Assembly: GCF_016908145.1 (NCBI RefSeq) | Contig: NZ_JAFBDI010000018.1 | Coordinates: 1 to 46,426, forward strand | Origin: Marinitoga litoralis | GTDB taxonomy: Bacteria; Thermotogota; Thermotogae; Petrotogales; Petrotogaceae | DNA: 46,426 nucleotides | Direction: 5' to 3' | Shown here: in pieces, positions 1 to 46,426 of the stretch | Numbering within the stretch: the first letter of the stretch is position 1 | Layout: each line of letters opens with the position of its first letter | Notes under the pieces: generated by a model | The model's database searches: none | Told to the model about the DNA's origin: nothing | Seen by the model: only the letters and a program-made list of their open reading frames with translations | Program-made: the position numbers and the translations under genes

Positions 1-43
1 TGAAAAAATTCATAAAAATACTTAAAAATTTCCAATATTTCTC

Positions 44-80
44 AAAAAAATACCCCATCCTTGGCTATACCGGGATGGGG
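44..80 (-). terminator. Intrinsic terminator (distal hairpin of a twin-hairpin element)
   Basis: The 8-bp arms CCCCATCC (53-60) and GGATGGGG (73-80) form a GC-rich stem. On the reverse strand the stem is followed by TATTTTTTT (44-52), a good U-tract. It lies downstream of the reverse-strand ABC ATPase gene and is the second of two hairpins, separated from the first by a conserved spacer (81-96). Confidence 0.8.
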
Positions 81-96
81 TTTGTCTACAATCTGA
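81..96 (-). repeat. Conserved spacer of twin-hairpin element, copy 1
   Basis: The + strand reads TTTGTCTACAATCTGA between two hairpins. A copy matching at 14 of 16 positions occurs in opposite orientation at 46332-46347, again between two hairpins downstream of a coding region. Its function is unknown; see findings. Confidence 0.6.
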
Positions 97-117
97 AAGG
101 TCCCCTCAGGGACCTTT
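96..117 (-). terminator. Proximal hairpin of the twin-hairpin element
   Basis: A perfect 9-bp stem, AAAGGTCCC (96-104) with GGGACCTTT (109-117), and a 4-base loop. It lies 15 bases after the stop of the ABC ATPase gene. There is no good U-tract directly after it on the reverse strand, so it is probably an mRNA 3'-end or anti-exonuclease stem, with termination at the next hairpin. Confidence 0.6.
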
Positions 118-132
118 ATTATAATAAAATTA

Positions 133-1233
133 TTAAATTATAGCTAATTCTGTTTCTTTATCAAATATGTGCATTGTTTCCATTTCTAATATCAATTCAA
201 CATCCATATCTTCTTTTGCAGTAGTTGTAGGATCAACTTTAGCAACTAAATATTGGCCTCCAATTGTTACATGTAATAATGTTTCACTACCTAAAGGTTC
301 AGCTACATCAACAGTACCTTTAACAACATCATCAGTGTGTTCGCCCTTATAAATTGATTTATCGTGAATATTTTCAGGTCTTATACCAAAAATTACATCC
401 TTATCAATGTATGATTCTAATTTATCTTCGAATTTTTGAGGTACTTTAACTTTTAGATCTTTTGCAACAACCCATAAACCATTTTCTCTAACAATTTTTG
501 CATCTAAGAAGTTCATTGGAGGAGTTCCAATAAATCCTGCTACAAATTTATTTGTTGGTTTGAAGTATACATCAAATGGAGAACCAATTTGTTGAATAAC
601 TCCATCTTTCATTATAACAATTTTATCAGCCATTGTCATAGCTTCAACTTGGTCGTGTGTAACATATACAATTGTAGCATTTAATCTATGATGTAATTTC
701 TTTAATTCAGATCTCATTTGAACCCTTAATTTAGCATCTAAGTTTGATAATGGTTCGTCAAATAAGAAAACTTTAGGATCCCTAACTATAGCTCTTCCAA
801 CAGCAACCCTTTGTCTTTGACCACCTGATAATTGTTTAGGTTTTCTATCTAATAAGTGTGCTATATCTAAGATTTGAGCAGCATTTTTAACTCTTTGATC
901 AATTTCTTCTTTAGGGAATTTTCTTAATTTTAAACCGAAAGCCATATTATCATATACTGTCATATGTGGGTATAAAGCATAGTTTTGGAAAACGAATGCA
1001 ATATCCCTATCTTTTGGTTCAACATCATTAACTACTTTACCATCAATAAGTAATCTTCCATTTGAAATTTCTTCTAATCCAGCAATCATTCTTAATGTTG
1101 TAGTTTTACCACAACCTGATGGACCTAATAAAACACAGAATTCCTTATCTTCAATTGTAAAACTTGCATTTTTAACAGCATGAAATCCATTAGGGTAAAT
1201 TTTATCAATATTTTCCAATACAACTTGTGCCAT
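133..1233 (-). CDS. Sugar ABC transporter ATP-binding protein (MsmK/UgpC/MalK type)
   Basis: Cytoplasmic ATPase that energises a CUT1-type carbohydrate importer. The 366 aa match the family length. Walker A GPSGCGKTT is at residues 37-45, the Q-loop Gln at 83, signature LSGGQ at 135-139, Walker B ending FLFDE at about 156-160 and the switch His at 193. A C-terminal TOBE/regulatory domain runs from about 240. The start is ATG after GGAGGTG. No permease or binding-protein gene is adjacent; stand-alone MsmK-like ATPases often serve several importers, so sharing is likely here. The gene begins only 18 bases after an antitoxin-like gene and probably shares its promoter. The class is certain; the sugar cannot be told. 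Confidence 0.93.
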   Translation of the reverse strand: MAQVVLENIDKIYPNGFHAVKNASFTIEDKEFCVLLGPSGCGKTTTLRMIAGLEEISNGRLLIDGKVVNDVEPKDRDIAFVFQNYALYPHMTVYDNMAFGLKLRKFPKEEIDQRVKNAAQILDIAHLLDRKPKQLSGGQRQRVAVGRAIVRDPKVFLFDEPLSNLDAKLRVQMRSELKKLHHRLNATIVYVTHDQVEAMTMADKIVIMKDGVIQQIGSPFDVYFKPTNKFVAGFIGTPPMNFLDAKIVRENGLWVVAKDLKVKVPQKFEDKLESYIDKDVIFGIRPENIHDKSIYKGEHTDDVVKGTVDVAEPLGSETLLHVTIGGQYLVAKVDPTTTAKEDMDVELILEMETMHIFDKETELAII

Positions 1234-1251
1234 TATTACACCTCCAAAAAT

Positions 1252-1512
1252 TTATTCTAAATTCTCAATTTCTTTAAAAATATCCTTAACTTCATTATAT
1301 TTGCTAGGTTCTCCAATTTCCATTAAATACAAATCTCTAATTTCATCTATAAAAGACATTAATTTTTTAAATTTATCAAATCCTAATAAAACAAATTCAG
1401 GTTTTCCATTTTTTGTAATTATAACAAACTTATTTTTGGATTCTTCTGTAACAAAAGAAAATTTAGATTTTGCTTCTGCAACACTATAGAACTTTAAATT
1501 TTCTATATCCAT
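1252..1512 (-). CDS. Phd/YefM-like antitoxin family protein, orphan
   Basis: 86-aa protein with the Phd/YefM N-terminal pattern. A short strand is followed by VAEAKSKFSFV (about residues 11-21), then VIITKNGKPEFVLLG (about 30-44), which matches the 'xxRxGxPxAVLxS' strand of the family, and then an acidic helical tail that would bind a toxin. Antitoxins of this fold repress their own promoter. The normal toxin slot downstream holds an ABC ATPase gene 18 bases away, and no RelE/Doc/YoeB-like ORF is visible on either side. The start ATG follows GGAGGA. An 18-bp near-palindrome covers its -10 box. It may be a stand-alone transcription factor rather than half of a toxin-antitoxin pair. Confidence 0.72.
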   Translation of the reverse strand: MDIENLKFYSVAEAKSKFSFVTEESKNKFVIITKNGKPEFVLLGFDKFKKLMSFIDEIRDLYLMEIGEPSKYNEVKDIFKEIENLE

Positions 1513-1524
1513 AATATTCCTCCT

Positions 1525-1542
1525 TGACTACAATTATAGTCA
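1525..1542 (-). promoter_or_regulatory. Promoter -10 box inside palindromic operator of the antitoxin-like gene
   Basis: TGACTACAATTATAGTCA is palindromic at 16 of 18 positions. Read on the reverse strand it contains TATAAT (1533-1538), placed just upstream of the GGAGGA ribosome site and the ATG at 1512. No good -35 is visible; the upstream DNA is an A/T tract. The geometry fits an autorepressor operator, but that is inference. Confidence 0.6.
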
Positions 1543-1650
1543 TATTGTTAAAAAAATAAAAATTTGATTATTAGTGTTTAAACATCATTATATATAATTA
1601 TTTGTGATTATATATCTAAATTTCGTTTTTTTAAGTTTTTTGAGTGGGAT

Positions 1651-1676
1651 AAAAAAATTAGGGCAGCGCCCTAATT
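1651..1676 (-). terminator. Intrinsic terminator of the flagellar-cupin operon
   Basis: AATTAGGGC (1656-1664) pairs with GCCCTAATT (1668-1676) around a 3-base loop. On the reverse strand it is followed by a run of Ts (complement of 1651-1657). The last bases of the stem include the cupin stop codon. Confidence 0.85.
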
Positions 1677-2148
1677 ATATTTCTATACCAAAATTATAAT
1701 GTTTTTTAATATCTTTTTTTATTTCCCATTTACAGGATAAACCTTTTTTGAATTTTACTAAATCACCTTTTTTAATTAAATATTCGCTATTTTTTGTATG
1801 AACCAATACTTCTCCTTCTAATATATAACAAACTTCAGTTTCATCATAATACCAATCAAAGGTAGAAATTTCTTTTTCCCAAATAGGCCAGCTTTTGACA
1901 TTAAGATTTTCCAATAAATCTTCAGTAGGGTCATGTATAATTTTTACTTCTGGATCATTGTTTAACATTGCATTAATAGGATCTCTAAATTTATTTTCAG
2001 CGCTTAATATTGTTTCTCCCATTAACTGAAAGTAATTTTCAACCATCTCTTTTTCAAAATTTTCATACAAAAAAGATTCTAACGCATCAAAATCTGCGTC
2101 AGGATTTTTTTCAAAAAAGTCGTCAACAGCTTTAATGATTTCTTCCAT
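1675..2148 (-). CDS. Cupin-domain protein with N-terminal helical extension
   Basis: 157 aa. The C-terminal ~85 residues form a small cupin barrel of the DUF861/cupin_3 type, with landmarks WPIWEKEISTFDWYYDETEVCYILEGEV and then GDLVKFKKGLSCKWEIKKDIKKHY. The N-terminal ~70 residues are acidic, predicted helical and not recognised. The usual His-rich metal motif is poor, as is common in cupin_3 proteins, so catalysis is uncertain. The gene lies 14 bases after fliE in the same operon and ends in its terminator. Enzyme or binding role is unknown; only the fold assignment is supported. Confidence 0.7.
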   Translation of the reverse strand: MEEIIKAVDDFFEKNPDADFDALESFLYENFEKEMVENYFQLMGETILSAENKFRDPINAMLNNDPEVKIIHDPTEDLLENLNVKSWPIWEKEISTFDWYYDETEVCYILEGEVLVHTKNSEYLIKKGDLVKFKKGLSCKWEIKKDIKKHYNFGIEI

Positions 2149-2162
2149 TTTTATACCTCACT

Positions 2163-2471
2163 TTAGATTTGCATATTCATAATTTCTTTATATGCTGATA
2201 CAATTTTATTTGTTACTTCTGTAGTTAACTTTAATGAAAGAGAAGCTTTTTCTGCTGAAATGATAACGTTGTGAATGTTATCGATTTTACCTGCAGCATA
2301 ATCTGCGCTCATTTGTTCGGAAATTTTTTGAGTTTTATTCACATCATCTAATGCATTTCGCAAAATATCAGCGAAATTTAAGTTTTTAGATGATGTTTGA
2401 TTACTTTTTTGCGTCCTTGCTATATCATTAATTCCATTTATTCCTGATACTCCTGGGATTTTCTCTATCAT
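2163..2471 (-). CDS. fliE: Flagellar hook-basal body complex protein FliE
   Basis: 102 aa, the usual length. FliE joins the MS ring to the proximal rod and is exported by the flagellar type III apparatus. The C-terminal half carries the family pattern, with a central NFADILRNALDDVNKTQKISE and a C-terminal VISAEKASLSLKLTTEVTNKIVSAYKEIMNMQI. The N-terminus is variable, and there is no Sec signal peptide, as expected. It is third in flgB-flgC-fliE. The usual next gene, fliF, is not here; a cupin gene follows instead. Confidence 0.93.
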   Translation of the reverse strand: MIEKIPGVSGINGINDIARTQKSNQTSSKNLNFADILRNALDDVNKTQKISEQMSADYAAGKIDNIHNVIISAEKASLSLKLTTEVTNKIVSAYKEIMNMQI

Positions 2472-2483
2472 ATATTACACCTC

Positions 2484-2915
2484 CTAAGCTCCACGACCTA
2501 TAGATAAAGCTGAATTAAACATTGTTTTTGCAGAATTTACAACAGCTACATTAGCTTCATATGCCCTTTGAGCACTAATTAAATCGACCATTTCCCTTAG
2601 AACATTAACGTTGGGGTATTTTACATAACCATCTTCATTAGCATCTGGATGAGATGGATCATATACTAATCTAAAAGGACTGTCATCCTCTTCAATAGTT
2701 GAGACTCTAACTCCTGATAATTGTTCATCATTTGAATTAACTTCCTTATTTAATACTTCTTTAAAAGTAACAACTTTCCTTCTATATGGGTCTCCATTTT
2801 CAGTTCTAGTAGTATTTGCATTAGCTAAGTTATTAGAAATAACTTCTGATCTAAATCTTTCTGCTGTCATTCCGCTTGCAGCAATATCCATTATTCTAAA
2901 AGAATTGATATTCAT
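2484..2915 (-). CDS. flgC: Flagellar proximal rod protein FlgC
   Basis: 143 aa, typical length. It starts with a rod/hook-type N-terminal helix (IAASGMTAERFRSEVISNNL) and then the ANANTTRT motif. The C-terminus, VDLISAQRAYEANVAVVNSA, is the conserved coiled-coil segment shared by axial flagellar proteins. The ATG shares its A with the flgB TAA stop, which points to translational coupling. Exported rod subunit, assembled with FlgB, FlgF and FlgG. Confidence 0.95.
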   Translation of the reverse strand: MNINSFRIMDIAASGMTAERFRSEVISNNLANANTTRTENGDPYRRKVVTFKEVLNKEVNSNDEQLSGVRVSTIEEDDSPFRLVYDPSHPDANEDGYVKYPNVNVLREMVDLISAQRAYEANVAVVNSAKTMFNSALSIGRGA

Positions 2916-3319
2916 TATCTAATTCCTCCTATAACCGTTTTATAATCAGATAATCTATAATTAATAAGTCTTGTTAAAGCGTTATATTGAAGAGTGTTTT
3001 CCATCATTTTAACCATTTCTATATCAATATCAACATTATTGCCATCTTCTCTCGCAGATCTTGAATTATCTTCAACTATATTATAATTCACTTCATTAAT
3101 AGATGGAATATTTTTTATATGTTTTTCATTGCTGGATTTAAGCTTAATTTCATCGGAATCTCCTAACGCTTTTCTTAATTCTTCTTCAAAAGAAACATCT
3201 TTCCTTTTGTAACCAGGTGTGTTATAATTAGCTATATTATGTGAATATATTTTTTGTCTAGTTTCAACAGCATCTAAGGCTTTTGGTATAATATTCATAT
3301 ATAAATCTTTTGCAAACAA
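2915..3319 (-). CDS. flgB: Flagellar basal-body rod protein FlgB
   Basis: 134 aa. The hallmark segment NIANYNTPGYKRKDVSFEEE is the conserved axial-protein motif of FlgB. The C-terminal part, VDIDIEMVKMMENTLQYNAL, is the family's terminal helix. It is first in the reverse-strand operon, with a GGAGGCG ribosome site upstream of ATG, and is divergent from the csaB-like gene 62 bases away. Confidence 0.95.
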   Translation of the reverse strand: MFAKDLYMNIIPKALDAVETRQKIYSHNIANYNTPGYKRKDVSFEEELRKALGDSDEIKLKSSNEKHIKNIPSINEVNYNIVEDNSRSAREDGNNVDIDIEMVKMMENTLQYNALTRLINYRLSDYKTVIGGIR

Positions 3320-3333
3320 TTTTATCGCCTCCT

Positions 3334-3357
3334 GAATAATAATTCTATATATTATTC
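3334..3357. promoter_or_regulatory. Inverted repeat between divergent flgB and csaB-like genes
   Basis: GAATAATA (3334-3341) and TATTATTC (3350-3357) are perfect 8-bp arms around 8 bases, in the 62-base gap between two divergent starts. This is a possible operator, but both arms are pure A/T-rich sequence and could arise by chance. Confidence 0.3.
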
Positions 3358-3381
3358 AAAAAAACCTAAGGAGTTGGAAAT

Positions 3382-4401
3382 ATGAAAAAAATATTTATTA
3401 TCGGGTATTATGGATATAATAATATAGGTGATGAAATGCTTTTTGAATCGATATTAGAAATATTTAAGGAATTAGAGTTTTCTGGTAATATATATATAAT
3501 TTCAGATAAAATTAACCAAAAAGAAAAATATAATTTCAAAATTATAAATATAGAAAAATATGATTTTCCAAAAATAATAAATACAATTAAAGAAAGCGAT
3601 ATTGTTATATATGGTGGAGGAAATCTTTTTCAAACAGAAACTTCTTTAAGAAGTTTTATATATTACGAAACATTATTTGGCTTAGCAAAAAGGTATAAAA
3701 AAAATATATTATTTTTATCTCAAGGATTTGGTCATTTCAAACACAAATACGCAATAAAAAAAATGAAGAAAATTTTAAAATATGAAAATTTACATGGAAT
3801 ATTAAGGGATAAAACAAGCTATATTTATGCTAAAAGATTTACAGATAATTTTCAATTAGGTACTGATATTGGTGTATTAAAATATAAAAATAAACAATTT
3901 GAAAAGAATATTAATTATGGTCAAATAACATTAGTGATTAAAAATAGAAAAAACTGGGATAGTTTAATATATATATTAAAACAGTCTGGAATAAATAGAA
4001 TTGTTCCAGTAGCATTTAATAAATCTCAGGATTCAATATATGCTTATGAATTCTATGAAAATTATAAGAATAAAATTGATTTATCCTTTCCAATATATGA
4101 TGAAGAAAAAATAATAGATGAATATATAAAATCTGAATACGTTATTTCTGATAGATTGCATGGGGGTATATTAGCTTTATATTTAAAAATACCAGTAATA
4201 ATGTATAGAAATCAAAAAAATTATAGAGTTTTTACAACTATAGATGAAAATTATAATTTATTCTATAGAAACGAAGAAGATTTAATATTTAAGATAGCTA
4301 GTTTGCCAAATTATTCTTTTGATAATATATTTGAGAAATATGGAAATAAATTTCATGAATCATATCAAAAAACACTTAATTTAATTAAAACCTTCTTATA
4401 A
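3382..4401 (+). CDS. Polysaccharide pyruvyl transferase family protein (CsaB-like)
   Basis: 339 aa. The N-terminus GYYGYNNIGDEMLFESIL matches the GxxGxGNxGDE motif of the pyruvyl transferase family, and SDRLHGGILALYLKIPVI (about residues 257-274) is the conserved SxRLHG motif. The fold is GT-B-like and the usual donor is phosphoenolpyruvate. CsaB proteins ketalise cell-wall glycans so that SLH-domain proteins can anchor, which would fit attachment of an outer sheath, but the substrate here is inferred. The start ATG follows AAGGAG. The 3' end overlaps the convergent gene by 17 bases. Confidence 0.85.
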   Translation: MKKIFIIGYYGYNNIGDEMLFESILEIFKELEFSGNIYIISDKINQKEKYNFKIINIEKYDFPKIINTIKESDIVIYGGGNLFQTETSLRSFIYYETLFGLAKRYKKNILFLSQGFGHFKHKYAIKKMKKILKYENLHGILRDKTSYIYAKRFTDNFQLGTDIGVLKYKNKQFEKNINYGQITLVIKNRKNWDSLIYILKQSGINRIVPVAFNKSQDSIYAYEFYENYKNKIDLSFPIYDEEKIIDEYIKSEYVISDRLHGGILALYLKIPVIMYRNQKNYRVFTTIDENYNLFYRNEEDLIFKIASLPNYSFDNIFEKYGNKFHESYQKTLNLIKTFL

Positions 4402-5437
4402 TATTTAAAGTTTTCCCATCTGTACATAAAATTAAAATAATATTATCTGTAGGTACTTCTATATCTATAGGGTAATCTTCTATTTTTAAAGATTCATAAA
4501 CATTGAAATCTTTATCTATTACAAAAAATTCTCCAGTAATATGCGATATTGCAAATAGAAAATCATTTGAAGAATTGTAAGAAAAATCCGTTATTGGTGT
4601 ATCTTTCAAAATAATTTTTGTAGATTTATCTTCTAATGAATATATGTAAAGACCACCAAATAATGAATTTCCTATAATACTATTATTGAAAATTCCAATA
4701 TTGGTTAAATATTTACCAAATTGAGCAATTTTCTTTTGATAATTATCCCAAAATTCATATACTCCGCCATTGAAATATTCACCTATATAGTATTTACCTT
4801 GATATTCTTCAATATCAATAGGAAAAGATATTCTTTTTAAATTCATAATAAAGTCATTTGTGCTTAGTCTGTATAAAAGTTTATAAGTAGAAAAGATATT
4901 ATCTTTTTCATTTTCATACATTGGTATTAATATGTCATTATTGATTATAGAAATAAAAGGCGCTTTTACTGGAAATTCGGAAAATGATTCAATCTTAAAA
5001 GTATCCTTGTTAATTATATATAAACCATACGGGTTTGTTGTTGTAATATAAAATTTATTTTTTAATACTTTCATATTTACCGGTTTTGCATCTAACTTTA
5101 ATTTTCTGCTTAAACTTCCCCATTTATTTATTACTTTTAAAGAAGGATCACCATTGTCAATAACATATAAGAAGTTGTTTATATAATAACCAGCCATAGG
5201 TCTTGTTATTATTCCATTATTAACATATAAAACAACTTCCCCATTTACATAATCTATAACTTTAACTGTGCCGCTATAATTGCAAATAGTAGCATAATTC
5301 CCATATATATCTATGTGAAATGTTCTTTCACCAACTTCTATCTTATCTACTACTTGAAATGTATCTGGTGAAGAATATAATGTTTCAAATAAAAGTAATA
5401 TTAAAATAATTATAAATATAATCTTTTTGTTTTTCAT
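4385..5437 (-). CDS. Secreted or membrane-anchored beta-propeller-like protein, function unknown
   Basis: 350 aa from the ATG at 5437, which has GGAGGG at good spacing; a TTG 12 bases further out overlaps that site and is rejected. The N-terminus MKNKKIIFIIILILLLFETLYS is a signal peptide or anchor. The rest is a run of repeated strand units (for example ATICNYSGTVKVIDYVNG, NFLYVIDNGDPSLKVINKWG, DFLFAISHITGEFFVIDKD) resembling YVTN/NHL propeller blades. No catalytic motif is seen. The 3' end overlaps the csaB-like gene, with no terminator between the two. Confidence 0.6.
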   Translation of the reverse strand: MKNKKIIFIIILILLLFETLYSSPDTFQVVDKIEVGERTFHIDIYGNYATICNYSGTVKVIDYVNGEVVLYVNNGIITRPMAGYYINNFLYVIDNGDPSLKVINKWGSLSRKLKLDAKPVNMKVLKNKFYITTTNPYGLYIINKDTFKIESFSEFPVKAPFISIINNDILIPMYENEKDNIFSTYKLLYRLSTNDFIMNLKRISFPIDIEEYQGKYYIGEYFNGGVYEFWDNYQKKIAQFGKYLTNIGIFNNSIIGNSLFGGLYIYSLEDKSTKIILKDTPITDFSYNSSNDFLFAISHITGEFFVIDKDFNVYESLKIEDYPIDIEVPTDNIILILCTDGKTLNIIRRF

Positions 5438-5594
5438 ATATCCCTCCAATAATAATTTTTTATATATTATACATCAAAAGATTAAAAACAAAAAAAACAT
5501 TTTTTTAATTTTTAAAATTAATGTTATACATTATTATAAGTATAAGAGTATAATTTAAGTTGATATAAAATATCGTAATTGAGGAGGGAATTAA

Positions 5595-6011
5595 ATGGAA
5601 ATAGAATTAAAAAATACTACAGGCATGCAATTTGTTTCTAAAACACCCTCAGGACATGAAGTAATAATTGATGCTTCACCGGATTTTGGAGGGAGTAATA
5701 CTGGCCCAAGGTCTCTAGAATTATTTTTATTGGGTATTGGTGGATGTACAGGAATGGATGTTGTCTCTATTTTAACAAAGATGAAAGTAAAATTTGATGA
5801 TTTAAAGATAAAATTAGAAACAGAAAGAAATGAAGAACATCCTAGATATTTTAAAAAAATAAATGTGAAATATATTTTTAAAGGTAAAGATTTACCTATG
5901 GATAAATTAGAAAGAGCAGTAAAATTATCTCAAGAAAAATACTGTTCTGCTTCTGCGACTGTAAAAGGAATGGCAGAAGTAACATATGAGATTATAGTTG
6001 AGGAGGAATAA
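5595..6011 (+). CDS. OsmC family peroxiredoxin-like protein
   Basis: 138 aa, the family length. Two cysteines are in the OsmC positions: GIGGCTGMDVVSIL (about residue 52) and QEKYCSASATVKG (about 116). They form the peroxidatic/resolving pair that reduces organic hydroperoxides with a dithiol. The YhfA-like subgroup fits best. The start ATG follows GAGGAGGG. It is first in a three-gene operon with mrp and mtnA. Confidence 0.88.
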   Translation: MEIELKNTTGMQFVSKTPSGHEVIIDASPDFGGSNTGPRSLELFLLGIGGCTGMDVVSILTKMKVKFDDLKIKLETERNEEHPRYFKKINVKYIFKGKDLPMDKLERAVKLSQEKYCSASATVKGMAEVTYEIIVEEE

Positions 6012-6012
6012 T

Positions 6013-6834
6013 ATGGCTGATAAAAAAGTACCATTTCATTTGCCAGATCAACCAAAATTAGATAACATAAAACATGTTATTATGGTAATGAGTGGTAAAG
6101 GTGGAGTTGGAAAATCAACAATTGCTGTGAATTTAGCAGTAGCATTATCTTTAGAAGGTAGAAAAGTTGGATTAATGGATATTGATATGCATGGACCAAA
6201 CGTTATGAGAATGTTAGGTGGAACAGAAAAAGATCACCCATATCAAGTTGGAGAAAAAGTATTACCACCAGAAGTGAATGGTATAAAAGTATTATCTGTA
6301 TCACAATTTGTTCCAGAAGGTGGAAAACCTATTGTTTGGAGAGGTGCAATTAAAACTGGAACAATTAAGCAATTCTTTAATGATATTGAATGGGAAGATC
6401 TAGATTATTTAATAATTGATGCACCTCCAGGTACAGGAGATGAACCATTAACAGTTATGCAATTATTAAACAAATTTGATGGAGCTATTATTGTAACCAC
6501 ACCTTCAGAAGTTTCAAAAGATGATGTAGAAAGAGCAATTAATTTCTTTAAAATTATGAATAAAAAAGTTTTAGGTTTAGTAGAAAATATGGCATACTTT
6601 GAATGTCCAAATTGTCATACAAAACATTATATCTTTGGTAAAGACGGAGCAAAAACATTAGCAGAAAAATACGAATTACCAATTTTAGCAGAAATACCGA
6701 TGAGTGAAGAAATAAGAACAAATATGGACTCAGGAAAACCAGCTGCATATTTTGGAAAACCACAACACGTAGCACCTTATGTTCAATTAGCTAAAAAAGT
6801 AATTGCAGAAGTGGAGAAGGATGATAAAGAATGA
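6013..6834 (+). CDS. Mrp/NBP35 family P-loop ATPase (Fe-S cluster carrier)
   Basis: 273 aa from ATG 6013. An in-frame TTG 15 bases upstream overlaps the AGGAGG site (6001-6006) and is not the start. The deviant Walker [10 protein letters not shown] is at residues 28-36, and there is a switch segment [19 protein letters not shown]-terminal CPNC (near residue 200) is the cluster-binding CxxC of the ApbC/Mrp family. It probably carries and delivers [4Fe-4S] clusters in the cytoplasm. It is co-transcribed with osmC upstream; its TGA overlaps the mtnA ATG. Confidence 0.92.
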
Positions 6835-7868
6835 GCAAATTGAAGACTAAGACAATGGAATGGACAGGCGATTCTTTAGTTTTAGTTGATCAAAGGTATT
6901 TACCTTTAGAAGAAACATATGTTGTATGTAAAAATTATAAAGAAGTTGCAGTAGCAATTAAAGATATGGTTGTTAGAGGCGCTCCTGCTATAGGAGCATC
7001 TGCAGCTTTTGGATATGTGTTAGGTGTAAAAGAATTTGAAAAATCTGACAAATTAGAAGAAAAGATGAAAGAAGTTAAAGAAACATTAGCTAATACAAGA
7101 CCTACGGCTGTGAATTTGTTTTGGGCTTTAGATAGAATGGAAAAAAGATTTAATGAAATAAAAGATGATGAAAGTTTAATTGAATTAATAGAAAAAGAAG
7201 CTTTAGATATAGCATATGAAGATATAGAGTCTAATAAAGCTATGGGAAGATTTGGTGGAGAATTACTAAATGATGGAGATACTGTTCTTACACATTGTAA
7301 TGCAGGTGCTTTAGCAACAGTAGATTATGGAACAGCATTAGGGGTTATAAGAGGAGCAAGAGAATTAGGTAAAAATATAAAAGTATACGCAGATGAAACA
7401 AGACCATATTTACAAGGTGCAAGACTTACAGTATGGGAGTTATATAAAGATGGTTTTGACGTTACATTGATTTCAGATAATATGGCTGGATGGGTAATGA
7501 AACAAGGAAAAATAAATGCTGTTATTGTAGGTGCAGATAGGATTGCAGCAAATGGCGATGTAGCAAATAAAATAGGGACATATTCTGTAGCTGTTTTAGC
7601 AAAAGAACATGGAATTCCATTTTATGTTGCAGCACCATTATCAACTATCGATTTAAATACACCAACTGGAAACGAAATTCCTATTGAAGAAAGATCTCAT
7701 AATGAAGTAAGATATTGTCATAAATCAAAGATGGTTCCAGAAGAAATTAAGGTTTACAATCCAGCATTTGATGTGACACCAAATGAATTAGTAACAGCAA
7801 TAATAACAGAAAAAGGTGTAGTTAGACCACCATATTTAGAGAATTTAAAAAAGTTATTTGAAAAGTAA
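6831..7868 (+). CDS. mtnA: S-methyl-5-thioribose-1-phosphate isomerase
   Basis: 345 aa, family length. It converts methylthioribose-1-P to methylthioribulose-1-P in the methionine salvage pathway, and 5-deoxyribose-1-P in the DHAP shunt. The catalytic Cys is Cys156 in [10 protein letters not shown] and the catalytic Asp is Asp236 in [19 protein letters not shown] (about 49-55) is the phosphosugar-site motif that separates MtnA from eIF2B subunits. ATGA overlap with mrp. No other mtn gene lies next to it, but an aminotransferase and class II aldolase pair lies 8 kb downstream. Confidence 0.93.
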
Positions 7869-7903
7869 TAATAGCGAGGGAATTTTCCCTCGCTATTATT
7901 ATT
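7867..7903. terminator. Bidirectional terminator between mtnA and the barrel gene
   Basis: A 15-bp stem (7867-7881 with 7886-7900) around a short AT loop, with A/T-rich flanks on both sides. It serves the convergent mtnA and beta-barrel genes. Confidence 0.88.
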
Positions 7904-9245
7904 AAAATGATAGTTCGAAACCAAATTTCATATTATAATAGAATTCATTTTTATCAGATGGTTTGAAAAGTTTTATTTGAGAACTGTCTGTTTCTGATGT
8001 AGGAGATAATTCGAGCTTATTAAATGTATATCTTAAATTTAATCCATTATAAATTTTAATTCCAAAGAGATAATAATCAAAATTCAAATTAAAATCGTAT
8101 TTATGTTCTAATTTTTCATCATCTAAAAGATGTGTACCTTGTCCTCCTTCTGTCCAATCTGAATATTCACCCCAAGGATTTGCTGGAGATTTGATTCCTG
8201 AAATTACATATTCTAATGACCCATTAATATTTATATTATTTATTATATTCGAATATGTACCCATAAATGCTATGTTATTCTCTCCATTATAGTATCCTAT
8301 ATAATTTTCTTCTAATGAGATTGCTTTTTCACCATCATAATTATATACAACGTCTGGATAATAAGTATAGCTATATTTTTGACTAGGTACAGTTGGTTCA
8401 AATGTGTATTTTGTAGCTCCAGCGTTATATAATCCAATTTTTCCAAATTTAGTTTTAATGTGTCCGCCTAAACTCCAAGCAATTTTATCAGGATTTTGAT
8501 ATGAGTCTGGATCTAAAATTCTATTTGTATTAATATCATCAACAAGTATTTGACCATATATATATTTATATTCATCAGTATAATCTAACATAAAGCCCAT
8601 AATAGAATTTGCATTAAACCCATGTGTCCATGGTTTACCATTTGAAATATTAACGTATTGAATAAAAAAGTTTGGAATAGGATTTAAAAAATACTCAATA
8701 TCAAAAGATGTTTCTAAATAAACGGCGGCTTCTTCATATGCAAATCTGAAATTACCAAATTTAATTCCATAATTTTTAAAATTTGCTCCTCTATCAGGGT
8801 ATCCTATTGTAGATTCTCTGTTTAATTCAATATATCTGGATTCATAAAAGAAAATGTTATCTTCATAATTAAAATCTATTATTATTGCAGGTAATCCTAT
8901 AGAGGAAATATATAATGAATAAGGGGAATCAACAATATCATAATGTTGTAATCTTCCGAAAGAAAGTTTGTATTTATCAAAATCTATAATAAATCCACCG
9001 TTTTTCATATAAAAATAAAATCCTTTATAATATGTTTCACCATGTGATGGTTTATATTTACCATCATTAAATGCATTTAATTCACCTAAAAAATGAAAAT
9101 CTTCAAAATCATGAGTGACTTTAAAAGTAATACCTTGATATGTTTTTATACTATTAATATTATCATCAATACGAAATGAAAATTCAAAAGAAAAAATATT
9201 TAAAGAGAGTAAAACTAATATAAATATCAAAAATGCTCTTTTCAT
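7902..9245 (-). CDS. Putative outer-membrane beta-barrel protein
   Basis: 447 aa. It has a cleavable signal peptide (MKRAFLIFILVLLSLNIFSF), then a sequence rich in Tyr, Phe, Asn and Asp with alternating strand patterns, and ends in the terminal-Phe signature FGFELSF that outer-membrane barrels use for BAM recognition. Segments such as GRLQHYDIVDSPYSLYISS recall Wzi-type capsule-assembly barrels, but the match is weak. It is probably a porin-like protein of the toga outer membrane. It is monocistronic, with the start ATG after AGGAGCC. Confidence 0.6.
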   Translation of the reverse strand: MKRAFLIFILVLLSLNIFSFEFSFRIDDNINSIKTYQGITFKVTHDFEDFHFLGELNAFNDGKYKPSHGETYYKGFYFYMKNGGFIIDFDKYKLSFGRLQHYDIVDSPYSLYISSIGLPAIIIDFNYEDNIFFYESRYIELNRESTIGYPDRGANFKNYGIKFGNFRFAYEEAAVYLETSFDIEYFLNPIPNFFIQYVNISNGKPWTHGFNANSIMGFMLDYTDEYKYIYGQILVDDINTNRILDPDSYQNPDKIAWSLGGHIKTKFGKIGLYNAGATKYTFEPTVPSQKYSYTYYPDVVYNYDGEKAISLEENYIGYYNGENNIAFMGTYSNIINNININGSLEYVISGIKSPANPWGEYSDWTEGGQGTHLLDDEKLEHKYDFNLNFDYYLFGIKIYNGLNLRYTFNKLELSPTSETDSSQIKLFKPSDKNEFYYNMKFGFELSF

Positions 9246-9330
9246 CCTAAGGCTCCTTTCAATATATATTTTCGAGATTATTATATCATAATAAAATCAT
9301 TAATATAAAAAATTAACAATTTGTAATATA

Positions 9331-9359
9331 TTGAATTTTATGTGAAAATGTGATAAAAT
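9331..9359 (+). promoter_or_regulatory. Sigma-A type promoter of the riboswitch-aor operon
   Basis: -35 TTGAAT (9331-9336), a 17-base spacer, and -10 TAAAAT (9354-9359). Transcription would start around 9366, just before the Moco/Tuco aptamer. Confidence 0.7.
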
Positions 9360-9367
9360 TAAAGTGA

Positions 9368-9480
9368 ATACATTACCCCTTCCGAGCCTTTTTACCTAAA
9401 GCTGATGCCATGGTAAAAGGCCAATGGGTATAACTGGAAACAGTTATGCCTCCCGTGTTTGGAAAGGAAGGAAAAATATA
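9368..9480 (+). ncRNA. Moco/Tuco-family riboswitch (MOCO RNA motif)
   Basis: The conserved blocks occur in order: TCCGAGCC (9381-9388), GCCTCCC (9448-9454) and GGAAAGG (9461-9467). P1 is CCTTCC (9378-9383) with GGAAGG (9466-9471). One arm is GCC-TTTT-ACC (9386-9396) with GGTAAAAGGC (9412-9421). Another is a TAACTG/CAGTTA stem capped by a GAAA tetraloop (9431-9446). This family senses molybdenum or tungsten cofactor. Here it precedes a tungsten-type oxidoreductase gene. The 5' edge TTACCCC (9373-9379) is complementary to GGGGTAA in the aor ribosome site (9485-9491), so translational control is likely. Confidence 0.88.
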
Positions 9481-9493
9481 AGGGGGGGTAAAA

Positions 9494-11293
9494 GTGTCAT
9501 TTAATGGAAAGGTATTAAGAGTAAATCTCACAGAGAAAAGTGTTAAAGTGGAAGAGTTACCAAAGGATGCAGAGCTTTATTTGGGTGGTAGAGGTCTTGC
9601 TACCAAGATGTTCTATGACGAAGTAGATCCTAATGTAGCCCCATTGTTACCAGACAATAAGCTATTTATGGCTACAGGGCCATTAACAGGTACTGCTGCA
9701 CCTACTGGTGGAAGGTATATGGTTGTAACAAAAGGTCCATTAACAGGGACAATAGCTTCGAGTAATTCTGGTGGTTACTTTGGAGCAGAATTGAAGTTTG
9801 CAGGTTATGATATTGTAGTTTTTGAAGGTAAGTCTGATAAACCAGTATATTTATCAATAAAAGATGATCATGTTGAATTAAAAGATGCTTCTCATTTGTG
9901 TGGAAAAGATGTATTTGAAACAACAGATATGTTATTAGAGGAATTTGGTGATCCAAAAGCAAGAGTTGCTTGTATAGGTCCAGCAGGTGAAAAATTAGTT
10001 AAATTTGCAGCTGTTATGAATGATAAGCACAGAGCTGCTGGAAGAACAGGTGTTGGTGCAGTAATGGGTAGTAAAAATCTCAAAGCAGTAGTTGTGAGAG
10101 GTACTAAAAGACCTGATGTAAAAGATCCTGCTAAATTTATGGAAACGGTTAAAGAGAAAATAAAAATGTTAAAAGAAAATGGAGTTACAGGTGAAGGATT
10201 ACCTAAACTTGGAACTAAAGTTTTAGATAATATTATTAATCAAAATGGATTATATCCTACAAGAAATTTCCAAGACTCTGTCTTTGAATTAACTGATGAA
10301 GTTTCTGGAGAAGCTTTAGTTGAAAAGGGATATTTGGTAAAGAATATGCCATGTTATGGATGTCCTATAGCATGTGGAAGAAGAGTAACATTACCAAATG
10401 GAATAGAAACAGAAGGTCCAGAATATGAAACAGGTTGGGCATTTGGAGCTGATTGTGGTGTGTCTGATTTAGTAGCTATAGTAGAAGCAAACCACCTATG
10501 TAATAAATATGGTCTTGATACTATTTCTGCAGGAGCTACATTAGCAGCTGCAATGGAAATGTATGAAAAAGGTATTATTAAAAAAGAAGAATTAAATAAT
10601 GGTCCTGAATTAAAATTTGGAAGTTCAGAAGCAATAGTATACTATACTAAACAAATGGGTTTAAGGGAAGGATTTGGGGATAAATTAGCAGAAGGTTCAT
10701 ATAGATTAGCTGAAAAATATGGTCATGTAGAATTATCTATGACAGTTAAGAAACAAGAATTACCAGCATATGATCCACGTGGAGCACAAGGACATGGACT
10801 TGAATATGCAACAAGTAATAGAGGCGGATGTCATGTTAGAGGATATATGATTTCTCCGGAAATATTGGGAGCTCCAGAAAAATTAGATCCTCTAGCTTTA
10901 GAAGGTAAAGCAGAATGGGTAAAAATATTCCAAGATTTAACAGCTGTTATTGATTCTGCAGGTTTATGTTTATTTACATCTTTTGCATTAGGTTTAGAAG
11001 ATTATAAAGATCTTATAAATGCAGCATTGGGTTGGGATTTAAGTGCAGAAGAAACATTAAAAATAGGAGAAAGAATTTGGAATTTGGAAAGAAAATTCAA
11101 TTTAGAAGCTGGAATAGATCCATCACAAGATACATTACCTAAGAGATTATTAAATGATCCAGTTAAAGAAGGTCCAAATAAAGGGCATGTTGTTCGCTTA
11201 GATGTATTATTACCAAAATATTATGAAGTAAGAGGATGGAGTAAAGAAGGTATTCCTACTGAAGAAAAATTAAAGGAGTTAGGAATTCTATGA
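9494..11293 (+). CDS. aor: Aldehyde ferredoxin oxidoreductase (tungstopterin enzyme)
   Basis: 599 aa. It oxidises aldehydes to acids with ferredoxin as acceptor in the cytoplasm. The four [4Fe-4S] ligands are Cys287, Cys290, Cys294 (CYGCPIAC) and Cys492 (DSAGLCLF), with near-identical numbering to the Pyrococcus furiosus enzyme. Tungstopterin-binding blocks include [16 protein letters not shown] (70-85) and the [14 protein letters not shown] region (427-440). The start is GTG 9494, right after the G-rich ribosome site. A Moco/Tuco riboswitch precedes it, and moaD follows with an ATGA overlap. The aldehyde substrate is not known, and a formaldehyde or glyceraldehyde subtype cannot be excluded. 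Confidence 0.95.
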
Positions 11294-11571
11294 AAGTTGA
11301 AATAAAATTCTTTGCAACCTTGAGATTGTATCTCAAGGTTGCTTCTATAAATTTGGAGTTTGAAGAGCCAATAACAGTTGATGAATTAATAGATATATTA
11401 GTTGATAAATTTAATGATAAAAAGATTAGAGAGTATTTAGTTGATGGCAAAAAAATTAAAGTCGGAACAATAATATTAATAAATGGGAAAAACATTATAC
11501 ATTTAAATGGTTTGGATACAAAGATTGAAGAAGGAGTTATTTCAATTTTTCCTCCAGCAGGAGGTGGATGA
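11290..11571 (+). CDS. MoaD/ThiS-type sulfur-carrier protein
   Basis: 93 aa with a ubiquitin-like fold and C-terminal diglycine. It opens [18 protein letters not shown] and ends FPPAGGG, giving the free Gly-Gly needed for adenylation and thiocarboxylation. It would supply the dithiolene sulfurs of molybdopterin/tungstopterin. It starts inside the aor stop codon (ATGA), so it is translationally coupled. A perfect 12-bp hairpin lies within its first 53 bases. The tail has three glycines rather than two, a small oddity. Confidence 0.88.
11314..11342 (+). promoter_or_regulatory. Perfect 12-bp hairpin inside the 5' end of moaD
   Basis: GCAACCTTGAGA (11314-11325) and TCTCAAGGTTGC (11331-11342) flank a 5-base loop. 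It starts 21 bases after the aor stop. There is no U-tract after it, so it is more likely an mRNA-stabilising or attenuating stem than a full terminator. Confidence 0.65.
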
Positions 11572-11572
11572 A

Positions 11573-12247
11573 GTGGACAGGTATTCAAGACATATTTCAT
11601 TATATAAAGATTTTGAAAAATTACAAAAATCAAAAGTATTAGTTGTAGGTGCTGGAGGTCTTGGGAGTAATGTTTTACAACATCTTGTAAGATTAGGTAT
11701 TGGTGAAATTTATATATATGATGATGGTGTATTAGATATGCCTGATTTAAATAGACAAATATTATATACTCCAGAAGATATAGGAAAAGAGAAAGTATTT
11801 GTTGCTAAAGAGAAGTTGCTTGAAATTAATCCAGATGTTGAAATACATATACATAATGAAAGAGTATTAGAGAAAACGGATTTACCAGATGTGGATATAG
11901 TAATTGATTGTTTTGATAATTTTGAAAGTAGAAAAATTATTGATAAAAAGATACATGAAAAAAATATTCCTCTAATACATGGTGGAGTAGAGAGATTCTA
12001 TGGACAAGTTACTGATATTATTCCAGGAAAAACAAAAAAATTAATAGATATTTTAGGGAATATAGAAGATAGTGATGAAGTAAAATTAGTAACACCATAT
12101 TCTGTTTCAATTATAGCGTCTTTACAAGTAAGTGAAGCTGTTAAAATATTATTAGAGGATTATGAAAATGCATTGATAAATAAAATATTGATAATGGATC
12201 TTATATATAATACTTTTGATATTATAGAATTAAAAGGCAACATGTAA
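11573..12247 (+). CDS. E1-like adenylyltransferase (MoeB/ThiF/HesA family)
   Basis: 224 aa from GTG 11573 (AGGAGG eight bases upstream); 22 further in-frame codons upstream lie inside moaD and are rejected. It should adenylate the MoaD C-terminus. The nucleotide-binding loop GAGGLGSN is at about 27-34, the Mg/ATP motif DLNRQ at about 59-63, and CFDNFESRK carries the conserved Asp. The usual two zinc-binding CxxC pairs are absent, and the protein has only one cysteine. Last gene of the riboswitch-aor-moaD operon. Confidence 0.88.
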   Translation: MDRYSRHISLYKDFEKLQKSKVLVVGAGGLGSNVLQHLVRLGIGEIYIYDDGVLDMPDLNRQILYTPEDIGKEKVFVAKEKLLEINPDVEIHIHNERVLEKTDLPDVDIVIDCFDNFESRKIIDKKIHEKNIPLIHGGVERFYGQVTDIIPGKTKKLIDILGNIEDSDEVKLVTPYSVSIIASLQVSEAVKILLEDYENALINKILIMDLIYNTFDIIELKGNM

Positions 12248-12514
12248 TTTTTTTGTGTAAATACCTCTTCTTGGATGGTAATAAATTAATTGAATTTGAT
12301 TATTTTTCTTGACTTGTTTCATATGAATTATTGTTTATATTGTGATATGATTTAGTAGTATTTTTAGAAGTCTTTGATGTATAGGTTTGAAATAAACACT
12401 CTTTTGCAATTTTAACTGCAAGATTTAACATTATTAAATTGATGATATTTTTTAGCGTTAGTTTTTAGTTTTATGTATTGTTATTACAGGTTTTGCATTT
12501 AGTTGTATTAAGAA

Positions 12515-12834
12515 TTATAGACGTATTTTGTGATTCTTTCTTTGAAAAAGATGGATAGTTCGAGATTTCCAGTTCCTATATCGAGCTGTCCATCTTTTTG
12601 TTGCATCTATTGTTGCTAAGTATAGTATATTCATTAATGCATCATCATTTGGGAATGATGTTTTATTCTTAGTCACTTTTCTATATTGTCTATTAGATAC
12701 ATTTGTTGTGTACATTATTTTTCTTACTTCATCACCATAATCAAAATATGGCGATATTGGTTTATTTTCTCAACTTTCTAAGCTAATTTATATTTTGTTC
12801 ATTTGTTTTCTTTTAAATCTTGTAAAAATCGTAA
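12515..12834 (-). pseudogene. C-terminal remnant of an IS256-family (mutator-type) transposase
   Basis: The reverse-strand translation gives an open piece with ISPYFDYGDEVRKIMYTTN, then VSNRQYRKVTKNKTSFPNDD, LMNILYLATIDATKRWTAR and YRNW, the characteristic C-terminus of IS256-type transposases (YTTNAIE, NRQYRK, LATRDATKKW). Four residues after YTTN (normally AIES/L) are lost, and the stretch upstream of 12770 carries stop codons. Broken and not functional. Confidence 0.8.
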
Positions 12835-14216
12835 TCACCCCATAGAAAATTTGGAGAAAAAATAAGAAAATGATATCATTAAAATGAAAGGGGTGTTTGA
12901 TATGAAAAATAGAAATAAGTATTCTCGATTACTTCAAGTTGTTAAAGAACATCTTAATTCTGATATGTCTTTATCCGATATTGCTATATAATTCCTTCAC
13001 CTCATACTTTACATAAATGGATTAAAATATATGAGGAATCTGGTTATGACGATAATATCTTCAATTCTAAGAAAGGAAGGCCTAAATCATTATTTCTGAT
13101 ATTTTTAAGGTTCCACCATATGAATCTGCTGGTATTGTTAGAAATGATTCTAATAAATCCAATGATTCTGCTTTAGACTTGAATATTATGAACGTCTTCT
13201 TCTTGAAAAAGAATTACGTTATGCAAGAAGACGAGATTAACTTTTAATTCACAGTCAGAAAAAGAAGTAACTTTTATTGGTGATTTTTTACTTATTTTTA
13301 AATATAGAGATTTCGGTGTTTCTACTACTTTTTTACTTAACCATTATAACATTAGTTCCAGTTCTTTTTATTACAATACCAGATTGTTTTTTGTTGTTAA
13401 AAGAACCAGAACGTCTTCTTTTAAAGGCTATTCTTATACTAATGATGTAAATCTGATGATTATATTAAACAATTATTTATTGAATTATTATTGATGATCC
13501 TTCTAATCCTGAGTTTTTTTACAAAACTCTAGGTTCTAAGAAGCTATCTGCTTAGACAAAAGTTTAACATTATCATTAATCACAAAAAGATTCACAGATT
13601 AAATTATCTTGTTAGAAATTATCATCGTCATCCTAAACATCCAAGAAAAAGACCTAAAAATCATGATATTATTAGACCTAATAAATACTGGGAAGATTTT
13701 TATTCCCACTAAACATGATGGCTATATTCCTATTCTTAGTATAATTCATGCTTTTGATAGGTCTATTGTTGGTGTTTATATTGGTAACTTGCTAAAGATT
13801 TTATTGTTACTCTTAGAAAATCTATTGAATTTAGAGGCACTATTCCTTATAATCTTATTATCAGAACCGATAATGGTCATTTGCTAAAATTACTGCTGCT
13901 ATGAAATAATATTATCCATGAATTCGGATACAAAAATAATTAATCAGCCTATATTGAATCTATTCATTCTAGTGTTCAACGTGAATTTGTTGAATCTATT
14001 AATTATATTGATGATGTTTATAATTATTATATTTCATACATTTATTTTTATAATAATTTAAGACCTCACGGTTCTTTAAATTATTTTACTCCAGATTTTG
14101 TGTTTAATCTTTTTTCTAATCAAGATGTTGATTCTAATGAAATTAAATCTATTAAATTTAATGATTTTATTGTTTGTAAATGTTTTCCTTATTTCTTCTC
14201 CAATATTATGGGGTCA
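12835..14216 (+). mobile_element. Decayed IS3-family (IS150-like) element nested in the IS256 remnant
   Basis: 1382 bp with imperfect terminal inverted repeats. The left end TCACCCCATA...TTTGGAGAAAAAATAAG (12835-12865) matches the complement of the right end, TGACCCCATA...ATTGGAGAAGAAATAAG (14186-14216). The inside encodes a frameshifted OrfA-OrfB pair on the + strand. No target duplication is visible, in keeping with an adjacent deletion in the host IS256 element. Confidence 0.78.
12902..14212 (+). pseudogene. IS3-family transposase orfA/orfB, multiply frameshifted
   Basis: OrfA starts at ATG 12902 (after AAAGGGGTG) as MKNRNKYSRLLQVVKEHL, with a helix-turn-helix piece HTLHKWIKIYEESGYDD after a frameshift, and an EKELRYA tail near 13220. 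OrfB pieces follow in several frames: RPKNHDIIRPNKYWEDF, HDGYIPILSIIHAFDRSIVG, IIRTDNGH (second catalytic Asp), SVQREFVE (catalytic Glu) and YNNLRPHGSLNYFTP. At least five frameshifts or stops are needed to join them, so it is dead. Confidence 0.85.
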
Positions 14217-14254
14217 AGCCGGTTACTTTCTTCTTTTTTCTTTCTCTTTGCCAT
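14217..14254 (-). pseudogene. N-terminal stub of the IS256-family transposase
   Basis: On the reverse strand an ATG at 14254, preceded by AAGAAGGTGG, opens MAKRKKKEESNR and is cut after about 13 codons by the IS3 end at 14216. It marks the start of the same transposase whose C-terminus lies at 12515-12770. Confidence 0.55.
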
Positions 14255-14346
14255 TTAAAAAACCACCTTCTTGGATTTATTTTACCATACCAAGAAGAGG
14301 GTTCTTAATTTTATTATTTTACACATAATTTTTTATGATATCAATT

Positions 14347-14374
14347 AAAATAGGAGAAGCTTAGCTTCTCCTAT
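14347..14374 (-). terminator. Terminator of the chemoreceptor gene
   Basis: ATAGGAGAAGC (14350-14360) pairs with GCTTCTCCTAT (14364-14374), an 11-bp stem with a 3-base loop, followed by Ts on the reverse strand (complement of 14347-14350). It overlaps the stop codon of the chemoreceptor. Confidence 0.8.
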
Positions 14375-16350
14375 ATATTAAATTGCTTAATTAATTCATT
14401 TAATTCATTACTTAACTCAGATAATTCTTTTGCTGCTTTTTCTAATTTAACAAAATCTTTATTTTGTTCTGCTATTTCATTTTTAAAGTGTGACACATCT
14501 TCTGATACACTTAATACTGATTTATTTGCAGTATCAACTGCTGCTGCTATTTCTTCTGTTGATGCTGTTTGTTCTTCTGCAGAAGCTGCTGTGTTATCTA
14601 TCATCATTGATATTTGTTCTATCTTTTCTGTTATGCTTTCAAATTGTTCTGCTATTTCAATTATCATTCTGTTTGTTTCTGTTATGCTATTTACTACATT
14701 TTCTGTTTCTTTATCTACTTGTTTAGCATTTTCTTGTATTTTCCCTAATATTACCGCTATTTCTTCTGTAGCTTTTTTACTTTCTTCTGCTAATTTTCTT
14801 ATTTCATCAGCTACAACCGCAAAACCTTTTCCAGCTTCTCCTGCTCTTGCTGCCTCTATTGCAGCATTTAATGCTAATAAGTTTGTTTGTTCAGTTATTG
14901 AGTTTATTGTATCTACTATTTCTTGGATATTTGCAGTCTCATTCGCTAATGATTTTACTGTTTTTGCATTTTCTTTTGCTGTTTCATTAACAGTATTTAT
15001 TTTATTTTTCACTTCTTCTACATTTTTTGTTCCTTGTTTTGCTAATTCAGATGTTTCTGTTGTTCTTTCCATTACTTCTTGTGTTGATTTTGAGACACTT
15101 TGAGCTGCTGCTGCTATTTCTTCTACTCCAGCTGTAGTTTCTTCTAATGATGATGATGCATCTTGTATTTTTGCATTTATATCTTCTATTTCACTATATA
15201 TATTATTGTTTAATGCTGCATTTTTTTCTATAGCTTCTGATACTTCAGAGGATGTTTTTATTAATGTTTCTGAAGATTCTTTTACTTTATTAACTAATAA
15301 TGCTAGTGATTCTATTGTTTTATTAATTATATTTGCCAATTCTCCTAATTCATTCTTTGAATTTACTTCTACTCTTACATTCAATTCTCCTTTTCCCACT
15401 TTTTCCATTTCTGAAGAAATTAGTCTAATTGGATTTATTATAGATTTTTTAGAATAAACTAATCCGATAATAAACACTAATATTGTTATTATAACAAATG
15501 TGATTAAATATATATAAGTTTCTCTCCAAACAGAATTTTTTATAACATATTCAGGAATTTCATCATAAACAGTCCAACCTAATTCTGGAATCTTGTAATA
15601 AAAGGCTAATTTTTCTATATTATTATATGTATATTTTAATATACCTGAATCAGAAATTGCTTTTGTAAAAAATTCTTGAGAACTTACATCTAATCCCCAT
15701 TTTTCAGAATCCTCGTGAATTAAAGTAATTCCACTATTATTTATTATATATGGAACTTCTTCATCATAGGTCTGATCTTCAAAAAACTTTGAAACCAGTT
15801 CTTTAATATTAAGATCTATGGCAATAACTCCAACTAATTCCCCATTTTTATTTTTTAGCGCCTTTGATAATGTTAATAGCACATCCCCAGTTTTTATATC
15901 TGGGTAAGGGTTAGAAATAATAACCTCATTAGGATTAGTAATAGCCTCAATATACCAAGGTCTAGATGTTGGATCATATCCTTCTAAATCATCATCGGGT
16001 TTAATTAAAGTTGTTTTATCTTTCAACCCTATATATATCCATTCAAAGTCATTATATGTATTAATAATATTCTCAAATTCATTTAAAATAGAAGTCCTTT
16101 CATTATTTGTATTTTCAAACACACCTTTTATATTTGAATTTTTGGACAATATTTTTACTAAATTAATTATAGGTTTGAAATATTCATTTATAGTTTCCGC
16201 CCTTTTTTTTGTCGATAAAATTAAATACTCTTCTATATTATTTAATTCTTTAGTATATGAACTATAAAAATTATTAATAGTTATTGTAATTAAAGGTATT
16301 AAAGAAGTTATTATTAAAATTAAAACAATTTGACTTTTAATGCTTCTCAT
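14371..16350 (-). CDS. Methyl-accepting chemotaxis protein with dCache-type sensor
   Basis: 659 aa. TM1 is at about 7-29. A periplasmic sensor of about 250 residues follows, with dCache/Cache_1 features ([26 protein letters not shown]). TM2 is at about 278-302, HAMP at about 303-358, and then a long signalling coiled coil. The hairpin tip contains [16 protein letters not shown] and [15 protein letters not shown], the conserved CheA/CheW contact. No C-terminal CheR pentapeptide is seen. It ties into the flagellar genes earlier in the window. The ligand is unknown; dCache sensors often bind amino acids or organic acids. Confidence 0.95.
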
Positions 16351-16377
16351 TTAGTATTAACCTCCTATATAATATTC

Positions 16378-16403
16378 AAACACAGGAGAAAATTCCTGTG
16401 TTT
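16378..16403 (-). terminator. Terminator of the aminotransferase-aldolase operon
   Basis: AAACACAGGA (16378-16387) pairs with TCCTGTGTTT (16394-16403), a 10-bp stem with a 6-base loop in the gap between the aldolase and the chemoreceptor. The U-tract is weak. Confidence 0.7.
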
Positions 16404-16419
16404 GGTTAGATTATTAAAG

Positions 16420-17052
16420 TTAAATATTTTTACTATATGAAGCAATGTATAAATTTCTCATCCATTTAATGTCGTCTTCTGATAAAGGATGACCACCGCC
16501 CATTAATTCTACATGGTATGCAATATTAGCGCTTTTTTCTATTATTTCTGCAGCTATTAGTGCTTCTTTTAAATTTCTTCCTATAGAAACTATTCCATGA
16601 TTAGCTAATAAAATTCCATAAACTCCTAATTTAAACTTTTTAACTGCTTCTATTGCTAAATCTAAAGTGCCAGGGAGTTTATATTCAGCTACAGGAATTT
16701 CTCCTCCTATAATTTGTGCTTGATCTTCTATATAACAAGGAACAGTTTTTCTTAATGCTGAAAAAATAGAAGCATATAAACTGTGTGTGTGTACTACAGC
16801 ATTAATTTCAGGGAAATTTTTATATATTTCTAAATGTAAAGATTTTTCAGATGATGGTTTTAAACCAGAAAGATGTTTTTGAGATTCTAAATCTAAAACA
16901 GAAATATCGTCTTCTTTTAAAACATCATACGGTACTCCAGAAGGTGTGATATATACCTTATCATTAATTCTTATACTTAAATTTCCCCATGTTCCTTTTA
17001 TTAAACCTTTTTTTTCTAAATAATCTATAGCTTTAATTATTTCGCCTTTCAA
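16420..17052 (-). CDS. Class II aldolase/adducin family protein (FucA/AraD/MtnB type)
   Basis: 210 aa. The zinc ligands are His88 and His90 in VVHTHS and His152 in LLANHGI, with the probable catalytic Glu69 in PSSEKSLH. Opening GTWGNLSIR (20-28) is the phosphate-binding block. Family members cleave fuculose-1-P, epimerise ribulose-5-P, or dehydrate methylthioribulose-1-P. The length and spacing suit a FucA-like aldolase slightly better than MtnB. It lies 8 bases after the aminotransferase gene. Given mtnA at 6.8 kb, an Ald2-like role on 5-deoxyribulose-1-P or methylthioribulose-1-P is possible, by inference only. Confidence 0.88.
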   Translation of the reverse strand: MKGEIIKAIDYLEKKGLIKGTWGNLSIRINDKVYITPSGVPYDVLKEDDISVLDLESQKHLSGLKPSSEKSLHLEIYKNFPEINAVVHTHSLYASIFSALRKTVPCYIEDQAQIIGGEIPVAEYKLPGTLDLAIEAVKKFKLGVYGILLANHGIVSIGRNLKEALIAAEIIEKSANIAYHVELMGGGHPLSEDDIKWMRNLYIASYSKNI

Positions 17053-17060
17053 AATCTCAC

Positions 17061-18248
17061 CTACCTATCATTATAAGCTTTTACAGCTTCTGCTAATATA
17101 TGTGTAGCAAATTTGAGCTTATCGCTTTCTAACACATATGCAATTCTAATTTCTTGTTTTCCTGCGCCTTCTGTAGCGTAGAATCCTGATAATGGTGCAA
17201 CCATAACAGTTGTGTTGTCAATGCTGAAATCTGTAAGAACCCATTTTACAAATTCTTCACTATCATCAACTGGTAATTTAACTGAAACATAAAAGGCTCC
17301 TTTAGGCTTTTCGAAAACAGCACCTTCTATTTTTGATAATTCTTCATATACAGATAATCTTCTTTTGTCATATTCTTTATATACTTCTTCAATATAAGAG
17401 TCGTCCATTTCTAATAATCCAATTGTACCAATTTGAGCTATGGCAGGAGGACATAATCTTGATTGAGCCATTTTCATTACTTGATTATATAAATCTTTAT
17501 TTTTTGTTGCAAAAACACCTATTCTAGCCCCACATGCACTATATCTTTTTGAAACACTATCTACAACAATTGTTCTATCATATTCACCAAAAGCCATTGT
17601 AGAAATATGTTTTGTACCATCAAATGTAAATTCTCTATACACCTCGTCAGAAATAATAAACAAATCATGTTTTTTAGCAAAATCAACAATTCTTTTTAAT
17701 TCTTCTTCTGAATAAACAGCACCTGTTGGATTTGAAGGATTGGAAAAAATTATACCTTTTGTTTTATTAGTAACTACTTTTTCAAATTCTTCAGTAGGAG
17801 GTACAGCATATCCTGTTTCTGGTAATGCTCTAACAGGAACTAATTTTACATTAATCATTTCAGAAAAACCTTTATAATTTGCATAAAATGGTTCAATAAC
17901 AATAACTTCATCACCTGGATCAGCAATAGCTGCTAAAGCAAAAATAATTGCTTCACTACCACCGTTAGTAACAATTATATCTTCGGAAGTAAATGGAATA
18001 TTATTTTTATTATAATATGCAGAAAATGCTTCTCTTAATTCAATTAATCCTGCAGAATGAGTATATGCAACTACTTCTGGTTTATTTTTTTCAATATAAT
18101 CAAAAAATGCTTTAGGTGTTTCTAAGTCAGGTTGTCCAATGTTTAAATGTAAAACCTTTTTTCCCGCTTTTTTTGCTTGTTCGGCATAAGGAATTAATTT
18201 TCTTATAGGTGATGCTTGCATATTTAAAGCTCTTTCTGATAAATTCAT
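17061..18248 (-). CDS. Class I/II pyridoxal-phosphate aminotransferase
   Basis: 395 aa, fold type I, AspC-like subgroup. The PLP lysine is in SVSKRYSACGARIG (about residue 235). NPSNPTGAVYS (about 169-179) carries the cofactor Asn, and SDEVYREF the conserved Asp and Tyr. The N-terminal LNIGQPDLETP resembles aspartate/aromatic transaminases. The start ATG follows GGAGGT. It is first of a two-gene operon with the class II aldolase. The substrate is unclear: aspartate, alanine, aromatic or ketomethylthiobutyrate are all plausible. Confidence 0.9.
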   Translation of the reverse strand: MNLSERALNMQASPIRKLIPYAEQAKKAGKKVLHLNIGQPDLETPKAFFDYIEKNKPEVVAYTHSAGLIELREAFSAYYNKNNIPFTSEDIIVTNGGSEAIIFALAAIADPGDEVIVIEPFYANYKGFSEMINVKLVPVRALPETGYAVPPTEEFEKVVTNKTKGIIFSNPSNPTGAVYSEEELKRIVDFAKKHDLFIISDEVYREFTFDGTKHISTMAFGEYDRTIVVDSVSKRYSACGARIGVFATKNKDLYNQVMKMAQSRLCPPAIAQIGTIGLLEMDDSYIEEVYKEYDKRRLSVYEELSKIEGAVFEKPKGAFYVSVKLPVDDSEEFVKWVLTDFSIDNTTVMVAPLSGFYATEGAGKQEIRIAYVLESDKLKFATHILAEAVKAYNDR

Positions 18249-18365
18249 ATTTTTTACCTCCTATGAAATATTTTTCTATATAATTTTACCATAAATGTTA
18301 AGATTTTTTTCATATTTTTTTGTAATAATAATGTATTGAAATCATTAAATTTTAGGAGTGAAAAA

Positions 18366-19025
18366 ATGGACTTAGAATATATGGGGAAATATGGTAAAAT
18401 AATAGGTGTAGATGAAGCTGGTAGAGGGCCTTTGGCAGGACCAGTTGTTGTTGGTGCTGTATTATTAGAAGACAATAAACAATTAGATATTTTAAATAAA
18501 ATATCCAATGATTCCAAAAAAATGAGTGAGAGGGATAGAGAAGAATCTTTTAAAATTATTACAGAAAATTTCAAGTATTCAATAAAAATTGCAACTCCAG
18601 AAGAAATTGACTTATACAATATTTTTTCTGCAACAACGCTGGGGATTGAAAGAGCATTAGATGATTTTGATTTAAAAGATAAATATATAATTATAGACGG
18701 AAAAAATTTTAAATTAAACATAAGTAATTATGAGTGTATAGTTAAAGGTGATTCGAAATCAAAAGTTATTGGTGCAGCATCTATATTAGCTAAGGTATAT
18801 AGAGATAGTTTAATGGTAGAACTTGGTGAAAAATATTCTGAATATAATTTTCAAAAACATAAGGGTTATCCAACAAAAGAACATATTGAGAAAATAAAAA
18901 AATATGGAATTAAGGATTTTTATAGAATAACGTTTAATCCAATTAAATCAATGATATTGAATAATGAAATTAAATTTAATAGAAATGAATTTAATGTCAT
19001 GCGTCTAATGCGAATAGGATTATAG
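18366..19025 (+). CDS. rnhB: Ribonuclease HII
   Basis: 219 aa from ATG 18366 (AGGAGTG upstream); an upstream in-frame TTG is rejected. It removes ribonucleotides and RNA primers from DNA. The acidic motif GVDEAGRGPLAGPV (about 14-27) holds the first catalytic Asp-Glu pair, YIIIDGKNFKL the third carboxylate, and KGDSKSKVIGAASILAKVYRD the C-terminal catalytic block. First of a six-gene forward operon. Confidence 0.95.
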   Translation: MDLEYMGKYGKIIGVDEAGRGPLAGPVVVGAVLLEDNKQLDILNKISNDSKKMSERDREESFKIITENFKYSIKIATPEEIDLYNIFSATTLGIERALDDFDLKDKYIIIDGKNFKLNISNYECIVKGDSKSKVIGAASILAKVYRDSLMVELGEKYSEYNFQKHKGYPTKEHIEKIKKYGIKDFYRITFNPIKSMILNNEIKFNRNEFNVMRLMRIGL

Positions 19026-19034
19026 GAGGCAAGT

Positions 19035-19700
19035 ATGAAAGAATTGGAAAATTTTAAGAAATTATTAGATATTATGGAGACATTAAGATCAGAAAATGGT
19101 TGTCCTTGGGATAGAAAACAAACTCATGAATCATTAAAGCCATATGCTATAGAAGAAGCTTATGAATTGGTACATGCTATTGATAGTAATGACAAAGATT
19201 ACTTGATAGAAGAATTAGGAGATGTGTTATTACAGGTTATATTCCATTCTCAAATCGCAAAGGAAAACAATGAGTTTTCAATTAATGATGTGTTAGAAAG
19301 ATTAAATGATAAACTAATCCGTAGGCACCCACATGTATTTGAAAATGAAGGAGAATATTCATATGAGCAATGGGAAAAATTAAAAGCAAAAGAAAAGGGA
19401 AATAAAGAGTTCTCAAAAATCGGAAATTATAATCCAGGTATGCCACCTTTAATGAATTTAAGACGTTTAATAGAAAATTCATTAGCTGTGAATTATGATC
19501 CTTATGAAGATATTAATATAATAGATTTGCTTATAGACGATTTGAATAAGTTAAAAAATAATAATGATGAAAAATATAATATTGAATTTTTAACGCATTT
19601 GATATATTATTATGTTAAAAATAATATGAATATAGATTCATTAATGTCAAAAGCAGCCAAAAAATATTTAGAAAAATACATAGGGGAGGATAAAAAATGA
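19035..19700 (+). CDS. mazG: Nucleoside triphosphate pyrophosphohydrolase MazG
   Basis: 221 aa. It hydrolyses (non-canonical) NTPs to NMP and PPi. Conserved CPWDRKQTHESLKPYAIEE holds the opening motif and the first Glu pair, and EELGDVLLQVIFHSQIA the second. RRHPHVF and WEKLKAKEK are also family landmarks. The C-terminal half is shorter and more divergent than in the two-domain E. coli protein. The ribosome site is TAGGAGGC. The stop overlaps the next start (ATGA). Confidence 0.92.
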   Translation: MKELENFKKLLDIMETLRSENGCPWDRKQTHESLKPYAIEEAYELVHAIDSNDKDYLIEELGDVLLQVIFHSQIAKENNEFSINDVLERLNDKLIRRHPHVFENEGEYSYEQWEKLKAKEKGNKEFSKIGNYNPGMPPLMNLRRLIENSLAVNYDPYEDINIIDLLIDDLNKLKNNNDEKYNIEFLTHLIYYYVKNNMNIDSLMSKAAKKYLEKYIGEDKK

Positions 19701-20716
19701 AAAAAACATTACTTTTATTATTTGTTATAGCATTAATTATTTCATCATTTGGAGCTATATCGTATAAGGAGTTAGATGATAAAACAATTGCGATTATTAA
19801 TAATGAAACTATTAATTATGATTATTTTCAGTCACAAGCTAAATCATTAGAAATTTTAAGAGGGATAAATAATATAAATAATGTATTTTATAAAATATTA
19901 GTTGGTACAAATGAAGGGAATAATGTTATAAAAAAATATGAAAAATATATTTTGGATAAATTTGCAGGTGAAATTTTATTTATTCAATTTGTGGAAAATA
20001 AAGGATTAAATTTGAATAAAAATGAATTATTAAATGCTTTAAAGGAACAAACAGAACAAATATTAAAATCTACAAATCTAAATGATAACGATATAATGCT
20101 TTATTTTATATCAAAAGGTTTTGAAAATAAAGAACAATATATTTATAGTTTATATCATGAAAGATTATATAAAAATGCTGTATCAGAAATATACCAATAT
20201 TTGTTAAATAGCGTAGAAATTACCAATGAAGAAATTATAAATGAATATGAACAAAATAAAGAACATTATTATACAAAACAATCCGCAGAGTTAAAAATGG
20301 TATTTTTCAAGTCATCTGATGAGGCATCATTAACCTATCAAAAAATAATAGACGGTTATTATACTTTTGATGAAGTTTATGATAATTCATCTGAAGCTAC
20401 ATCAATGACAATTAGTGTTGAGGATGAAAGTAATGAATTTATAAAAAAAGTTAAAAATTCAGTCCCTGGAACTGTTTTAGATCCAATAAAATATAATGAA
20501 AATTATTATGCATTAATTAAAATAAATAAAAAGTTTCCTAGAAAACAAATGAAACTAGAAGAAGCAAATAATTTAATTATAGAAAATTTAAAAGATGAAA
20601 AAGCTAAATTATTATTTGATAAGCTAGTATCTTCAGAATTTAATGAATTTAAAAATAATTCTGAAATAATTATTAATTCAAAATATTTTAAAGGAGATGA
20701 GATAAATGGTAACTAA
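19697..20716 (+). CDS. SurA/PrsA-like periplasmic chaperone, degenerate parvulin domain
   Basis: 339 aa. The signal peptide MKKTLLLLFVIALIISSFG (1-19) is followed by a SurA_N-like helical domain (LDDKTIAIINNETINYDYF, about 26-44, then helices to about 180). A C-terminal part (about 190-300) has the layout of a PPIC rotamase domain: AELKMVFFKSSDEAS, SVPGTVLDPIKYNENYYALIKI. Parvulin catalytic His and Cys residues are not evident, so it is likely a chaperone only. It is coupled to mazG by ATGA and probably handles outer-membrane or secreted proteins. Confidence 0.7.
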   Translation: MKKTLLLLFVIALIISSFGAISYKELDDKTIAIINNETINYDYFQSQAKSLEILRGINNINNVFYKILVGTNEGNNVIKKYEKYILDKFAGEILFIQFVENKGLNLNKNELLNALKEQTEQILKSTNLNDNDIMLYFISKGFENKEQYIYSLYHERLYKNAVSEIYQYLLNSVEITNEEIINEYEQNKEHYYTKQSAELKMVFFKSSDEASLTYQKIIDGYYTFDEVYDNSSEATSMTISVEDESNEFIKKVKNSVPGTVLDPIKYNENYYALIKINKKFPRKQMKLEEANNLIIENLKDEKAKLLFDKLVSSEFNEFKNNSEIIINSKYFKGDEINGN

Positions 20717-21005
20717 GGAACAAGTAATGGATGCTTTAAAAAACGTTTATGATATGGAAATAGGTTTTGATGTTGTTTCTTTAGGTCTTATATATGATGT
20801 TAATATAGATGAAGAAAACAATGTTCATGTATTAATGACATTAACAACACCAATGTGCCCTTTAGCTGGTTTTATAACAGAAGATGCAAAGAATAAGGTT
20901 GGATCTATAGAAGGGGTAAAAAGTGTACATGTTGAATTGACATTTGATCCACCATGGGATCCATCAAAAGCTTCAGACGAGGTAAGAACAATTTTAGGAA
21001 TATGA
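20706..21005 (+). CDS. MIP18/DUF59 family Fe-S assembly protein (SufT/PaaD-like)
   Basis: 99 aa, the family length. GFDVVSLGLIYDVNID is the conserved N-terminal DxGLI block, and TTPMCPLAGFI carries the conserved Cys. ELTFDPPWDPSKASDEVR is the C-terminal signature. Such proteins help mature Fe-S enzymes. It starts 11 bases inside the upstream gene and its stop overlaps the prmC ATG. The rubrerythrin gene two places on is a plausible iron-protein link but is only context. Confidence 0.9.
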   Translation: MVTKEQVMDALKNVYDMEIGFDVVSLGLIYDVNIDEENNVHVLMTLTTPMCPLAGFITEDAKNKVGSIEGVKSVHVELTFDPPWDPSKASDEVRTILGI

Positions 21006-21826
21006 CATTAAAAGAATTTATAAAAAATCATATAGATATAATTAATAAAAAGGGGATTAAAAATCCCCTTTATTTTCTTGCAAAAATAATATCTGAAATA
21101 AATAATATACCTATATCAAAGATAATTATTGATGATAATTATGAATTAGATCATAGTACATTAGATAAATTAAAAAAAATCATTTTAGAAGATTACCCTT
21201 TAGAATATATAACAAATAAAGTTATATTTTATGGCTATGAATTTTATGTTGATAATAATGTATTAATACCACGAATTGAAACCGAGGATTTAATAAATAT
21301 TGCAAAAGATATAATAATAAAAAATAATTATAAGTATATTATTGATATAGGTACTGGAAGTGGAGTTATTGCAATTGTATTAAAGAAATTATTTCCAGAT
21401 ACTATAATATATAGTATTGATATTTCTAAAGAAGCGTTAAAAGTCGCTGAAAAAAATGCTAAAAAACATAATGTTGATATTATATTTATTCATAGTAATA
21501 TATTTGAAAATGTACCTAAAGATGTTATAGATAAAGTGGAGTTTATTGTTTCTAATCCACCATATGTTGAAAGCGATTTTTATATTAATAGCACCTCGTT
21601 AAAATACGAACCTAAAATAGCTCTTGAAGCTGGTATTGATGGTCAAAACTTTTTTAGGGATTTAATGAAATATAAAAATATACTATTAAAAAAACATATG
21701 CTATTTGAAACTACTGAGTTTAATATCGATAAAACTGTAGAAATACTATCTAATTTTGGAAAAACAATAATTCACAATGACTCATTTGGTGTTAGAAGAT
21801 TTGTGGAAAAGGAGGGGAAAAAATGA
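21002..21826 (+). CDS. prmC: Peptide chain release factor N5-glutamine methyltransferase
   Basis: 274 aa from ATG 21002, which overlaps the preceding TGA; a 16-codon upstream extension is rejected. It methylates the GGQ glutamine of RF1/RF2 with S-adenosylmethionine. The SAM loop is IDIGTGSGVIAI (about 114-125) and the catalytic motif is SNPPYVE (about 183-189). VLIPRIETEDL (about 88-98) matches the family PRPETE block. The N-terminal helical domain is present. A 10-bp terminator-like hairpin sits inside codons ~16-24. Confidence 0.93.
   Translation: MTLKEFIKNHIDIINKKGIKNPLYFLAKIISEINNIPISKIIIDDNYELDHSTLDKLKKIILEDYPLEYITNKVIFYGYEFYVDNNVLIPRIETEDLINIAKDIIIKNNYKYIIDIGTGSGVIAIVLKKLFPDTIIYSIDISKEALKVAEKNAKKHNVDIIFIHSNIFENVPKDVIDKVEFIVSNPPYVESDFYINSTSLKYEPKIALEAGIDGQNFFRDLMKYKNILLKKHMLFETTEFNIDKTVEILSNFGKTIIHNDSFGVRRFVEKEGKK
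21049..21076 (+). terminator. Terminator-like hairpin inside the start of prmC
   Basis: AAAGGGGATT (21049-21058) and AATCCCCTTT (21062-21071) form a perfect 10-bp stem with a 3-base loop, followed by ATTTTCTT. It lies 47 bases inside prmC and 44 bases after the DUF59 stop. It has the anatomy of an intrinsic terminator but must be read through for prmC and rubrerythrin. Confidence 0.6.
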
Positions 21827-22386
21827 GTATTAAAGGGACAAAAACAGAGAAAAATTTATTAATAGCTTTTGCAGGAGAATCACAAGCGAGAAATAGATAT
21901 GATTTTTTTGCAGGGGTAGCTAAAAAAGAAGGCTATATAAAAATTCAAAAAGCTTTTTTAGAACTATCAGAAAATGAACGCTCTCATGCAAAAAACTTTT
22001 TTAAATATTTAGAAGGTGGAGAGTTAGAAATTACAGCGTCATATCCTGCTGGTAAAATTGGAACAACAATAGAAAATTTAAAATCTGCAATTGAAGGAGA
22101 AACATTTGAATACGAAAAATTATATCAAGAATTTGCTAATATAGCTGAAGAAGAAGGATTTAAAAAAATTGCGGTTCTTTTTAGATCTATAGCAATAGCT
22201 GAAAGACATCACGCAAAAATTTTAAAAGAATTATTAGAAGAGTTAGAAAATGAAACAATATTTAAAAGCGAAGAAAAAGTATTATGGAAATGTGAAAAAT
22301 GTGGATATATAGTAGAAGGATATGAACCACCTGAAAAGTGTCCAGCATGTAATCATCCAAAAAGCTACTTTGTTAAAATTAAATAA
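21823..22386 (+). CDS. rbr: Rubrerythrin
   Basis: 187 aa. The ferritin-like diiron domain has the paired metal motifs: Glu in FAGESQARNRYD and ENERSH, then a second set in NIAEEEGF and AIAERHH. The C-terminal rubredoxin domain has WKCEKCGYIVEG and KCPACNHP, with four Cys for one iron. It reduces hydrogen peroxide in anaerobes. ATGA overlap with prmC. It is last in the operon, ending in a bidirectional terminator. Confidence 0.95.
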   Translation: MSIKGTKTEKNLLIAFAGESQARNRYDFFAGVAKKEGYIKIQKAFLELSENERSHAKNFFKYLEGGELEITASYPAGKIGTTIENLKSAIEGETFEYEKLYQEFANIAEEEGFKKIAVLFRSIAIAERHHAKILKELLEELENETIFKSEEKVLWKCEKCGYIVEGYEPPEKCPACNHPKSYFVKIK

Positions 22387-22387
22387 T

Positions 22388-22413
22388 AAAGGTGCGGATT
22401 TCCGCACCTTTTA
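22388..22413. terminator. Bidirectional terminator between rubrerythrin and ileS
   Basis: AAAGGTGCGG (22388-22397) pairs with CCGCACCTTT (22402-22411), a 10-bp stem with a 4-base loop. Ts follow on the + side and the stem also ends in Ts on the reverse side. Confidence 0.88.
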
Positions 22414-22415
22414 TA

Positions 22416-25163
22416 TTATAATTGTTCTAAAACACCAGCACATCTTGGACATGCATCTGGATATTTTTCATTTTTTCCAACTTCTGGATGTATTTTCCAA
22501 CATCTTTCACATTTTTCTCCTTCAGCTTTAACAACTTTAACTTTTGCAAAATCTCCATCAAATCCCTCATCAACAGTACCTAATTCAAATTGTGATGTGA
22601 TAAATAAATCAGCAACAAAATATGGATCATATGAACTTAATACTTCTTTTAATTCTTCAGTTTTTGGTTCTACAATTATTTTAGCATCTAATGGATGTCC
22701 AATGAATTTTTCTCTTCTTTTTTCTTCTAATGCTTTTGTAATATCTTCTCTCAATTGTAAAATTTTATTCCATTTTTCTTCTAATTCTTTATCAAAATAT
22801 TTTTCGTTAACTTTTGGCCATTCTTCTAATTGCACAGTTTCATATTTCCTTGTTGGTAAGTATGAATAAATTTCTTCAGTTGTAAATGCTAGTAATGGAA
22901 CCATTAATTTTGTTAATACTTCTAAAGCTTCATACATAACTGTTTGAGCTGATCTTCTTAATCTTGATTTTGGTAATTCAGTATATACCCTATCTTTAAT
23001 AATGTCTAAGTATATTGAACTCATCTCAACTGTACAGAAATTGCTTATTAAATGATGAACTCTGAAGAACTCATAATTTTCATATGCTTCTGTAACTTTT
23101 TGAATTAATTGATGTATTTTCATTAATGCCCATTTATCTAATTCTTCCATTTCTTCATATGGCACTGCATTTGTTTCAGGATTGAAATCTGAAGTATTAC
23201 CTAATAAGAATCTAATGGTGTTTCTATATTTTCTATATACTTCAGTTTGTTGTTTTAAAATATCAAATGATACTCTAATATCCCCTCTATAATCACTAGA
23301 AGCAACCCATAATCTTAGTATATCAGCACCATATTGATCAATAACGTCAAATGGACTAATAACATTACCTAAGGATTTAGACATTTTCTTTCCTTCTTTA
23401 TCTTTAATAAATCCATGTGTTAATACAGTTTCATATGGAGCGATTCCATTTTTAGCAACGGATAAGAATAATGAACTTTGGAACCAACCTCTATGTTGAT
23501 CTGTTCCTTCTAAATATAAATCTACAGGGTATTTCTTTAAATCATCTCTAACATTAACAACAGCATCCCAAGAAGAACCAGAATCAATCCAAACATCTAA
23601 TATATCTTCTTCTTTTTTAAAGTGAGTACCTCCACATTTCGGACATTTATATCCTTCTGGTAAGAAATCTTCAACAGGTCTTTCATACCATGCATTTGTT
23701 CCTTCTTTTTCTACTATATTAATTACATTATCTAATACATTAGGATCTAAGAATGTTTCTCCACAATCTTCACAGTATAATGCAGGAATAGGGATTCCCC
23801 AAGCTCTTTGTCTAGAAATACACCAATCAGGTCTTTCTTGAACCATTGCTGTGATTCTATTTTCTCCCCAATCTGGAATCCAATTTACTTTTTTAATCTC
23901 TTCTAAAGCTTTTTCTCTTAAATTATTTTTATCTACAGAAATAAACCATTGTTCTGTTGCTCTAAAAATAACAGGATTTTTACATCTCCAACAATGTGGA
24001 TATGAGTGTCTGATATCTGTTTGAGCAATTAATTGACCAGATTCTTTTAAATCTTCAATAATGATTTTATTTGCTTTCCATATGTGTAAACCTTTGTACT
24101 TTCCTGCTTCATCTGTAAATATACCTTCATGGTTTACTGGAGATATAATAGGAAGATTATATTTTAATCCAGTTTGATAGTCTTCAGCACCATGTCCAGG
24201 AGCGGTGTGAACACAACCTGTACCGTCTTCTAAAGTTACATAATCAGCTAATACTATTAATGATTCTCTATCCATTAATGGGTGTTTTGTCTTTTTATAT
24301 TCTAAATCTTTACCTTTAAATTCTTCTACTATTTCATATTCATTTACTCCCGCTATTTTTAATAAATTATCTAATAAACCCTTTGCTAAAATCCAATTTT
24401 CTTCTCCAACTTTTACTTTTACATAATCAAAATCAGGATGAACAGCTATAGCAACATTAGCAGGTAATGTCCATGGTGTAGTTGTCCAAATAACTACAAA
24501 TGTATTTTGTTCATCTATCAATTCAAATTTAACAAATATTGAGTGTGATGTATGATCATGATATTCTATTTCAGCTTCAGCTAATGCTGTTTCACAACTT
24601 GGACACCAGTAAATAGGTTTTTTGTTTCTAAATACATTTCCATCTTCAACCATTTTCTTTAATATTTCAAGAACTTTCGCTTCATATTCTGGTTTTAAAG
24701 TTACATAAGGATTTTCCCAATCTCCTCTAACACCTAATCTTTTAAATTCTTCTTTTTGAATATTCACATAATTTAAAGCGTATTCTTCACATAATTTTCT
24801 GATTTCTAATTTTGACATTTGTTTTGCTTTTTCGCCTAAATCTGTAGTAACTTTATGTTCTATTGGTAGTCCATGTGTATCCCAACCAGGAACATATGGA
24901 GCATTATAGCCTTGCATTGTTTTGTACTTTATTACAATATCTTTTAATACTTTATTTAATGCATGACCTAAATGTATATGACCATTTGCATATGGAGGTC
25001 CATCATGCAAAATATATGTTGGAGCTTTTTCTCTTTCTTTTCTTATATAATGTTCCAAATTCATACTTTCCCATTTTTTTAGAGTTTCTGGTTCTTTGTT
25101 TTTTAAATTCGCCTTCATTTTAAAAGGCGTTTTTGGTAAATTCAACGTATCTTTATAATCCAA
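22416..25163 (-). CDS. ileS: Isoleucyl-tRNA synthetase
   Basis: 915 aa, full length. Class I signature HIHLGHA (about 61-67) in [14 protein letters not shown], and KMSKSLGN (about 593-600). The editing domain holds [12 protein letters not shown] and [11 protein letters not shown]. The C-terminal zinc finger CERC...CPRC (about 885-910) marks the bacterial-type enzyme. The start is TTG at 25163, chosen because GGAGGTG sits seven bases upstream and no ATG or GTG fits. No T-box leader is seen in the 40-base gap upstream. Confidence 0.97.
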
Positions 25164-25203
25164 TGTAAAGCACCTCCGTTATAGTTCAATAATATAATAA
25201 TTG

Positions 25204-25560
25204 TTATAGTTGTAATAATCTATTTATTGTATCTTTGAATTCAGTTAAATCCAAAGATTTTACAACGTATGCATCAGCTGCCCATGAAGCCATATCACTC
25301 TTATAGTGACTATAGGCTGTCATTAAAATAATCTTCTTGTTAGGATATTTTTTTCTTATTTCTGCAGCTAATTCCAAACCATTCATTTCAGGCATCTCAA
25401 TATCTAAAGAAATAATGTCAAAATCTTGATCATTTGATAATATTTCTAAAGCTTTTTTTGCACAATTAGCTTCTACTACGTCATATCCAATATCTTCTAA
25501 TTCTTCTTTTAAAAGAAGTCTGATATTATCTTCATCGTCAACAATTAAAATTCTTGCCAT
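25204..25560 (-). CDS. Stand-alone response regulator receiver (CheY/Spo0F-like)
   Basis: 118 aa from ATG 25560 with GGGAGGGG upstream; a TTG 15 bases out overlaps the ribosome site. Phospho-acceptor Asp53 is in IISLDIEMPEMNG, the acidic pair is Asp8-Asp9, Thr is in LMTAYSHYKSD and Lys in YVVKSLD. There is no output domain, so it acts by protein contact or in a phosphorelay. It follows the large histidine kinase gene by 17 bases and is almost surely its partner. Confidence 0.93.
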   Translation of the reverse strand: MARILIVDDEDNIRLLLKEELEDIGYDVVEANCAKKALEILSNDQDFDIISLDIEMPEMNGLELAAEIRKKYPNKKIILMTAYSHYKSDMASWAADAYVVKSLDLTEFKDTINRLLQL

Positions 25561-25577
25561 AATAACCCCTCCCAAAA

Positions 25578-28328
25578 TTAATTTAATGGTATTTCAAATC
25601 TGAAAATAGTAGATTGTTCATCCGATTTTACTAAATAAAGTTTACCTTTATGTTCTTCTTCTATTATTTTTTTACAAATTGGAAGTCCTAAACCTGTACC
25701 TTGTATTTTTGTTGTGAAAAATGGTGAAAAAATCTTTGCTTGTTTTCCTTCTGGTATAGGGTCTCCGTTATTTTCTATTTGGAAAAACACAAAATCATTT
25801 TCAACGCCAGTGATAATATGAATATAATTTCCTTCATTAACTGCTTCAATTGCATTTTTAATTAAATTTATTAATACTTGTTTTACCCTACTCCTGTCAC
25901 ATTTTACCTCTATTTTATCAAACATTTTTTCAAATTTCAACTCAATCTTCTTTTGATGTAAAAAATCTTGGAACATTAAAATTATTTCATCAATAAGAGT
26001 ATTAATATCAACTAGTTCAAATACAGGTATTCTATTTCCTCTACTGAATTCTAATATTTCAGCAACAATGCTTTCTAATCTAGTTAACTCATCTTTTATA
26101 ATTGAAGAGTATTGTTTTATTTTTTCTGGATTATCCAATTTTTTCATCATTCTATTCACAAATCCACCAATAATAGTTAAAGGATTTTTTATTTCATGGG
26201 CTACTCTTGCAGTCATTTCCCCAATAGCGGCAAGCTTTTCTCTTTTAGCAATTTCTTTTTCCATCTCATATGTTTCTGTAACATCATCAAAAGATACTAT
26301 AACTCCTTCTATTACATCAAGATCTCTATTCCACAAAGGAGATAATTGAATATCATAGACCTTCTCTTCAGTATCATTTCTAATTATATATTTTGGCATT
26401 TTCATTTCTTCTCTAGTGAAGAAAATGCTTTCTATTGAATTGATGACATCTATACCTAATTTTTCTTTTAATATATCAGAACTTTCTCCAACAACTTGTT
26501 CTCTGCCTTTATCAAAAAAAAGCTCTGCTTTTTTATTCCATTCGATTATTTTTCCTTTTCTATCAATAACAATAATCGCATGGGATAAATTTTGTAATAT
26601 ATTTTCATTAAATCTTCTATAGAAGTCTATTAGATTTTTTTGTTCTTCTAAATTCTTTGTTTTTTCTCTTAGTTCTTCATAATTTTCAATTGTTTCAATT
26701 GAAAGTCCTATACTATCTTGGAATAATCTTAAAATTTCAATATCAACAGGAGTAATTTCTTTTCTATTAAATTTATTATCCGCTATAACTACACCTTTTG
26801 TTTCCCATTTACCAGTTATTGGAATAATTACAAATTCATCATATTTAATGATATCATACAAATATTGAAGTTCATCATTTTTAAATTTAATCATTTGCGG
26901 AACAACATGAATAATATGTTTTTTTGTAACAGCTCTTTCTAAAAGAGGCTGACCTTTATATACTATCATTTTATTTTTAATATCTTGAGTTAATTTATTA
27001 TCAGTTGGTAATTGTATAGCTTCTTCTCTAAGATATTGAACAATATCTCCATATTTTAATGCTCGTTTATTAGCTTCTTTCCAAATGGTATCAACATCTT
27101 CATCATCTGATGGACCAACCCATATTTTTGGAATTAAAACTCCTCTTGTTCTATCTCTTTCTAGATATAATGCTCTGTTAAATTTTAAACCTCTAACACT
27201 TGTTAAACCCATCAACATAATTTTAATTGCATTTATTTTGTCATATGTAGATCTTACGGCTTGACTAATCTTATGTAATGAATTTAATTTATCCAAATGC
27301 TCTCTTTGTACATTAATGAGATTTTCATGATTTTTCTTTAATGATATTAATTTTTCTATTTCTTCTTTAAGTTTATCGTATAAGTAAATTCTACTAAGAG
27401 CCAATCCTAGTCTTCTAGTAGTATTTATTAAAGAGTCTAAATCAAAATTATCAAAATGTTTATATGGTCTAAAACCAAACCCTTCTTCTCTATTGTAAAC
27501 GCCAATCACACCATAATCTATATTATCTATTATAATTGGAGCATATAATGCAGATAAAAGATCAGTTTTTATGGGTGTAATAAAATTCTTAAATCTATTT
27601 TTCCCAACAACTAAAAAAGCTTTTTTTCTTAGATGAGATAAACCTTCAAGAGAGTTTTTTCCTTCTAAAATTTTTTCTATGTTATCAACTGAAAAACCAA
27701 CGCTTTCTTTTAGTAATAATTTATTTCCCTCACTCTTCCAGTATATAACCCCTTGTGCATGCAACATATTTTTGATTTTTTCAATGATTTTTTTCATTAA
27801 TAAATTTTCATCTAAAATATTTTCAAACAAATCAGTTATTTCTTCAATATTTTCAAGTCTGTCTCTAGTTTCTTCTAAAACTAGAAATTCCATAGTAAGT
27901 TTTAATAATATCCCATAACTTTCAGCTTCTTCTAAGAAATGATTTAATTCATCTTTGTTAAAGTCATATGGAACACCAAATGCTCCGATTAATGCATTAT
28001 TAGAAATAATAGGAATTAAAAATAACTTTTCAACGTTTAAACATTTTAATTCTTCAAAGTTATCCACAACAATTTCGCTAACTTTATTATTTAAAAGGTT
28101 TTCAAATAGCTTTTTATTATCAGAAAAATAAACTTTAAATTTACTTATGGCATTACATTCAACTGATGCACCCAAGAGTTTTAATAATTCTCTTGGTGGC
28201 TCGTGTATAAATATATATATATTTCTATTAAATTTTTCTGATAAATTTTTAGCGGTATCATTTAAAACTACTTTTAATAAATTTGCAGGGGTTTCTATAG
28301 AAAATTTTTTCAATAATTCATTTATCAT
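25578..28328 (-). CDS. Soluble multi-GAF, PAS-containing sensor histidine kinase
   Basis: 916 aa with no membrane segment, so a cytoplasmic sensor. The N-terminal ~330 residues contain one or two GAF-like domains (LIGAFGVPYDF, LYAPIIIDNIDYGVIGVYNRE). A coiled coil runs at about 335-360 and another GAF-like region at about 365-560. PAS is at about 580-690 (SHAIIVIDRKGKIIEWNKKA). HisKA has its His near 710 (ARVAHEIKNPL). HATPase_c has LINLIKNAIEAV, IENNGDPIPEG and GTGLGLPI. Start ATG after GGAGTGAG. The signal is unknown; GAF domains often bind cyclic nucleotides, haem or flavins. Confidence 0.92.
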   Translation of the reverse strand: MINELLKKFSIETPANLLKVVLNDTAKNLSEKFNRNIYIFIHEPPRELLKLLGASVECNAISKFKVYFSDNKKLFENLLNNKVSEIVVDNFEELKCLNVEKLFLIPIISNNALIGAFGVPYDFNKDELNHFLEEAESYGILLKLTMEFLVLEETRDRLENIEEITDLFENILDENLLMKKIIEKIKNMLHAQGVIYWKSEGNKLLLKESVGFSVDNIEKILEGKNSLEGLSHLRKKAFLVVGKNRFKNFITPIKTDLLSALYAPIIIDNIDYGVIGVYNREEGFGFRPYKHFDNFDLDSLINTTRRLGLALSRIYLYDKLKEEIEKLISLKKNHENLINVQREHLDKLNSLHKISQAVRSTYDKINAIKIMLMGLTSVRGLKFNRALYLERDRTRGVLIPKIWVGPSDDEDVDTIWKEANKRALKYGDIVQYLREEAIQLPTDNKLTQDIKNKMIVYKGQPLLERAVTKKHIIHVVPQMIKFKNDELQYLYDIIKYDEFVIIPITGKWETKGVVIADNKFNRKEITPVDIEILRLFQDSIGLSIETIENYEELREKTKNLEEQKNLIDFYRRFNENILQNLSHAIIVIDRKGKIIEWNKKAELFFDKGREQVVGESSDILKEKLGIDVINSIESIFFTREEMKMPKYIIRNDTEEKVYDIQLSPLWNRDLDVIEGVIVSFDDVTETYEMEKEIAKREKLAAIGEMTARVAHEIKNPLTIIGGFVNRMMKKLDNPEKIKQYSSIIKDELTRLESIVAEILEFSRGNRIPVFELVDINTLIDEIILMFQDFLHQKKIELKFEKMFDKIEVKCDRSRVKQVLINLIKNAIEAVNEGNYIHIITGVENDFVFFQIENNGDPIPEGKQAKIFSPFFTTKIQGTGLGLPICKKIIEEEHKGKLYLVKSDEQSTIFRFEIPLN

Positions 28329-28435
28329 ATTCTCACTCCAATTTCAATTGTTATATTATTTTCAATAGTTATATTATAATTATACTATAAAAAAATACAA
28401 ATTTTAACAATAATTGCTATATGTTAAAAATATTT

Positions 28436-28444
28436 TGGTATAAT
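28436..28444 (+). promoter_or_regulatory. Extended -10 promoter element of the yitT-thiI operon
   Basis: TGGTATAAT gives TG-n-TATAAT about 34 bases before the ATG. A poor -35 (TTGCTA, spacing 19) is compatible with an extended -10 promoter. Confidence 0.5.
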
Positions 28445-28477
28445 TATCCATAAAGCTGCTAAAAGGAAGGGATTTGA

Positions 28478-29326
28478 ATGAAAAAGGATTTAGTTAAAGA
28501 TATTTTCATAATAACTCTTGGTACTTTTATAAACGCAATAGGTTGGACATTATTTTTAATTCCTTGGAAAATTGTTGGCGGAGGATTAAGTGGTGTAGGT
28601 ACAATGATTTATTATGTAACAGGTATTCCAGTTGGTATAAGTTATTTGTTAATGAATGTGGTATTGTTAATTATTGCTATGAAAATAATAGGAAAATCTT
28701 TTGGATTTAAAACTATATATGGTATTGCAAGTTCATCGTTTTTTATTACATATTTACAAAATTTTTTAAATTCTCCAATTCTATATGATCAATTTTTATC
28801 TTCCGTTATAGGAGGTATTTTATTAGGATCAGGTATTGGTATAGTGTTTCTTGCTGGTGGGAGTACAGGTGGTACAGAAATAATAGTTATGATTATTAAT
28901 AAATTTAGAAATGTAAGTCCAGGAAGAACAATGTTTTTATTCGATTTAATTATTATTGGTAGTTCTTATTTTATATTTAGATCTTTTGAAACAATAATAT
29001 ATGGATATGTTACAATGGCTATATCGGGATATGCTACTGATTTAGTATTAGAAGGTGGAAAATCATCTGTGCAATTGTTTATATTTTCAGATAAATATGG
29101 TCATATAGCCGATGAAATAACTAAAACATTAGGTAGAGGAGTAACTTTAATCCAAGGAACGGGTTGGTATACAAAAGAAAATAGAAATATTATTTTAACT
29201 ATAGTAAGAAGAAGAGAATTACCAACCGTTTTAAGAATAATAAAAAAACATGATAAAAATGCCTTTATTTCTATGGGTTCTGTTGCAGGAGTTTTTGGAG
29301 AAGGTTTTGATAAATTAAAAATTTAA
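28478..29326 (+). CDS. YitT family membrane protein (DUF161/DUF2179)
   Basis: 282 aa. Five to six membrane segments occupy the first ~190 residues, with family motifs FLIPWKIVGGGLSGVGTM, IVFLAGGSTGGTEIIVMIIN and SGYATDLVLEGGKSS. A C-terminal cytoplasmic DUF2179 domain follows (GVTLIQGTGWYTKENRNIIL, VVRRRELP). The role of YitT proteins is not settled; small-molecule transport is proposed. Start ATG after GGAAGGG. It is first in a long forward gene series, 11 bases before thiI. Confidence 0.9.
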   Translation: MKKDLVKDIFIITLGTFINAIGWTLFLIPWKIVGGGLSGVGTMIYYVTGIPVGISYLLMNVVLLIIAMKIIGKSFGFKTIYGIASSSFFITYLQNFLNSPILYDQFLSSVIGGILLGSGIGIVFLAGGSTGGTEIIVMIINKFRNVSPGRTMFLFDLIIIGSSYFIFRSFETIIYGYVTMAISGYATDLVLEGGKSSVQLFIFSDKYGHIADEITKTLGRGVTLIQGTGWYTKENRNIILTIVRRRELPTVLRIIKKHDKNAFISMGSVAGVFGEGFDKLKI

Positions 29327-29337
29327 GGAGGTATATT

Positions 29338-30564
29338 ATGTACGATTTTGTGGTTATTAAATATAGTGAAATTGGTACAAAAGGTAAGAACAGAAGAATT
29401 TTTGAAAATAAATTAATGAATAATATAGTATTACAATTAAATCATAAGGTTAATGCAAAAAAAATCTACGGAAGAATAATAGTTACACCGAAAGAAGGAG
29501 AAAAAATTGATAATGACATGTTAAATAGTTTAAAGAAAGTATTTGGTATAAAATCTATTTCACCTGCTTTAAAAATAGAAAAAAACTATGAAGACATAAA
29601 AAATAAAATATTTTGGCTATTAAGAGAAAAAAATATTAATACAGGAACATTTAAAATTGATGCTAGAAGAACAGATAAATCTTTTCCTGTAAGGAGTTTT
29701 GATTTAAATAAAAATCTTGGAGAAGATGTTTTAAATGAATTTCCAAATTTAAAAGTAGATGTTCATGATCCTGATTATTTAATAAGCGTTGAAATTAGAC
29801 ATGAAATGGCATTTCTTTATTTTGAAAATATAGAATGTTTCGCAGGTTATCCAGTAGGAGCTGGGGGAAAGGCTAGTATTTTGCTTTCGGGTGGTATAGA
29901 TAGTCCTGTTGCTGCTTGGCTTATGATGAAAAGAGGAATGAAAATGAATGCTATTTCATTCTATAGTCCACCAAGCAATAACGAAAAAACTGTTATGAAA
30001 TTAATAGAATTAAGTAAAAAATTAAGTGAATATTACCCTTTTAATTTTTATCATTATATTATTCCTTTTACAGATGTGCAGTTAGCTATTAAAAAGTTAA
30101 ATGTTGAAAGTTATTCTTTAATATTACAGAGAAGATCTATGATGAGAATAGCTTCTAATTTAGCAAAATACTCAAATAGTTCTGCATTAATTACAGGTGA
30201 AAACTTAGGTCAAGTGGCTTCACAAACATTAGAAAATATGATAACAATATCAGATGCAACAGATATGCTAATTTTAAGACCATTAGTGGGGTTTGAAAAA
30301 TTAGATATAGTAAAAAAATCTCAAGAAATAGGAACATATGATATTTCTACTTGGCCATATAAGGATAGTTGTGTTGCATTTTTACCTAAAACTCCAGCAA
30401 CAAAATCTTTCCCAGATAAAATGAGAAAATATGAAGAAAAAATAGAAAATCTATCAGATTTGGAATTAGAATCAATAAAAAATAGTTTGGTTTATATAAT
30501 GAAAAATGGGGAAATAATAGATAATTATACATTTTCTGAAAAAGAGGTGTTGAAACTTGATTAA
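29338..30564 (+). CDS. thiI: tRNA 4-thiouridine synthetase ThiI
   Basis: 408 aa. It sulfurates U8 of tRNA and/or passes sulfur to thiazole. The NFLD-THUMP domains fill about 1-165 (KYSEIGTKGKNRRIFE at the N-terminus). The PP-loop ATP pyrophosphatase motif is ILLSGGIDSPVAAW (about 181-194). KDSCVAFLPKTPATK holds the conserved catalytic Cys. The C-terminal rhodanese domain of E. coli ThiI is absent, as in most short ThiI proteins. Ribosome site AAGGAGG. Confidence 0.95.
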   Translation: MYDFVVIKYSEIGTKGKNRRIFENKLMNNIVLQLNHKVNAKKIYGRIIVTPKEGEKIDNDMLNSLKKVFGIKSISPALKIEKNYEDIKNKIFWLLREKNINTGTFKIDARRTDKSFPVRSFDLNKNLGEDVLNEFPNLKVDVHDPDYLISVEIRHEMAFLYFENIECFAGYPVGAGGKASILLSGGIDSPVAAWLMMKRGMKMNAISFYSPPSNNEKTVMKLIELSKKLSEYYPFNFYHYIIPFTDVQLAIKKLNVESYSLILQRRSMMRIASNLAKYSNSSALITGENLGQVASQTLENMITISDATDMLILRPLVGFEKLDIVKKSQEIGTYDISTWPYKDSCVAFLPKTPATKSFPDKMRKYEEKIENLSDLELESIKNSLVYIMKNGEIIDNYTFSEKEVLKLD

Positions 30565-31285
30565 AAGGTTATTATTAACCATATGGTTTTATATTGGATT
30601 TTTTGGATATGTAGTTATATATGGTTCTTTAGTTTTATTAATTTCAAAAATTATTAAAAAAATTAAAGGCGAAGAAAAGTCAGATGCCTATTTAAGAAAA
30701 GTTGTAAATAATTTTGGTAGAAGATCTTTTAAATTGCTAGGTATTAAGGTAGATATAGAAAAAGAAATAGATATAAATGAAATTGAAGATGAACAATATA
30801 TGATAGTTGCAAATCATCAAAGTTTATTAGACATCCCATTGGTAATTGGGTATGTTCATACAACTGGATTTATTGCAAAGAAGGAACTTGAAAAAGCCCC
30901 AATAATTTCAAGTTTTATAAAAGCATTAGGTTCAGTATTTATTGATAGAAAAAATCCATCTAAAGCTGCAGCTGCATTAAGGGATATAAAAAGGAAATTG
31001 GAAGAGGGAAGAAAATTAACTGTTTTTCCTGAAGGGACAAGAACTTTGGATGGTAAAGTTAAACCATTTAAAAAAGGATCACTAATGATTCCATATAGAT
31101 ATAATATTAAAATACTTCCTGTTGCAATTGATGGAACTTATTATATAATAAAAAAAGGGGAGAAATTACTTAATCCTCATGATGTTAGAATAAAAATATT
31201 TAAACCAGTTAATCCAAAAGATTTTGAAAGTGAGGAAGAATTAAGAAATTATATATATAATTTAATATCATCTGAAATAAATTAA
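30557..31285 (+). CDS. plsC: 1-acyl-sn-glycerol-3-phosphate acyltransferase (PlsC)
   Basis: 242 aa. It adds the second acyl chain to lysophosphatidate at the inner membrane. An N-terminal membrane helix (about 4-32) precedes the acyltransferase motifs: HQSLLD (the HX4D motif), GSVFIDRKNPS and FPEGTRT. The start is TTG 30557, which fits GAGGTG at 30544-30549 and overlaps the thiI end by 8 bases; no ATG is available. Confidence 0.93.
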   Translation: MIKRLLLTIWFYIGFFGYVVIYGSLVLLISKIIKKIKGEEKSDAYLRKVVNNFGRRSFKLLGIKVDIEKEIDINEIEDEQYMIVANHQSLLDIPLVIGYVHTTGFIAKKELEKAPIISSFIKALGSVFIDRKNPSKAAAALRDIKRKLEEGRKLTVFPEGTRTLDGKVKPFKKGSLMIPYRYNIKILPVAIDGTYYIIKKGEKLLNPHDVRIKIFKPVNPKDFESEEELRNYIYNLISSEIN

Positions 31286-31298
31286 AGGAAGTGATAAT

Positions 31299-31832
31299 AT
31301 GTTTAAAAAAGTTGATGTTATCACAATGGGTTTAGATAAAATATCTAACTCTCCTGTAGTTTTTCTGAGGATAGAAAATACACATTTAGGAATTCCAATA
31401 TGGATTGGCGCTTGTGAAGCGACATTCTTAGCTTTAGCAATAAACGAACAGGAAACACCAAGACCATTAACTCATGATTTAATAATTAGTATTTTGGAAA
31501 ATGAAGGATATAGTATAAATAGAGTAGAAATACATAATATGGAGGAAAATATTTACTATGCAAATATTATATTAGAAAAAGGCGGTATAGAAACCACTAT
31601 TGATTCTAGACCGTCAGATGCTCTTATACTTGCAGTGAAAAAAAGAGTACCTATATATATAAAGGATAAAATAATAATTGATAATGGAATAGACTTATCC
31701 TTTATACCTGTTGAAAATGATGAAGAAAATCAAGAAGAAGATAAAAGAAATGAATTTAAGAAATTTTTGGAAAATTTTGACATAGACACAATAAAAAAAC
31801 ATTTCTTTGATGAGGGGAAAAAAGATGATTAA
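31299..31832 (+). CDS. Bifunctional nuclease family protein (DUF151)
   Basis: 177 aa. The BFN domain fills the first ~130 residues, with family motifs IWIGACEATFLALAIN, PRPLTHDL and IDSRPSDALILAVKKRVPIY. The best-studied relatives (plant BBD, Thermotoga TM0160) show nuclease activity in vitro or a structural role only. The acidic C-terminal tail (ENDEENQEEDKRNEFKKF) lacks a full UVR motif. Ribosome site AAGGAAGTG; the end overlaps the prenyl synthase start by 8 bases. Confidence 0.9.
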   Translation: MFKKVDVITMGLDKISNSPVVFLRIENTHLGIPIWIGACEATFLALAINEQETPRPLTHDLIISILENEGYSINRVEIHNMEENIYYANIILEKGGIETTIDSRPSDALILAVKKRVPIYIKDKIIIDNGIDLSFIPVENDEENQEEDKRNEFKKFLENFDIDTIKKHFFDEGKKDD

Positions 31833-32667
31833 AATTAATGAATTTAAAAAAGTTTTTGAAGATGAATCAGAAAAAATATTTGATTCATTGGGTGTTATAG
31901 ATATTTTAAATGATTCTATAAAATATTCATTTTTTTCTGGAGGTAAAAGGCTTCGACCCTGGATTATTTATAATATTGGACGATATTATAACATAGAAGA
32001 AGAAATTTTATATAAAATAGGGTTCGCTGTTGAAGTATTACATACAGCCTCATTGATACATGACGATTTACCAGCTATTGATAATAGTGATTATAGGAGA
32101 GGAAATGAAACAAATCATAAAAAATATGGTGAATGGGCAGCAATTTTAACAGGCGATTTAGGATTTATATTACCTTTTAAGATTTTATCTGATAATAATT
32201 TATCAAAACTTAATAGTTTTTTTTCTGAAATAATTATTAAATTAATAGAAGGAGAAACTTTAGACATTGCATTTGAAAAAAAATTATTTGTACCTTCAAA
32301 GAACCAGATTGAAGAAATGTATGAAAAGAAAACATCTTCATTATTTGAATTTTGCTTTTCTTATGCTCCTTTCTTAAAAGATAATTATAATGATTTTGAA
32401 ACTTTAAGAAAAGTTGGGAAAAGTTTTGGATTAGCTTTTCAAATATACGATGATTTAAAAGATTTGTATGGTACATTTGACGAAGTTGGGAAAGATTTAA
32501 AAAATGATGAAAACAAATACACTCTTCTTAAAGTTATGGATTCTATAGAAGCTAAAAAATATGCAGATATGTTATTTGATGAAGCTATATTATCTCTTAA
32601 AAAATTAAATATGGAATTTTTGGTTGAAGAGTTAATAAAAATCAAATCTTTGATTGAAAGGAAGTAA
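31825..32667 (+). CDS. Short-chain polyprenyl diphosphate synthase (FPP/GGPP type)
   Basis: 280 aa from ATG 31825, with GAGGGG upstream; an ATG 18 bases further out is too far inside the preceding gene. It condenses isopentenyl units into C15-C20 diphosphates. The first Asp-rich motif is HDDLPAIDNSDYRRG (DDxxxxD, the bacterial FPP-synthase form), the second is YDDLKDLYG. GGKRLRPW is the substrate-binding block. Chain length cannot be told. There is no dxs or other isoprenoid gene nearby. Confidence 0.92.
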   Translation: MIKINEFKKVFEDESEKIFDSLGVIDILNDSIKYSFFSGGKRLRPWIIYNIGRYYNIEEEILYKIGFAVEVLHTASLIHDDLPAIDNSDYRRGNETNHKKYGEWAAILTGDLGFILPFKILSDNNLSKLNSFFSEIIIKLIEGETLDIAFEKKLFVPSKNQIEEMYEKKTSSLFEFCFSYAPFLKDNYNDFETLRKVGKSFGLAFQIYDDLKDLYGTFDEVGKDLKNDENKYTLLKVMDSIEAKKYADMLFDEAILSLKKLNMEFLVEELIKIKSLIERK

Positions 32668-32668
32668 C

Positions 32669-35203
32669 ATGGCGAAAAAAGAAAAAAACAAAGAAAAAGA
32701 AGTGAAAGAAAATTCTGAAAAAAAAGCTAAATTTAATATAAAGGCTATTCTAGGTATTTTTAATAAAATACCCATTAAAGGGGTTTCATTAAATATTGAA
32801 AAATTAAAGCAATTGGATAAAAAGAAAAGGATGATATATCTCTCATCTTTAGTTATAATAATTCTATTAGTTGTAGGTGGGGTTATTTTTTTAATTCCAA
32901 GATTCTCAACCAGAAAATTAAATGTTGAAAATCAAGCAGAAACTGCAGCTATTTCGAATTTATTTATATATGTACCTCCAGATGCATTTCCGTATAAAAA
33001 AACTTTTACAATAAAATCATTAAGAGAAAATTCAGCTGAATATCAAAATTTAAAAACATTGGGAAATTTATACGGCCCAATATATGAAATTATACCTGAT
33101 GATAATAAAGAGGAATCATCATTAAAACCAATTAAAATAAAATATAAAATACCAATGGAATTATATTATGGAGATTCATTTAATAATTTTTCAATAGTGT
33201 ATGCTTCAGATGACAATCCTCCAGTAATTAAGAAAATGTCTGGTGGAGAAATCTTTAAAGACGAGTCTTTAGGAGCATATGTAGTACAAGTTAATACATT
33301 TCATTTTTCAAAATTTGGATTATATGTAGATCCAAATCCAAAAGAAGTAGACTTTGGTTTAAAAACACTAATTGAAAAGCCTGCTTCACTTGAACCAGAT
33401 ATTATATTAGTGCCGGGAGTTGATAGTAATTTTTTAGGGTTTATTCCAAACACTCAAACTATTAACAATATATATGGTGAAAATATTTGGAGTTTATATT
33501 TTCCTAACAGAACAATATGGAATTATAGGTATCCTTTATTAGAAACAAAACCAAAAAGTTATATGGATGCTTTTTTTGGTTATTACATAAGAACAGGCTC
33601 TAATAGTTATTTAGAATTTGAAGCGGAAAGATTTGCCTTGGAATTAAAGGCTAAAAAAAATAAGCAATTCGATATTATAACTCAAGGAATAGGTGGACTA
33701 ATAGTAAGATATGCTTTAGAAAATCATCCTGAAATAACAAATGTCAGATCAATAACAATGTTTTCTCCTCCAAATAAGGGTATTAATACAGTTAACCCGA
33801 TATATTATAATGTTATTTATAAAAAGAGTCCAGAAATAATAGAATTAACTTATGGATTGAATAAAGAAGAGTATAATTCATTGTTTTTAAACATAACTTC
33901 TAAAATGGAATTGATATCGTCTTATTATAAAGAACTTTTACCAGATTCTGAATTCATTAGTAAAATAATAAAATCAAATATAAGAAAAGATATAGAATAT
34001 AATATTATATGTGGAACTGTTCCAGATATAAATGTACATATTGAAAATACTAAATTAGCAAATTTTTATCCTGAACTTATAAAAGGATATGGTGATGGTT
34101 TAGTAACAATAGATAGTGCAAAAATAGATGGAGTTAAATTTTATTCATATGAAATGCCATATAACAAACTATATTCCGATAATAATGTTTTAACTTTTGT
34201 TCAAAGTTTATTGTCTAAAAATATTGAAAAAGTAGAAATTCCAAATATTAATGATGATAATTTTCCAGAAACCACAAAAGAAGTTATTGAAAAAATTAAG
34301 GTTGAAGAAAAAGAAAAGGAAAAACGTTCTGCTATTTTTGAAAAAAGTAATAAATATACACAAAAGAATTTTATTGAATTTAAAGAACAATTATTATATT
34401 TAGAAAATATAAATTACGGTAAGATAGTAAATTTAAATAATAATATCTTTGTACTTACTAATAAAGGGGTATATAATTTAGACGGTAAAAATATTTTAAA
34501 TAAAAATATATTAGGTAGTATTATATATAAAGATAGATTATACATAACCTCTAATGATGGAATTTATGCAATAGATGAAAGTTCGGACAGTTTTGTGAAA
34601 ATTAAAAATATAGATTTTGAATTACATAATAGAGTATATTATCTTCCAGAAATAAGAAAATATATTTATGTTGATTATGAAGACGGCCTAGCAGATGTAT
34701 ATGAAAATGAAACTTTGATATCTGAAAATATTCAATTTGATTCATTAAAAGTAATAAATAACGAGTTTTATATAATATTAGGTGATAGAGTCTTAAAAAG
34801 AAAAGAAAATAATTGGGTAACTATAGTTAATAAATCAGGTATAGAAGATTTGCTTGAGGAAAAAATAGGTAATTTTGTTGATTATTATTCTCGAGCATAT
34901 TTGATATATTTATTAACCTCAGACTATAAGTTAATAGTATATGACACAAAAAATGAAAAAGTTCAGATATTAGGAGATAGTGATGTAGGAAAATTAAAAT
35001 TATTAGAAAATAATAATTTATTATGGATATTTGATAAGAACTATATTACTTATATTGATTTGAAAAATAAAGTATTTCCAGGGGATTATCAGTCAATTTT
35101 AGATTTTGATATTATGGATATTGAATTAAATAATGATTCATTATTAATATTTATTAGAAAAAATGGGGGATTTGAGTTATGGAAAGGTATTATAAAAAAT
35201 TAA
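32669..35203 (+). CDS. Membrane-anchored lipase-fold pseudoenzyme with C-terminal propeller-like repeats
   Basis: 844 aa from ATG 32669 (AAGGAAG upstream). A lysine-rich cytoplasmic N-terminus precedes a single membrane helix (about 53-76). An all-beta segment follows at about 90-225, and an alpha/beta-hydrolase domain at about 235-500 resembling bacterial triacylglycerol lipases (IILVPGVD; FDIITQGIGGLIVRYALE; GYGDGLVTIDSAK). The nucleophile elbow G-x-S-x-G reads T338-Q-G340-I-G342, so the catalytic Ser is Gly. The usual catalytic His position (xNHxxL) appears as PYNKL. The last ~270 residues look like beta-propeller blades. It probably binds a ligand or protein on the outer face of the membrane; function unknown. 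Confidence 0.65.
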   Translation: MAKKEKNKEKEVKENSEKKAKFNIKAILGIFNKIPIKGVSLNIEKLKQLDKKKRMIYLSSLVIIILLVVGGVIFLIPRFSTRKLNVENQAETAAISNLFIYVPPDAFPYKKTFTIKSLRENSAEYQNLKTLGNLYGPIYEIIPDDNKEESSLKPIKIKYKIPMELYYGDSFNNFSIVYASDDNPPVIKKMSGGEIFKDESLGAYVVQVNTFHFSKFGLYVDPNPKEVDFGLKTLIEKPASLEPDIILVPGVDSNFLGFIPNTQTINNIYGENIWSLYFPNRTIWNYRYPLLETKPKSYMDAFFGYYIRTGSNSYLEFEAERFALELKAKKNKQFDIITQGIGGLIVRYALENHPEITNVRSITMFSPPNKGINTVNPIYYNVIYKKSPEIIELTYGLNKEEYNSLFLNITSKMELISSYYKELLPDSEFISKIIKSNIRKDIEYNIICGTVPDINVHIENTKLANFYPELIKGYGDGLVTIDSAKIDGVKFYSYEMPYNKLYSDNNVLTFVQSLLSKNIEKVEIPNINDDNFPETTKEVIEKIKVEEKEKEKRSAIFEKSNKYTQKNFIEFKEQLLYLENINYGKIVNLNNNIFVLTNKGVYNLDGKNILNKNILGSIIYKDRLYITSNDGIYAIDESSDSFVKIKNIDFELHNRVYYLPEIRKYIYVDYEDGLADVYENETLISENIQFDSLKVINNEFYIILGDRVLKRKENNWVTIVNKSGIEDLLEEKIGNFVDYYSRAYLIYLLTSDYKLIVYDTKNEKVQILGDSDVGKLKLLENNNLLWIFDKNYITYIDLKNKVFPGDYQSILDFDIMDIELNNDSLLIFIRKNGGFELWKGIIKN

Positions 35204-36348
35204 TTATATTATTCTTTCTTTTGTTTTCTGTTATAATTTTGTCGCAAACTGCTTTAGATAAAGCAGAAGTCTATTATTTTAATGGTAAAAGTGCTTTTCA
35301 AGTTGGGGAATATAATAATGCAGAAAAGTTTTTCGAAGAAGCATTAAAATTAACAGCACAAATTGAAATAAAGTATCCAGATATTAGATATATGTTAGGT
35401 TGGGCAAAATTTTACTTAAAAAAATATAAAGAAGCAGAAAATTATTTGAAATATTATACAGATGATCCAAAAGTTCAGCTAGCATTAAAAAGTATTAAAG
35501 AAGGAAACGTTCAAGAAGAGTTAAGTTTTAGATCATTAAAAATTCAATCAACAGAATCTACTGTTACGAATGAATCAACTTCAAATGTTAAGATTGGATT
35601 GTTTTATTATATTATTACAACTGCAGTAATATTTATAATAATAGGGATTTCAGGCTTCCTTATATATTTCTTTGTATTAAGAAAATACTCATTTAATGTT
35701 CAAACTGAAAATAAAGTTGAAAGTGTTGAAAATGAGGAAGAAGCTGAGACTACTGAAGAAGAAATTATACCATTAGAAGAAGTATTAGAAGTAAAAATTG
35801 ATGAACTGGAAGAATTGTGGTATGAATATGAAAAAATGAAGAATAAACTTGATGTTGATGAAGAAGAAATTTCAGTTGAAGAAAATTTAGAAGAAATAGA
35901 TGTGGATAGTTTATTAAGTGAAGATTTTGAAGAAGATACTAATTTAGATATAGAGGATCTTGAAGATGCGGTGAATGAAAACGAAACTGTCGAAAATAAA
36001 AATGAACCTATTGAAGATAATACTTCAGAAGAACTTCAAGTAGAAAAAGATATGAAACTCGATGAGGAAGAAAATACAATAGAAGATATAATAGAAAATG
36101 AAAAAATAAAAGATTTGAGTGAAATAGAAACAGTAAAGCCCAATGTAGATGTTCTTTCTAAATATAATAAAATAATTAATGAACCTGAAGGAAAAGTTGT
36201 TGTATCAAACATAAAAGGTTTAGAAAGTTTAGATGAAATAGATAAAGAAGTTAATAAAAAAGGTGGTCAATATACAAAAGGAGATTTACACAACATCTTT
36301 AAGGAAATATTTGCAGATAAAAATAGAGATCAAGTTAGTATAGAATAA
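35179..36348 (+). CDS. TPR protein with central membrane helix and long acidic cytoplasmic tail
   Basis: 389 aa. The signal peptide (about 1-23) is followed by two to three TPR units (NGKSAFQVGEYNNAEKFFEE, DIRYMLGWAKFYLKKYKEAE) at about 27-105. A second membrane helix is at about 139-168. A very acidic region of about 200 residues follows, with repeated EE/DE blocks and a possible coiled coil (IDELEELWYEYEKMKNKL). The layout puts the TPRs outside and the acidic tail inside. It starts 25 bases inside the preceding gene, so the two are translationally coupled and probably act together. No homologue of known function recognised. Confidence 0.6.
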   Translation: MERYYKKLIILFFLLFSVIILSQTALDKAEVYYFNGKSAFQVGEYNNAEKFFEEALKLTAQIEIKYPDIRYMLGWAKFYLKKYKEAENYLKYYTDDPKVQLALKSIKEGNVQEELSFRSLKIQSTESTVTNESTSNVKIGLFYYIITTAVIFIIIGISGFLIYFFVLRKYSFNVQTENKVESVENEEEAETTEEEIIPLEEVLEVKIDELEELWYEYEKMKNKLDVDEEEISVEENLEEIDVDSLLSEDFEEDTNLDIEDLEDAVNENETVENKNEPIEDNTSEELQVEKDMKLDEEENTIEDIIENEKIKDLSEIETVKPNVDVLSKYNKIINEPEGKVVVSNIKGLESLDEIDKEVNKKGGQYTKGDLHNIFKEIFADKNRDQVSIE

Positions 36349-36352
36349 TTAA

Positions 36353-36428
36353 TGGAGCGGGCGACGGGACTCGAACCCGCGACCCTCAGCTTGGGAAGCT
36401 GATGCTCTACCAACTGAGCTACACCCGC
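36353..36428 (-). tRNA. tRNA-Gly (anticodon CCC), CCA encoded
   Basis: The reverse strand folds into a full cloverleaf. Acceptor GCGGGTG pairs with CGCCCGC, the D arm is GTAGCTCAGTTGGTAGAGC, the anticodon loop TTCCCAA sits on stem TCAGC/GCTGA, and the T loop is TTCGAGT. Discriminator U is followed by an encoded CCA. The CCC anticodon reads GGG codons. Confidence 0.97.
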
Positions 36429-36460
36429 TTTTCGAAGATTATTATATCACTATTCGAAAA
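36429..36460 (-). repeat. Inverted repeat flanking the tRNA-Gly promoter -10
   Basis: TTTTCGAA (36429-36436) and TTCGAAAA (36453-36460) are perfect inverted 8-mers, 24 bases apart centre to centre. They bracket the -10 hexamer of the tRNA promoter. This could be an operator or a chance A/T-rich repeat. Confidence 0.4.
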
Positions 36461-36469
36461 AATTTTCAA
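36441..36469 (-). promoter_or_regulatory. Consensus promoter of tRNA-Gly
   Basis: Read on the reverse strand, -35 TTGAAA (36464-36469), a 17-base spacer and -10 TATAAT (36441-36446). The tRNA 5' end is 12 bases downstream. It overlaps the leader of the divergent lgt gene. Confidence 0.85.
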
Positions 36470-36479
36470 GGGGGTTATT

Positions 36480-37358
36480 ATGATTAAAGACAAATTATAT
36501 ATAAGAGTGCTGGTTATTTCGATTTTAATTTTTACTCTATTAGGAATACTACTTTTACCAAAAGTTTTTTCAGGAGAAGTTATTGTAAATCCAATTATAT
36601 TTACACTAGGTCCTTTGCAAATAAGATGGTATGGACTGCTTATAGCATCAGGAGTTTTTTTGAGTTTTTATTTAGCTACCGATACTGCAAAAAAATGGAA
36701 TTTTGATGAGAATGATTTATCAAATGCGGTTATAATTGGAATTATTTTTGCGATTATTGGAGCTAGATTATACTATGTAATATTTAATTGGGATATATAT
36801 TCTAAAATGCCTTCTGAAATTTTTAAAACATGGCATGGTGGGATGGCTATTCATGGAGGAATATTAGGAGCTTTATTATCAGTCTATATATATACAAAGT
36901 TAAAGAAAAATATATCCTTTACTTTTTTACAAGGATTAGATTTAATGGCTCATGTATTACCATTGGGGCAAGCAATAGGTAGATGGGGTAACTTTTTCAA
37001 TTATGAGGCTTATGGTGGTCCAACATCTTTGCCTTGGAAAATGTTTGTTCCTAATCCATTTAGAATGCCAGGTTATGAAAATTATGAATATTTTCATCCT
37101 ACATTCTTATATGAATCAATATGGGATCTAATTATATTTTTATTTTTATTTTACTATGCAAGAAATAAGAAAAAATTTGATGGTGAAATTATATCATTAT
37201 ATTTAATTTTATATTCTCTTGGAAGAGGTGTAATAGAAATTCTAAGAACAGATTCTTTAATGTTCTTAGGAATGAAAGTAGCAGTATTAATTAGTATATT
37301 TTTTATAATTTTTGGTATAATATTATATATATCATTAAAAAAGAAAATGGAGGTATGA
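36480..37358 (+). CDS. lgt: Prolipoprotein diacylglyceryl transferase
   Basis: 292 aa from ATG 36480, with AAGGGGG just upstream; an open 26-codon extension would run back through the tRNA gene and is rejected. It transfers diacylglycerol to the lipobox cysteine of prolipoproteins in the inner membrane. About seven membrane helices; the signature GRWGNFFNYEAYGG carries the conserved Arg and Asn. HPTFLYESIWDL and GGMAIHGGILG are the other invariant blocks. First of an lgt-cupin-tatD operon. Confidence 0.95.
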   Translation: MIKDKLYIRVLVISILIFTLLGILLLPKVFSGEVIVNPIIFTLGPLQIRWYGLLIASGVFLSFYLATDTAKKWNFDENDLSNAVIIGIIFAIIGARLYYVIFNWDIYSKMPSEIFKTWHGGMAIHGGILGALLSVYIYTKLKKNISFTFLQGLDLMAHVLPLGQAIGRWGNFFNYEAYGGPTSLPWKMFVPNPFRMPGYENYEYFHPTFLYESIWDLIIFLFLFYYARNKKKFDGEIISLYLILYSLGRGVIEILRTDSLMFLGMKVAVLISIFFIIFGIILYISLKKKMEV

Positions 37359-37361
37359 ATT

Positions 37362-37721
37362 ATGAACAAAGCATATATTGGTAAAGCTATGGATATAGAA
37401 CCTATAACTTATGATGATGGTGTAAATGTAAAAGGAGCACATAAAAGAGTATTAATTGGAAATAAATTAGGAGCTCCAAATTTTGTAATGAGATTATTTA
37501 CCTTAGAAAAAGGTGGATTTACACCAAAACATACACATGATTGGGAACATGAGGTTTATGTTTTGAAAGGAAAATTAGAAGTATTTAATGGGGAAGAAAT
37601 TGTTATAGCGGAAGAAGGTTCTTTTGTATTTGTTCCACCAAATGTATTACATCAATTTAAAAATATAAATGATGGTGAAAGTCAATTTATTTGTGTAATA
37701 CCAAGATCTGGAGGCGAATGA
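37362..37721 (+). CDS. Small single-domain cupin protein
   Basis: 119 aa. A complete metal-binding cupin: motif 1 is TPKHTHDWEHEVYVLKG (two His, Glu, and a further His) and motif 2 is FVFVPPNVLHQFKN with the last His. Similar proteins in anaerobes are annotated only as cupins, often binding Mn or Fe. It lies 3 bases after the lgt stop and its end abuts tatD. Reaction unknown. Confidence 0.88.
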   Translation: MNKAYIGKAMDIEPITYDDGVNVKGAHKRVLIGNKLGAPNFVMRLFTLEKGGFTPKHTHDWEHEVYVLKGKLEVFNGEEIVIAEEGSFVFVPPNVLHQFKNINDGESQFICVIPRSGGE

Positions 37722-38482
37722 TGAAGTTTGTTGATACACATTGCCATTTAAATTTAATAGATAAAAAAGATGAGATCATTGCTTCTTTTGAAAAAAATAA
37801 TATAGAATATGTGATAGAAATCGGTATTAATGTAGAAAATTCTTTTAAAAATGTTGAATTATCAAATGAATATGAAAAAATTTATTGTTCGGTTGGTATA
37901 CATCCTACAGATTCTAAAGAATTAACGAATAAGGATTTCGATACAATTAATGTTTTAGCAAAAAATGATAAAGTGGTTGCAATTGGTGAAATAGGATTAG
38001 ATTATTATTGGAAAAACGTATCTAAAGAAGAACAGTGTAAATCATTTATTAATCAATTAAATATAGCTAAAGAAAATGAATTACCAGTAGTTTTACACAT
38101 AAGGGAAGCATATGAAGATGCTTTTAATGTATTAATAAATGAAGGTATTCCAGATAAATTAGGAGTTGTTCACTGTTTTTCGTCTGATTGGAATACAGCT
38201 AAGAAATTTTTAAACCTTGGATTTTATATTGGAATTGATGGACCTATAACATTTAAAAATAATAAGACTTTAATTGAAGTTGTAAAAAATACACCCATAG
38301 AATACATATTACCAGAAACAGATTCTCCGTTTTTAACACCAGTTCCATATAGAGGTAAAAAGAATAATCCTACATATGTTAAATACATTATTGAAAAAAT
38401 AGCTGAAATTAAAAATATGAATATTGAAGATACTTCACGAATATTACTAGAAAATTCAAAAAGATTGTTTAATAAAATATGA
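37721..38482 (+). CDS. TatD family metal-dependent hydrolase/DNase
   Basis: 253 aa from ATG 37721 (GGAGG at 37710-37714); the ATG three bases earlier is also possible. A TIM-barrel amidohydrolase: DTHCHLN (first metal pair), GEIGLDYYW (Glu), VLHIREAYED and VVHCFSSDW (His ligands) and PETDSPFLTP (final Asp). TatD proteins act as 3'-5' exonucleases in DNA repair or tRNA quality control. Last in the lgt operon. Confidence 0.93.
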   Translation: MKFVDTHCHLNLIDKKDEIIASFEKNNIEYVIEIGINVENSFKNVELSNEYEKIYCSVGIHPTDSKELTNKDFDTINVLAKNDKVVAIGEIGLDYYWKNVSKEEQCKSFINQLNIAKENELPVVLHIREAYEDAFNVLINEGIPDKLGVVHCFSSDWNTAKKFLNLGFYIGIDGPITFKNNKTLIEVVKNTPIEYILPETDSPFLTPVPYRGKKNNPTYVKYIIEKIAEIKNMNIEDTSRILLENSKRLFNKI

Positions 38483-38488
38483 TTGTTC

Positions 38489-38513
38489 AAACCTCCCAAA
38501 AGGGAGGTTTTTA
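38489..38513 (+). terminator. Terminator after the lgt-cupin-tatD operon
   Basis: AAACCTCCC (38489-38497) and GGGAGGTTT (38502-38510), a 9-bp stem with an AAAA loop, followed by TTAT. Confidence 0.88.
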
Positions 38514-38597
38514 TGATATGATATAAATGAAGAAATAATATTATACTCATTTGTAATAATTATATATTAAAGCATTATATTTAAGGGGTGATTATAT

Positions 38598-38822
38598 ATG
38601 AGGATATTAATATTTTATTCAGCTATACTAATAGCTATTTTAGGGGTGTTTTTTTCAAATATACCAATATTACCTTTTATTTTAGAAGCATTAGCTGCTG
38701 TAGTTTTTTCTATGATTTTTGAAAAAGGCAAATGGATATACTTAATAGTATTTTTTGCATTGTTTATTTTGATAATAACAAATTACATTCCTAATTTTAA
38801 TTTTGTTTTGACAATAAAGTGA
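38598..38822 (+). CDS. Small two-to-three-helix membrane protein, unknown
   Basis: 74 aa, almost entirely hydrophobic, with helices at about 2-20, 24-42 and 46-64 and short charged turns (FEKGKW). Start ATG after AAGGGGTG. It is 12 bases ahead of the ABC permease gene and is likely an accessory subunit of that exporter. Not recognised. Confidence 0.65.
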   Translation: MRILIFYSAILIAILGVFFSNIPILPFILEALAAVVFSMIFEKGKWIYLIVFFALFILIITNYIPNFNFVLTIK

Positions 38823-38834
38823 TGAGGTGATTGT

Positions 38835-39461
38835 ATGTTAAAAACTATAAAATTTGTTTTTGAAAAAGAAATTAGACAAAGATCTTATTACATAGTATTT
38901 ATAGCAATTTTGTTATTTTTACCAAATGATTTAGGAAATTTATTTGCAGTATTATTTGCTTCGACATTACTAACTAGGGAGTTAGAAAATAAGAGTTTTT
39001 CTTTAATTTCTACTTTACCAATTTCAAGAATGGATTTATATTTATCCTATTATATATTTGGTGCTAGTATATTATTGTTTTCAAAAGCACTTTATTTTGG
39101 AATATCTAAAAATTCTGATATTTTATCTTTATTTGGTTCTTTACTTTTCTTTGCCTTTTTTTATAGTTTAAGTGTTTTAACATCAATCAAAGGTTTAGGT
39201 GGAATATATGTACCAATATCAATATGGTTAGTTGATTTATTTTTAAAATCAAATGATTTAATTAAAGATTATAGTATAGTGTCTCAAAGAAATGTTTTTA
39301 TTAATATAATTTCATTATTCTTATTTATATCAGTTATGGTAATTTTTCATTTTTCAGATTCATCAAATTATACAAAGAATAAAAATAAACTATTTACAAT
39401 TATTGGTTTAGTTTTTGTATTTATTGTAGTAGCCTTATTAATAGCTAATTCATTGAGGTGA
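38835..39461 (+). CDS. ABC-2-type exporter membrane protein
   Basis: 208 aa with about six membrane helices. The pattern KFVFEKEIRQRSYYIVFIAI at the N-terminus and TLLTRELENKSFSLISTLPISRMDLYLS (about 41-68) matches the ABC-2 membrane family (YhaP/NatB/CcmB-like 'TLPISRxxxylsK'). The ribosome site GAGGTG is followed by ATG. Its stop overlaps the ribosome site of the ATPase gene. Substrate unknown. Confidence 0.75.
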   Translation: MLKTIKFVFEKEIRQRSYYIVFIAILLFLPNDLGNLFAVLFASTLLTRELENKSFSLISTLPISRMDLYLSYYIFGASILLFSKALYFGISKNSDILSLFGSLLFFAFFYSLSVLTSIKGLGGIYVPISIWLVDLFLKSNDLIKDYSIVSQRNVFINIISLFLFISVMVIFHFSDSSNYTKNKNKLFTIIGLVFVFIVVALLIANSLR

Positions 39462-39466
39462 TTGAT

Positions 39467-40255
39467 ATGCTCGAGGTAATTAATTTAGAAAAATCATATG
39501 GCCCAAAACCTGCATTAATTGATGTTAATCTTACTATTAATCCTGGAGATATTTATGTTTTAGTTGGCCCAAATGGTGCTGGTAAAACAACAACTTTAAA
39601 ATGCATATATGGAGATTTGAAGCCAGATGAAGGAAAAATATTGATAAATGGGAAAAAATTAAATAAAATTAGAAAAAGAGATATTACAGTTTTATTAGAA
39701 GAACGAATAACCTTCAAAGGGTTATTTCCATATGATTATGCTGAATTATGGAAAATATTATACCCGAATTGGAATGAAAAAAAATATAAAGAGTTAATGA
39801 TGGAATTTGATTTACCTATTAATAAACCTGTTCATGCATATTCTTCAGGTATGAAAACATTATTTTATATTATTCTTATGTTTTCTGCTCAACCAAAAAT
39901 AATGATATTAGATGAACCTACACAAAATATAGATCCTGTTAAAAAAGATAAAATATTGAAAATGTTAAAAGCATTTGTGTCAAATAGCGAAAACATTGTT
40001 ATAATGTCTACACATCATATTGAAGAGGTAGAATTAATAGCAACAAGATTTGCAATAATTAATTCTGGTAAAACAACATTTGAAGGGAATATTGAAAAAG
40101 CGCTATCTGATCATAGAATTGTAAAGCAAAGTGAAATGACAGAAGAAATGGAAATAATAACCCCATTAGATGAAGGAATTTTGGTAAGGACAAATGAGGA
40201 TATAGGAAGGCTACCAGATTTTAGAGAAGTTGTATTAGGATATTTAAAAAAATAG
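39467..40255 (+). CDS. ABC exporter ATP-binding protein
   Basis: 262 aa from ATG 39467 with GAGG at 39455-39458; a GTG at 39458 lies in the ribosome site. Walker A is VGPNGAGKTT (about 34-43). The signature is YSSGMK rather than LSGGQ, common in ABC-2 exporters. Walker B is IMILDEPTQNIDP, and the switch His is in MSTHHIEE. The C-terminal ~60 residues are a short regulatory extension. Third gene of the small exporter operon. Confidence 0.9.
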   Translation: MLEVINLEKSYGPKPALIDVNLTINPGDIYVLVGPNGAGKTTTLKCIYGDLKPDEGKILINGKKLNKIRKRDITVLLEERITFKGLFPYDYAELWKILYPNWNEKKYKELMMEFDLPINKPVHAYSSGMKTLFYIILMFSAQPKIMILDEPTQNIDPVKKDKILKMLKAFVSNSENIVIMSTHHIEEVELIATRFAIINSGKTTFEGNIEKALSDHRIVKQSEMTEEMEIITPLDEGILVRTNEDIGRLPDFREVVLGYLKK

Positions 40256-40277
40256 ATACCCGTTGTGGGTATCTATT
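40251..40277. terminator. Bidirectional terminator between the exporter operon and the DUF3798 operon
   Basis: AATAGATACCC (40251-40261) pairs with GGGTATCTATT (40267-40277), an 11-bp stem, loop GTTGT, followed by TTATTTT on the + side and AAA-rich DNA on the other. Confidence 0.88.
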
Positions 40278-40637
40278 TTATTTTCTCATGCTATCGTACG
40301 AAATATAATCTTCATCTCCATTAATTAAAGCTGGAATGTTAATAATCGCGTTTTGATTAATAGGTATTTTAAACTCTTTTTCTATTACTTGACCGTTATA
40401 TTCAAAGGTAATTTTATGTTTAGGGCCGACAACATTTGCAACTTTTCTAGAATTTTTTCTTAATTTTAATTCTATATCATCTACTTTAACTATTAGTGTA
40501 TCGTTAATATATTTATAATCCTTGAAAGATTTATTATCTACAAAAACCTTATGTTGTTGACCTATATAAAATAATATTACACCTAATAAAATCAAAGCAA
40601 AAATAAAACTAATTCTAAAAATTAATCTTCTATTCAT
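40278..40637 (-). CDS. Small membrane-anchored protein at the end of the DUF3798 ABC operon
   Basis: 119 aa. One N-terminal membrane helix (about 7-26), then a small predominantly beta domain (VFVDNKSFKDYKYINDTLIVKVDD, then KITFEYNGQVIEKEFKIP) resembling a small Ig-like or barwin-like sandwich. It begins 10 bases after the last permease gene, with GAGGTG before ATG, so it belongs to the importer operon. Not recognised with confidence; it could be an accessory subunit. Confidence 0.65.
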   Translation of the reverse strand: MNRRLIFRISFIFALILLGVILFYIGQQHKVFVDNKSFKDYKYINDTLIVKVDDIELKLRKNSRKVANVVGPKHKITFEYNGQVIEKEFKIPINQNAIINIPALINGDEDYISYDSMRK

Positions 40638-40647
40638 TTATTTCACC

Positions 40648-41745
40648 TCAACCTTCTTGTCTCATAGCATGTCTTTCTCTTTCTTTATCTCTACTACGTT
40701 TCCAGGCGTGTAATGCTAATGATATTGCTATAATTCCATAAGAAATAAATACTCTAAAGAATTCTCCTAATTGAGCTTGTCCAATTAATTCTTTACCAGC
40801 TCTTGGAGATACAACGAACATAAGATGGAATAATGTAATACCTACAAATACATTTGGTATTGATGCCTTTGAAACAGAAGCACCACCTATTAATAATGCA
40901 GCAATTGCAAACATACCAATTTGTTCATGACTATTATAAGTGTTTACTGTTCCAATATTTTGTAAAAATATTATTTGCCCGATAGCTGCTAATACAGTGG
41001 ATATTACAATAGCAAGTATTCTAGTTCTTTCTACATTAATTCCAGCAGCTTTTGCAATTTCCATGTTTTGTGCAATAGCTCTCATGTCTTGACCTAATTT
41101 TGTTTTTCTAAACCATACAATGAATACACATAAAACAGCAATTATAATAAATGTAGATAAAGGAATATATACGCCGCTAATTTCTATTTTCCAAATATTG
41201 TCTAATGCCTGTCTTACGTTAGTTAAATTAATAGCATTTCTAATACCAAATCCTCTACTTAATAAAATTTCTTTATTTGCTATTGGTATAAATTTACCCA
41301 TTCCGTATAATACTATAATTTGATATACACCATTAATGAAAAAACCTAGGATGAAGGAAGTAACCATTTCTCTACCTTTTGCCATATTTAATATTGAACC
41401 ACTAAATGCACCTAATAACATTGCAATTGGTAGTGCAATGAGCATAGCTAAAACTAAACCAGGGACTCCTACTATTCCCCAATCAGTAACAAAGATAAGG
41501 CCAATTTGACCTGCCATAGCTCCTAAAACAATACCAAAGTTTAAACCCATACCTGCCATAATAGGTATTAATAACGATGCTACTAAGAATGAGTTTCTAG
41601 ATAATCTAACAATCATTTCTTGAATTAAATATTTTCCTGAAAAACCAGAAAGAGGTATTTCAAAAGCACTTAAAATAATGAAAATAATAGGAACTGCATT
41701 ATTAATAAAAAAGTATTCAACTTTTTTAGCAAATGTCTCTTTCAT
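40648..41745 (-). CDS. ABC importer permease (BPD_transp_2 family), subunit 2
   Basis: 365 aa with about nine membrane helices. Family signatures include the FGIVLGAMAGQIGLIF, LGAFSGSILNMAKGREMVTSFI and AKAAGINVERTRILAIV (coupling helix) blocks. It is a sister of the next permease (same blocks NFGLPLGIIAGLIGA, ARASGINIDKMRI). The overlap of 4 bases with the upstream permease (ATGA) implies equal synthesis. It forms a heterodimeric channel for a BMP/DUF3798-type importer. Confidence 0.88.
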   Translation of the reverse strand: MKETFAKKVEYFFINNAVPIIFIILSAFEIPLSGFSGKYLIQEMIVRLSRNSFLVASLLIPIMAGMGLNFGIVLGAMAGQIGLIFVTDWGIVGVPGLVLAMLIALPIAMLLGAFSGSILNMAKGREMVTSFILGFFINGVYQIIVLYGMGKFIPIANKEILLSRGFGIRNAINLTNVRQALDNIWKIEISGVYIPLSTFIIIAVLCVFIVWFRKTKLGQDMRAIAQNMEIAKAAGINVERTRILAIVISTVLAAIGQIIFLQNIGTVNTYNSHEQIGMFAIAALLIGGASVSKASIPNVFVGITLFHLMFVVSPRAGKELIGQAQLGEFFRVFISYGIIAISLALHAWKRSRDKERERHAMRQEG

Positions 41746-42785
41746 GATCTCGCCTTCTTTCTAGTTAATGCATATAATATCATTCCATTTGATACTACTA
41801 TTCTTATTGCTTCTGACATATCTGTCTTAATTAAATTATTAATTACTGAAGGTGTCATAGTTAATATTCCTTGGAATAAAAATGTACCAATAACAACATT
41901 TGTAATTGTAGCATTATGTATTGAAGCACCGCCTATCAAAATAGCTGCAACTGCCGGGAAAGCCATATAGAATGGCCCCATATATAATTGTATAAATCCA
42001 AAACTTTGTTCATATACAATAATACCTATAGCACCTAAAACAGTAGACATAATAACAGAAATAATTCTCATTTTGTCAATATTTATTCCAGATGCCCTTG
42101 CAAACTCCGGATTTGAACCAACAGCAATTATTGCTGTTCCTGTTTTTGTTCTAAAGAATAACCAAACTAAAAATGCCATTAAAGCAAAAAATAATATGGC
42201 ACCAGTTGGAAATACAAAATAATCACCAATTTTTATAGCTAAAAAATCATTTAAAACATGGAACCAATATTTCTCTACAGATATTGTAGTTCTTAATCCT
42301 GAACCGCCATAAGCCCAAATCATATCAGGACTTTTATATGGAAGAATTAACCACATCATAGACATAAAAGCAACGGAAGAAAAACCTACATATGTAGCTA
42401 CCATCATTTCTCCGCCTTTAACTTTATTTAATAATATACCATAACCCCATCCTAAAATAATTGCAAATGGCAAAGCAATAAATATTGCAGTTAAAAAACC
42501 AAAAAATCCCGTCACTCCTAATTCAATACTAGTAACTGCTCCTATTAACCCTGCAATTATTCCTAATGGTAATCCAAAATTTAATCCTGTACCTGATAAA
42601 ACCATTGGAACCATAGCTAAAACTAAAATAGAATTCATACCAAATCTAACAAAAATATCACTTATTGATGTAGAAACTCTGATATTTACAAATGGAGCAA
42701 TAATAAACAATGACAATAAAAATAGGGCTATAATAATCCTAGGCCATCCAAAACTTTCAATATATTTTTTTATTTTCTCCATCAT
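41742..42785 (-). CDS. ABC importer permease (BPD_transp_2 family), subunit 1
   Basis: 347 aa with about nine membrane helices. Characteristic segments are GTGLNFGLPLGIIAGLIGA, KVKGGEMMVATYVGFS and FARASGINIDKMRIISVIMS, the coupling helix that docks on the ATPase. It resembles nucleoside/ribose-type permeases (RbsC, YufP, BmpC relatives). ATGA overlap with both neighbours. It pairs with the gene at 40648-41745. Confidence 0.88.
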   Translation of the reverse strand: MMEKIKKYIESFGWPRIIIALFLLSLFIIAPFVNIRVSTSISDIFVRFGMNSILVLAMVPMVLSGTGLNFGLPLGIIAGLIGAVTSIELGVTGFFGFLTAIFIALPFAIILGWGYGILLNKVKGGEMMVATYVGFSSVAFMSMMWLILPYKSPDMIWAYGGSGLRTTISVEKYWFHVLNDFLAIKIGDYFVFPTGAILFFALMAFLVWLFFRTKTGTAIIAVGSNPEFARASGINIDKMRIISVIMSTVLGAIGIIVYEQSFGFIQLYMGPFYMAFPAVAAILIGGASIHNATITNVVIGTFLFQGILTMTPSVINNLIKTDMSEAIRIVVSNGMILYALTRKKARS

Positions 42786-44368
42786 TTCACCTCAACTCTT
42801 TTTACCATAAGTTCTCCGAATTTGATTGAACTTTCTTTTGCAGGTAAAATTCCAGATACTGTACCTTCTGAAATAATTGCTATTCTATCACATATACTTC
42901 TTAATTCTTCTAATTCAGATGAAGTTATTATTATTGTTGTGCCATATTCTCTATTATATTGTTTTAAAACATCTAGAACCAATTTTTTAGCTCCAACATC
43001 TATACCTCTGGTGGGTTCAGAAACAAATAAAAGTTTGGGATTCATAACAAAAGCCCTAGCTAAACAAACTTTTTGTTGATTTCCACCAGATAATTCTTTT
43101 ACTTTTTGTTTTTCACTTACACATTTTATTTGTAATTTTTCAATATATTCTTTAGCAACTTCGCTCATCTTATTTTCATCGCGTAATTTTAAGAATAGCC
43201 ATTTTTTAATAAAGTTTTCTCTAATTTGCATAGCAGTAAAAGTGATATTTAGTTCAATAGATTCATCTAATAATAGTCCGACCCCACGTCTATCTTCAGA
43301 CACAAAAGCTATACCTTTATTTAAAGGTTCAAGAGGATTATTTAAAGAAAGTTTTTCACCATTAAATTCAACTTCACCTTCTGAATAGAATAAACCCATT
43401 ATTCCATTTGGAATACCTAGTTTCCCCTGCCCTGCTAATCCGCCAATACCAAAAATTTCACCTTCTTTAACTTCAAAAGAAACGTTTCTTACAAATTCAC
43501 CTGGCATATCGACCATAAGATTTTTAACCTTTAATATTGTATTTCCGAATTTTCTATCTTCAACACTATTGTTTTCAAATTTCTCTAAATTACGACCAAT
43601 CATCCATTCGGTGATTTTATGTTCGTCTGCTTCTTCAATAGGAACTTCTTTTATTAAATGACCATCTCTTAATACTGCTACTTTATCTGCTACTTCTAAA
43701 ATTTCACTAAGCCTATGAGTAATAAATATAATAGCAATACCTTCGTTTGATAATCTTTTAATAGTTTCTAATAATATATCAGCTTCTGATTCTGTTAAAA
43801 CAGCGGTTGGTTCATCCAAAACCAACAATTTAGTATTTTCTCTTTCAATTTCTCTTGCAATTTCAGTAAATTGTTTATGCCCAACAGGCATTTCAGCAAC
43901 TAGCATTTTAGGATCTAAATTAACCCCCAAATGATCAATAGCTTTTTTGGCACGTTTTTCCATATCAATAAAATCTAAAGTTTTTATTCTATCGCCAAAA
44001 ATTTCTACTAAAAAATTGTATTTTGTTGATTCTCTGTTTAAAACAATATTTTCTGTAGCTGTAAATCCAGGTAATAATGAAAATTCTTGATGAACCATTC
44101 CAATACCATTATCTAATGCGTCTAATGGAGAATTAAAATCAACTTCTTTTCCTTCAAATATTATTTTACCTTTATAACCACCAGTTTCGTGTATTTCTGG
44201 CATTCCAAATAATATTTTCATCATTGTAGATTTTCCTGCTCCATTTTCCCCAACTAATCCTAAAACTTCTCCTTCATGTAAAACAAGGTTAATGTCTTCA
44301 AGAACTTTATTACCAAAAAAATCTTTTTCTATATGCTCAAATCTTAATAATTCTTTGCCACCTCTCAA
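42782..44368 (-). CDS. Dual-domain ABC importer ATP-binding protein (RbsA/YufO-like)
   Basis: 528 aa from TTG 44368, which has GGGGTG six bases upstream; a GTG two codons earlier is an alternative. A further upstream extension would run through a hairpin and is rejected. Domain 1 has Walker A VGENGAGKST, a poor signature (MPVGHKQF) and Walker B LLVLDEPTAVL. Domain 2 has GGLAGQGK in place of a full Walker A, signature LSGGNQQK and LFVSEPTRGID. The asymmetric active sites are normal for sugar/nucleoside importers of this class. Confidence 0.92.
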   Translation of the reverse strand: MRGGKELLRFEHIEKDFFGNKVLEDINLVLHEGEVLGLVGENGAGKSTMMKILFGMPEIHETGGYKGKIIFEGKEVDFNSPLDALDNGIGMVHQEFSLLPGFTATENIVLNRESTKYNFLVEIFGDRIKTLDFIDMEKRAKKAIDHLGVNLDPKMLVAEMPVGHKQFTEIAREIERENTKLLVLDEPTAVLTESEADILLETIKRLSNEGIAIIFITHRLSEILEVADKVAVLRDGHLIKEVPIEEADEHKITEWMIGRNLEKFENNSVEDRKFGNTILKVKNLMVDMPGEFVRNVSFEVKEGEIFGIGGLAGQGKLGIPNGIMGLFYSEGEVEFNGEKLSLNNPLEPLNKGIAFVSEDRRGVGLLLDESIELNITFTAMQIRENFIKKWLFLKLRDENKMSEVAKEYIEKLQIKCVSEKQKVKELSGGNQQKVCLARAFVMNPKLLFVSEPTRGIDVGAKKLVLDVLKQYNREYGTTIIITSSELEELRSICDRIAIISEGTVSGILPAKESSIKFGELMVKRVEVK

Positions 44369-44410
44369 AGATTTCACCCCACTTAATAAAACAAATTTGA
44401 TTTCAAATAA

Positions 44411-44438
44411 GATGTGTTGGCTATAAAGCCAACACATC
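44411..44438 (-). promoter_or_regulatory. 12-bp hairpin between the binding-protein and ATPase genes
   Basis: GATGTGTTGGCT (44411-44422) and AGCCAACACATC (44427-44438) form a perfect stem with an ATAA loop, starting 8 bases after the binding-protein stop. The U-tract after it on the reverse strand is weak (TTATTTG). It probably acts as a partial terminator or mRNA stabiliser that leaves more binding protein than transporter. Confidence 0.8.
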
Positions 44439-44446
44439 GTTTATTA

Positions 44447-45607
44447 TTAATATATTTCAAAGTATTTTTCAGGAACTTCTAAGTCTGTCATATGTAAATA
44501 ACCTTTTCCGAATACATAAGTATCTTGATAAACTAATACAAAGTTTTCTCTTTCTACTCCATCAGCATCTATATAGAAGCTACCGTTCCATCCAGCACCT
44601 GGAGTATATTTTCTAAATGATGCCATAACATCATCGAAATTATCTACTTCAGCAATACCTAAAACTGATTTAATTGCTAAATCACCTAATGCTGCAGTTG
44701 TTGTATAACCGAATGAGTAAGCCCATGTACCCATTCTTCCAGCTCCACCTTTAGCAATAACTGCTTCTTCAACCTTCTTTAAAATAGCTGGCCAATTTCC
44801 TTTTTCTTCATCAGTAAATGTTATACCTAAAGCACCAGGATAACCCATTGTTGGTGATGGTAAGTCAGCTTCTATGAAATATCCTCCTAATTCAGCAATT
44901 CTTTTTAATAATGGTTCTGTATGTGCATCATTTGTACAGAAGAATGCAGTGTTTTTACCATATTCATCTAACCATGCAGGAACTTTTTCTAAAATAAATT
45001 GTTGTGCTCCAGCAATACCAACATCACTAACAGGATCTGGAGACCCCATATCTACAAATTTCATTCCTAAATCTTCAGCAGCTGCTTTCATAATATTTCT
45101 TCTTCTTGACAATAGTTCATAACTCATATGTCTTGGGAAAGAAATATGCATAAATGTATCTGCGCCTAACATTTTTGCAGCTTTAACAATTAAGTATCCT
45201 CTTGCTACATTATCAGGAGTTACAGCAACGTCTGCAACATCTGCAATCATTGTAGGATCTTCATGAGGATTACCAGCTAACAATAATATATCAGGTCTTT
45301 TTTCTCTAACTCTTCTGAAAGCTTCTACTGTTCCTGGAACAGCTTGGTTAACAACTATTGCCTTTACAAGTGGATCATCAGCCAAACCAACAATTTGAGC
45401 AATGGTTGTTTCCATTTCTTGCATGAAATTATCTGGATATGTAACATGAACGATCATATCTTTATACTCTTTAATAAGTTGTTCTGCTCCTCTTAAATCG
45501 TCTTCGGATTGAGATACTGTACCAGTTACAACACCAATTTTAAAAAGTGGTTCTGCAAAAATAGTTAAAGTTAATACTAATAATAATACTACAAAAACCT
45601 TCTTCAT
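44447..45607 (-). CDS. DUF3798 family periplasmic binding protein of an ABC importer
   Basis: 386 aa. Signal peptide MKKVFVVLLLVLTLTIFA (1-18), then a two-lobe type I periplasmic-binding fold related to the BMP/RbsB group: FKIGVVTGTVSQSEDDLRGAE at the start of lobe 1, AIVVNQAVPGT, and GKNTAFFCTNDAHTEPLLKR near the hinge. The long conserved segment and length (about 385) fit DUF3798. No lipobox is seen, so it is a soluble periplasmic protein. Ligand unknown. Start ATG after GGAGGGG. It leads the five-gene importer operon. Confidence 0.82.
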   Translation of the reverse strand: MKKVFVVLLLVLTLTIFAEPLFKIGVVTGTVSQSEDDLRGAEQLIKEYKDMIVHVTYPDNFMQEMETTIAQIVGLADDPLVKAIVVNQAVPGTVEAFRRVREKRPDILLLAGNPHEDPTMIADVADVAVTPDNVARGYLIVKAAKMLGADTFMHISFPRHMSYELLSRRRNIMKAAAEDLGMKFVDMGSPDPVSDVGIAGAQQFILEKVPAWLDEYGKNTAFFCTNDAHTEPLLKRIAELGGYFIEADLPSPTMGYPGALGITFTDEEKGNWPAILKKVEEAVIAKGGAGRMGTWAYSFGYTTTAALGDLAIKSVLGIAEVDNFDDVMASFRKYTPGAGWNGSFYIDADGVERENFVLVYQDTYVFGKGYLHMTDLEVPEKYFEIY

Positions 45608-45646
45608 ACTATCCCCTCCTTGAAATAATGTTACAAATCAAACAAT

Positions 45647-45675
45647 ATTATAACATATTTTTTGCGTTTTGTCTA
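45647..45675 (-). promoter_or_regulatory. Promoter of the DUF3798 ABC importer operon
   Basis: On the reverse strand, -35 TAGACA (45670-45675), a 17-base spacer, -10 TATAAT (45647-45652). The ATG lies about 40 bases downstream, behind GGAGGGG. Confidence 0.75.
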
Positions 45676-45785
45676 TACAAATATGAAAAAAGTTTCAAAT
45701 TAATAATTTAATTTGCATTTAGATTAATAAAGAGAGTTGTATTTACAATGAATAAACAAAAGAATGGCGTGATAATTTATTAAAG

Positions 45786-46309
45786 AGTTTATTTATATAT
45801 CAGAAGAATATTTAATCGATATCCTGAAGACTTATCATTCGGTTATAAACAACATGTTTTTATAGCAATATCTTTTCCTAGTTTATTGTAGCGGGTAAGT
45901 AATTACCATTTTGAAGTCTCTGTTGGAAGATATTTTAAAAAATTAGGATAGATTTAAAAAAGAGAATTTATCTTGCATATTTATAACACATATTTAGCAA
46001 CAACAAATAAATATGTGATAGAATTGCAGTATTGATCTTGGAAAAATAGTTAAAATTGGAACTTTTAAAAATATTTATAGGATCCGATAAACAAAAGTAT
46101 TAATTTCTGCTGTTCCTGAACCAGATCCTAAATTACAAAAGAAGAAAATTATTCCTAAAGGTGAGGTTCCAAATGCAGTAAATCCACCAAAAGGGTGTAG
46201 ATTCCATCCAAGATGTCCATATGCAATGGACATATGTAAAGTTGAAGAACCACCAAAAATTAATTTAGATTCTCAACATGAAGTTAGTTGTCACTTATTC
46301 AATAAATAA
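45786..46309 (+). pseudogene. Decayed 3' half of an oligopeptide ABC transporter ATPase (OppF/DppF type)
   Basis: In shifting frames the + strand still spells an OppF-like ATPase tail. FNRYPEDLSFGYKQHVFIA (signature region, near 45810) is followed by SLLEDI and ENLSCIFITHI (switch-His region, about 45980-46000), then LGKIVKIGTFKNIYR (about 46037-46080). The last ~75 codons are open: LISAVPEPDPKLQKKKI, then GCRFHPRCPYAMDICKVEEP and a stop at 46309. CRFHPRCPYA is diagnostic of the Opp/Dpp ATPase C-terminus. The 5' half is missing and several stops break the rest. The stretch 45676-45785 holds nothing recognised. Confidence 0.82.
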
Positions 46310-46332
46310 AATGCTGTCTTTCGACAGCATTT
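46309..46332 (+). terminator. Proximal hairpin of the twin-hairpin element, copy 2
   Basis: AAATGCTGTC (46309-46318) pairs with GACAGCATTT (46323-46332), a 10-bp stem starting at the stop codon of the oppF remnant. As in copy 1 it lacks a proper U-tract of its own. Confidence 0.65.
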
Positions 46333-46347
46333 CAGACTGTTGACAAA
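46332..46347 (+). repeat. Conserved spacer of twin-hairpin element, copy 2
   Basis: TCAGACTGTTGACAAA, the reverse complement of TTTGTCAACAGTCTGA, matches 81-96 at 14 of 16 positions and has the same place between two hairpins, both copies reading away from the upstream coding region. Confidence 0.6.
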
Positions 46348-46349
46348 CC

Positions 46350-46390
46350 CCCGCTTCTAGTAGTAAAATTAGACTAGAAGCGGGTTTTAT
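46350..46390 (+). terminator. Intrinsic terminator (distal hairpin, copy 2)
   Basis: CCCGCTTCTAG (46350-46360) pairs with CTAGAAGCGGG (46374-46384), an 11-bp stem with a 13-base loop, then TTTTATT. The window then ends with a GGAGGG ribosome site (46421-46425), so another + strand gene probably begins just past the edge. Confidence 0.85.
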
Positions 46391-46426
46391 TCATTTTGTT
46401 GGCATTTTTTAGAAAAGATGGAGGGA

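Follow-up and report, generated by a model that had tools for sequence, protein, structure and literature searches.

The window, the whole stretch of 46,426 nucleotides that was analysed (on contig C18 of genome G000), carries on its plus strand, at 32669..35203, a gene for a pseudolipase-propeller protein of 844 amino acids plus stop, recognised from the open reading frame (ORF) and from family alignments. The ORF is real: it opens with ATG at 32669, has AAAGGAAG just 5′ of this ATG and has a stop that ends at 35203. The gene is present as a single copy in its own 2.29 Mb genome. Directly upstream lies a polyprenyl synthase-type gene (31807..32667, plus strand), and a TM0160-like gene stands at 31299..31832 on the same strand; both neighbours are kept where the gene pair described below is lost. 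The gene that follows, at 35179..36348 on the plus strand, encodes a TPR protein (the TPR partner), and the first 25 bases of this gene, from 35179 on, are shared with the end of the pseudolipase gene.

The first 57 residues of the pseudolipase are basic (K+R 18, D+E 7) and are followed by the one hydrophobic segment found by hydropathy, residues 58-76 (32840..32896, plus strand), so that the membrane anchor claimed in an earlier note on this DNA is borne out. An N-terminal hydrophobic segment occurs in 59, and a later one in 4, of the 61 family ORFs that are 700 aa or longer. Residues 97-228 (32957..33352) form a beta-rich domain, delimited by alignment A6 and by low-confidence strands in an AlphaFold2 model, in which no Pfam or PDB family was recognisable. 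A ZU5-like identity for this domain was not supported; the best PDB match had E 0.83 and no Pfam family was found in more than one of 31 members. Profile comparison and the family alignment place a lipase-fold domain without Ser and His at residues 229-545 (33353..34303). Within it, family and profile alignments locate the nucleophile elbow TQGIG at residues 338-342 (33680..33694), where Gly340 replaces Ser; YGDGLVTIDSAK at residues 474-485 (34088..34123), where Asp476 occupies the catalytic Asp position and is invariant; and PYNKLY at residues 497-502 (34157..34174), where Tyr498 lies opposite the catalytic His. The landmarks VPGVD, TQGIGGLIVRYALE, YGDGLVTIDSAK and PYNKL were all found where they had been reported. 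From about residue 566 to residue 844 (34364..35200) the protein is a C-terminal beta-propeller according to the AlphaFold2 model and its fold matches. All of these segments are read on the plus strand.

The first AlphaFold2 model, built from 5 sequences, was confident solely in the C-terminal part (pLDDT about 82 for model 529-680). The hydrolase and beta domains had pLDDT values mostly about 20-50 in the models from 5 and from 3 sequences, and the second run (3 sequences), with the lipase domain alone, reached a mean pLDDT of 38. In this second model a strand (334-339) turns at 340 into a helix that begins at 341, and the surrounding blocks have pLDDT 52-71; the model is otherwise poor, and within it the predicted strand-turn-helix at 334-341 looks like a nucleophile elbow. 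Fold searches with Foldseek/VIA-align used the first model and so tested the propeller only. Model 511-789 matched propellers, the best being the LRRK2 WD40 domain (Z 16.1 over 262 residues, rmsd 4.5), with YncE at Z 14.9, and the Foldseek propeller matches included BamB (E 3e-7 to 2e-6). The propeller-like repeats that had been noticed after the hydrolase thus correspond to a beta-propeller in the predicted model, with which the fold matches agree. Since no single propeller family stands out, this part gives a fold and no function.

Relation to lipases and the catalytic positions

Among 35 family members, Pfam models matched as follows: DUF7379 in 32, Palm_thioest in 26, PGAP1 in 16 and Lipase_2 in 9. 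The counts for DUF7379 (PF24096) and Palm_thioest (PF02089) were taken at E 0.1 or better, and the window protein itself scores below the curated cut-off of both; a search of NCBIfam with the pseudolipase gave nothing useful. Alignment A1 comprises 35 hand-picked sequences, fragments excluded. By hhalign against intact Thermotogota lipases (alignment A2), E was 2.3e-22 for the whole protein and 4e-25 for the domain alone. Since Pfam matches occur in most members and the profile-profile values are this low, the relation to lipases is not due to chance. The A2 lipases are short, keep Ser, Asp and His invariant in 15 sequences, and connect at E about 1e-7 to family I lipases with solved structures; the hydrolase domain alone matched family I lipases (PDB 1OIL, 1CVL, 1TAH) weakly, at E 0.08 to 0.24. 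These single-domain Thermotogota lipases (AHS.GG, DG.VP and a conserved His), which turned up as elbow matches mainly in families f10 and f11, are the best profile match and share the fold and the order of motifs with the pseudolipase, but their triad is intact and their ORFs, of about 320-500 aa, have neither a propeller nor a membrane-anchored beta domain. Bacterial family I lipases likewise differ from it in being active secreted enzymes without anchor or propeller.

In the register of the profile alignments, which rests on the intact paralogues and on PDB lipases, Gly340 corresponds to Ser, Asp476 to Asp and Tyr498 to His. The earlier placement of Gly340 at the nucleophile position agrees with this alignment to intact lipases; that of Asn499 at the His site does not, Tyr498 being placed there instead, in a register that could slip by one. 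Across the family, the Ser site is occupied in 66 rows of a 67-row alignment (Gly in 49, Glu in 10, Asp in 6 and Ser in 1) and one further row has a gap. For this alignment loci L042-L071 were omitted as repeats, identical ORFs were collapsed and ORFs below 300 bits were omitted; the 66 rows cover 65 of the 78 genomes with the gene, G050 appearing twice. The His-site column, read in 63 rows, holds F in 41, W in 10, Y in 6, A in 4, and S and V in 1 each, with His in 0/63. The catalytic Asp, on which the earlier note was silent, is kept in 63/63 rows. Ser and His occur together in 0 rows, and at 85% conservation the 67-row alignment has no conserved His in the lipase domain. Relatives with an intact triad, which would have counted against the replacement of the catalytic residues, are thus not present among these rows. 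One row alone, L009 (G016), has Ser at the nucleophile site (ANSVG), and it is without the His; this looks like a chance change within a dead family. Asp or Glu at the Ser site is restricted to f10, bar one Asp row in f8 (L020).

Since Ser and His are lost family-wide, the family is, as far as sequence can say, an old and conserved pseudoenzyme and not a decayed gene. The proposal of a former lipase that now serves as an extracytoplasmic binding or scaffold protein has good support in so far as the Ser-His pair is gone throughout the family and no conserved His is present. Frame shifts or stops were seen in the pseudolipase gene at L006 (G004), L018 (G002), L021 (G019), L024 (G014) and L036 (G060), all five in genomes in which FlhA was found; these breaks are perhaps assembly errors, or real decay.

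The TPR partner and the gene neighbourhood

The TPR partner has a signal/anchor segment, TPR repeats, a second membrane helix and an acidic tail, which in the window protein holds 74 D/E and 22 K/R in 219 residues. Two hydrophobic segments were present in 17/17 partner sequences, and both partner sequences scanned gave Pfam TPR matches, which are short, of one to two repeats. The TPR gene lies directly 3′ of the pseudolipase gene in 16 of 20 neighbourhoods. The neighbourhoods without an adjoining TPR gene are L081 (f6) and L082, L084 and L085 (f10), and a partner profile found the TPR gene elsewhere in all four of these genomes. TM0160 is PDB 1VJL, and from this together with the gene order at L090 the pair would correspond to the T. 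maritima loci TM0162/TM0163. The flanking block (plsC-type, TM0160-like and polyprenyl synthase genes) remains in f2 and G052/G055, which have lost the pair; eight loci of pair-less genomes were covered, and the G033 contig stops at the polyprenyl synthase gene. No flagellar gene cluster was found around either gene in the 20 neighbourhoods and in 4 of 8 unlinked TPR neighbourhoods.

Two arrangements in these neighbourhoods were observed in passing. In f2 (Kosmotoga-like; L132 to L137) the place after the polyprenyl synthase gene that the lost pair would have occupied is taken by a short convergent ORF, which, to judge from its glycine-rich start, resembles the N-terminal region of a protein kinase. 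In f10 (L140, L141 and L142) the TPR gene follows a block resembling miaA, dnaX, a PilT-like ATPase, prfA, upp and rho, gene names that were read from translations, with PilT-like alone backed by a family search. It is also f10, where the TPR gene sits by this PilT-like block, that has Asp/Glu and not Gly at the Ser site of the pseudolipase.

Distribution of the pair among Thermotogota

Distribution was determined in 103 Thermotogota genomes. The pseudolipase was found in 78 at E 6e-22 or better, with 6 more giving at best a short match to the elbow, at 1.5e-10 or worse, and the TPR partner in 77 at 3.5e-32 or better, with two others at 2.6e-7 or worse. Both genes were present in 77 genomes, the pseudolipase alone in 1 (G065), the TPR gene alone in 0 and neither in 25. 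FlhA was found in 80 and FliG in 79 of the 103. Among the FlhA-positive genomes 78/80 have the pseudolipase and 77/80 the TPR gene; among the FlhA-negative ones the pseudolipase is present in 0/23 and the whole pair is absent. The two FlhA-positive genomes without the pseudolipase, G013 (80% complete) and G089 (92% complete), also lack the flanking TM0160-like gene, and therefore probably represent assembly gaps. G065 (71% complete) has the pseudolipase and FlhA, with no match to TPR or FliG.

The 23 FlhA-negative genomes comprise all 17 of family f2, G052 and G055 of genus g25, and G084-G087 of genus g32. They reflect three separate losses, in f2 (17/17), g25 (2/4) and g32 (4/4), which fall in three different families; in two of these, flagellated relatives remain (g25 lies within f5 and g32 within f10). 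In f10 the pseudolipase and TPR genes are far apart, yet both are missing from g32. Since the losses span three families, the f10 genes are unlinked and the flanking block is kept where the pair is gone, the co-loss is more than linkage. Three random losses matching the same three of about 152 taxonomy branches would have a probability of about 2e-6, a crude figure that ignores genes lost with motility.

To look beyond this phylum, 390 genomes, Thermotogota included, were searched and 103 had a match; the non-Thermotogota matches were short and nearly all at the elbow, that in G366 being in the propeller part. Since matches there cover only short stretches, no full-length relative is present in the 287 sampled non-Thermotogota genomes. 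A scan of genome contigs gave one locus, in Marinitoga lauensis, and one scan of viral contigs gave no relative.

Profiles for chemotaxis, pili and the P-ring gave other patterns. CheW was found in 86 of the 103 genomes, including six (G021, G022, G035, G052, G055 and G085) without FlhA, FliG or the pair. PilT was above its cut-off in 78 genomes, which take in nearly all of f2 as well as g32, G052 and G055, and not f1. FlgI was found in 84, which include all 80 FlhA-positive genomes and g32. Since these profiles differ, the pair tracks the rotor and export genes more closely than it tracks chemotaxis, pili or the P-ring. PilT as a shared trait, an idea that came from the TPR gene near a PilT-like gene in f10, was rejected on its different pattern, and the pair as a replacement of the P-ring was rejected on the presence of FlgI in all 80 FlhA-positive genomes. 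Kosmotoga pacifica is non-motile with a typical toga, as described in an excerpt of PMC5217533; in its genome (G021) both the pseudolipase and the TPR gene are absent, and the pair is therefore not needed for the toga. The earlier suggestion of a possibly new envelope component was consequently too general, since the pair follows the flagellum (78/80 against 0/23) and is absent from a toga-bearing species.

A candidate flagellar accessory pair

The pseudolipase and TPR genes are co-inherited with each other and with the flagellum. Since the pair is kept in flagellated Thermotogota and missing from flagellum-less ones, the pseudolipase is probably an undescribed part of the Thermotogota swimming machinery. 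Against this, the loss of motility can also take with it genes that have nothing to do with the motor, and neither gene lies within a flagellar gene cluster in the neighbourhoods read. We consider it reasonably likely that the non-catalytic, membrane-held lipase-propeller and the TPR protein form an accessory pair of the flagellum that is specific to Thermotogota and probably acts as a scaffold in the periplasm.

The main rival to the scaffold reading is a need of flagellar assembly and not a static scaffold, in which the pair would provide room in the cell wall, place the basal body or escort ring and rod proteins. The distribution fits any function confined to flagellated cells, assembly factors often contain propellers or TPRs, and BamB is among the many propellers in the Foldseek list. 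FlgI, however, stays in g32 without the pair, which is therefore not needed to keep the P-ring gene, and Pfam gives no export or wall-binding domain; an assembly role is on balance unlikely. Less likely still is a general envelope or toga scaffold lost alongside motility by chance or through a shared lifestyle. That the genes adjoin lipid-type and other housekeeping genes fits such a role, which was the guess of the earlier note, but Kosmotoga pacifica has a toga and neither gene, and the three separate losses coincide to an extent for which the crude random estimate given above is very small.

Chemotaxis is usually lost when flagella are lost, so the pair might belong to chemotaxis or to a surface sensor feeding it; the six genomes that keep CheW without the pair make this very improbable. 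We give hardly any credence to the pseudolipase still being an enzyme, acting through another nucleophile or a donated residue. Asp476 is invariant and 16/66 rows have Asp or Glu at the Ser site, but most rows have Gly there (49/66), the domain is devoid of a conserved His and the His site is mostly aromatic.

For the accessory pair that we favour, the topology, physical interaction, motor location and scaffold role are what we infer. The single helix at its N-terminus would anchor the pseudolipase in the inner membrane, its domains facing outward, the dead lipase surface and the propeller would provide binding faces in the periplasm, and the TPR membrane protein would be the second half of the same scaffold. 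Together with the TPR domain, the pseudolipase would build a scaffold that surrounds the basal body, or hold one in place, and might for instance position the stators or fix the motor within this envelope. A bolder form, in which the Thermotogota motor has its own periplasmic scaffold or ring of dead lipase-propeller and inner-membrane TPR protein, is held tentatively, at a little under an even chance. If true, the motor of an early-branching phylum would have recruited a dead hydrolase independently of the case of PflC in Campylobacter.

The pair may be comparable in logic to PflA/PflB together with the dead protease PflC. In the excerpts consulted, PflB is an inner-membrane-anchored TPR scaffold and TPR membrane proteins anchor the Campylobacter stators (PMC7990780), and in the C. 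jejuni motor PflC, which is homologous to HtrA but lacks the triad, forms the lattice of the medial disk (PMC12222027). PflA and PflB are periplasmic or inner-membrane TPR proteins and lineage-specific motor parts (excerpts of PMC7990780 and PMC11870540), and the TPR partner shares with the PflA/PflB scaffold a predicted inner-membrane anchor and the TPR repeats. The likeness is one of analogy and not of shown homology: PflA/PflB have long TPR arrays and neither lipase nor propeller, and the short matches in the TPR partner speak against a close resemblance. PflC, a dead hydrolase homologue that serves in a motor (PMC12222027, excerpt), offers a parallel to the pseudolipase, but it has a protease fold with PDZ domains, and the two are likened by description and not by sequence.

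The torque of a motor and the number of its stators are determined by parts specific to each lineage, and the known parts of this kind come from a few well-studied groups (PMC7990780, excerpt). A survey of PflA-like proteins sought TPR genes near flagellar clusters, a criterion that by its own account may undercount (PMC11870540, excerpt); since the present pair lies away from flagellar clusters in the neighbourhoods read, it would escape such a survey. In the open-licence PMC literature no paper was found on the pseudolipase gene, the TPR partner or a Thermotogota motor accessory, and TM0162/TM0163 gave no relevant match; a proteome study of the toga (PMC3387000) and the genome paper of T. 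maritima (PMC3636130) were covered in excerpt. The pair adds two candidate motility genes in a phylum that figures often in debates on early bacterial envelopes, the pseudolipase being a second candidate for a dead hydrolase put to new use in a motor, and an orphan lipase-like gene becomes a testable motility gene.

A separate observation concerns FlgI in g32. A diverged FlgI stands by a FlgA-like gene at L148:7191-9081 (G084) and L149:7772-9654 (G086), without FliG/FlhA, and the g32 FlgI scores about 195-210 bits, compared with about 300 elsewhere. In L150 (G056) FlgH lies between FlgI and the FlgA-like gene, and it is missing in L148 and L149. In g32 the P-ring protein and its chaperone are thus kept without a flagellum.
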